Assembly: GCA_015489315.1 (NCBI GenBank)
Contig: WFZZ01000211.1
Span: 1 to 39,038, forward strand
From: Deltaproteobacteria bacterium
Lineage (GTDB): Bacteria > Desulfobacterota > Dissulfuribacteria > Dissulfuribacterales > QOAL01
Reading direction: 5' to 3'
Length of the DNA: 39,038 bases
Part shown: positions 1-39,038 of the stretch, in pieces
Numbering within the stretch: position 1 is the first letter of the stretch
How the letters are laid out: the number at the start of each line of letters is the position of its first letter
The notes under the pieces: generated by a model
What the model saw: the letters and a program-made list of their open reading frames with translations, nothing else
Told to the model about the DNA's origin: nothing
Databases searched by the model: none
Position numbers and translations under genes: made by a program

Positions 1-516
1 CATCCAAAAACAAGAATTTTTTATGGAAGGGTTAAAAAGAAAGAGATTCTTAAAGAATTTGATTTTCCCTTTGTGGCGAAGGTACCTATCGGGATTTCAA
101 GGGGACTTGGAACTTTTCTAATAAGGGATGAAAGGGATTTAGACCAGTATCTAAAAGGGACCACCAGGTGCTATTTTCAGGAATACATTGAAACCGACCG
201 GGATATAAGGGTTGTGATAATAGGAAAAGAGGTGATTCTTTCCTACTGGAAGGTGCAGGAAGGGACGGATTTTAGGACAAATGTCTTTCAGGGGGGAAGA
301 ATTGACTTTTTAGAGGTGCCAAAGGAGGCCATAAGACTTGCCAAAAGGTTTTGCAATTTATCAAATATTGACCATGCTGGTGTTGACATAATCATGTCAG
401 AAAGGGGCCCTTTACTTCTTGAAGCAAATATCCATTTTGGAAGGGAAGGATTCAGGGAAAGGGGCATTGACTACAAGGAGGTCCTTAAAGAGCTTGCCGA
501 CTCTCATAGGATTTGA
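1..516 (+). CDS. RimK-like ATP-grasp ligase, C-terminal part (5' truncated by window)
   Basis: The reading frame is open from base 1 to the TGA at 514-516, so only the C-terminal ~171 residues are present. The GTG at 73 is an internal Val codon and not a credible start. The visible part matches the end of a RimK/LysX-type ATP-grasp domain: FPFVAKVPIG with a glycine-rich stretch (ISRGLG), then YFQEYIETDRDIRVVIIG, the ATP-grasp core strand with conserved Asp-Ile-Arg, and a late DIIMSERGPLLLEANIHFG segment carrying the Glu and Asn that bind Mg-ATP. Family members join an amino acid to a carboxylate using ATP, but the substrate cannot be told from this half. The 3' end overlaps the convergent deaminase gene by 32 bases. 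Confidence 0.8.
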   Translation, partial: HPKTRIFYGRVKKKEILKEFDFPFVAKVPIGISRGLGTFLIRDERDLDQYLKGTTRCYFQEYIETDRDIRVVIIGKEVILSYWKVQEGTDFRTNVFQGGRIDFLEVPKEAIRLAKRFCNLSNIDHAGVDIIMSERGPLLLEANIHFGREGFRERGIDYKEVLKELADSHRI

Positions 517-1789
517 TCTCCTCTAAAAGGGCCCTTTCGTCAATGGTCAAAAGCCTTCTTTCCTTCATCAAAAATCTTCCTGCTACCATTGTGTCTGTCA
601 CATCCCCTGCCTTTGCCACATAGACAATCTGGGATACTGGGTGAAAGCATGGACGAAGGTGGGGGCTATCAAGATCGATGATAAAAAGGTCTGCATGGGA
701 GCCCTTTTCCAGGGTCCCAAGCCTTTTATCAAAAAGGGCAACACCTGCGTTTAGGGTAGCCATTTGAAGGCAATCTTCTGCCTTAACCACCTCTGGGGCA
801 AGGTTTTTCCCCTTTGGAAGCTTTGCGCAAAAATCCATTTCAGAAAGCATATCAAGGTCATTGTTGCTTGCCGCACCATCTGTTCCCAAAAGGCAATTTA
901 CACCCCTTTCAAGGAGCCTAAATAGAGGCATTATTCCAGAGCCAAGCTTAAGATTGCTCTCAGGGCAGTGACAGCAGTTTACCTTTCTTTTTGAAAGGAT
1001 ATCCATGTCCCTTTCATTAAGCCATACGGTGTGAAAGGCAATGACCCTTTCATCCAGAATTCCGAGGTGATCCAGATATTCAACCGGGGTCTTTCCGTGT
1101 ATTTTTTGTATCTCCTGATATTCCCATTTTGTTTCAGAAAGATGTATTATTAGGGGGATACCAAGCCTTTCTGAAAGGCCCTTTGCCCTTAACAGGATGT
1201 CCCTGTTGCAGGTATAGGGCGTATGGGGAGCAACAACCACATTTATAAGGGAATCTTTCTTAAATTCCTCATAAAGGGAAATGGTCTCAGTAAGGGCCTT
1301 TTTGGGGCTGTCAAAGGAAGGGGTTGGAAAATCAAGAAGCCCTTCCCCAAGATATGCCCTAATTCCCACCTCTTTGGCCACCTGGCCAATGACCCTTTCA
1401 AAAAAGTACATGTCAACAAAGGCAGTAGTGCCAGAGCGAATCATCTCTGCACAAGAAAGCCTTGTTGCAAGACGAATGAGCTCAGGAGTTAGGGACCTTT
1501 CCCTTGGAAAGATGTATTTTTCAAGCCATGTCTTAAGGGGAAGGTCATCGGCAAGGCCCCTAAACAGAACCATTGGGGCATGGGTATGGGAATTTATAAG
1601 ACCAGGGGCAATAAGCCCGCTTGGTCTATCCACCCTTTCAAAATTGGGATATTTCTTAATAAGGTCCTCTTTCTTCCCTGTATCAATTACAAATCCATCC
1701 CTTATTGCAAGGGCACCATGCCTTAAAGGGGCCTTTTTCGAAGAGACAATCAGGTATTCTCCTGTTATTAATATCCCGTTATGATTCAT
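485..1789 (-). CDS. mtaD: Amidohydrolase, MtaD/SsnA-type 5-methylthioadenosine/S-adenosylhomocysteine deaminase
   Basis: This is a 434-residue cytosolic metal-dependent amidohydrolase of full family length. Metal ligands and catalytic residues are in place: NSHTH (His68, His70), APHTPYT (His189), HLSET (His216, Glu219), FHTVW (His253) and GTDGAASNN (Asp304). The set matches MtaD/TrzA/SsnA-like deaminases that remove the 6-amino group from methylthioadenosine, S-adenosylhomocysteine or adenosine. The start overlaps the end of the upstream phosphorylase gene by 11 bases, indicating translational coupling. The pair suggests deamination of methylthioadenosine followed by phosphorolysis. Substrate preference cannot be read from the sequence; SsnA-like or chlorohydrolase-like activity is an alternative. 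Confidence 0.85.
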   Translation of the reverse strand: MNHNGILITGEYLIVSSKKAPLRHGALAIRDGFVIDTGKKEDLIKKYPNFERVDRPSGLIAPGLINSHTHAPMVLFRGLADDLPLKTWLEKYIFPRERSLTPELIRLATRLSCAEMIRSGTTAFVDMYFFERVIGQVAKEVGIRAYLGEGLLDFPTPSFDSPKKALTETISLYEEFKKDSLINVVVAPHTPYTCNRDILLRAKGLSERLGIPLIIHLSETKWEYQEIQKIHGKTPVEYLDHLGILDERVIAFHTVWLNERDMDILSKRKVNCCHCPESNLKLGSGIMPLFRLLERGVNCLLGTDGAASNNDLDMLSEMDFCAKLPKGKNLAPEVVKAEDCLQMATLNAGVALFDKRLGTLEKGSHADLFIIDLDSPHLRPCFHPVSQIVYVAKAGDVTDTMVAGRFLMKERRLLTIDERALLEEIKSYESRQAL

Positions 1790-2615
1790 ATTCTTTTAAT
1801 TCCGTAAGTAGCCCTTCAAGCACTCTGGAAAGCCTCACCTCTGCCCTTTGGGCCTCTTCTATAACATCTTCAATGTAGATGGGTTCAAAATCATCCGGAT
1901 TATTTACATTTGCAATCACTGAAATGCCAAGGACCTTCATACTGGCGTGAACCGCCACAATCACCTCTGGAACAAGGGACATGGCAACTGCATCCGCCCC
2001 AATATGCCTCAAGTATCTGGTCTCTGCCGGGGTTTCAAGCTGAGGTCCTGGCACTGCCACAAAGACCCCTTCCCTTAAAAGTATCCCAAGACTTGCCGCA
2101 ACACTCCTTGAAAGCTCCCTTAGTCTCCTGCTATAGGCCCTTGACATATCGGGAAACCGAGGGCCCCACTCTTCCCAGTTTTCCCCCCTCAAGGGGCTTT
2201 CAGGGATTAGATTGATATGGTCCTTTATGAGCATGAGATCCCCTGACTCAAAATTGAGATTAAGCCCACCTGCTGCATTACATGCAATAAGAATCTTTGA
2301 ACCCAAAAGGGACATGACCCTTACAGGAAGGGTGAGCTCCTTTGTGGAATAGCCCTCATAGTAGTGAAACCTTCCCTGGAAAAGGGCGCATCTTGTCCCA
2401 CCAATTCTCCCAATAAATAGCCTTCCCTTATGATCCGGGGCAGTGGAAACAGGAAAATGCGGGATGTCTTTATAATCGAGCTCAAGGCCTACATCCATCT
2501 TTTCAACCAGGCCACCTAGCCCAGTGCCAAGCATGAGAGTAACAGTTGGTTCAAAGGGGATGCGTTTTCTTAAAAACTCCCTTGCCTCTATTACCTTTTG
2601 GAAATAATTGTTCAT
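1779..2615 (-). CDS. punA: Purine nucleoside phosphorylase (PNP/MTAP family)
   Basis: This 278-residue protein is of the trimeric PNP/MTAP family, which cleaves purine nucleosides with phosphate to base and ribose-1-phosphate. Visible motifs are the phosphate loop LGTGLGGL near residue 30, FQGRFHYYEGYS near 90, CNAAGGLN near 120, and AMSLVPEVIVA followed by VIANVNN near 200-230. The Asn in VIANVNN sits where 6-oxopurine-specific PNPs carry their base-binding Asn, pointing to inosine, guanosine or methylthioinosine rather than adenosine. The stop overlaps the start of the deaminase gene. The upstream gap of 64 bases to nth holds no clear promoter. Confidence 0.88.
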   Translation of the reverse strand: MNNYFQKVIEAREFLRKRIPFEPTVTLMLGTGLGGLVEKMDVGLELDYKDIPHFPVSTAPDHKGRLFIGRIGGTRCALFQGRFHYYEGYSTKELTLPVRVMSLLGSKILIACNAAGGLNLNFESGDLMLIKDHINLIPESPLRGENWEEWGPRFPDMSRAYSRRLRELSRSVAASLGILLREGVFVAVPGPQLETPAETRYLRHIGADAVAMSLVPEVIVAVHASMKVLGISVIANVNNPDDFEPIYIEDVIEEAQRAEVRLSRVLEGLLTELKEYES

Positions 2616-2679
2616 TTCCCCTCCCTGAGCCCAGTTTTGGTTTTATTTTGGAAATTGAACAACATGGGTAAAATCAAAT

Positions 2680-3327
2680 TCATGTCTTGTCAATCGGGAC
2701 CTGACTAGATGGACAAATATCTTTCAATATGCAATTTTCACAATCTGGTCTTCTCGCCTTGCAGACCTTTCTTCCATGGTCAATTAAAAGATAGGTGATG
2801 AGTCCCCAGTCTTTTTTGGGAATCTTTTTCATAAGGTCCCTTTCTATCTTTACCGGGTCCTTTTCCTTTGTAAGGCCAAGTTTATAGGCAATGCGTTTTA
2901 CATGGGTGTCAACGGCTATTCCCTCAATCTTTCCATAGGCATTGTAAAGGACCACATTTGCAGTCTTTCTGGCAACCCCTGGAAGCTTGATGAGCTCTTT
3001 CATGCTGTCTGGGACCTTTCCACCATATTTTTCAACAATCATTTTAGAGGCAGCCTTTATGTTTTTGGCCTTGTTTCTGAAAAAGCCTGCTGATCTTATG
3101 AGCTCTTCAATCTCGTGGACGTCTGCCTCTGCCATGGCCTTTGGTGTGGGAAACCGTTTAAAAAGTTTAGGTGTGATCTTGTTTACCCTTTCATCAGTAC
3201 ACTGGGCAGACAGTATCACTGCCACAAGAAGCTCAAAGGGGTCATGGTACCTAAGGGCGATTTTTGCCCTTCCATATTCCCTTTTAAGCCTTTTTATAAT
3301 CTCCTTTATGCGTTCTTCTTCACTCAT
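2680..3327 (-). CDS. nth: Endonuclease III, DNA glycosylase/AP lyase
   Basis: This 215-residue protein is a standard bacterial Nth, the base-excision repair enzyme for oxidised pyrimidines. The helix-hairpin-helix LPGVARKTA carries the catalytic lysine (Lys121), and AVDTHVKR holds the catalytic aspartate (Asp140). The C terminus has the [4Fe-4S] signature Cys189-x6-Cys196-x2-Cys199-x5-Cys205. It starts three bases after the lptG stop in the same strand run, with ATG at 3325-3327. Nothing is missing or unusual. Confidence 0.95.
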   Translation of the reverse strand: MSEEERIKEIIKRLKREYGRAKIALRYHDPFELLVAVILSAQCTDERVNKITPKLFKRFPTPKAMAEADVHEIEELIRSAGFFRNKAKNIKAASKMIVEKYGGKVPDSMKELIKLPGVARKTANVVLYNAYGKIEGIAVDTHVKRIAYKLGLTKEKDPVKIERDLMKKIPKKDWGLITYLLIDHGRKVCKARRPDCENCILKDICPSSQVPIDKT

Positions 3328-3330
3328 TTT

Positions 3331-4395
3331 CTAGAACCTCACCAATTTTCTGTAAATGGCACCTGCACCGATCAAAAAGATATGGGGAAGACTTACACAA
3401 AGAACTGGATTAAGGGCCCCGGTCTTTCCCATGGAGACAAGCATATTCCAGATAGTCCAGACAAGAAAGGAAAGCCCTGTCCCCACAATGAGGCCTATGG
3501 TAGCACCCTGATGCACTCTATAAAAGACTATTGGCAGGCACAAAAAGAGAAGGCTTACCCCAAGAAACGGATAAAATATTTGTGAAAGAATCACCGTCTC
3601 CTGAAGGTAATAGGGAAGGCCAGCTTCCTTTAGCCTTTTTAGCATGAAATAGAGCTCATCCAGGGAGGCCTCATCAATGGGCTTTTTTACAGAGGTCAGG
3701 TACTTGGGTGTAACTGGCAAGTCAACTGTTTTTTTATCGAAAAAGCTAGACTTTTTTCCGTTATTGATCATGAGGCCTTTTTTAAATATCCATTTTCCAC
3801 CTACAAAGTGGACCATTTTTCCTGCCAGGAATTCTTTAAGGTTATATTTTTTGTCAAAGGTCAGCCATTTTACATTTGAAAGGACTTTTGTACTTGGATC
3901 AAGTATCCTGGCAGCTAAAAGGGAGTTCTTACCCCTAAAAAAGAGCTGACCCTTATGGATGACCGGGCCCTTGTCTGTCTTTTTCCCAAGTTTCATGGAT
4001 AGAATTTCTTCAGCAGTATCTTGACTTTTGGGAATTAGATAGAGATTCATCAAAGTAAAAAGGACTGCCAGTAAAAAGGATAAAAAGAGAATGGGTCTAA
4101 ATATCCTTTCAGGTGTAATTCCAATGGTCCTCATGGCCAGGATCTGTTTTGTCTTACCAAGAATAAGAATGGAAAGGATTCCAGAAAGGACAATGGCAAG
4201 GGGGCTAATCTGAAACATTATTTTTGGACAGAGAAGTAGAAAATAGACAACAATGGTTAAAAAATCCACCCCTTGCTCAAGAAAGTCAGGGAGATTTTCA
4301 AAGGCATCTATCAAGAGATAAAGCCCTGTAATGCCAAAAAAAAACACGAAAAGTATTGAGAGGAAGCTTTTTGAAATGAGCCTTTCTGCCAACAT
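3331..4395 (-). CDS. lptG: LPS export ABC transporter permease LptG (YjgP/YjgQ family)
   Basis: This 354-residue inner-membrane permease has the YjgP/YjgQ layout: three N-terminal membrane segments (about residues 12-35, 48-75, 95-120), a periplasmic beta-jellyroll-like domain (about 135-250), then three C-terminal segments (about 265-350). With LptF and the LptB ATPase it extracts lipopolysaccharide from the inner membrane and feeds it to LptC/LptA. It lies two bases downstream of lptF, as in many Gram-negative bacteria. F and G are assigned by gene order; the two proteins are too similar in type to separate with certainty by eye. lptB is not in the window. Confidence 0.85.
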   Translation of the reverse strand: MLAERLISKSFLSILFVFFFGITGLYLLIDAFENLPDFLEQGVDFLTIVVYFLLLCPKIMFQISPLAIVLSGILSILILGKTKQILAMRTIGITPERIFRPILFLSFLLAVLFTLMNLYLIPKSQDTAEEILSMKLGKKTDKGPVIHKGQLFFRGKNSLLAARILDPSTKVLSNVKWLTFDKKYNLKEFLAGKMVHFVGGKWIFKKGLMINNGKKSSFFDKKTVDLPVTPKYLTSVKKPIDEASLDELYFMLKRLKEAGLPYYLQETVILSQIFYPFLGVSLLFLCLPIVFYRVHQGATIGLIVGTGLSFLVWTIWNMLVSMGKTGALNPVLCVSLPHIFLIGAGAIYRKLVRF

Positions 4396-4397
4396 CT

Positions 4398-5504
4398 CTA
4401 GTTCAGGATTGGGCCTCTTTTTTCAAGGCGCCTTATGGTTGCGAAGGTCAACAAGGCAAATAAGACATTTGGTATCCAAACGCCAAGAAAGGGGGAGAGA
4501 ATCATTTCATCAGCAAGGATCGTTCCAAGGATAATTGTTAAATAGTAGCCTAAAAAAGCGGAAAGCCCTGCACAAATCCCAATAGAATATCCTGTCCTTC
4601 CAAAAAAGATTCCAAGCGGGGCTGCCAAAAGCCCCATTATTAGTGAACTAAAGGGTATTCCAAGCCTTTTGTGAAATTCAATCAAATAGTTTTTCCTGGC
4701 ACTTTTTGAAACACCTGGGTCATGCCCCTTTTTAAAAAGTTCAAGGGTTGTCATCTCTCCCCTTCTCTTATATTTTTCTTCCTTAGGTGTAGAAAGGGAA
4801 AGCACATATTTTTTAAAATCAATTGAATCAAGGGCGGTGAAGTCATCATTTATATTTAACAGTTTTCCTTCAAATAGCTTTAGGGCTACCTTGCCTGTTT
4901 TTTGGTCAGTATCTAGTTTTCCCCTTTTTGCAAGAATTGTGTAGTTGGCCTCCTTTTTTCTGGAATCATTAATAAAAACACCGTTGAAGTTTCGTCCATT
5001 CTTGGTTGATTTATCCACAAAAAATGTAAGGCCCTTAAAGGGTGAGAAAAATCTTTTTTCAGGAATTCCCTTCATTAGGACCTTTTCTGTGATGTTTTTC
5101 ATAAAGTGCCTTGTGTGAAGTTTTGCGTTTGGGACAATAAAGGCAGAGACGAAAATGCCCACAAGAAAACTTAGAAAGGAAAAGAATATTACAGGAGATA
5201 AAAGCATTCTGGGATTTGTCCCGCAGGAAAAAAGTGCAATAATTTCACTATCCCTTGAGAGTCTAATAAATCCAATAAGCATGGAAAGCAATGTGCAAAT
5301 TGGAATTAGAACAAATAGAAAGATTGGAAGCATCAAAAGGTTAAGCCATAAGAATTCTTTAAATGTGATCCCGGCAGCCAAAAGGGGTTCTATATGTGTA
5401 AAGATTTTTCCGGTAAGAAAAAGAAGACTCATGGCCCCAAGGGAAAAAAAGAATGGCAAAATCACCTCTTTTGCTACTAGCTTAAAAAGGAGTTTATTTA
5501 CCAT
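4398..5504 (-). CDS. lptF: LPS export ABC transporter permease LptF (YjgP/YjgQ family)
   Basis: This is a 368-residue YjgP/YjgQ-family membrane protein. Hydrophobic segments lie near residues 15-35, 50-80 and 100-125, followed by a soluble periplasmic portion (about 140-275) and three more segments (about 285-355). The N-terminal KEVILPFFFSLGAMSLLFL segment is typical of the first helix. It is the partner half of the LptFG heterodimer encoded immediately downstream. The start overlaps the 3' end of the rfbD-like gene by 11 bases, placing LPS export in one transcriptional run with sugar-nucleotide synthesis. Confidence 0.85.
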   Translation of the reverse strand: MVNKLLFKLVAKEVILPFFFSLGAMSLLFLTGKIFTHIEPLLAAGITFKEFLWLNLLMLPIFLFVLIPICTLLSMLIGFIRLSRDSEIIALFSCGTNPRMLLSPVIFFSFLSFLVGIFVSAFIVPNAKLHTRHFMKNITEKVLMKGIPEKRFFSPFKGLTFFVDKSTKNGRNFNGVFINDSRKKEANYTILAKRGKLDTDQKTGKVALKLFEGKLLNINDDFTALDSIDFKKYVLSLSTPKEEKYKRRGEMTTLELFKKGHDPGVSKSARKNYLIEFHKRLGIPFSSLIMGLLAAPLGIFFGRTGYSIGICAGLSAFLGYYLTIILGTILADEMILSPFLGVWIPNVLFALLTFATIRRLEKRGPILN

Positions 5505-6345
5505 GAAAGGTAGTTTCTAAATATTCGTTTACTGCATCTTGCCAGTGTCTCATGGGCTTTCCAGTAATTTCCCTGAACCTCTTGCTGCTTAGAACTGAAT
5601 ACTTTGGCCTTTTGGCAGGGCGCTTGAAATTGTCACTTTTAACAGGCTTTATTTCTACCTGCCTTTTTAGGAAATCGCATGAAAACCGTGCCAGCTCATA
5701 CCAGGTGCAGGCCCCGGTATTCGTGCAGTTAACTATGCCCCTGGCTCCCTTTTCATAAAGGAGCCTGACACCAATTGCCAGGTCCTTAGTAAAGGTGGGA
5801 GAGCCCCTTTGATCATTTACCACAGATAGACTATCCCTTTCCTGAGAAAGGCCCAGGATGGTTTTGATAAAGTTTGGCCCGTTTTCTCCAAAGAGCCAGG
5901 AGGTTCGAATTATCAGGAAATCGTTCATGTTTTCCATGATATTTTTTTCACCCAAAAGCTTTGATTCTCCATAGGCATTTATGGGGGAAGGCCTTTCTTC
6001 CTCTTTAATGGGAAAGGAAAAGTTTCCGTCAAAGACATAATCGGTACTTATGTGAATAAGCATGGCCCCAACCTCTTTACATGCAATTGAAAGGTTTAAG
6101 GGCCCTGTCCCATTAATTAAAAAGGCCATATCCCTTTCTGTTTCACACTGGTCAACCTTTGTGTAGGCAGCACAGTTAAGGACAAGATCTGGCATTATTT
6201 CCTGGAATTTTCCCCTCAATTTGTCAAGGTCTGTTATATCAAGCTCCCTGTGGGAAAATGGAAAGATGGAAAATCCTTCCCTAAAGGCCTTTACTGCGTC
6301 TTGGCCTAGCATACCTTTTGCGCCTGTAATTAGGACTTTTTTCAT
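5494..6345 (-). CDS. rfbD: dTDP-4-dehydrorhamnose reductase
   Basis: This 283-residue extended short-chain dehydrogenase has the N-terminal nucleotide-binding loop GAKGMLGQDA, the family motif NCAAYTKVDQCE (about residues 57-68), the catalytic segment ISTDYVFDG (about 98-106) and the YGESKLLGE Tyr/Lys pair (about 125-133). It should reduce dTDP-4-keto-L-rhamnose to dTDP-L-rhamnose with NAD(P)H, a precursor for O-antigen or other glycans. It overlaps rfbB by four bases (ATGA). The other two pathway genes, rfbA and rfbC, are not in the window. Confidence 0.88.
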   Translation of the reverse strand: MKKVLITGAKGMLGQDAVKAFREGFSIFPFSHRELDITDLDKLRGKFQEIMPDLVLNCAAYTKVDQCETERDMAFLINGTGPLNLSIACKEVGAMLIHISTDYVFDGNFSFPIKEEERPSPINAYGESKLLGEKNIMENMNDFLIIRTSWLFGENGPNFIKTILGLSQERDSLSVVNDQRGSPTFTKDLAIGVRLLYEKGARGIVNCTNTGACTWYELARFSCDFLKRQVEIKPVKSDNFKRPAKRPKYSVLSSKRFREITGKPMRHWQDAVNEYLETTFHGK

Positions 6346-7361
6346 GGCTGAAGGGCCTTACCGTAGTGTTTTTTGTAATAGTCTTTATATTCTCCTGAGA
6401 TTATACGCTGCCACCAGGTCCTATTTTCCATATACCAGGAAACAGTCCGTGATATGCCCTTTTCAAAGTCTGTTTCCGGCCTCCAGGAAAGCTCTTTTTT
6501 TACAAGGGTTATATCCATTGCATAGCGCCTGTCATGGCCGGGTCTATCCTTTACAAACTCTATCAGGTCCCTGTCCTTTTTAAGGATTTCTAGTATCTTT
6601 TCTATGACTTCAAGGTTTGTAAGCTCGCATTCCCCGCCAAAATTATAGATGGAGCCAGGTTTCCCCTTCTCAAGGGCACAAAGGACCCCCCTGCAATGGT
6701 CTTCCACATAGATCCAGTCCCTTATATTCTTTCCGTCTCCATAGACAGGAAGCCTTCTGCCTGAAAGGGCATTTATTATCATAAGGGGAATGAGCTTTTC
6801 AGGGAACTGAAAGGGCCCATAGTTATTTGAGCACCTTGTTATCACTACAGGGACATTAAAGGTCTTCCATGCCGCACGGCAAAGAAGATCAGATGCGGCC
6901 TTTGATGCAGAATAGGGGCTATTCGGCCTTAATTTGTCCGTCTCCTTAAAGGGTGGATCGTCCTTTCCAAGGCTTCCATAAACCTCATCCGTTGATACAT
7001 GGAGAAAGACCTTGCCGCGTCCTGCCCTTCTGAAACAGTCAAGGAGATTCTGGGTGCCAAGGCAATTTGTGGTCAAAAAGGGCATTGCGCTGTGGATGGA
7101 CCTATCCACATGGCTTTCTGCAGCAAAGTTTACAACTGCATCCACCTCATCCATAAGGAGAAGGACCGTCTTTTCATCTTCAATCCTTCCCTTTACAAAC
7201 CTGTATCTTGGGTCATCCTTTATGTCATGAAGGTTTTCAAGGTTCCCAGCATAGGTGAGGACATCGAGATTTATAACCTCATAGTCCCTTTCCTCTAAAA
7301 GTAGCCTTATAAAATTGGAACCGATAAATCCGCAACCGCCTGTTACAAGGATCTTTTTCAT
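6342..7361 (-). CDS. rfbB: dTDP-glucose 4,6-dehydratase
   Basis: This 339-residue protein is a canonical RmlB. It has the GGCGFIGSNFIR nucleotide loop at the N terminus, NFAAESHVDRSI (about residues 78-90), the catalytic HVSTDEVYG (Asp-Glu pair, about 121-129), YSASKAASD (Tyr/Lys pair, about 151-159) and the ITRCSNNYGPFQFPEKLIP stretch seen in this enzyme class. It converts dTDP-glucose to dTDP-4-keto-6-deoxyglucose. It lies just downstream of the ArnT-like glycosyltransferase gene and couples to rfbD. Confidence 0.93.
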   Translation of the reverse strand: MKKILVTGGCGFIGSNFIRLLLEERDYEVINLDVLTYAGNLENLHDIKDDPRYRFVKGRIEDEKTVLLLMDEVDAVVNFAAESHVDRSIHSAMPFLTTNCLGTQNLLDCFRRAGRGKVFLHVSTDEVYGSLGKDDPPFKETDKLRPNSPYSASKAASDLLCRAAWKTFNVPVVITRCSNNYGPFQFPEKLIPLMIINALSGRRLPVYGDGKNIRDWIYVEDHCRGVLCALEKGKPGSIYNFGGECELTNLEVIEKILEILKKDRDLIEFVKDRPGHDRRYAMDITLVKKELSWRPETDFEKGISRTVSWYMENRTWWQRIISGEYKDYYKKHYGKALQP

Positions 7362-7379
7362 TCCTCTTTTTCTCCTAGG

Positions 7380-9074
7380 TCATCCCTTGATTAAAACACA
7401 AAAGAGTTGATGCTTTAATTCCTTTTTTTGCCTGTTGGGCCAGCCAAGCCACCAGGGGATATCCTGCCTCAGTAATATCTTGTAGTCCCTATTTTTACTT
7501 TTAAGGTCATTTAATAGCGTTTGAATGTCTTCTCTTTCCGAGATCAGGATTAGATTTTTTGCCGTTTTTTTATCGATTTTTGTAAGATTTTGGATGGGTC
7601 CTTTCTTGTCAAGGTAAAAGGAAAGCCTTGTCCTAGTCCTTGTTCCCATGTGATAATAGGAAATATTAAAGGTTTCCAGAAGTGTTTTATCAAGTGCCTT
7701 TACCCTTTTTGCAAAGGCCCTTTCTGTTGAAAAGCCGTCAAAATAAGACTTTTCAATGGAAATAAAGCCCCCTGAAAGGATAAATCCGGTAAATATCAAA
7801 CTCAAAACGGTATGCGTGACCATATCCCTTTTAAGAAAATGGAAAATAAAAAGTGCCCCGAAAAGTATGATGATGCCATGAATTAAGATGATTATTAAAA
7901 GGTTTTTTGGAAAAGGAATGTCACTTTTAATAAGGGCATAACCTGCCAAAAGGCACAGTAAAAGGGATATTATCAAGAAAAGGCCACTTTGAATTTTAAT
8001 GGCCCATTTTGTCAGGCTGTCTTTTAAGGATTTTTCCAGTTCAAATATAAGCCCTATAAATATGGCACAAAAGGGCAAAATTGGAAGTATATAATAACTC
8101 CTTCTTGAGCCAGCCAGTGTAAAGAGAAAAAAGATGGCAAGGATGGATAGACCCAACCACTTTGCCTCGTAGGGAAGCTCCTTTAACCTTTTAAAAAAGA
8201 TGATAATTGACAGTAAAAAGATGGGTGTCCAAGGGAGCATCCAAATTGGTAAAAATTCAAGATACATAAAGGGGGTGCCTTTATGGTCAAAGGGCTTAAT
8301 GGCCCTAGTAACGCTTTCATGAATGGCCATACTAATCCAGTTATAGCCACTGGTTGTAGAAGTGATTTTTGAAAGTAAAAAGGGAATTACATAAAGAAAA
8401 AGGCCCAATAAAAAGGCCCCTATTACCCTAGGCCTTAAAAAAAGAAAAAAGCGCCGTGAAAAAACAATATCTATACCGATTAAAAGAAGAGGAATTACTA
8501 CACCCACAAGCCCCTTCATATGCCCTGAAAGGGCAACAATCACCCCTAAAAAAAGAAACAAAAACGGATTTTCTTTGTCCCTTATAAACCAGTAAAAGGT
8601 TACACTAACTGTTATAAAAAGGACATTTAACATGTCAGGGGCAGCAAGTCTTCCCCAGATAAGTACCCCGTAGGATGTAAAAAAGATTGCAGTACTTACA
8701 TAAGCGGCCGCAATGCCAAAAAGCCTTTTTGAAAGGATAAAAATCGATAGGGCCGAAAGCAAAACAGATATTGCGACAGGGATTCTCAGGGTGAACTCAT
8801 CAAGTATGCCCCTTATCTTGTAAACACCAATTACAAACCAGTACGGGATAATGGGTTTTGTGACATAGGGAGTGAAGAGACAGGTGGGATGGAAATAGTC
8901 TCTTCTAAGGAGCATTTCCCTTACAACTTCTGCAATTCTCCCTTCTGCCTTTCCCAACTGAGGAAGGCCAAGATTGTAAAAATAGATGAACCCTCCTACC
9001 AGGAAAAGTAGGAGGGCAATTGTGAGTCTACTTGAAAAAGTGGTCTTTTCCTTATTCTTATCAAAAGAAACCAA
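7380..9074 (-). CDS. ArnT-like (GT83/PMT-type) lipid-linked sugar glycosyltransferase
   Basis: This 564-residue polytopic membrane protein has roughly 11-12 hydrophobic segments through residue ~440 and a C-terminal soluble domain of about 110 residues. The first periplasmic loop contains AEGRIAEVVREML, matching the acidic-x-Arg motif of ArnT/PMT enzymes, followed by YVTKPIIPYW, the counterpart of the KPPLLYW motif. Such enzymes move a sugar from a polyprenyl-phosphate donor onto lipid A or protein on the periplasmic side. The donor and acceptor are unknown; lipid A modification is possible given the LPS genes downstream. No aminoarabinose synthesis genes are visible. Confidence 0.75.
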   Translation of the reverse strand: MVSFDKNKEKTTFSSRLTIALLLFLVGGFIYFYNLGLPQLGKAEGRIAEVVREMLLRRDYFHPTCLFTPYVTKPIIPYWFVIGVYKIRGILDEFTLRIPVAISVLLSALSIFILSKRLFGIAAAYVSTAIFFTSYGVLIWGRLAAPDMLNVLFITVSVTFYWFIRDKENPFLFLFLGVIVALSGHMKGLVGVVIPLLLIGIDIVFSRRFFLFLRPRVIGAFLLGLFLYVIPFLLSKITSTTSGYNWISMAIHESVTRAIKPFDHKGTPFMYLEFLPIWMLPWTPIFLLSIIIFFKRLKELPYEAKWLGLSILAIFFLFTLAGSRRSYYILPILPFCAIFIGLIFELEKSLKDSLTKWAIKIQSGLFLIISLLLCLLAGYALIKSDIPFPKNLLIIILIHGIIILFGALFIFHFLKRDMVTHTVLSLIFTGFILSGGFISIEKSYFDGFSTERAFAKRVKALDKTLLETFNISYYHMGTRTRTRLSFYLDKKGPIQNLTKIDKKTAKNLILISEREDIQTLLNDLKSKNRDYKILLRQDIPWWLGWPNRQKKELKHQLFCVLIKG

Positions 9075-9121
9075 TTTACATGAACTGGAAAACTTTCCTT
9101 AATCTTGAATAAAAAAATGGA

Positions 9122-9451
9122 TTACTTGGTTTCCTCTGTGGGCCTTCCCGCAATCTGGCTTCTGGCAATCCTGATAACCACATTGGGTGCAATCTCAAGG
9201 GAGACTATGTTTTCACTAAGCTTGGTGATTCTTCCAATGATGCCTCCAGATGTGATCACCTCATCCCCCCTTTTAAGGGAATTTAAAAACTCCTGATGCT
9301 GCTTTTGTTTCTTTTGCTGGGGCCGGATAAGAAGAAAGTAAAAGATCAAAAAGATGATTATAAGCGGCAAAAAGGCCATCAAGGGATTTCCCTGTCCTCC
9401 TTGAGCCCCTCCAGGTGGTGGTCCCATTGCATAGACTAAATCTGAAAACAT
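9122..9451 (-). CDS. yajC: Preprotein translocase accessory subunit YajC
   Basis: This 109-residue protein has one membrane helix (about residues 23-43, LMAFLPLIIIFLIFYFLLI), then the YajC hallmark RPQQKKQKQHQEFLNSLKRG followed by DEVITSGGIIGRI. YajC associates with SecDF in the inner membrane. It follows tgt by 15 bases, the classic tgt-yajC order, but secD/secF do not follow; a glycosyltransferase gene does. Confidence 0.95.
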   Translation of the reverse strand: MFSDLVYAMGPPPGGAQGGQGNPLMAFLPLIIIFLIFYFLLIRPQQKKQKQHQEFLNSLKRGDEVITSGGIIGRITKLSENIVSLEIAPNVVIRIARSQIAGRPTEETK

Positions 9452-9466
9452 GATTTTCTCCTTTTC

Positions 9467-11982
<2,516 letters not shown>

Positions 11983-11999
<17 letters not shown>

Positions 12000-13554
12000 A
12001 TCCGCCTCCGCCAGGGGTCCTTATCTCAATGGAATCCCCTTGAAATACATCAATAACGCACTTTCCAGGAAGAGGTTCATAGCCGTCCTTCCCCCTTTTA
12101 TAGAGCCTGTTTTCACCAGGTTTACCAGGGCTTCCGCCCAAAAGGCCATAGGGCTGAAATTTCCTTCTTTCCGTAAGGAGTGATACCCTGGCAGGCAATA
12201 GAAACCTGTATCGTCTAATAAGGCCATCCCCGCCTCGGTATTTGCCGTCTCCGCCCGATCCGTCCCTAATTGCGTATCTTTCAATGAGCATGGGATAGGT
12301 CTGTTCAAGGGCCTCGATTGGGGTGTTAAGGGTATTGGTCATGTGGACCTGGACACCTGAAAGCCCGTCTTTTCCAGGTCTTGCCCCCATTCCGCCCCCA
12401 ATTGTTTCATAATAAGTGAATTCTTTGCCCAAAAGGTCTTCTCCGCCCATTGCCACATTGTTCATGCTTCCGCAACTGGCAGCAGGTATCCTTTGGGGTA
12501 TTGCCCTTGATAGTGCCCCAAACACACAATCCACAATCCTTTGAGAGGTCTCAACATTTCCCGCAGCAACAGGGGCAGGGGGATGCGGGTTTAGCAAAGT
12601 GCCCTTTGGGGCCTTGACCCTTATTGGCTCAAGGGAGCCTGCATTTACAGGATAGCCTTCACCCACAAGGCAGAAAAAACAATAGTAAACTGCAGATCGA
12701 GTAACACTCAAGGTGGCGTTGAGGCAGGATTTGACCTGCCTGGATGTTCCAGTAAAATCTATCTCTGCCCTATTGTCCTTTATGGTGACCCTGCACTTGA
12801 TGGGGAGAGATTCTTTCCCTATGCCATCGTCATCAAGATAATCCAAAAATTCATAGGTCCCATTCGGGATTTCGGATATGGTGGCAGACATGAATCTATT
12901 TCCATATTGAAGAAGATTTTCAGTCAGTTCAAAGAGCCTTTCCTTAGGCATCCCTGCCATTAGGGAATGGAGCCTCTTTTCTCCCCTTAAAAGGCTTGCC
13001 ACCTGTGCCCTCAAATCTCCTGCTCGCTCCCTTGGATTCCTCATCTGGGTGATGAGCTCTCCAAGGTAGTCCTCAATTATCTCGCCATCCACACTGAAAT
13101 AGGATGGCGGAATCAACACCCCTTCTTCATCAATACTTGTGGTAAGGGCCATGGAGCCTGGGTTATTTGCCCCAACATCTGCATGATGGGCCCTCACTGC
13201 AAGGTAAAAGGTCAATTCTTCTGTCTTCGGGTGAAAGACTCCTGAAACAAGGGTTATATCCGGAAGGTGGGTCCCTCCCTTAAAAGGGTCATTTGTGATG
13301 ATTACATCCCCTTCAGAAAGGTTAAATTCATCCCTTACAACCCTAACAGTATCAGGCATTGCCCCCAGATGAACAGGGATGTGGGCAGCCTGGGCAAGAA
13401 GCCTTGCGTCTTTGTCAAAGATGGCACATGAAAAGTCCCTTCTTTCCTTTATATTTGATGAAAAGGCAGAACGGGCAAGGATAAGCCCCATCTCTTCTGC
13501 AATTGAGGAAAGTATCTTGTTGTATACCTGAATGTCTATTGGAGAGACAGCCAT
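11983..13554 (-). CDS. Hydantoinase B/oxoprolinase (HyuB) family protein
   Basis: This 523-residue protein aligns from end to end with the HyuB family: an N-terminal FSSNIKERRDFSCAIFD, then ITNDPFKGGTHLPDITLV (about residues 85-102), the conserved RAHHADVGANNPGSM (about 121-135), and a Gly-rich C terminus (SGGDGKYRGGDGLIRRY, then TPGGGGYGKKG). HyuB works with HyuA in ATP-dependent hydantoinases, 5-oxoprolinases and acetone/acetophenone carboxylases. No HyuA-type gene is visible in the window, so the substrate cannot be assigned. It overlaps comEC by 19 bases and mpl by 17, so it is embedded in an unrelated operon. Confidence 0.85.
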
Positions 13555-16067
13555 TTTTTATCCCTTTTTCCATAATATGTCTTTAGAGAAAACTTGCCTG
13601 ATTTCTCAACGGTTACAGATATGGTGCCATAGATGTCTGTTCGTAAAAAGGGAATATTGAGCCTTTTATATCTTTTTTCAACCTTTTTTGATGGATGATG
13701 AAACATATTTCTAAACCCCACACTGCAAAGGGCCATCTTGGGTGAAACTTTCCTTAAAAAAGAAAGGGAGCTTGAGCTTTTGCTTCCGTGATGGGGAACA
13801 ACCAGCAAAAAGGACCTTAAATCAAGGCCCCTTTTAATAAGCATGGTCTCCCTCCTTTTTTCAATATCCCCAGGAAAAAGCATGGCCCTTTTTCCAAAAA
13901 TAAGCCTTGTCACAAGGGAGCGGTTGTTTCTTCCCTTGAAAACTTCCGGATTTAGACAAGGGATAAGAAGAAGCCTTGTGTCCTTAGAAGGACTTATTTC
14001 AGTAAGCCTTGAAATCCTTAAAACCGGAATCCTTTTTTCTTTTGAGATAGTCATAAGCACTTTGCATGAAGAAAGATCTTTATTCTCATCCGTATTTAAA
14101 AAGATCTTTCCCACCTTAAATTCCCTAAGAAGGGAAGGGGCACCTCCAATGTGATCCTTTTCAGGATGGGATATGACCATGAAATCTATCTTTTTAACCC
14201 CGATTCTTCTTAAAAATGGTGCAATTATCATCCGCCCCATGTCAAAATCCGAATTGACAAGGCCTCCGGTATCAACAAGCATGGTTCGCCCTCGGGGTAG
14301 CTCCAAAACAAGACAAAGTCCCTGTCCAACATCAAGACAGTTGAGCCTGCAAAAATCCCTTTTATGAAAGGCATAAGACCTTAAAAGCATAGTGGCAAAA
14401 AGAAGTGTCAAAGCCAGGGATGACAGGGCCATTGCCCCCCTTTTTCGCCTTAAAATTGGAGGAATTAGAAGAAACAAAGAGATAATAAGGAAGAGTTCTA
14501 AAAGGGTGGGCGGTATGACAAAATAATCAAGCCATTTTTCATCCACAATGTGAAAAAGAAGTAAAAGCATGGCCTTTATTGCCTCTTCTGCCAAAATAAA
14601 AAGGGGCTTTGAAAGATATGGATATAGCCAGGAAAGGAATAGGGCCAAAATTATTGAAGGAAGGGCAAAAAATTCCACAATTGGTATTGCCAAAAGGTTT
14701 AGGGGGAGTGAAAGGGGGTTAAATCTATGAAAATAATAGGAAGAAAGAAGAGATGAGATAAAAAAGGCAACAGTTGTTACAATCAAAAGGTCAAGGGCCC
14801 TATTTTTTCCAAGTATCCCCTTTTCCTTAAAAAAATTTCCAAAATAGATGAGAAAAAAGACAACAAAGAATGAAAACTTGAATGAAAGGTCAAAGAGGTA
14901 TAGCGGATTTATCAAAAGGAGGATCAAGGCAGAAACGGCAAGGAGATTTTCAAGGGGTATCCTTTTTTCAAGAAAAAGTCCAAGTCCAAGGATTGCAATC
15001 ATGAAAAAGGCCCTTAGACTTGAAGGAGAAAGGCCAGAGATGGCACAAAAAATGGCACATGCTATGATGCTAAATAAAAAGGCCGTTTTTCTGATGTTTG
15101 TATTTAAAAGGAGCCATGAAGACCTTTTTAAAAGCCAAAGGCTTAAATAAAAGATAAGGCCTCCAACTATTGCCATGTGAAGGCCGGATACTGCAAAAAG
15201 GTGGCTTAGGCCAGAACAAGAAAAGTAATCCTTGAGCCTTTTTCCCATCCAGGCCCTTTCACCCATGACAAGCCCCATTGCAACGGGGCCTGTCCTTTGG
15301 TCAAGACTGGCAAAGATGTTTCTAATGGCCAAGAATCTTATGTCTTCCAAGAATATTCTTGCCCTGTCACTTAAAGTTAGGGGTGCGTCTTTTAAAGGTT
15401 CCTTTATAAAGACCACATCAAAAGGGGCCTTAACATAGCCCCTTACAAGGATGTCTCTTAAGACCCACCAGTTTTTAAAGTCAAAGGCCCCGGGGGTTCC
15501 AAAATTTCTTATTGGGAAAAGCCTTGCCCTTAATCTTAAAAGCCTTCCAGGCCTAAGATCCTGCCAGTCAAGGCCTGAGAAAGAGATTGTAACCCTTCCA
15601 CTAAGGGAAGACGGGCCATCTTTCCCCTCTTCTAAAAAGACCTTTACCTGGGCCCTGGCACCCTTTTTAGTTGGTCTTGGAATTGAAAGAATATATCCCC
15701 AAAGGGTGTGTTTCTGATCATCCTCTGAAAGCCTGAGGAGTCTTTCATTTTGGAATCTAAGCTGCCTTTCATGGATTGATATGTGTAAATATCCAATAAA
15801 GAAGGTTAAAAGAATGCCTATTCCAAGGATTAAATAGGCATACTTGGGGCATCCATTGGAAAAAAGCGGATGGTCATCCAAAAATTTTTTGAAAAAGACT
15901 GTAAAAATAAACAAGAAAAAAAGGTGAGTGGAAAGAATATCTATCCCCAAAAGGCCTTCTGAATTTTTTCCCAAAAAGATCCCATAGGAAAAGGCAATAA
16001 GAAAGACATAAACAGGGCCTGTTTTAAGAGATTTATCAAGCACTTTGCCTAAGTCTTTATTGGGCAA
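13536..16067 (-). CDS. comEC: DNA internalization channel ComEC/Rec2
   Basis: This 843-residue membrane protein has the full three-part architecture. First come N-terminal helices with a DUF4131-like soluble region (about residues 1-260, containing FGTPGAFDFKNWW). Next is the competence domain with many helices (about 265-560, starting at LFAVSGLHMAIVGG). Last is a C-terminal metallo-beta-lactamase-like domain (about 580-830) with LNCLDVGQG, LVDTGG, SHPEKDHIGG and VVPHHGSKSSSS. ComEC conducts single-stranded DNA into the cytosol during transformation; the C-terminal domain may degrade the other strand. Its metal-binding HPEKDHIGG is intact, so the domain is probably active. No other competence genes are in the window. 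Confidence 0.92.
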   Translation of the reverse strand: MPNKDLGKVLDKSLKTGPVYVFLIAFSYGIFLGKNSEGLLGIDILSTHLFFLFIFTVFFKKFLDDHPLFSNGCPKYAYLILGIGILLTFFIGYLHISIHERQLRFQNERLLRLSEDDQKHTLWGYILSIPRPTKKGARAQVKVFLEEGKDGPSSLSGRVTISFSGLDWQDLRPGRLLRLRARLFPIRNFGTPGAFDFKNWWVLRDILVRGYVKAPFDVVFIKEPLKDAPLTLSDRARIFLEDIRFLAIRNIFASLDQRTGPVAMGLVMGERAWMGKRLKDYFSCSGLSHLFAVSGLHMAIVGGLIFYLSLWLLKRSSWLLLNTNIRKTAFLFSIIACAIFCAISGLSPSSLRAFFMIAILGLGLFLEKRIPLENLLAVSALILLLINPLYLFDLSFKFSFFVVFFLIYFGNFFKEKGILGKNRALDLLIVTTVAFFISSLLSSYYFHRFNPLSLPLNLLAIPIVEFFALPSIILALFLSWLYPYLSKPLFILAEEAIKAMLLLLFHIVDEKWLDYFVIPPTLLELFLIISLFLLIPPILRRKRGAMALSSLALTLLFATMLLRSYAFHKRDFCRLNCLDVGQGLCLVLELPRGRTMLVDTGGLVNSDFDMGRMIIAPFLRRIGVKKIDFMVISHPEKDHIGGAPSLLREFKVGKIFLNTDENKDLSSCKVLMTISKEKRIPVLRISRLTEISPSKDTRLLLIPCLNPEVFKGRNNRSLVTRLIFGKRAMLFPGDIEKRRETMLIKRGLDLRSFLLVVPHHGSKSSSSLSFLRKVSPKMALCSVGFRNMFHHPSKKVEKRYKRLNIPFLRTDIYGTISVTVEKSGKFSLKTYYGKRDKKWLSLQ

Positions 16068-16515
16068 CTAATTTCATGGTAATTTTCCCTTCTTTGGGCA
16101 CCGTAAATTTTACCCTTTCAAAGGAAGGGGCGCTAAACCTTGGCTTTGCATTTTGGGAAAAACCGTATTGCTCAAGAGGAAGCCCCAAAAAGGTGTCAAA
16201 TTCATTGTTATTGTTGGCATCGTGATAAAACATGATTGCATAGAATCCAGGCTCAAGGTCTTTAAATGTAACAGTTACGTTTGCACTTTTTACAGGGAGT
16301 CTTGCCGACCTTACAGGGTCTTTCCTTTCTGAATAGGTCTTTTTACCCTTATAAAGGGCAAGCCTTAACACCCCTTTTACAGGTGAAAGGCCTACTACCT
16401 TTATAATAACCTTGTTTTTAAATCCCGCCTCCTTTGCCAATATGGAGCAAAGATTAAAGAAAAAAAGTGAGAAGAATAAAAATAGGATTAAAACAGAGGT
16501 CTTTTTATGTTTCAT
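16057..16515 (-). CDS. DUF2141 domain-containing secreted protein
   Basis: This 152-residue protein has an N-terminal signal peptide (lysine-rich start, hydrophobic stretch at about residues 9-27, then SILAKEAG). The mature part has the DUF2141 pattern: NKVIIKVVGL, VKGVLRLALYKG, a central FKDLEPGFYAIMFYHDANNNNEFDT block and a C-terminal PSFERVKFTV. DUF2141 proteins are small beta-sandwich envelope proteins of unknown function. The acidic DANNNNEFD loop resembles a calcium-type loop, but this is only a resemblance. It is the first gene of the long minus-strand run and overlaps comEC by 11 bases. Confidence 0.82.
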   Translation of the reverse strand: MKHKKTSVLILFLFFSLFFFNLCSILAKEAGFKNKVIIKVVGLSPVKGVLRLALYKGKKTYSERKDPVRSARLPVKSANVTVTFKDLEPGFYAIMFYHDANNNNEFDTFLGLPLEQYGFSQNAKPRFSAPSFERVKFTVPKEGKITMKLVAQ

Positions 16516-16588
16516 AAATTCAAAATTCCTAACATATAGGTTTGATTTATCAAAAAACTAAATCCCATCCCTTTAAAAGTCATGGTAA

Positions 16589-16594
16589 TATAAT
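16589..16594 (+). promoter_or_regulatory. Possible sigma-70 -10 element before the isochorismatase-family gene
   Basis: An exact TATAAT lies 30 bases before the ATG at 16624, inside an AT-rich divergent intergenic region (16516-16623). A GAGG ribosome-binding site follows at 16612-16615. No convincing -35 box is found 16-18 bases upstream, so this is a weak prediction from consensus alone. Confidence 0.3.
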
Positions 16595-16623
16595 AAAAAA
16601 TTGAAAATGGCGAGGTAATAAAA

Positions 16624-17178
16624 ATGATTGAGCTTCTCGATGCAAAGACTTCCTGCCTTTTAATAATTGATCCTCAAGAAAGGCTGATGAAGGCAGTTGA
16701 AAAACCAGAAAAGGTGGTATCAAATACTATCCTTCTGGCCAAATGTGCCAAGACCCTTAATATACCAATTGTTGCAACCACCCAATACAAAAAGGGGCTT
16801 GGCCCAATTTTGTCAGAAATAGAAACCCATCTTGATACTGCATTAAGCCTGGATAAGGTAGAGTTTGACTGTTTTTCAAATCAAGAATTTAAGAATTTGA
16901 TTGAAACACTTCCCGTAACTATCGATAAATTCGTAATTTGTGGGGTTGAGGCCCATATATGCGTATTTCAAACAGCGGTTTCAGGAATGATCAAAGGATT
17001 TAGACCATGGGTTGTTACAGATGCCATCTCTTCTAGAAAAAAGAGCAATAAAAAGGCTGCAATAAGGCTATTAAATAACTTTTCTATTCCTTGCGCATCA
17101 ACGGAGATGATCATCTATCAGTGGCTAAGAAGGGCAGATACCCCCGAGTTTAAGGCCATGCTCCCAGATTTAAAGTAG
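16624..17178 (+). CDS. Isochorismatase-family cysteine hydrolase
   Basis: This 184-residue protein has the family fold and the Asp-Lys-Cys catalytic triad: Asp16 in LLIIDPQER, Lys78 in LDKVEFDCF and Cys113 in CGVEAHICVFQTA, with the usual cis-peptide position just before it. The short form resembles the YcaC/ISOC group of cytosolic hydrolases more than nicotinamidase PncA, because the PncA zinc-site pattern (Asp-x-His...His) is not seen. The substrate is unknown. A PnuC-like half protein follows after seven bases, which raises but does not prove a link to nicotinamide metabolism. Confidence 0.85.
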   Translation: MIELLDAKTSCLLIIDPQERLMKAVEKPEKVVSNTILLAKCAKTLNIPIVATTQYKKGLGPILSEIETHLDTALSLDKVEFDCFSNQEFKNLIETLPVTIDKFVICGVEAHICVFQTAVSGMIKGFRPWVVTDAISSRKKSNKKAAIRLLNNFSIPCASTEMIIYQWLRRADTPEFKAMLPDLK

Positions 17179-17184
17179 AAACCA

Positions 17185-17430
17185 ATGTCTTTAGATGGGC
17201 TAATGACCACCTATCTTCCATGGACCCTCACAGCCATAAGTATCTTGGGGGCAATTTTAAATATAAAGAAAAAAAGGGCAAGCTTTGCCATTTACACCAT
17301 GGCTAATATTGGCTGGATAGTTGTAAATATCTATCACGGCATATATGCCCAGGCAGCCCTTTTTGTGGTTTTTACAGGGCTATCTACCTGGGGCTGGATT
17401 GAATGGGGAAAAAGGGCATGGAAGGACTGA
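17185..17430 (+). CDS. Small membrane protein resembling one repeat of PnuC (SemiSWEET-like)
   Basis: This 81-residue protein has three predicted membrane helices (about residues 10-28, 33-50, 53-72). The segment ANIGWIVVNIYHGIYAQAALF followed by GLSTWGWIEW resembles the end of PnuC-type vitamin-precursor transporters, where a Tyr-Ala-(Asp/Gln)-Ala stretch is followed by a GWxxW motif. PnuC is known to contain two fused three-helix repeats related to SemiSWEET; this protein would be a single repeat that must dimerise. The 3' end overlaps the archease gene by up to 28 bases. No strong ribosome-binding site is seen, so coupling to the upstream hydrolase is likely. Confidence 0.65.
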   Translation: MSLDGLMTTYLPWTLTAISILGAILNIKKKRASFAIYTMANIGWIVVNIYHGIYAQAALFVVFTGLSTWGWIEWGKRAWKD

Positions 17431-17852
17431 GTCCAGGTTGGGAGACTTTTGATCATGTGGCGGATATAGGGGTAAGGGGCTTTGGAAGGAGTCTTGATGA
17501 GGCCTTTTCAAACGGCGCCAAAGCACTTTTTTCAATAATAGTTGAAAATCTCGATCTTGTAAGGGCCAAAGAAGAAAAAAGGATTGAGGCGTCATCCTTT
17601 GACCTGGTGGGGCTTTTTGTTGCCTGGCTAAATGAACTACTTGCAATCTCGGACCTTGAAAGCATGGTATTTTCAAGGTTTGAGCCAAGGGTTTCTCAAA
17701 GGGATTTGGTGGTCTCTTCAAAGGTGTTTGGTGAACCCTGGGACAAGAAAAGGCATGGGGTTGGTATAGAGGTCAAGGGGGCTACCTTTTCTGAGGCCAG
17801 GGTTGAAAAGATTAATGGCCTTTGGGTGGCCCAGTGTATTGTGGATGTGTAG
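17403..17852 (+). CDS. Archease, RtcB ligase activator
   Basis: This 149-residue protein matches archease throughout: WETFDHVADIGVRGFG with the metal-binding Asp near the N terminus, LDEAFSNGAKALFSIIV, LVGLFVAWLNELLAISD, KGATFSEARVEK and the C-terminal IVDV with its conserved Asp. Archease promotes guanylylation and turnover of RtcB. Two starts are possible: the ATG at 17403, or the ATG at 17418, which gives a more typical N terminus and is preceded by GGGG at 17405-17408. It lies nine bases before rtcB, the usual pairing. Confidence 0.9.
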   Translation: MGKKGMEGLSPGWETFDHVADIGVRGFGRSLDEAFSNGAKALFSIIVENLDLVRAKEEKRIEASSFDLVGLFVAWLNELLAISDLESMVFSRFEPRVSQRDLVVSSKVFGEPWDKKRHGVGIEVKGATFSEARVEKINGLWVAQCIVDV

Positions 17853-17861
17853 GTAAAAGTC

Positions 17862-19292
17862 ATGGATACTTCAAAGGTAAAAAAGGTTAAAAGTTGTATC
17901 TGGAAGATTCCCCAAAAGGGGGATATGAGGGTCCCCGGTTTTATCTTTGCAGACAAGGACCTTTTACTGGATATGGATGACAAGGTTATTGAGCAGGTAT
18001 CAAATGTTGCCTGTCTTTCTGGAATAGTAAAGGGGGCCATGGCCATGCCAGATGCCCATTGGGGCTATGGTTTTCCTATAGGTGGTGTGGCTGCCTTTGA
18101 CCCCGATGAGGGAGGTATCATTTCAGTTGGTGGAGTAGGCTATGACATCTCATGCGGAGTGAGATGTCACAGGCTTGGTCTAAAAAAGGATAAGATATTC
18201 CCTTACCTTGAAGAGCTCATTGATGAGCTTTTTAGATCTATTCCTGCAGGGGTGGGCTCTACTGGAAAGATAAAGCTTTCAAAGGGAAAGCTCGATGATG
18301 TCTTGAGGTATGGAGCTGTCTGGGCTGTTGACAAGGGATATGGACTAAGAGATGAGCTTAGGTTTATTGAAGATGGGGGCATGGTGCCTGAAGCCATGCC
18401 TGAACTTGTTTCAGATATGGCGAAAGAGCGTCAAAAAAAACAGATTGGTACCCTTGGCTCTGGAAACCACTATCTCGAAATCCAATATGTGGAAGAGGTC
18501 TTTAATAAGGATGCAGCCAGGGCCTTTGGGATTGATGTGGATGATGTGGTTATATCAATTCACTGCGGCTCCCGTGCTCTTGGCCACCAGATAGGCATGG
18601 ACTATATCCAGGTCCTTGGAAAGGCATCAAAAAAATACAATATCCCAATAAGGGAAAGGGAGCTTGTCTGTGCACCAATAAGGTCCCAGGAGGGAATGGA
18701 TTATTTTAGGGCAATGAACTGCGGAATAAATTGTGCACTTGCAAATCGTCAGGTTCTGGGGCATCTTGTTCGTGAAGTAGTTCACAGGATAGTTCCAAAT
18801 GCCACCTGTGATCTCATTTATGATGTAAGTCACAATACCTGCAAGGTGGAAAAACATAGGGTAAATGGCAAGGTAAAAGGTCTATATGTCCACAGAAAAG
18901 GGGCTACTAGGGCCTTTGGGCCAGGAAGAGACGAGGTTCCCAAGGAATATAGAGATGTTGGCCAGCCCCTTTTTATTGGCGGGACCATGGGAACTTGTTC
19001 CTATATCCTTTGTGGAACTAAAGAGGGAGAAGAGCTTTCCTGGAGCAGTGCCTGCCATGGAGCAGGCCGTGCCATGAGCAGAAGGGCAGCTCTAAAAAGA
19101 TGGAAGGGAAAGGGAGTGATAAAGTCCTTAAGGAGCAAGGGCATAATCCTTAAGGCAGCAAGCCTTCGCGGTGCTGCCGAAGAGGCCCCCGAGGCCTATA
19201 AAGATATTCATAAAGTAGTCAATGTGACTCATAATTCCGGGATAGCAAGAAAGGTAGCCCTCTTAAGACCCCTTGCAGTGATAAAGGGATAG
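17862..19292 (+). CDS. rtcB: tRNA-splicing/RNA repair ligase RtcB
   Basis: This 476-residue RtcB joins RNA 2',3'-cyclic phosphate or 3'-phosphate ends to 5'-OH ends using GTP and Mn2+. Metal and active-site motifs are complete: GGVGYDISCGVR (Asp95, Cys98), GSGNHYLEI, HCGSRALGHQIG, YDVSHNT, and the guanylated histidine His399 in CHGAGRAMSR. No intron endonuclease or cyclase (RtcA) gene is nearby, and no RtcR-type regulator is visible. With archease directly upstream this is a stand-alone RNA repair pair rather than a regulated rtcBA operon. Confidence 0.95.
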   Translation: MDTSKVKKVKSCIWKIPQKGDMRVPGFIFADKDLLLDMDDKVIEQVSNVACLSGIVKGAMAMPDAHWGYGFPIGGVAAFDPDEGGIISVGGVGYDISCGVRCHRLGLKKDKIFPYLEELIDELFRSIPAGVGSTGKIKLSKGKLDDVLRYGAVWAVDKGYGLRDELRFIEDGGMVPEAMPELVSDMAKERQKKQIGTLGSGNHYLEIQYVEEVFNKDAARAFGIDVDDVVISIHCGSRALGHQIGMDYIQVLGKASKKYNIPIRERELVCAPIRSQEGMDYFRAMNCGINCALANRQVLGHLVREVVHRIVPNATCDLIYDVSHNTCKVEKHRVNGKVKGLYVHRKGATRAFGPGRDEVPKEYRDVGQPLFIGGTMGTCSYILCGTKEGEELSWSSACHGAGRAMSRRAALKRWKGKGVIKSLRSKGIILKAASLRGAAEEAPEAYKDIHKVVNVTHNSGIARKVALLRPLAVIKG

Positions 19293-19307
19293 GAGGATTC
19301 CTTTGGC

Positions 19308-20441
19308 ATGAGATCTTTTGCTTTTTTAGTTGTATCTTTAATAAGTTTTATTCTCATGGTGCCTTCAAAATTGGTTTTTTGTGAACTTGCCGGAAATGAA
19401 ACAAAAAGTGTGGAAGCTGTGGAAACAAGTGCCTCGGAAGGGCAAGAGGATGCCTTAAAAGAAAATGATTCTAACGGAACCAGTTTTTTCAAGCGTGTCT
19501 TTGACAAGGGTTTCAAATGGCAGGATCATAGGGATATCCTTCCAAGGGATTATGCCCAGGTAATTGAGCAACCCGCTCCAGTTTATAGAGCAGTCTGGCA
19601 TGATCTTACTGGTAAAAGGCCTGTTCGAGTACTTGACGGCGGTTTTTTATGGGTATCCTTAGAAACGCCCCTTCCAATTCAATCTGGTAATTTCACCTGG
19701 TATCAAATCAATAAAAACGAGTTTGTTCAAAAAAGGTACTTGGCCTTTTTTGAGCCATCTGTTTTCAAGGGCATAGAGGCTACCAGTTCAGGGCTTGACC
19801 TTGAAAGCGGACAATATGGCTGGGTGGTGCTTGATACATATACTGCCGCTTCACCTGGAAAACAGGATTATATGGAAGGTGAGCTTTTGGAAAAATATAC
19901 CCTGGTAAAGGTCCTTGATGAACGCATTATTGATGGAAAGAAATGGATAAAGGTAGGAAAGGATAAGTGGGTGGATGGAACAAGGGTTGCCCGTATTGTG
20001 AAAAATAAAAGGCCAATGGGTGTGCCCCCAGGGGCAAAATGGATTGATATTGATATCTATGAACAGATTCTTGAGGCCTATAAGGGGGATAGGCTTATTT
20101 ATGCAACTTTGGTATCTTCTGGCCTTCCTGCCTTTGAAACACCAAAGGGGCTTTTTAGAATTTGGGGAAAGGCAAGGATGAGAAAGATGAGTGGAGGCAA
20201 AAAGGGTAAAGACTATTATTTCTTAGAAGATGTCCCCTATCAGATGTATTTTTCTAATGGTGTTGCCATTCATGGCGCTTACTGGCATGACAATTTTGGA
20301 ATTAAGCAGTCACATGGTTGCGTAAACATAAGCCCAAGAGATGCCAAGTGGTTATTTGACTGGACAAGGCCGGTCGTTAATGGGCAAGCCTTTATAAAGG
20401 CAACAAAATCCAACCCAGGAACCTTTGTCTATGTCCATTAA
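19308..20441 (+). CDS. Secreted L,D-transpeptidase (YkuD domain)
   Basis: This 377-residue protein has an N-terminal signal peptide (hydrophobic residues 5-24). The C-terminal YkuD domain (about residues 235-370) has the catalytic signature HGAYWHDNFGIKQSHGCVN with Cys338. The enzyme should cross-link peptidoglycan stem peptides or attach proteins to them in the periplasm. Residues ~85-150 (YRAVWHDLTGK, then VSLETPLPI and WYQI) look like an SH3-type wall-binding module, judged by eye. An AGGAGG ribosome site at 19291-19296 precedes the ATG. It could be cotranscribed with rtcB, 15 bases upstream. The Cys near residue 26 is preceded by VF and is not a good lipobox. Confidence 0.87.
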   Translation: MRSFAFLVVSLISFILMVPSKLVFCELAGNETKSVEAVETSASEGQEDALKENDSNGTSFFKRVFDKGFKWQDHRDILPRDYAQVIEQPAPVYRAVWHDLTGKRPVRVLDGGFLWVSLETPLPIQSGNFTWYQINKNEFVQKRYLAFFEPSVFKGIEATSSGLDLESGQYGWVVLDTYTAASPGKQDYMEGELLEKYTLVKVLDERIIDGKKWIKVGKDKWVDGTRVARIVKNKRPMGVPPGAKWIDIDIYEQILEAYKGDRLIYATLVSSGLPAFETPKGLFRIWGKARMRKMSGGKKGKDYYFLEDVPYQMYFSNGVAIHGAYWHDNFGIKQSHGCVNISPRDAKWLFDWTRPVVNGQAFIKATKSNPGTFVYVH

Positions 20442-20451
20442 GGACATTACC

Positions 20452-20479
20452 TTGACAAGGGCTAATGAGTGTTTATTCA
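20452..20479 (+). promoter_or_regulatory. Possible sigma-70 promoter for the ABC/DUF4340/Hsp70 gene run
   Basis: A perfect -35 hexamer TTGACA lies at 20452-20457 and a weak -10 candidate TATTCA at 20474-20479, with a 16-base spacer. They sit at the start of the 114-base AT-rich gap before the ABC ATPase gene, 77 bases upstream of its ATG. The strong AGGAGG ribosome site (20542-20547) shows that this gene begins a new translation unit. The -10 match is poor (3 of 6), so confidence is low. Confidence 0.3.
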
Positions 20480-20555
20480 TCTTTTGATATCTGAATTTTT
20501 TTACGTCATTTCTTATCTTTTAAATTTTTTAGCCATTTTTTAGGAGGTTCTTTAA

Positions 20556-21488
20556 ATGATTGAGGCCCAAGGGCTTTCGATGGACTACGGGAATTTCAGG
20601 GCTGTAGATAAATGCAGCTTTGAGGTTCAAAAGGGTGAGATAGTTGGCCTTGTAGGGCCAAATGGTGCAGGAAAGACCACCATCATGATGATCCTTTCTA
20701 CCCAGATCCAACCAACGGAGGGACAGGCGAAGATAAACGGGTTTGATATTGATAAGGATCCTATTTCTGTGAGAAATAACCTTGGTTTTCTGCCTGAACA
20801 AGCCCCTCTTTACGAAGATATGGAAGTTAGGGAATACCTATCCTTCGTTGGAAGCGGTAGGGGCCTTGACAAGGGCCAGTTGAAAAAGCGTCTTAATTGG
20901 GTTGGGGAAAGGTGTGGGCTTTCTCCTGTGTGGTGTAAGCCCATTGTCGAGCTTTCAAAGGGTTATAAACAAAGAGTTGGACTTGCCCAGGCCCTTATCC
21001 ATGACCCTCCAGTACTTATCCTAGATGAGCCAACCTCTGGCCTTGACCCACTTCAGATAATGGAGATTCGCTCTTTGATAAAAGAGCTTTCAAGGGACAA
21101 AGCAATACTCTTTAGTTCCCATATTCTTCAGGAGATTTCTGCGGTTACAGACAGGGCCGTTGTGATTTCCGATGGCAAGATCAGGGCAGATGGCTCCCTT
21201 GACGAGCTTTCTAGAAAGGTTTTACCCCAAAGAAGGGTGCATGTACGCTTTTCAGGGGAAAAAGAGGTTTTAGTAGAGGACATAAAGGCCCTCTTTGAAA
21301 AGGAGGAGGTCAAGAAAAAGGATACCAATTATTTTGTTATAGAAACAAGAAGGCCAGAATCGGTCCTAATAACCCTTTCACAATTTTCAAATGAAAAGGG
21401 GCTCATTCTCATAGAGCTATTTGAGGAAAGGCCAGATCTTGAAGAGGTCTTTTCTGCCCTAATCCATAGAAAATCCAAGCAAAACTAA
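20556..21488 (+). CDS. ABC transporter ATP-binding protein, GldA/CcmA type
   Basis: This 310-residue ABC ATPase has Walker A GPNGAGKTT (Lys40), the signature LSKGYKQRVGLAQAL, Walker B LILDEPTSGLDP, the SSHILQEIS His switch, and a C-terminal extension (about residues 225-310) typical of the GldA/CcmA_3 class. It energises the ABC-2 membrane protein encoded 15 bases downstream. GldA-GldF-GldG is known from Bacteroidetes gliding loci, and related operons occur in many non-gliding bacteria. A role in gliding is not implied here. Confidence 0.9.
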   Translation: MIEAQGLSMDYGNFRAVDKCSFEVQKGEIVGLVGPNGAGKTTIMMILSTQIQPTEGQAKINGFDIDKDPISVRNNLGFLPEQAPLYEDMEVREYLSFVGSGRGLDKGQLKKRLNWVGERCGLSPVWCKPIVELSKGYKQRVGLAQALIHDPPVLILDEPTSGLDPLQIMEIRSLIKELSRDKAILFSSHILQEISAVTDRAVVISDGKIRADGSLDELSRKVLPQRRVHVRFSGEKEVLVEDIKALFEKEEVKKKDTNYFVIETRRPESVLITLSQFSNEKGLILIELFEERPDLEEVFSALIHRKSKQN

Positions 21489-21503
21489 AAAGGAGTAGGG
21501 GAG

Positions 21504-23963
21504 ATGGCAGCGTCTTTTTCAAGTATCTCAAAGCGAGAGCTTTTGGCATATTTTAATTCACCTGTTGCCTATGTCTTCATGGTGGTCTTTTTGCTGGTGA
21601 CCACAGGCCTTTTCATGACTCCATTTTTCGTGGCTGGTCTTTGCGACATGAGGGGGTTTTTCTCAAACCTTCCCCTCATGCTGGTGATCTTTGTGCCTGC
21701 TCTTACCATGAGGCTTTGGGCAGAAGAAAGAAGGACAGGGACCATATCCCTTCTTTTTAGCCTTCCCCTTTCAAGTAAGAGCCTTGTTATAGGGAAGTTT
21801 TTTTCAGCCCTCTTTTTCTGCGCCCTTGCCCTTTTAAGCACATTCACCGTTCCCCTTATGCTTAAAATCCTTGGAAGGCCTGACCCAGGCCCAATAATTG
21901 GCGGATATGTTGGCTCCATCCTTTTAATTGCCTTTTTGCTCTCTTTAGGCATGGCCATATCGGCCTTTTTTAAGGATCAGATTGTGGCATTTATCCTTGC
22001 CCTTGTGGCGGGTTTCTTTTGTTTTCTTTCCGGAACAGAATTTTTTTCCACATTCCTGGATAGCTGGGTCCCAGGGCTAGGGAGCTTTCTAAGGGCAAGT
22101 ATTGGTATCTCAAGCCACTTTTCCTCATTTCAAAAGGGCGTAATTGACATAGGAGACTGCATTTTCTTTTTATCCTTTACCATTATCTTTCTTGTGATAA
22201 ATGGCCTAACACTTGAGGGCCAATTGAAATTTAAGATAAGAAAGGGATTTTACCCAGGGCTTTTGCTCCTTTTGGGAATAGGCATCTTCTTAAATGCTAT
22301 AGTCTTTGACCTTCGCCTTCCTCGCTTTGATCTTACGGAAAATAAGATTTATACAGTTTCTTCCGGCACCAAAAAGGTGATGGAAAGGCTGAAAGTTCCA
22401 ATCAATGTGGTTTATTACTGCACATCAAAGGACAAGATGCCTACAGCCATGAAGGAGATGTCAAGGGATGTGGCAGATATCCTGGATGAGTTTTCAAAGC
22501 TCTCTCCAAAATTCACCTACAGGGTAGTTGACCCTGATAACCTCACCCAAAAGGAAAGGGACGAGCTAAAGAAAAAGGGGATTGTGCCCTTTAGCGCCCA
22601 GACCATTGAAAAGGATGCAGTAAATATAAAGCTCATCTATTCAACCATTGCCCTTTCCTATCTAGACAAAAGGGAAGAGATAATTCCACAGGTTGTCCCA
22701 GACTCCCTTGGAAGCCTTGAATACGACATTGTTTCAAAGATATTCAGGCTCACCATGAAAAAACAGCCAAAGGTTGTGCTTGTGGCAAAGAAAAAGGAGA
22801 TATCCCCCCAGATGGCAATGCTCCTTCAACGCATGGGGCAAAGGGTTCCCAATGGGATAGACAAGTATTCAACACTACAGAGGTTTCTTGAGTCCCAAGG
22901 TTATGTTGTTTTAAGGCAGGATATTACTGAAAAGACCCCGATTCCAGAAGATGCCTCGGCCCTTATGATCGTTGGCCCAAATGAGTTTAACAAAAGACAG
23001 CTTTATGAGATAAGAAGGTTCCTTTCAAGTGGTCGTCCCGTCTTTGTGGCCGTCCAAAACTATGAATTTCGCTATACCCAGGGAGATGAGGGCATAGAGG
23101 CAACTGCAAACAGGCTTTCCAATAACATAAATGAGTTATTTGAGGACTTGGGGATTGGCCTTAATGACAAGATGCTCTTTGACAAAAGAAGTGCAGTCCT
23201 TTCCATAGAGGCCACAAGACAGATGGGCCTTTTTACTGCTGTTACTAGGATTCCTGTAAATTTTCCAATGCAGATAAAGGTCCTGCCAGATACCATGAAT
23301 CAGAATATCTCTATTACCAGTAACCTTTCTGGCCTTCTCTATCTTTGGGGAAGCGCTTTGAAAGTAGATGATAAAAAATTACAAGACCTTGGCATAAAAA
23401 AGATAATGTTATTTACATCAAGCCCAGAAAGCTGGCTTGTGGATTATAGACCCATTCCTTTAAAAAAGGATGACGTGACTGCTCCAGGCTCTGGCCTAAA
23501 AAGCTATCCCCTTGGGATTCTTTTAGAAGGGAAATTCAACAATCCCTTTGGAAAAAAGGGAGTCCCGCCATGGCCTGAAGAAGATAAGAAAAATAAAGAT
23601 GAAGATAAGGATAAAAAGAAAGAAGATCGTAAGGAGGCAAAAAACGAAGAAAACCTAAAACCCCAAAAGGCAAGGCTTATCCTTATAGGAAGTAGCCAGA
23701 TGTTTACAGATGATACAATTCCTGCCCTTTCAAATGGGCCATTGATTTTAAATTCAATGGATGCCCTTTGTCTTGGTGAAGAGCTTATTCATGTTCGGAC
23801 AAAGACTCAGGTTCAGCGCTTTATAAGGGATGTTTCCCAGGGTGAAAAACTATTCTGGAAGGCATTTACTGTATTTTTTGTCCCTATCCTTTGGATAACC
23901 TTTGGAATATTTAGGGCAATCAGGAGGAAAAGGGCAAGAGAGCTTTGCTCCTTTAGTTCGTAA
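21504..23963 (+). CDS. GldF-GldG fusion: ABC-2 permease plus GldG-like periplasmic domain
   Basis: This 819-residue protein has an N-terminal ABC-2 permease with six hydrophobic segments (about residues 18-245), the motif RLWAEERRTGTISLLFSLPL near 72-91, and a following GldG-type region. The latter starts with a helix at about 250-268 and continues with DLTENKIYTVSSGTKKVMERL, a long soluble domain (about 275-760) and a final helix (about 785-805). A Lys/Glu/Asp-rich linker lies near residues 695-725. It is the membrane part of the GldA-type exporter. The fusion of GldF and GldG into one chain also occurs in other Proteobacteria. The transported substrate is unknown. Confidence 0.85.
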   Translation: MAASFSSISKRELLAYFNSPVAYVFMVVFLLVTTGLFMTPFFVAGLCDMRGFFSNLPLMLVIFVPALTMRLWAEERRTGTISLLFSLPLSSKSLVIGKFFSALFFCALALLSTFTVPLMLKILGRPDPGPIIGGYVGSILLIAFLLSLGMAISAFFKDQIVAFILALVAGFFCFLSGTEFFSTFLDSWVPGLGSFLRASIGISSHFSSFQKGVIDIGDCIFFLSFTIIFLVINGLTLEGQLKFKIRKGFYPGLLLLLGIGIFLNAIVFDLRLPRFDLTENKIYTVSSGTKKVMERLKVPINVVYYCTSKDKMPTAMKEMSRDVADILDEFSKLSPKFTYRVVDPDNLTQKERDELKKKGIVPFSAQTIEKDAVNIKLIYSTIALSYLDKREEIIPQVVPDSLGSLEYDIVSKIFRLTMKKQPKVVLVAKKKEISPQMAMLLQRMGQRVPNGIDKYSTLQRFLESQGYVVLRQDITEKTPIPEDASALMIVGPNEFNKRQLYEIRRFLSSGRPVFVAVQNYEFRYTQGDEGIEATANRLSNNINELFEDLGIGLNDKMLFDKRSAVLSIEATRQMGLFTAVTRIPVNFPMQIKVLPDTMNQNISITSNLSGLLYLWGSALKVDDKKLQDLGIKKIMLFTSSPESWLVDYRPIPLKKDDVTAPGSGLKSYPLGILLEGKFNNPFGKKGVPPWPEEDKKNKDEDKDKKKEDRKEAKNEENLKPQKARLILIGSSQMFTDDTIPALSNGPLILNSMDALCLGEELIHVRTKTQVQRFIRDVSQGEKLFWKAFTVFFVPILWITFGIFRAIRRKRARELCSFSS

Positions 23964-23975
23964 AAGGAGGATATT

Positions 23976-25052
23976 ATGAAGAGCAGGCAAATAATCATTC
24001 TTGGAGTTATATTCGTTATCCTTGTTGGCCTCTATTTCTTTTTACAGAGACCATCAAAACAGGATGTTTTAGGACTTTATGAAAACATAACTCCTTCTTT
24101 TAATACCGAGGATGTGACGGAGATAGCTGTTAGTGTAAAGGGAAAAGAGGAGAAGGCCCTTTTGATCCATAAAAAGGATGGAAACTGGATTGTCAAGGTT
24201 AAAAGAGATGGGAAAGAATTTTGGGCCCCTGCCAAATCTACCAAGGTGGAAAAGGTTCTTAATGACCTAAAGGGACTTGACGGAGAGCTGCGGGGTGAAG
24301 GTAAGGATATTTTTGCTGATTTTAACCTGAAAGATGACCAGGGACTCAGCATTACCATTAAAGGAAAGGATGGAAAATTTTTTGAAATAAGAGTTGGAAA
24401 AAAGGGACCCCGATGGGGCACTTCCTTTGTAAGGCTATCTGATTCCAAAAAGGTCTATCTTGCATCAAAGGATTTACTAGTTGATTTTGATATTTGGTCA
24501 AAGGAGCCCCAAAAGCCCATTGAAATCCAGCCCTGGATAGACATGAAAGTTATCTCAAGTGGCTATGTCAATGTTACAAGGTGTGCTTTTTCCTCAAAGA
24601 CAATAAATTGGAATCTTGAGCGAAAAGAAGAAGATAAAAAGGCTAAAGACAAGGATAGCCAGGCCAAAAAAGAGTCTTCAAAAGATTATACAAATAAGGA
24701 GTACTGGCTATTTTCAAAAAATGGAAAGGAAATAAAGAAGAAGGATAAAGAGGTAAGAGACTATCTTACAAAGATATTTCCTCTTTATGCAAAGGATGTT
24801 GTAAGTCCTCAATCAGGTGTTATCAAGAATGCCTTTAAAGCCCCTTTAGGCACCTTTTCATGGAAGACAAAAGATGGTGTTCAAAGGAAATTGAACATTG
24901 GTAAGGTTGATGAAAAGGCCAATATTTGCCTTATAAAGGACAACAGGGGCAATTATTTTAAGGTGGATTCTTCATGGTGTAAAAACATAGAGAAACCATT
25001 TAAGAAAAAAGGGGAAAAGAAAGGAAAGAAAAAGAAGGTAAAAAAGAAATAG
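23976..25052 (+). CDS. DUF4340 domain-containing membrane-anchored protein
   Basis: This 358-residue protein has one N-terminal membrane anchor (about residues 5-23), then a repeated beta-rich periplasmic region with the DUF4340 pattern: VTEIAVSVKGKEEKALLIHKKDG..W, FNLKDDQGLSITI, GKKGPRWGTSFVRLSDSKKVYLAS, and a second similar half after 190. It carries a Lys-rich insert (about 212-235) and a very basic tail of GKK/KKK repeats in the last ~18 residues. DUF4340 genes regularly follow gldA-gldFG homologues, as here (12-base gap, AGGAGG site). The domain is thought to be the periplasmic partner of the GldG part; its biochemical role is unknown. Confidence 0.82.
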   Translation: MKSRQIIILGVIFVILVGLYFFLQRPSKQDVLGLYENITPSFNTEDVTEIAVSVKGKEEKALLIHKKDGNWIVKVKRDGKEFWAPAKSTKVEKVLNDLKGLDGELRGEGKDIFADFNLKDDQGLSITIKGKDGKFFEIRVGKKGPRWGTSFVRLSDSKKVYLASKDLLVDFDIWSKEPQKPIEIQPWIDMKVISSGYVNVTRCAFSSKTINWNLERKEEDKKAKDKDSQAKKESSKDYTNKEYWLFSKNGKEIKKKDKEVRDYLTKIFPLYAKDVVSPQSGVIKNAFKAPLGTFSWKTKDGVQRKLNIGKVDEKANICLIKDNRGNYFKVDSSWCKNIEKPFKKKGEKKGKKKKVKKK

Positions 25053-25144
25053 TCATTTTTTGAAACCTTGATATCCTTGACCTTCATTTTTCAAGGAATT
25101 ATTGTCCAGAAAATTTTGAGGAGCGGTTGGAAGGAAGTCTTGTT

Positions 25145-25834
25145 ATGAAAAAATCTACTGTCATATTTTTGTCATTTATCTTTTTTGGCGCAGTAAATGG
25201 CCTTACTGGATATTATGTATATTTGCATCAGGAGCTTTTAAAAGATTGGCAGGGTTATGCCCTGGCAGGAGCCCCTTTGGCCGCATGGTTTCTTTTTACC
25301 GTAATAATTGCACTGATACCTGTAAAAAAAGAAGAAGAGGAGACAGAAGTTAAAAAAGAATCTCCAGAGGTAGAAGGCAAAAAAGAGGAGGAAGAAAAGG
25401 ATAAGACCCAAGAAGAAGAGGGTGAAGTAGAGAAAGAAAAAGAGCTTTATCCAAAAGAGGTTGCGGTTGTCCAGCTCCTAGGTCTTCTTCAGCGGGAAGG
25501 AAGACTAATAGATTTTCTCCAGGAAGACATAGAGCCCTATGATGACGCCCAGATTGGCGCAGCAGTGAGGGAGGTTCACAGAGGCTGTCGTCAGGCCCTT
25601 AATGATGCCCTTGATCTAAGGCCAGTTTTGGAAGCACCTGAAGGAAGCGAGGTTGAGATAGAGGAGGACTTTGATCCAGGTAAGATCAGGCTTATTGGGA
25701 ATGTCCAGGGTGAGCCCCCTTTTAAAGGAGTAATAAGGCATTGTGGCTGGCGTTTTACAAAAATTAACCTTCCAAAGTGGACGGGAAAGGAAAAGACAGA
25801 TACAATCGCCCCGGCCGAGGTGGAGATAGTCTGA
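25145..25834 (+). CDS. DUF2760 domain-containing protein with two membrane helices
   Basis: The ATG at 25145 is chosen because GGAAGG (25129-25134) precedes it at a normal distance; an in-frame TTG at 25127 would add six residues. The protein (229 residues) has two membrane helices (about 4-25 and 35-57), a highly acidic/basic Glu-Lys linker (about 60-105) and a C-terminal DUF2760 domain with VQLLGLLQREGRLIDFLQE, YDDAQIGAAVREVH and GVIRHCGWRFTKINLPKW. DUF2760 genes are known to sit next to a divergent Hsp70 gene, which begins four bases downstream. The topology puts the DUF2760 domain in the cytosol if both ends are inside. Function is unknown. Confidence 0.8.
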   Translation: MKKSTVIFLSFIFFGAVNGLTGYYVYLHQELLKDWQGYALAGAPLAAWFLFTVIIALIPVKKEEEETEVKKESPEVEGKKEEEEKDKTQEEEGEVEKEKELYPKEVAVVQLLGLLQREGRLIDFLQEDIEPYDDAQIGAAVREVHRGCRQALNDALDLRPVLEAPEGSEVEIEEDFDPGKIRLIGNVQGEPPFKGVIRHCGWRFTKINLPKWTGKEKTDTIAPAEVEIV

Positions 25835-25838
25835 TATC

Positions 25839-27638
25839 ATGGCCAAGGAAGATTCAAGATTTATAATTGGTATTGACCTAGGTACAACCAATTGTGTTCT
25901 ATCCTTTATTGACGGCCAGAAAGACGAATCCCCTATTGAGATATTTGAGTGTCCGCAAATAGAGGCCCCTGGAGAAATTAAAGCCCACAGACTCCTTCCA
26001 TCATTTATCTACATCCCCACTAAACAGGAAAAGGATGCCGGTGGACTTACAATGCCCTGGGATCCTTTTGGAGAAAGGGTTGTTGGAAAGTGGGCAAGGT
26101 TAAGGGGGGCTGAAGTTCCAGGAAGGCTTGTAAGCTCTGCAAAGAGCTGGCTTTGTCATAAGGGTATTGATAGAACTGCACCAATCCTTCCCCTTGAAGC
26201 AGCAGAAGATGTCCAGAAGATGTCTCCAATTGTAGCAACTGCCACATTTTTAAGGCACTTTAAGGCCGCTTGGAATCATACTGTTGGAAAGAGGGAAGGG
26301 GTTAAGATTGAAGATCAGGATATTTATATAACCATTCCTGCATCCTTTGATGCAGTAGCAAGAGACCTTACGGTAAAGGCTGCCTCTTCTGCTGGCCTTG
26401 AAGATGTTACGCTTCTTGAAGAACCCCAGGCCGCTTTTTACGCATGGCTAAATAAATGTGGGGACGACTGGAGAAAAAAGGTGGCCCCGGGTGATATAAT
26501 CCTGGTGGTGGATGTCGGGGGAGGCACATCGGATTTTAGCATCATCCAGGTCTCGGACAAAGAAGGTCAACTTGTCCTTGAAAGGCTTGCAGTGGGAGAG
26601 CACCTTCTTCTTGGCGGGGACAACATGGATCTCACCCTTACCCATCTACTTTTTGAAGATCTTAAATCCAAGGGTAACAGGCTTGATGCTGGGCAATTCC
26701 AAGCCCTTTGGAACAATGTCCGTCTTGCCAAGGAAAAGCTTTTAGAAGACGAAACTCTAGAAGAAGTCCCTGTTGTGATCACTGGAAAGGGCTCTGGCCT
26801 TGTGGGTGGGACCATAAGGACGAGCCTTACAAGACGGCAGGTAACCGAGGTTATCCTTGATGGCTTTTTCCCGTTCTGCAGCCTTGATGAAAAACCAAAG
26901 GAAGAGCCAGTTGTAGGGCTAAGGGAGCTTGGGCTTCCATACTGCAAGGATACTGGCATAACAAGGCATCTTGCAAACTTTTTGACAACCCAGGGACGTG
27001 CCCTAAATATGGAAGGAGGCCTTACCCCTTCTGCAGTTATATTTAATGGAGGGGTCTTTAAGGCAAAGGCCCTTAGAAAACGCATGATGGAGGTAATTTC
27101 CTCTTGGGTAGGCCAGGAAGGAGAGGTCAAGGAGCTAGAGGGCACAGACTTTGACCTTGCCGTATCCCGGGGTGCAGCCCATTTTGGACTTGTTCAAAGG
27201 GGTGAAGGGATAAGGATCAGGGGCGGCATAGGAAGGTCTTATTATATTGCTATAGAGTCTTCAGGGCTTGCTATTCCTGGCATGCCGCCTTCCATCAAGG
27301 CCCTTTGCGTTGTCCCAAAGGGACTGGAAGAGGGCTCTGTCATTGATATCCCCCAAAAGGAGTTTGGCCTTCTGGTAGGTCAGGATGTTGAGTTTAGATT
27401 TATGGCTTCAAATGAAAGGCCAGAAGACAAACCTGGTGATATGATTGATAATTGGGAAGGAACTATTGAACCAATTAGCACCCTTAAGACAAATATTGAA
27501 GCCCCTGGTATTGAGCCTGGCACGGTCATTCCTGTAACCCTTGAAGTAAAGGCAACAGAGATCGGAACCCTTGCAATTTCTCTGGTCTCAAAGGAAAAGG
27601 GCCTAAAATTTGACCTGGAGTTTGATGTAAGAAATTGA
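25839..27638 (+). CDS. Divergent Hsp70/DnaK-family chaperone
   Basis: This 599-residue protein has an Hsp70 ATPase domain: phosphate-1 loop FIIGIDLGTTNCVLSFIDG at the N terminus, the phosphate-2 loop VVDVGGGTSDFSII near 225, and the adenosine motif FNGGVFKAKALRKR near 405. The C-terminal part from ~470 is a shorter beta-type substrate domain (EVKATEIGTLAISLVSKE), without the helical lid length or tail of DnaK. It is therefore an Hsp70 family member outside the housekeeping DnaK group. No DnaJ or GrpE gene is adjacent. It is flanked by DUF2760 and a HEAT-repeat gene that overlaps its stop, suggesting dedicated partners. Confidence 0.88.
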   Translation: MAKEDSRFIIGIDLGTTNCVLSFIDGQKDESPIEIFECPQIEAPGEIKAHRLLPSFIYIPTKQEKDAGGLTMPWDPFGERVVGKWARLRGAEVPGRLVSSAKSWLCHKGIDRTAPILPLEAAEDVQKMSPIVATATFLRHFKAAWNHTVGKREGVKIEDQDIYITIPASFDAVARDLTVKAASSAGLEDVTLLEEPQAAFYAWLNKCGDDWRKKVAPGDIILVVDVGGGTSDFSIIQVSDKEGQLVLERLAVGEHLLLGGDNMDLTLTHLLFEDLKSKGNRLDAGQFQALWNNVRLAKEKLLEDETLEEVPVVITGKGSGLVGGTIRTSLTRRQVTEVILDGFFPFCSLDEKPKEEPVVGLRELGLPYCKDTGITRHLANFLTTQGRALNMEGGLTPSAVIFNGGVFKAKALRKRMMEVISSWVGQEGEVKELEGTDFDLAVSRGAAHFGLVQRGEGIRIRGGIGRSYYIAIESSGLAIPGMPPSIKALCVVPKGLEEGSVIDIPQKEFGLLVGQDVEFRFMASNERPEDKPGDMIDNWEGTIEPISTLKTNIEAPGIEPGTVIPVTLEVKATEIGTLAISLVSKEKGLKFDLEFDVRN

Positions 27639-28507
27639 CAAGTGCCATTATTCCCTTTGATCTTAATCAGCGCCTACTTGATCAGGCCCAATTTTATATA
27701 AAAAATCCCTCAAAGATACTTGAAGAAAGGGAAAAGGCAGTTCCACTTCTTTTAAAGGCCCTTAAGGCAGGGGACCTTGAGCTTCGAAGACAGATAATTC
27801 TTCTTCTTTGTAGCATTGCCAAGGAAGATATCTACTGGCCCCTTTATGAGATCATGAAGGATGAAAATGAATCCGATGAGTTAAGAGACCAGGCGGCAAT
27901 ACATCTTGCTGTAATAGGCCCCTTTCTTGATGATCCCCAAGGGCTTGTAAGGAGGCTCATAGCAGATATCTCCTCAGGTGACAGGGAAATTAAGACTAGG
28001 GCCATCATGGCTTTAGGATGGGAAGGAAATTTGATGGCAGTTGTTCCACTCATTGAATGCATGTACGAAAAAGACCTTGAGGTACAAGAACTTGCAGTAA
28101 ATGCCCTTTGCAATCTAAAAGATAGCAGGCTTATGGGCCTTTTGGCAGATAGGATAAAGACCTGTTCATTTGATCAAAAAAGGGCAATCCTTTTTAATCT
28201 TTGGAGATTTAAAGATAAGGAAGACGAGGTTGCAAAGATATACAAAAAGGAGCTTGAATCAGGGGATCCTGCACTAAAGCTTGATATCCTGATCCTTTTG
28301 GGCCAAATAAAGGCCCGGCCAGAAAATGAAAGTGTATATAGAGAGCTTCTAAAGGACAAGAGCTCAAGGGTGAGGGCAATGGCCCTTGAAAGGCTTGGCG
28401 AGCTAGGGGCCTTAAGTTATGAAGAGCTTTTGCCATTTTTGGATGATACCTCAATGGAGGTAAAAAGGGCAGCCCTTATGATAATCCAGAATTTAAAGTG
28501 TACATGA
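27635..28507 (+). CDS. HEAT-repeat protein coupled to the Hsp70 gene
   Basis: This 290-residue all-helical protein has at least six HEAT-type repeats from about residue 20 to 285, with recurring units such as LLLKALKAGDLELRRQIILLL, IKTRAIMALGWEGNLMAVVPL, VQELAVNALCNLKDSRLMGLL and VRAMALERLGELGALSYEELL. The start is a TTG overlapping the Hsp70 stop (TTGA at 27635-27638), a classic coupling arrangement. HEAT scaffolds usually bind proteins; a role as nucleotide-exchange factor or adaptor for the neighbouring Hsp70 is inferred from position only. HEAT-type exchange factors are known for eukaryotic Hsp70s, but homology is not shown here. Confidence 0.78.
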   Translation: MTSAIIPFDLNQRLLDQAQFYIKNPSKILEEREKAVPLLLKALKAGDLELRRQIILLLCSIAKEDIYWPLYEIMKDENESDELRDQAAIHLAVIGPFLDDPQGLVRRLIADISSGDREIKTRAIMALGWEGNLMAVVPLIECMYEKDLEVQELAVNALCNLKDSRLMGLLADRIKTCSFDQKRAILFNLWRFKDKEDEVAKIYKKELESGDPALKLDILILLGQIKARPENESVYRELLKDKSSRVRAMALERLGELGALSYEELLPFLDDTSMEVKRAALMIIQNLKCT

Positions 28508-28525
28508 CCCCAAATTTTCTTGACA

Positions 28526-29173
28526 ATGGAGAAGCAAAAGAAAGAGATAAAAATTGCTATAATCTATTATTCCTATAGCTGTCAGACCGCACAATTGATA
28601 AAGTCAATTGAAAAGGGTCTTTCCAGAAAGGGAATCGATCTTTTTATTCAAAGAATTCGGCCAGTTAAAAAGATATTTTTTCCTTTTAGTGGTGTTCTCG
28701 AGACCCTTTCAATGATGTTAAAGACCTTTCTTAGAAAAAGAATGCCAATTGAGCAAATAGATACTTGGGGGATTTCTTCAGCAGATTTTATTATCCTTGG
28801 AGGTCCAACCTGGTCCTACAACCCAAGCGGCCCCATCCTTTATTTTTTGGATAAATATGGAGAGCTTTTAAAGGGGAAGGAGGTCCTTCCAGTAATCTCA
28901 TGCAGGCGCTATTGGAGACATCACTATTATTATCTTAAAAAGAGATTAAGGGCCATTGGAGCAACATGTGAACCTGCATGGGTATTTAACCATAAGGTTG
29001 ATGAGCCATGGAGCACCATAGGAACCTTTATGACCCTGGCAGGTATGAACCCAAGGCATCATCCCCTTATTAGAAAACACTATTCCAAATACGGACACAG
29101 CAAAAGACAGTTGGAAGAGGCTAGGGCCATGGCAGAGGACCTTGCCAAGGCCCTTTTAAAAGAAAAGACTTAA
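28526..29173 (+). CDS. Flavodoxin-fold family protein
   Basis: This protein of about 215 residues begins with the flavodoxin strand-loop IAIIYYSYSCQTAQLIKSI, where Tyr-Ser-x-Ser/Cys-x-x-Thr resembles the FMN phosphate loop. The middle has DFIILGGPTWSYNPSGPILYF, the typical GGPTW loop of flavodoxin-like/NADPH-dependent FMN reductase proteins. It probably binds FMN and moves electrons or reduces a small substrate. A TTG at 28520 is an alternative start; the ATG at 28526 was chosen, though neither has a clear ribosome site. It follows the HEAT gene by 18 bases and may belong to its transcript. Confidence 0.72.
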   Translation: MEKQKKEIKIAIIYYSYSCQTAQLIKSIEKGLSRKGIDLFIQRIRPVKKIFFPFSGVLETLSMMLKTFLRKRMPIEQIDTWGISSADFIILGGPTWSYNPSGPILYFLDKYGELLKGKEVLPVISCRRYWRHHYYYLKKRLRAIGATCEPAWVFNHKVDEPWSTIGTFMTLAGMNPRHHPLIRKHYSKYGHSKRQLEEARAMAEDLAKALLKEKT

Positions 29174-29178
29174 AAGAA

Positions 29179-29955
29179 CTATTGGGCCTTTTTTATTGTG
29201 GCATCTTCAATAAGTACTGGGTAAAAATAGCCTGCACCTATGTCTTTGTCTTTTTTCAATATGCCTTCTACAAGGACTATTTCTCCAATCTTAGGTAGGT
29301 CCTTGGAAGTGACTGTTATATCAAAATTTTTTTCCTTTTCACTACCCGTTCCATCCTGAAGGTGTATCCAGTTTTTCCCTAGAATATTTCGAGAAACCTT
29401 TACAACCTTTGCCTTAAGTAAGACCTTTTTACCATTTAATTTATCCTTCAGGCTATAGGCCTTCTCAATGGTTACTGCATTGTCCCCTTTGGCAGGAGAA
29501 ATTTTTATGTCTTTTTTTGCTAGCCTCGGGACAGAAGGATGACTTATCTGGTTGGAGGCTGATGTGGAGTGGCTTGGTGGAGATACCGGCCCCCTTGAAA
29601 AGATGATCTCCTTAAAGGTCCGGTTAAGTCCTTTGCTGTGAAAGTTCTTCATGACCTGCCCTGGATAAAGCATTACTTCATCCCCTACAGAGACCTTCAT
29701 CTGTGGAATTGCAACCCACTTCTCTTTGCCCTCAAATTCAAGGAGAAGATAGGTATATCCACCACTATCCATGGTTTCTTTGACCTTTCCAAAGAGATAA
29801 TCAGCCCGTTTATCAGAAGATGTTTTTGAAGATGAGGCTTTATTCTCCTTTTTTTGTACCTTTTCTTGTTCCTTTCCCTGACATCCAGAAAGAACAAGAA
29901 GGACCGTAAAACAAACTATAAAAAGACTTGGTATAGAAGCATTATTCTTTTTCAT
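29179..29955 (-). CDS. Lipoprotein with two OB-fold-like modules (NrfJ-like)
   Basis: The ATG at 29955 is preferred because GGAG (29962-29965) precedes it by six bases; the in-frame ATG at 29973 overlaps the Smr gene stop and would add six residues. The protein (258 residues) has a lipoprotein signal ending in LVLSGCQG (lipidated Cys25), a Lys/Ser-rich linker, and a first module (about 45-120) with GKVKETMDSGGYTYLLLEFEG followed by WVAIPQMKVSVGDEV. A second module (about 160-250) has KVLLKAKVVKVSRNILGKNW, IHLQDGTG and GEIVLVEG. Both resemble OB-fold/NrfJ-type periplasmic modules. Ligand unknown. Confidence 0.7.
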   Translation of the reverse strand: MKKNNASIPSLFIVCFTVLLVLSGCQGKEQEKVQKKENKASSSKTSSDKRADYLFGKVKETMDSGGYTYLLLEFEGKEKWVAIPQMKVSVGDEVMLYPGQVMKNFHSKGLNRTFKEIIFSRGPVSPPSHSTSASNQISHPSVPRLAKKDIKISPAKGDNAVTIEKAYSLKDKLNGKKVLLKAKVVKVSRNILGKNWIHLQDGTGSEKEKNFDITVTSKDLPKIGEIVLVEGILKKDKDIGAGYFYPVLIEDATIKKAQ

Positions 29956-29969
29956 TTTTATCTCCATTT

Positions 29970-30233
29970 TCATTTTAATTCCACAACGGTTGCGCCCCAG
30001 TGGCCTTCATGTATTCCACCAATTCTGTAGCTCTTTACAATATCAAGTCTATCCAAGATGGCATGAACAGACCTTCTAAGGGTACCGGTACCTTTACCGT
30101 GTATTATTCTTACGGTTTTTATACCAGCTTCCTTGCATGCAAGCAAATATTCTGGCAAAAGCCTTCCAATGTCTTTGGGATTGAAGGTATGAAGATCAAG
30201 CTCATCCGTAATTTCAATTTTTACAGGCTTCAT
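29970..30233 (-). CDS. Smr-domain protein
   Basis: This 87-residue stand-alone Smr domain has DLHTF (Asp13-Leu-His15, the family's DLHG/DxH motif), HGKGTGTLR (residues 45-53) and the closing GHWGATVVEL. Small Smr proteins of this kind are close to the C-terminal domain of MutS2 and are associated with nucleic acid nicking or ribosome rescue. It is the first gene of a two-gene minus-strand operon and overlaps the lipoprotein gene by ATGA if the upstream start of that gene is used. No MutS2 body is fused to it. Confidence 0.88.
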   Translation of the reverse strand: MKPVKIEITDELDLHTFNPKDIGRLLPEYLLACKEAGIKTVRIIHGKGTGTLRRSVHAILDRLDIVKSYRIGGIHEGHWGATVVELK

Positions 30234-30380
30234 TTTTCTTGAACATAACTTTTAACTATCTTTACCGCAAAAGTTTAAGGGACATTTTCCTTTTGCCAAG
30301 GTATTTATTTTGATAATCCCTTTACCATTTATTTTAAAAATATTTTGGGTTATTCTCTCCCAAAAAGTCTTGGAGGCTAC

Positions 30381-30713
30381 ATGCAGCAGTATGTCATTGA
30401 TCAGTTAAGGGAAAGTGAGATAGAACGGATAAAAGGCTTTTTGGAGAAAAATGCAGAAAAGAGTGAGCTTGATAATCTCTTCTGGCTTCAAATACCAGAT
30501 GATCTCTTGTCTTCCATCCAGTGCGAACACAGGGACTGTGGCCCCTTTTGTGCAGGAATCGAAGTCACTGACGATGCTGTGATATTCGAAATGCTTGTAA
30601 GAAGCAGAAAAAAGATACGCTGCAAATGTATTGGATATGCAACACAGCAGCAAAGACAATTTATCCTAAATTTTTGTGATAAAATGCTCAGTGAGACAGA
30701 GGTTCAGGCTTAG
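30381..30713 (+). CDS. Uncharacterised small Cys-rich protein, possible metal-binding
   Basis: The ATG at 30381 is chosen because GGAGG at 30372-30376 precedes it at a normal spacing; an in-frame TTG at 30345 has no such site. The product is 110 residues. A helical N-terminal half (IDQLRESEIERIKGFLEKNA) is followed by LFWLQIPDDLLSSIQCEHRDCGPFCAG, with Cys/His residues spaced like a metal site, then a beta-rich VIFEMLVRSRKKIRCKCIGYAT and a final helix. I do not recognise a named family. It is followed by a HAD-family gene eight bases downstream with a strong AGGAGG site, so the two are cotranslated. Confidence 0.65.
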   Translation: MQQYVIDQLRESEIERIKGFLEKNAEKSELDNLFWLQIPDDLLSSIQCEHRDCGPFCAGIEVTDDAVIFEMLVRSRKKIRCKCIGYATQQQRQFILNFCDKMLSETEVQA

Positions 30714-30721
30714 GAGGAAAA

Positions 30722-31828
30722 ATGATTCAGTTAAACATGGATTGTGAAGGACCTTTGACCCAAAATGACAATGCCTTTGAGCTATGTCAGGAATTTATAC
30801 CAAATGGCGGGAAGTTCTTTTCGATAGTGAGCAAATATGATGATTTCCTGGCAGATGTAATAAAAAAGCCTGGTTATAAGGCAGGAGATACCCTAAGGCT
30901 TGTGCTTCCATTTTTAAAGGCCTTTGGGGTTACAAACAATAAAATGGAGGAGTTTTCAGAAAAGACCCTCATCCTTCTTTCTGGAACCGAAATTATGCTG
31001 CCAATCTTAAATTCCTTTCTCCCAAGCTTTATTATCAGCACAAGCTATAAACCCTACCTTGAGGCCCTTTGTAAGCTAACATCATTTCCCATTGAAAATT
31101 GTTTTTGCACAGAAGTGGATATTGATTCCTACCAGATAGAAGATAGTGAGGTAGATAGATTGAGGCATTGGGCAGATGAAATTGCCAAAATGGAAATGAT
31201 TGAATGGAAAGATGATGCAAAGGGAATCGAAGACCTTGAACCAAAACATCAAGAGAGCGTAAAAAGACTTGATGATATCTTTTGGAACGAGCTTTATGAT
31301 ATGGAAATTGGAAGGCTTCTTAAAGATATTAAGCCAGTAGGAGGAGTTGAAAAGGCAATATCCATTGAAAAAAGTCTTGAGCGCACTGGTTTTTCAAAAT
31401 CGAATGTAGTCTTTGTCGGAGATAGCATAACAGATTGTCAGGCCCTTGACCTTGTATCCAAAGCTGGGGGAGTTGCTATCTCTTTTAATGGTAACAGATA
31501 TGCAATTAGAAATGCTGATTATGCAATACTTTCCGAAAATACATGTATTATAGGTGGGATTTGCGGACTATTAAAATCGCAGGGTATGGATGCCCTTAAA
31601 AGATTTAAGAAAGAAAGCAATGGTAGGCTCCACATGGATGAGCTACTTTGCGAGATTTTAAAAAGTGATGCGCCAGAGGCCATATTAAAAGAGATAGAAA
31701 GATGTCGCGAAAAAGATGAATTATTGGAGATTTATAATATTCAAGGAAAAAAGGATGAGTCTTTAATTAAAAAGAGTGAAGAAGTAAGACGTATGGTAAG
31801 GGGCCACAGGATAGGAGAGCTTGGATAA
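30722..31828 (+). CDS. HAD-superfamily protein resembling archaeal EhaR
   Basis: This 368-residue protein starts with NMDCEGPLTQNDNAFEL, a HAD motif I variant with Asp7-x-Glu9 in place of the usual Asp-x-Asp. LLSGTE and FIISTSYKPY (about residues 102-112) follow as motif II, and VFVGDSITDCQALD (about 230-243) as motif IV. The DCEGP-x4-NDNAFEL start is the pattern I associate with archaeal proteins annotated as energy-converting hydrogenase A subunit R. No hydrogenase genes are present, so a phosphatase-like role on an unknown substrate is more likely. The C-terminal ~80 residues are helical and charged. An AGGAGG site at 30712-30717 drives translation. Confidence 0.75.
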   Translation: MIQLNMDCEGPLTQNDNAFELCQEFIPNGGKFFSIVSKYDDFLADVIKKPGYKAGDTLRLVLPFLKAFGVTNNKMEEFSEKTLILLSGTEIMLPILNSFLPSFIISTSYKPYLEALCKLTSFPIENCFCTEVDIDSYQIEDSEVDRLRHWADEIAKMEMIEWKDDAKGIEDLEPKHQESVKRLDDIFWNELYDMEIGRLLKDIKPVGGVEKAISIEKSLERTGFSKSNVVFVGDSITDCQALDLVSKAGGVAISFNGNRYAIRNADYAILSENTCIIGGICGLLKSQGMDALKRFKKESNGRLHMDELLCEILKSDAPEAILKEIERCREKDELLEIYNIQGKKDESLIKKSEEVRRMVRGHRIGELG

Positions 31829-31838
31829 GGAGTCAAAA

Positions 31839-33059
31839 ATGATTAAAAAATTTTCAATGACTATATTGCTGGTCGTTTTTATTACGTTTCTTTCATTTCA
31901 AGGTGCATTTTCAGACACAAAGGACTCAAAAGGATATGCTGGAAACATTTCCTTTTCAATAAGGCTTTTTGATGAACTTAAAAAAAATAACAATAAAAAC
32001 ATCTTCTTTTCTCCCTATAGTATAAGGACAGCCCTTGCCATGACCTATGAAGGTGCGAAGGGAAAGACCAAGGAAGAGATGGCAAATGTCCTCAACTTCC
32101 CCTACGACTTAAATAGATTACACAGTGAGATAAAAAGAGAAAATGAATACTTCAAAGGGATTCAGGAAAAAGGAGAAATTGAGCTAAATAGAGCAAACTC
32201 TTTATGGCTTCAAAAGGGTTATCCAATTCTTGATTCATATTTTGAAAACATTAAAGAATATTATTCCATAATTCCATTTCAGGTAGATTTTATTCATGAG
32301 ACAGAAAAGGTGAGAAAAGAGATAAACCTCTGGGTGGAAAGAGAGACCAAAAAGAAAATAACCAAGCTCATAAGGCCAAAACAGCTCAAGCCCAATACCA
32401 CCCTTGTTCTTTGCAATGCCATTTATTTTAAGGGAAGCTGGCTCAATGGTTTTGATAAAAAGAATACCTTTAAGGCCCCTTTCTATATTGATGGAAAACA
32501 ACAAGTCCAGACAGATTTCATGAACCAAGAGGGGGATTTTAAGTTTTTGAAGCTCCAGGGTCTTTCCACTATTGAGCTTCCATACAAAGGAAAAGACCTT
32601 TCTATGGTAATTTTTCTACCAGAAAAAAGAGATGGCCTGAAGAAAATGGAAGATGAACTTTCTCAAAAAAGGATGGAAGAAATCTTAACTGCTCTTTCAA
32701 AGGTTAATGGGCAGGAAGTAAAGGTAATCATCCCTAAATTCAAAATGACGTGTAGTTTTGAGCTTTCAAAGGCATTGTCAGATATGGGAATGCCCCATGC
32801 CTTTCGTGATGCGGATTTTTCGGGGATAGATGGACAAAGAGACCTTTTTATAGGAAGTGTGATTCATAAGGCCCATGTAGATGTTAACGAAGAGGGGACA
32901 GTGGCTGCTGCAGCCACTGCAGTAGTGGTAACAAGAATGGCAATGCCTATAAAATATAAGGAGATTATTTTTAGGGCAGATCACCCCTTTTTATTTCTTA
33001 TAAAGGACAACAGACAGAATAAAATTTTATTCTTTGGAAGATTGGTCAAGCCCATTTAA
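31839..33059 (+). CDS. Secreted serpin-family protease inhibitor
   Basis: The ATG at 31839 is chosen because AGGAG (31828-31832) lies six bases before it; a TTG at 31821 overlaps the HAD gene. The product is 406 residues with a signal peptide (hydrophobic residues 8-24, ending at GAFSD). It is a full-length serpin: IFFSPYSIRTALAMTYEGA near the N terminus, NTTLVLCNAIYFKGSWLNGF, FLKLQGLSTIELPYKGKDLSMVIFLP, and the C-terminal DHPFLFLIKDN. The reactive loop EEGTVAAAATAVVVTRMAM has the Gly-Thr-Val-Ala-rich hinge of inhibitory serpins; counting from the hinge Glu puts Met at P1 and Arg at P2. The target should be a serine (or cysteine) protease in the periplasm or outside. Confidence 0.93.
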   Translation: MIKKFSMTILLVVFITFLSFQGAFSDTKDSKGYAGNISFSIRLFDELKKNNNKNIFFSPYSIRTALAMTYEGAKGKTKEEMANVLNFPYDLNRLHSEIKRENEYFKGIQEKGEIELNRANSLWLQKGYPILDSYFENIKEYYSIIPFQVDFIHETEKVRKEINLWVERETKKKITKLIRPKQLKPNTTLVLCNAIYFKGSWLNGFDKKNTFKAPFYIDGKQQVQTDFMNQEGDFKFLKLQGLSTIELPYKGKDLSMVIFLPEKRDGLKKMEDELSQKRMEEILTALSKVNGQEVKVIIPKFKMTCSFELSKALSDMGMPHAFRDADFSGIDGQRDLFIGSVIHKAHVDVNEEGTVAAAATAVVVTRMAMPIKYKEIIFRADHPFLFLIKDNRQNKILFFGRLVKPI

Positions 33060-33072
33060 TCACTAAAGGCCG

Positions 33073-34956
33073 CTATTCCCCTTCAAGTGCCTCTTTTACC
33101 GATGGAAAAAGAGAAAGATCGGTATGTGGGAGGAAGAGGCACGATACATAATTATCCATAAACCTTGGATTGTCACTTAAGTCAAAATGGGTCATCATCT
33201 GGGCCACTTCTTCCATCTCTTTAAACTTAGGCCATGAATAAGCGCAAATTTCAGCTCCTAAAAGGGAGGTGTTCCCTGCGAAAAAGAACCTATCCCTTGG
33301 AATATCTGGCAAAAGGCCAATTGTAATCGCCTGTTCAAGGTCAAGATAGCTTCCAAAATTTCCTGCCAAAATCACCCTTTCAAGGTCTGAAATTGCCATA
33401 CCCACAGATTCCAAAAGTGTAAGATAACCGGCAAACATGGCACCCTTGGCCCTGATCAAATTTTCAACATCTGCCTCAGTAAACACAATGTCTTCCCCAG
33501 TTGCAGTGGCATCCTTTGTAACTACTACATACTCCCATCCGTCCCTTCCTGGCCTGATTCTGGGAGTATTTAGATCCTGCTGGAATTTTCCCTGCCTGTC
33601 CAGGGCCCCTGTCATAAAAAGCCCTGCAAGAAGGCTTATTATTCCAGAGCCACAAATCCCCTTTGCCTTTTTCCCTCCAATGGTAAGCACCATTGGCTCA
33701 AAGGTTTCAGGGTGAATATGCACCACCTCAACTGCACCAACAGTTGCCCTCATACCATGCTTGATGCCTCCGCCTTCAAAGGCAGGTCCTGCAGAACATG
33801 CAGCACAGGCCATCCAGTCCTGATTGCCAAGGACAATTTCACCATTTGTGCCTATATCAATAAAAAGGGTGAGTTCAGGCTGGTGGTTCATCTCCACTCC
33901 AACTACCCCTGCCACAATGTCTCCCCCAACATAGCTTGCAACACACGGAGCAAGAAATATCCTTACATGTTGTGGCAAATCAATTCCAATTTCCCTGGCC
34001 CTAACAGGTGGAAATCTATTAGCAACCGGGGTATAGGGCGCCTCCCTCAGATATCTAGTCTCAAGGCCCAGGAGAAAATGGGTCATAACTGTGTTGGCCG
34101 CTATGGATAAGAGGCAGATATCTTCTTTGGTTCTTTTACCTTCTGTTAGAAGTTCATCTATAAGCTTATTTATGCAGGACACTATCTTTTCCTGAAGGAT
34201 TTTAAGCCCCTGGCCTTTTCTAGAAAATTCCATTCTGGAGATAACATCTTCTCCATAGCTAACCTGAGGATTATAATCAGAGGCCTCAGAAATTATTTTT
34301 TGATCCAATAATGAGACAAGTTTTGCCGAGACTGTGGTTGTTCCAATATCTATGGCAATGCCATGCTGCCCTTCTGTCTTATTGCCTGGCTCAACTCTTA
34401 TGAGTCTTTTGTGATCTATTCGATCAGTTTCCATGAAGCTTGCTGTTATCTGCCACTTACCTTCCCTCATGGCATAGGGAAGCCGATAGAGCACCTGACT
34501 GTCCACATCCAGGTGGAAGCTCTGGCCCACTTCACGCCTAATCCTTCCAAGGTCACTCAGGTTATCGCTAAGTGTTGGTTCTGGGACATGCATCAAGGAT
34601 TTGGTTATGGCAGGCTCACTCTTTATGGAAATTTTTCTTCCTCGTGCCTTAATCCACGAGGTTGCCTTTTTGGCAAGAGGTCTTTTAAGGGCCTTTCTGT
34701 CCATCTGGGATTCAACTGGGACCCTTATAACCACGTCTGTTTCAGGAACTGTTACGCAGGCCTTCCAGCCTCCTTCTGGTAGCTCTTCCCCTTTAACAGT
34801 TCCCTCTTCAACGAATATGCGGCATTTATTACAAACACCTGCTCCACCACAACTTGCATTTATGTGGATGCCTGCCTCCATGGCAGCCTTAAGGAGGTTT
34901 TCCTGATCTTTAAATTCTATGGTTATATTTGAAGGTAAGAATGTGACCTTTGGCAT
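33073..34956 (-). CDS. ASKHA-domain 2Fe-2S ferredoxin protein (RACo/RamA-like corrinoid protein activator, DUF4445)
   Basis: The ATG at 34956 (627 residues, AAGGA site upstream) is preferred over an in-frame TTG at 34983. An N-terminal plant-type 2Fe-2S domain has Cys36-x5-Cys42-x2-Cys45 and Cys67. A linker region (about 85-205) leads to a C-terminal ASKHA ATPase with GIAIDIGTTTVSAKLV, FIDIGTNGEIVLG and CSAGPAFEGGGI, ending in a conserved NFGSYLDLEQAITIGLLPDI stretch. Related proteins reductively reactivate inactive cob(II)amide in corrinoid methyl-transfer proteins. No methyltransferase or corrinoid protein gene lies in the window, so its partner is elsewhere. Confidence 0.88.
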   Translation of the reverse strand: MPKVTFLPSNITIEFKDQENLLKAAMEAGIHINASCGGAGVCNKCRIFVEEGTVKGEELPEGGWKACVTVPETDVVIRVPVESQMDRKALKRPLAKKATSWIKARGRKISIKSEPAITKSLMHVPEPTLSDNLSDLGRIRREVGQSFHLDVDSQVLYRLPYAMREGKWQITASFMETDRIDHKRLIRVEPGNKTEGQHGIAIDIGTTTVSAKLVSLLDQKIISEASDYNPQVSYGEDVISRMEFSRKGQGLKILQEKIVSCINKLIDELLTEGKRTKEDICLLSIAANTVMTHFLLGLETRYLREAPYTPVANRFPPVRAREIGIDLPQHVRIFLAPCVASYVGGDIVAGVVGVEMNHQPELTLFIDIGTNGEIVLGNQDWMACAACSAGPAFEGGGIKHGMRATVGAVEVVHIHPETFEPMVLTIGGKKAKGICGSGIISLLAGLFMTGALDRQGKFQQDLNTPRIRPGRDGWEYVVVTKDATATGEDIVFTEADVENLIRAKGAMFAGYLTLLESVGMAISDLERVILAGNFGSYLDLEQAITIGLLPDIPRDRFFFAGNTSLLGAEICAYSWPKFKEMEEVAQMMTHFDLSDNPRFMDNYVSCLFLPHTDLSLFPSVKEALEGE

Positions 34957-34983
34957 ATCCTGTCCTTGTACCTTGATTTTCAA

Positions 34984-35005
34984 ATATTATCCTGGGATAT
35001 TATCC
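34984..35005. repeat. Short direct repeat in the divergent intergenic region
   Basis: ATATTATCC occurs at 34984-34992 and again at 34997-35005, separated by four bases (period 13). It lies upstream of both the corrinoid-activator-like gene and the divergent epimerase gene. It could be an operator half-site pair, but the sequence is AT-rich and short. Confidence 0.35.
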
Positions 35006-35078
35006 AGAGAATTGTTATACGTCCAGTGTCAAGTAGCCGTTAAGTAGGATAAATAATAGTGATTATTATGGAGGTAAT

Positions 35079-36032
35079 ATGAAAATACTTGTAACAGGGG
35101 GCGCAGGCTTCATAGGCTCAAATGTGGTGGATGCCTATATCCGAGAAGGACATGACGTGGTTGTTGTTGACAATCTCTATTCAGGAAAGCTTGAAAATTT
35201 GAATCCAAAGGCAAGATTTTATCTAATGGACATCCGTTCTGATGAGATTGAAAAGGTCCTTGATATTGAAAGGCCAGATGTAATAAATCATCATGCCGCA
35301 CAGATTTCTGTTCCCTATTCTGTTGAAGACCCAAGATTCGACTGTGATGTAAACATAAAAGGATTTGTAAATCTTTTAGAATCCTCAAAGGATAAGGGCG
35401 TTAAAAAGATAATATTCATATCCTCAGGTGGTGCAATTTACGGAGAGGCAGAGGAATACCCAACTACAGAAAACTATCCTCCCAAACCCCTTTCTCCCTA
35501 TGCCATAGCCAAGGCGGTCTCAGAAGACTTTCTCTATTTTTACAAGCACCAGTACGGGATCGATTATACTGTCTTAAGATATGCCAATATTTATGGGCCA
35601 AGGCAAATTCCCCACGGTGAGGCAGGTGTTGTGGCCATATTCATGGATAGACTCCTTTCTGGCAAAAAATGCACACTCTTTCATTTTCCAGAAGACAAAA
35701 GGGGAATGATTAGGGATTACTGTTTTGTTGGGGACGTGGTGGAGGCAAATATCAAGGCCCTTACAAAGGGAGGTGGACAGGCCTTTAATATTGGAACAGG
35801 TATTGAGACAAAGACCCAGGATCTATTTGAAAAGATATTTGATGTGATATCTGAAAGGGTCCCACTGGATAAAGAACTTTTTGTTTTAAATAAAGAGGAG
35901 GCAAGGGCAGGGGACCTTAAAAAAAGCTGTCTTAACTGTGAAAAGGCAAAAAGGGAGCTTGGCTGGGAGCCAAAGCACAGCCTTAAGGAAGGGCTTAAAA
36001 AAACCTTGGACTGGAGGCTAAAAAAGAATTGA
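35079..36032 (+). CDS. NAD-dependent sugar-nucleotide epimerase (GalE-like)
   Basis: This 317-residue extended SDR protein has the NAD loop GGAGFIGSNVVDA, VVVDNLYSGK, NHHAAQISVPYSV (about residues 70-82), the catalytic ISSGGAIYGEAEEYP (about 114-128) and SPYAIAKAVSEDF (Tyr/Lys pair, about 139-151), plus YANIYGPRQIPHGEAGVVAIF. This is the UDP-glucose 4-epimerase-like group common in O-antigen clusters. GGAGG at 35070-35074 precedes the ATG. The stop overlaps the TTG start of the nitrilase-RfaE2 fusion gene, so the two are coupled. Confidence 0.87.
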   Translation: MKILVTGGAGFIGSNVVDAYIREGHDVVVVDNLYSGKLENLNPKARFYLMDIRSDEIEKVLDIERPDVINHHAAQISVPYSVEDPRFDCDVNIKGFVNLLESSKDKGVKKIIFISSGGAIYGEAEEYPTTENYPPKPLSPYAIAKAVSEDFLYFYKHQYGIDYTVLRYANIYGPRQIPHGEAGVVAIFMDRLLSGKKCTLFHFPEDKRGMIRDYCFVGDVVEANIKALTKGGGQAFNIGTGIETKTQDLFEKIFDVISERVPLDKELFVLNKEEARAGDLKKSCLNCEKAKRELGWEPKHSLKEGLKKTLDWRLKKN

Positions 36033-37297
36033 AGTTAAAGGTTTCCTCCTGCCAGTTAAAGATAGAAGATGATATTGATATTACCTTTCAAAAGGCCTTT
36101 GGGCTTTTAAACAGGGCATCTCAAAAGGGGGCAAGACTAATTGTTCTTCCTGAACTTTTTCCCTATGGCCCTGTTTTTGAAAAAGAAAAGGCATATGAAT
36201 TTTTGGAAAGGACCCCTTCCATTTTGGAGGAATTAAGGGCCTTTTCAAGGGATAAAAGGGTTTTTATCGCCTGCGGACTTATATCAGGAAGTGGGGATAA
36301 TGGTTTATTCAACAGTCAGTTTTTCATATCCCCAGATGGAAAGGTTTTTCGATATGACAAGATAAACCTTTTTCCTCCCTTTAAAGAGGACAAGGTCTTT
36401 TTAAAGGGCGATGCCCCAAAAATCTTTTCTATTAAGATTAAAAATGCCCCTTTAACCCTTGGGGCAATGATATGTTTTGACCTTCGTTTTAGCGAGCTAT
36501 CAAGATACTACTCCTTTTTGGGAGTAAATGTCCTTTTGCTTTCTAGCCTTTGGCCTAGCTCAAGGATATCCAACTTTAGGACACTTTTAAGGGCAAGGGC
36601 CATGGAAAATCAGTGTTTTTTAATTGCCTCAAATGCCTGGGGGAAGAAAGGAGAAATAAATTTTGGAGGGGCGTCTGCCATAATCGGGCCAGATGGAAAT
36701 GTCTTGAAAGAAATGGAAGAAGAGGAAGGAATAATAGTTTCGGAAATAGATACCAGGAGGCAGGAGGATGTTAGAAATTTTTTTAATACCTCAAGGCCTC
36801 CTGGCCCCTGGTCCTTTGATCCCGAGAAAAAGGTCTTAGGCCTTAATGAGCTTAAAGAGATTGTGAAAATGAGGAAAAGGGCAGGGCAAAAGATGGTCTT
36901 TACTAATGGCTGCTTTGACATCCTGCATGCAGGGCACATTTCCTATCTGAAAGAGGCCCGAAGCCTTGGGGATTTTCTGGTGGTTGGCCTAAACAGTGAC
37001 GAGTCAATAAGAAGGATAAAGGGCGAAAAAAGGCCTGTAATTTCCGAGGAGCAAAGAAGCCTTGTCCTTTCATCCCTTTCCTTTGTGGATTACGTAGTGA
37101 TCTTTAACGAGGATACCCCAAGAAAGCTGATTCACACCCTTTCACCGGATCTTTTGGTAAAGGGAGCTGACTGGGAGGAAGAAGACATAGTTGGCGCAAG
37201 GTTTGTAAAAGAACATGGCGGGGAAGTAAAGAGGATACATTTTAAGGTCGATATCTCCACCACAAAGATAATCGAAAAGATAGCACGAAGTTTTTAA
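36029..37297 (+). CDS. Fusion of nitrilase-family amidohydrolase and RfaE2-type adenylyltransferase
   Basis: This is a single 422-residue frame with a TTG start overlapping the epimerase stop (TTGA, 36029-36032), with GGAGG at 36013-36017. Residues 1-~260 are a carbon-nitrogen hydrolase with the Glu-Lys-Cys triad: Glu42 in VLPELFP, Lys111 in RYDKINLFPPF and Cys149 in AMICFDLRFSE. Residues ~272-422 are a cytidylyltransferase-fold domain with FTNGCFDILHAGHISYL (HxGH, His300/His303), KGEKRPVISEEQR and LVKGADW, closely matching RfaE2/HldE-C, which adenylylates D-glycero-beta-D-manno-heptose 1-phosphate. No stop or frameshift separates the parts. The hydrolase substrate is unknown. Confidence 0.88.
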   Translation: MKLKVSSCQLKIEDDIDITFQKAFGLLNRASQKGARLIVLPELFPYGPVFEKEKAYEFLERTPSILEELRAFSRDKRVFIACGLISGSGDNGLFNSQFFISPDGKVFRYDKINLFPPFKEDKVFLKGDAPKIFSIKIKNAPLTLGAMICFDLRFSELSRYYSFLGVNVLLLSSLWPSSRISNFRTLLRARAMENQCFLIASNAWGKKGEINFGGASAIIGPDGNVLKEMEEEEGIIVSEIDTRRQEDVRNFFNTSRPPGPWSFDPEKKVLGLNELKEIVKMRKRAGQKMVFTNGCFDILHAGHISYLKEARSLGDFLVVGLNSDESIRRIKGEKRPVISEEQRSLVLSSLSFVDYVVIFNEDTPRKLIHTLSPDLLVKGADWEEEDIVGARFVKEHGGEVKRIHFKVDISTTKIIEKIARSF

Positions 37298-37489
37298 TGG
37301 CTTAATGCCAACGAGGTCCTAAAAAAATTTTTTTGAAGGCGGCTGAAATCCAACAAGAACAAGACCTCTATAACGGAGGCCAGGGTGGTAACCAAGGGAT
37401 GCTGGTTTTTTCAGGAATTCCAAAGATTAATATTGATGAGAGGCATCAAAAAGGGCTACCAATGGGCCAGAATCAATGAGTATCCTTTT
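37294..37489 (-). pseudogene. Degenerate VapC/PIN-domain toxin remnant
   Basis: Directly after the antitoxin stop the minus strand encodes IKRILIDSGPLVALFDASHQY followed by an in-frame TAA, then SLEFLKKTSIP. After a one-base deletion the frame continues as LVTTLASVIEVLFLLDFSRLQ. This reads as the N-terminal half of a PIN nuclease (the LIDSGPLVALFDA start carries the first catalytic Asp). It is interrupted by a stop and a frameshift and cut short where the plus-strand fusion gene ends. The rest of the domain is missing. The antitoxin next to it is still open. Confidence 0.7.
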
Positions 37490-37742
37490 AATTTGCTCTT
37501 TCGCCCTTGATTTTGCCCTTTATTATCTCTTTTCTACTAACCGACAAGTCACTGCGGCCGCTTGAATACTTGCCGAAGAGATCCGTTCCAAGGTCCCACG
37601 GGGTCTGGCTTGAGACTTTTTTCAGGTATTTCTGGATGCTCCGCCTTATCAGCTCGGACTTTGTAAGGCCCAGCTTTTTTGCTGCATTAGTAATATTTTG
37701 CTCCATTTGGGGATCTAATCTCATGGTTAACATGATTTGCAC
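37488..37742 (-). CDS. Ribbon-helix-helix (CopG/Arc-type) antitoxin-like repressor
   Basis: This 84-residue protein has an N-terminal RHH DNA-binding pattern: LTMRLDPQMEQNI, then AAKKLGLTKSELIRRSIQKYLKK. The GTG at 37742 is chosen because AAAAAGG precedes it with eight bases of spacing; an ATG at 37733 is an alternative. The C-terminal region (PWDLGTDLFGKYSSGRSDLS) is of the kind that wraps around a PIN toxin in VapBC-type systems. A perfect inverted repeat lies just upstream. The toxin gene that should follow is broken, so the antitoxin appears orphaned. Confidence 0.82.
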   Translation of the reverse strand: MQIMLTMRLDPQMEQNITNAAKKLGLTKSELIRRSIQKYLKKVSSQTPWDLGTDLFGKYSSGRSDLSVSRKEIIKGKIKGERAN

Positions 37743-37754
37743 TTCGTTTGCCTT

Positions 37755-37780
37755 TTTGTATTACATAAAAGTAATACAAA
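37755..37780. promoter_or_regulatory. Palindromic operator upstream of the RHH antitoxin gene
   Basis: TTTGTATTAC (37755-37764) and GTAATACAAA (37771-37780) form a perfect 10-base inverted repeat around a six-base AT spacer. The end nearest the gene is 12 bases from the GTG start at 37742. Ribbon-helix-helix antitoxins commonly autoregulate through such sites, so this is a strong operator candidate. Confidence 0.65.
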
Positions 37781-37850
37781 GGACTCGACAATTACTTCTT
37801 ACCGCCTGCTGTCTTTTCTGTCAGCCTCTACTTTCACCGCCATTTAAAAT

Positions 37851-38090
37851 TTAAACTCTTTCATACATTTCCAGGAATCTTTTTCTGCTGATTCCTATCT
37901 GGCTGCAGATATGTCTTAATGTTGATCCCTTAATTCGTTTGTGATTTGGCAGGGTTAGAGGTGTTTTGGTACTATCCTGATTTTTTCTCAACATGGCAAT
38001 ATGATTGCCCTCTCGAACCATCCGAAAGCCTGACTCTTCAAGTACTTTTAAGGCCTTTTTCCTGGGAATATCCCTTGGAAATTTCATCAA
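37851..38090 (-). CDS. hicA: HicA-type toxin (mRNA interferase)
   Basis: This 79-residue small basic protein has the HicA double-stranded-RNA-binding-like fold pattern: ALKVLEESGFRMVREGNHIAML with the catalytic His30, then LTLPNHKRIKGSTLRHICSQIGISRKRF, the usual closing helix. HicA cleaves mRNA and is held inactive by HicB. The ATG overlaps the hicB stop (ATGA at 38087-38090), giving an antitoxin-first order. The sequence appears intact and full length. Confidence 0.88.
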   Translation of the reverse strand: MMKFPRDIPRKKALKVLEESGFRMVREGNHIAMLRKNQDSTKTPLTLPNHKRIKGSTLRHICSQIGISRKRFLEMYERV

Positions 38091-38308
38091 GCTGCCAGTT
38101 GGGCTTCTGCAATAAAGGCCTCTTCCACATCGATTTTCTCCTCAAGGACATCCTTTCCAAAGGTCTCGATGTGAAACTTGATGGCAGAAGTTACATCTTT
38201 TAGGGCCTCTTCGTAGGAGTCTCCTTCACCGACGACTATACCTTTAAGGCCAAGTGGATATGCTATGTATCCATCGCTGTGTTTTTCAATTATGATTTTG
38301 ACTTTCAT
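38087..38308 (-). CDS. hicB: HicB-type antitoxin
   Basis: This 73-residue protein has the partial RNase H-like HicB fold: VKIIIEKHSDGYIAYPLGLKG, then VVGEGDSYEEALKDVTSAIKFHIETFG. It neutralises the HicA encoded just downstream by blocking its active site. The C terminus (about residues 57-73) is short, with no separate DNA-binding domain visible. AGGAG at 38315-38319 supports the ATG at 38308. Confidence 0.88.
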   Translation of the reverse strand: MKVKIIIEKHSDGYIAYPLGLKGIVVGEGDSYEEALKDVTSAIKFHIETFGKDVLEEKIDVEEAFIAEAQLAA

Positions 38309-38458
38309 CCTATTCTCCTCAAAAAGAAGTTTGTTAAAAGCATAAGGCCATTCAGGCCTTCAGATAGAAGTTCACAGTTTAAATATACAATACTAGTCAA
38401 AAATTGCTCCTTTTTACCTGCTATCTTTCCAATTTGACCCTTTTTAAATCCCTGCTTT
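38309..38458. other. Non-coding remnant between the broken and intact HicB genes
   Basis: Apart from the likely hicA stub at 38421-38462 and the hicB ribosome site, nothing recognisable is seen here. A 67-codon minus-strand frame crosses the stretch, but its first part is a wrong-frame reading of the broken hicB. Confidence 0.45.
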
Positions 38459-38657
38459 TCATGCCACACGGAGTTCAGCGACTCTTCGTATATGAGGAAT
38501 TTCCCCACTGTTTAAATTCTTATACAAATCCAAAAGTTTTCTTTCAATTCATCCAGGTTTTCTCCCTGAGTCCAATAATCAAGAAATTCCTCCAGATAAC
38601 CAAGCCACCAGTCCCCTTCCTGCCAGAAGACATATCTAACTGTTTTTCTTCAGTCAT
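38459..38657 (-). pseudogene. Frameshifted second HicB-family antitoxin
   Basis: Starting at an ATG (38657), the minus strand encodes MTEEKQLDMS, then, after loss of one base, FWQEGDWWLGYLEEFLDYW and TQGENLDELKEN. After loss of another base it continues LLDLYKNLNSGEIPHIRRV and AELRVA to a stop at 38459-38461. Restoring the two bases gives one uninterrupted HicB-like protein of 66 residues. This form, with GYLEEFPDYWTQGETLEELKEN-like wording, is a recognised HicB variant distinct from the intact hicB downstream. A short ATGA-overlapping start MKSRDLKRVKLER follows (38462 down to about 38421), which may be the stub of its hicA. Confidence 0.7.
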
Positions 38658-38699
38658 TTTAGATGCCTTCTTTTTAACTATCTATTAATAAATCCTCAG

Positions 38700-38774
38700 T
38701 CAATTTTTGAATAACTGACCTGCTTCAAATATATGACAGGATTCGTCGCAATGGATGTTGAATGTCCTATTCAT
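38700..38774 (-). pseudogene. N-terminal stub of a DUF3800-family protein
   Basis: An ATG at 38774 overlapping the upstream stop (ATGA) opens a 24-codon frame with TFNIHCDESCHIFEAGQ, then a TGA. The (Y/H)CDESCH start is the hallmark of DUF3800, whose Asp-Glu-Ser motif belongs to an RNase H-like fold. The expected continuation of about 200 residues is absent; the broken hicB begins instead. This is most simply a gene truncated by deletion. Confidence 0.5.
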
Positions 38775-39037
38775 GAAATCTTTTTATTTAAGTTTAAATT
38801 CATGCCTACTACTTCCAATCTTTCCACGCCTTCTTTTTCAGATTCGATTTTCCTGGCAAGTCTCTTCATGTGTTGAACCAGTTCGTTGAAATCCAATCTT
38901 TTAGTCTGAAACTTCCAGGTTTTTTCTGGTCTTGCATTTGCCAAAAGATATATTCCGTGGGTGCTATCAGCCGCCTTCAAGTATTGGCCAACAAGTTGGC
39001 TTTCAAGGCCTTCTTCCAAGTCCCCAAGGGCCCACTT
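38771..39037 (-). CDS. C-terminal fragment of an unidentified protein (5' end outside window)
   Basis: The frame is open to the window edge, so at least 88 C-terminal residues are present; the TTG at 39019 is probably not the true start. The text LVGQYLKAADSTHGIYLLANA, with a preceding acidic stretch and a following Lys/Glu-rich helix, recalls the C-terminal restriction-nuclease-like segment of some large ATPase or defence proteins that read QLV-x2-YL...HGIYLV. That comparison is from memory and weak. The gene is coupled by ATGA to the DUF3800 stub. Confidence 0.45.
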   Translation of the reverse strand, partial: KWALGDLEEGLESQLVGQYLKAADSTHGIYLLANARPEKTWKFQTKRLDFNELVQHMKRLARKIESEKEGVERLEVVGMNLNLNKKIS

Positions 39038-39038
39038 A

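Follow-up and report, generated by a model that had tools for sequence, protein, structure and literature searches.

We find that the HAD protein encoded in the window (the whole stretch of DNA analysed, 39,038 nucleotides) belongs to a family typified by AF1437 of Archaeoglobus fulgidus (PDB 1y8a), and that across its phylum it is co-inherited with a PurN-like formyltransferase. In the order Dissulfuribacterales its gene is one half of a conserved two-gene unit, the other half encoding a small His/Cys protein; the serpin gene that follows the unit in the window is a stray. We think it probable that the AF1437-type enzyme shares a pathway with the PurN-like protein and a kinase of the PfkB family. 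The window corresponds to contig C211 in an assembly of 2.4 Mb (genome G000), and its features are as follows.

30372..30376, + strand: ribosome-binding site GGAGG of the small-protein gene (read from the sequence)
30381..30713, + strand: small-protein gene, ATG start, 110 amino acids
30712..30717, + strand: ribosome-binding site AGGAGG of the HAD gene (read from the sequence)
30722..31828, + strand: HAD gene, AF1437-type, predicted phosphatase/phosphotransferase, 368 amino acids (homology to 1y8a, fold and motifs)
30740..30754, + strand: HAD motif I, Asp7-Cys8-Glu9-Gly10-Pro11, with Asp7 as the nucleophile (by alignment)
31037..31045, + strand: HAD motif II, Ser106-Thr107-Ser108 (by alignment)
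31418..31435, + strand: HAD motif IV, Gly233-Asp234-Ser-Ile-Thr-Asp238 (by alignment)
31828..31832, + strand: ribosome-binding site AGGAG of the serpin gene (read from the sequence)
31839..33059, + strand: serpin gene, 406 amino acids (PF00079, E 7e-117)
31839..31913, + strand: N-terminal signal-peptide-like stretch of the serpin, MIKKFSMTILLVVFITFLSFQGAFS (by eye)
32889..32945, + strand: reactive-centre loop of the serpin, hinge EEGTVAAAAT, with P1 at about Met367 (by counting)

The earlier note had described three genes with strong ribosome sites and gaps of about 8-10 bases, and its coordinates and description proved correct on re-reading of the sequence: all three genes lie on the + strand, with 8 bases between the small-protein and HAD genes and 10 bases between the HAD and serpin genes. 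Promoter-like sites within the run were not above the chance rate and no terminator was seen inside it, so it is from the gene spacing alone that we infer co-transcription. The HAD protein of a sibling record (JALXCD010000003.1, a Deltaproteobacteria MAG) is 95% identical to that of the window; relatives were not found in viral contigs or plasmids.

Pfam and NCBIfam scans of the HAD protein gave generic HAD models only, below cut-off. The single sequence, however, matched 1y8a in a phmmer search of the PDB with an E of 2.9e-33, a profile search with the HAD family did so at E 7e-54, and Foldseek with the AlphaFold model (pLDDT 94) at E 4.2e-20. VIA-align superposed the model on 1y8a with a Z of 38.9 and an rmsd of 1.9 over 310 aligned residues, across which the two proteins are 33% identical. 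AF1437, a structural-genomics protein whose function is unnamed, shares with the window protein the Asp-x-Glu-Gly-Pro motif and the C-terminal Arg-Gly...Leu-Gly end; it is archaeal and 332 amino acids long, whereas the window protein is bacterial, 368 amino acids long, and has more residues between motifs II and III. The catalytic HAD motifs are intact in the window protein and invariant or nearly so among its homologues, and by these motifs and its fold we predict the protein to be a phosphatase or phosphotransferase.

Motif I indeed contains Asp-x-Glu, as the earlier note had pointed out (the sequence reads Asp7-Cys8-Glu9), but this is no special alteration of the window protein. In 31 homologues Cys8-Glu9-Gly10-Pro11 is invariant and Asp7 is present in all but one, and motif I of 1y8a reads Asp-Trp-Glu-Gly-Pro; Asp-x-Glu is thus the signature of the whole family. 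The next folds after 1y8a in VIA-align were SerB entries from bacteria and archaea, with Z values of 17.6-18.9. In SerB, as in the window protein, a helical stretch separates motifs I and II of the HAD core, but motif I of SerB is Asp-x-Asp, and the window protein has an extra helical insertion and a C-terminal part; the SerB equivalog model TIGR00338 scored the window protein at 15.6 bits, below its cut-off of 144.15. ThrH of Pseudomonas aeruginosa (1rku), a phosphoserine:homoserine phosphotransferase, has Asp-Leu-Glu-Gly in motif I, the same Asp-x-Glu as the window protein, and a related fold by Foldseek (E 1.9e-4, weaker than SerB). At 206 amino acids, ThrH is without the insertion and the C-terminal part; it was absent from the phmmer and profile matches and, though listed by Foldseek, was not among the best 50 VIA-align rows for the HAD model. 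A passage of PMC5764234 also ascribes phosphoserine phosphatase activity to ThrH. Our literature search, limited to open-licence PMC papers, found nothing on the AF1437-type family itself.

In a tree of 67 bacterial HAD proteins and 1y8a (the sole archaeal member, on a very long branch of 3.98), family labels changed 15 times, which is the least possible. The HAD protein is inherited vertically in Thermodesulfobacteriota. The earlier label of an archaeal-type enzyme thus holds as far as the relationship to AF1437 goes, but not as an archaeal import, the tree following bacterial families. Placement in an ordinary bacterial phosphatase family, named beforehand as the outcome that would speak against the label, is likewise half of what was found: the family is bacterial and vertical, yet the only solved relative found is archaeal.

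The HAD protein is present in 84 of 395 genomes of the phylum (matches above 80 bits; of 88 in all, 4 weaker ones were dropped as generic HAD proteins), scattered over 16 families besides Dissulfuribacterales. A PurN-like profile, applied at E 1e-20, was matched in 89 of the same 395 genomes: both proteins are found in 76, the HAD protein only in 8, the PurN-like protein only in 13, and neither in 298. The PurN-like gene therefore accompanies the HAD gene in 76 of 84 genomes, versus 13 of the 311 others (Fisher p 9e-58, related genomes being treated as independent). From the 13 genomes with the PurN-like protein only it is evident that HAD can be dispensed with, or that something else can stand in for it. 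Of the 76 genomes with both, 37 have the PurN-like gene directly upstream of the HAD gene, usually preceded in turn by a PfkB kinase gene, and loci of many families show this succession of three genes. Within Dissulfuribacterales the PurN-like gene is found in 43 of 46 genomes, not beside the HAD gene, and it adjoins a PfkB gene in 6 of 20 fetched loci, though in none of the loci fetched from the genus to which the window belongs. The window genome carries its PurN-like gene on another contig (G000:C2:4206-5012), before a Kdo-kinase-like gene.

The PurN-like protein has the Formyl_trans_N domain and the conserved Asn-x-His-Pro and Asp of PurN (phosphoribosylglycinamide formyltransferase), and differs from PurN in its sub-cut-off score (66-86 bits with the NCBIfam PurN model, against a cut-off of 150), its C-terminal extension and its linkage to PfkB and HAD genes. 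Among 27 genomes examined, whether with or without the HAD protein, the PurN model TIGR00639 exceeded its cut-off in one, so that serving as the sole PurN is no feature by which the PurN-like protein would set the genomes with HAD apart. We regard the PurN-like protein and the PfkB kinase as likely partners of the HAD protein.

The state of the HAD active site differs with the presence of the PurN-like gene. Motif I was readable in all 76 genomes with both genes, and every one has the nucleophile Asp. Seven of the 8 genomes with HAD but without the PurN-like gene were readable (the HAD protein of G111 is a fragment). In four of these (G051, G273, G351 and G368) Ala replaces the nucleophile; G313 keeps Asp but has a changed motif II; in G230 and G228 the motifs look intact, G230, of family f17, keeping motifs I and II and the Asp residues of motif IV. 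Nucleophile retention is thus 76 of 76 with the PurN-like gene versus 3 of 7 without it (p 2e-5 if genomes are independent). Family f17 supplies 6 of these 7 genomes, and all four losses fall within it, which points to few events. Within f17 the Asp is present in 6 of 6 genomes with the PurN-like gene and in 2 of 6 without (p 0.06). Given the dominance of f17 and this p value, the evidence of decay is suggestive; such decay is what one would expect if HAD activity were needed only alongside the formyltransferase.

The association of HAD, PurN-like and PfkB genes might instead reflect shared lineage ancestry, with no pathway behind it, given that the genomes are related and that the HAD tree follows taxonomy. 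We consider this unlikely, because the order of the three genes is conserved in many families, because the HAD protein is scattered over those 16 families outside the order, and because the nucleophile was lost where the PurN-like gene is missing.

The likeness to SerB, the nearest fold after AF1437, and the appearance of ThrH in the Foldseek list could suggest that these bacteria have in the HAD protein their missing phosphoserine phosphatase, or else a phosphoserine:homoserine phosphotransferase of the ThrH kind. In line with this, just one of 60 relatives, a genome without the HAD protein, passed the cut-off of the SerB model, and according to PMC5764234 phosphoserine phosphatase was in 2018 still a gap to be filled in Desulfovibrio vulgaris. 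A 2026 paper reports phosphoserine phosphatase genes in all clades (PMC12827605). Phylum-wide, however, SerB is rare (over cut-off in 26 of 395 genomes), and whether a genome lacks it shows no clear relation to the HAD protein (SerB in 2 of 84 genomes with HAD versus 24 of 311 others, p 0.09), which does not support the missing phosphatase as the main reading. Moreover, nothing evident would have led the four f17 genomes that lost the nucleophile to give up serine synthesis, to which PurN-like and PfkB partners are foreign as well. We therefore hold a role in phosphoserine metabolism to be improbable and favour the pathway shared with the formyltransferase and the kinase.

The composition of the three-gene run itself was followed in 60 genomes, 46 of which (G000-G045) belong to Dissulfuribacterales; since the views of fetched loci kept only the longest of overlapping open reading frames, and so missed some neighbours, counts were taken from the genome searches. 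The HAD protein is present in 39 of the 46 genomes of the order and the small protein in 37, always with the HAD protein also present. Their genes lie on the same strand and at most 500 bp apart in 33 of the 37 genomes with both (31 of these 33 with a gap of -4 to 108 bp), and on different contigs in the remaining 4. The two genes are thus a conserved unit of the order, in which the small and HAD proteins are probably produced together. The synteny upstream is common to the five other members of the genus that were fetched (one locus being truncated where its contig ends). Several families of the order have genes for a PabB/PabC fusion, an HD protein and a metallo-hydrolase next to the pair, which we read as ordinary gene order.

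The small protein was described beforehand as Cys/His-rich and unrecognised, and it is both: its sequence contains six Cys and a single His, and Pfam and NCBIfam scans placed it in 0 families. The only Cys and His residues invariant in 32 homologues are His50, Cys53, Cys81 and Cys83; Glu70 and Arg74 are likewise common to all. Judged by these four invariant potential ligands, the protein would probably bind a metal. A Pfam scan of the 32 members gave scattered single matches only (E 0.02-0.09). The AlphaFold model is confident (pLDDT 95), and Foldseek found no match to it in the PDB at an E of 0.001 or better. The best Z of the model in VIA-align, 7.6, is in the range of noise, and the rows for Mediator Med18, KA1 and METTL16, none of which exceeded it, were left aside. 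The small protein is a member of a widespread family without a name, present in 146 of the 395 genomes of the phylum. Outside the order it occurs in 23 of 68 genomes with HAD versus 107 of 310 others (odds ratio 0.97), and no constant neighbour of it was seen in 20 loci, two of them from genomes with a HAD gene elsewhere nearby or on other contigs; in the loci fetched outside the order, a HAD gene did not adjoin the small-protein gene. With neither co-occurrence nor adjacency there, the pairing with HAD may be mere stable gene order.

The third gene encodes a full serpin domain (PF00079, 391 bits against a cut-off of 27), which matches the bacterial serpin 8gxv along its whole length (phmmer E 1.2e-88). 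The consensus for the hinge of inhibitory serpins, given as ExGTEAAAA in a passage of PMC8233489, has Glu where the window serpin has Val (EEGTVAAAA), and the hinge is thus one change from the consensus. A serpin was found in 9 of the 60 genomes, and its gene adjoins the HAD gene in two of these only, the window genome and its sibling G005; in 6 others, which also have the HAD protein, it lies on another contig, and the remaining one has no HAD gene. The serpins of the window genome and G005 are 96% identical, and the other serpins compared are 38-47% identical. With the close pair found order-wide and the serpin beside it limited to two genomes, the pair is old and the serpin a recent, lineage-specific neighbour outside the conserved unit. 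The serpin would be a separate, secreted protease inhibitor that arrived downstream recently.

The recurring linkage of the trio that the earlier note looked for is therefore found for the small protein and HAD, which recur across the order, but not for the serpin. A single functional operon, in which all three proteins act together, would fit the tight gaps, the good ribosome sites and the preservation of the trio in the one sibling. We consider it very unlikely, and reject the trio as a system, in view of the two genomes of 60 in which the serpin adjoins HAD, of the convergent aminotransferase gene that follows the HAD gene in the five other genus members, and of the signal-like N-terminus (by eye) of the serpin, which the HAD and small proteins are without. 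The puzzle of an archaeal enzyme beside a protease inhibitor then dissolves, the serpin having ended up there by chance in one small lineage.

That the HAD protein is EhaR, an energy-converting hydrogenase part moved from methanogens, was the association made in the earlier note and is in keeping with the relationship to an archaeal protein, but it is hardly credible and we reject a hydrogenase function, given that the EhaA model PF17367 was found in 0 of 20 HAD-bearing genomes, the window's own included (the control in Methanocaldococcus jannaschii was positive), that no hydrogenase genes were among the Pfam-scanned neighbours, and that the HAD tree is vertical. The NCBIfam scan of the protein names no EhaR model.

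We propose the following for the HAD protein, an enzyme of AF1437 type that has the fold of phosphoserine phosphatases. Asp7 would most likely take a phosphoryl group from a small phosphorylated metabolite to give an aspartyl-phosphate. Glu9 would act as acid/base at the position where a second Asp is usual, just as in ThrH, and the phosphoryl group would then pass to water or to an acceptor alcohol. The reaction would belong to the same pathway as those of the PurN-like formyltransferase and the PfkB-family kinase. More tentatively, and with somewhat more doubt than conviction, we suggest that in Thermodesulfobacteriota the three may make up a pathway not yet described, linking a small phosphorylated metabolite with one-carbon (formyl) metabolism. 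The HAD protein would be its Asp-x-Glu phosphotransferase or phosphatase, and would lose its nucleophile once the formyltransferase is gone.

AF1437, a solved archaeal structure, is thereby joined by a large family of bacterial proteins and acquires a catalytic signature along with two likely partners, so that its function becomes testable. The partners, the conserved arrangement of their genes and the active-site decay where one partner is missing speak for a small pathway not named by the family libraries used here, and bear on the unassigned phosphatases of sulfate-reducing and sulfur-disproportionating bacteria.

In the homologues of the AF1437-type HAD protein at loci L073, L132, L134 and L219 of related genomes, the catalytic Asp is replaced by Ala (A-C-E-G-P), and the genomes carrying these Ala-type homologues all lack the PurN-like formyltransferase gene.

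In several families of the order Dissulfuribacterales, a PabB/PabC fusion gene lies divergent to, or near, the pair formed by the small-protein and HAD genes (loci L056, L058, L060, L061, L063, L066, L067 and L070). At L108-L114, L146 and L147, two protease genes follow the HAD gene, one encoding a rhomboid protease and the other a ClpP-like SDH protease, a gene order seen in two or three families of the phylum.

In the window itself, further features are as follows.
25127-29173, run of an unknown protein, an Hsp70-like protein, a HEAT-repeat protein and a flavodoxin-like protein
33073-34983, corrinoid activator resembling RACo/AcsV, its gene and that of the serpin being convergent
36029-37297, fusion ORF with CN_hydrolase (nitrilase-type) and heptose-1-phosphate adenylyltransferase domains

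The upstream four-protein run is kept across the window's genus. The activator has an AcsV score of 605 bits, below the cut-off of 800. The adenylyltransferase domain of the fusion ORF scores above the TIGR02199 cut-off, and a sibling copy of the fusion is present in locus L083; the joining of these two domains in a single ORF is unusual.
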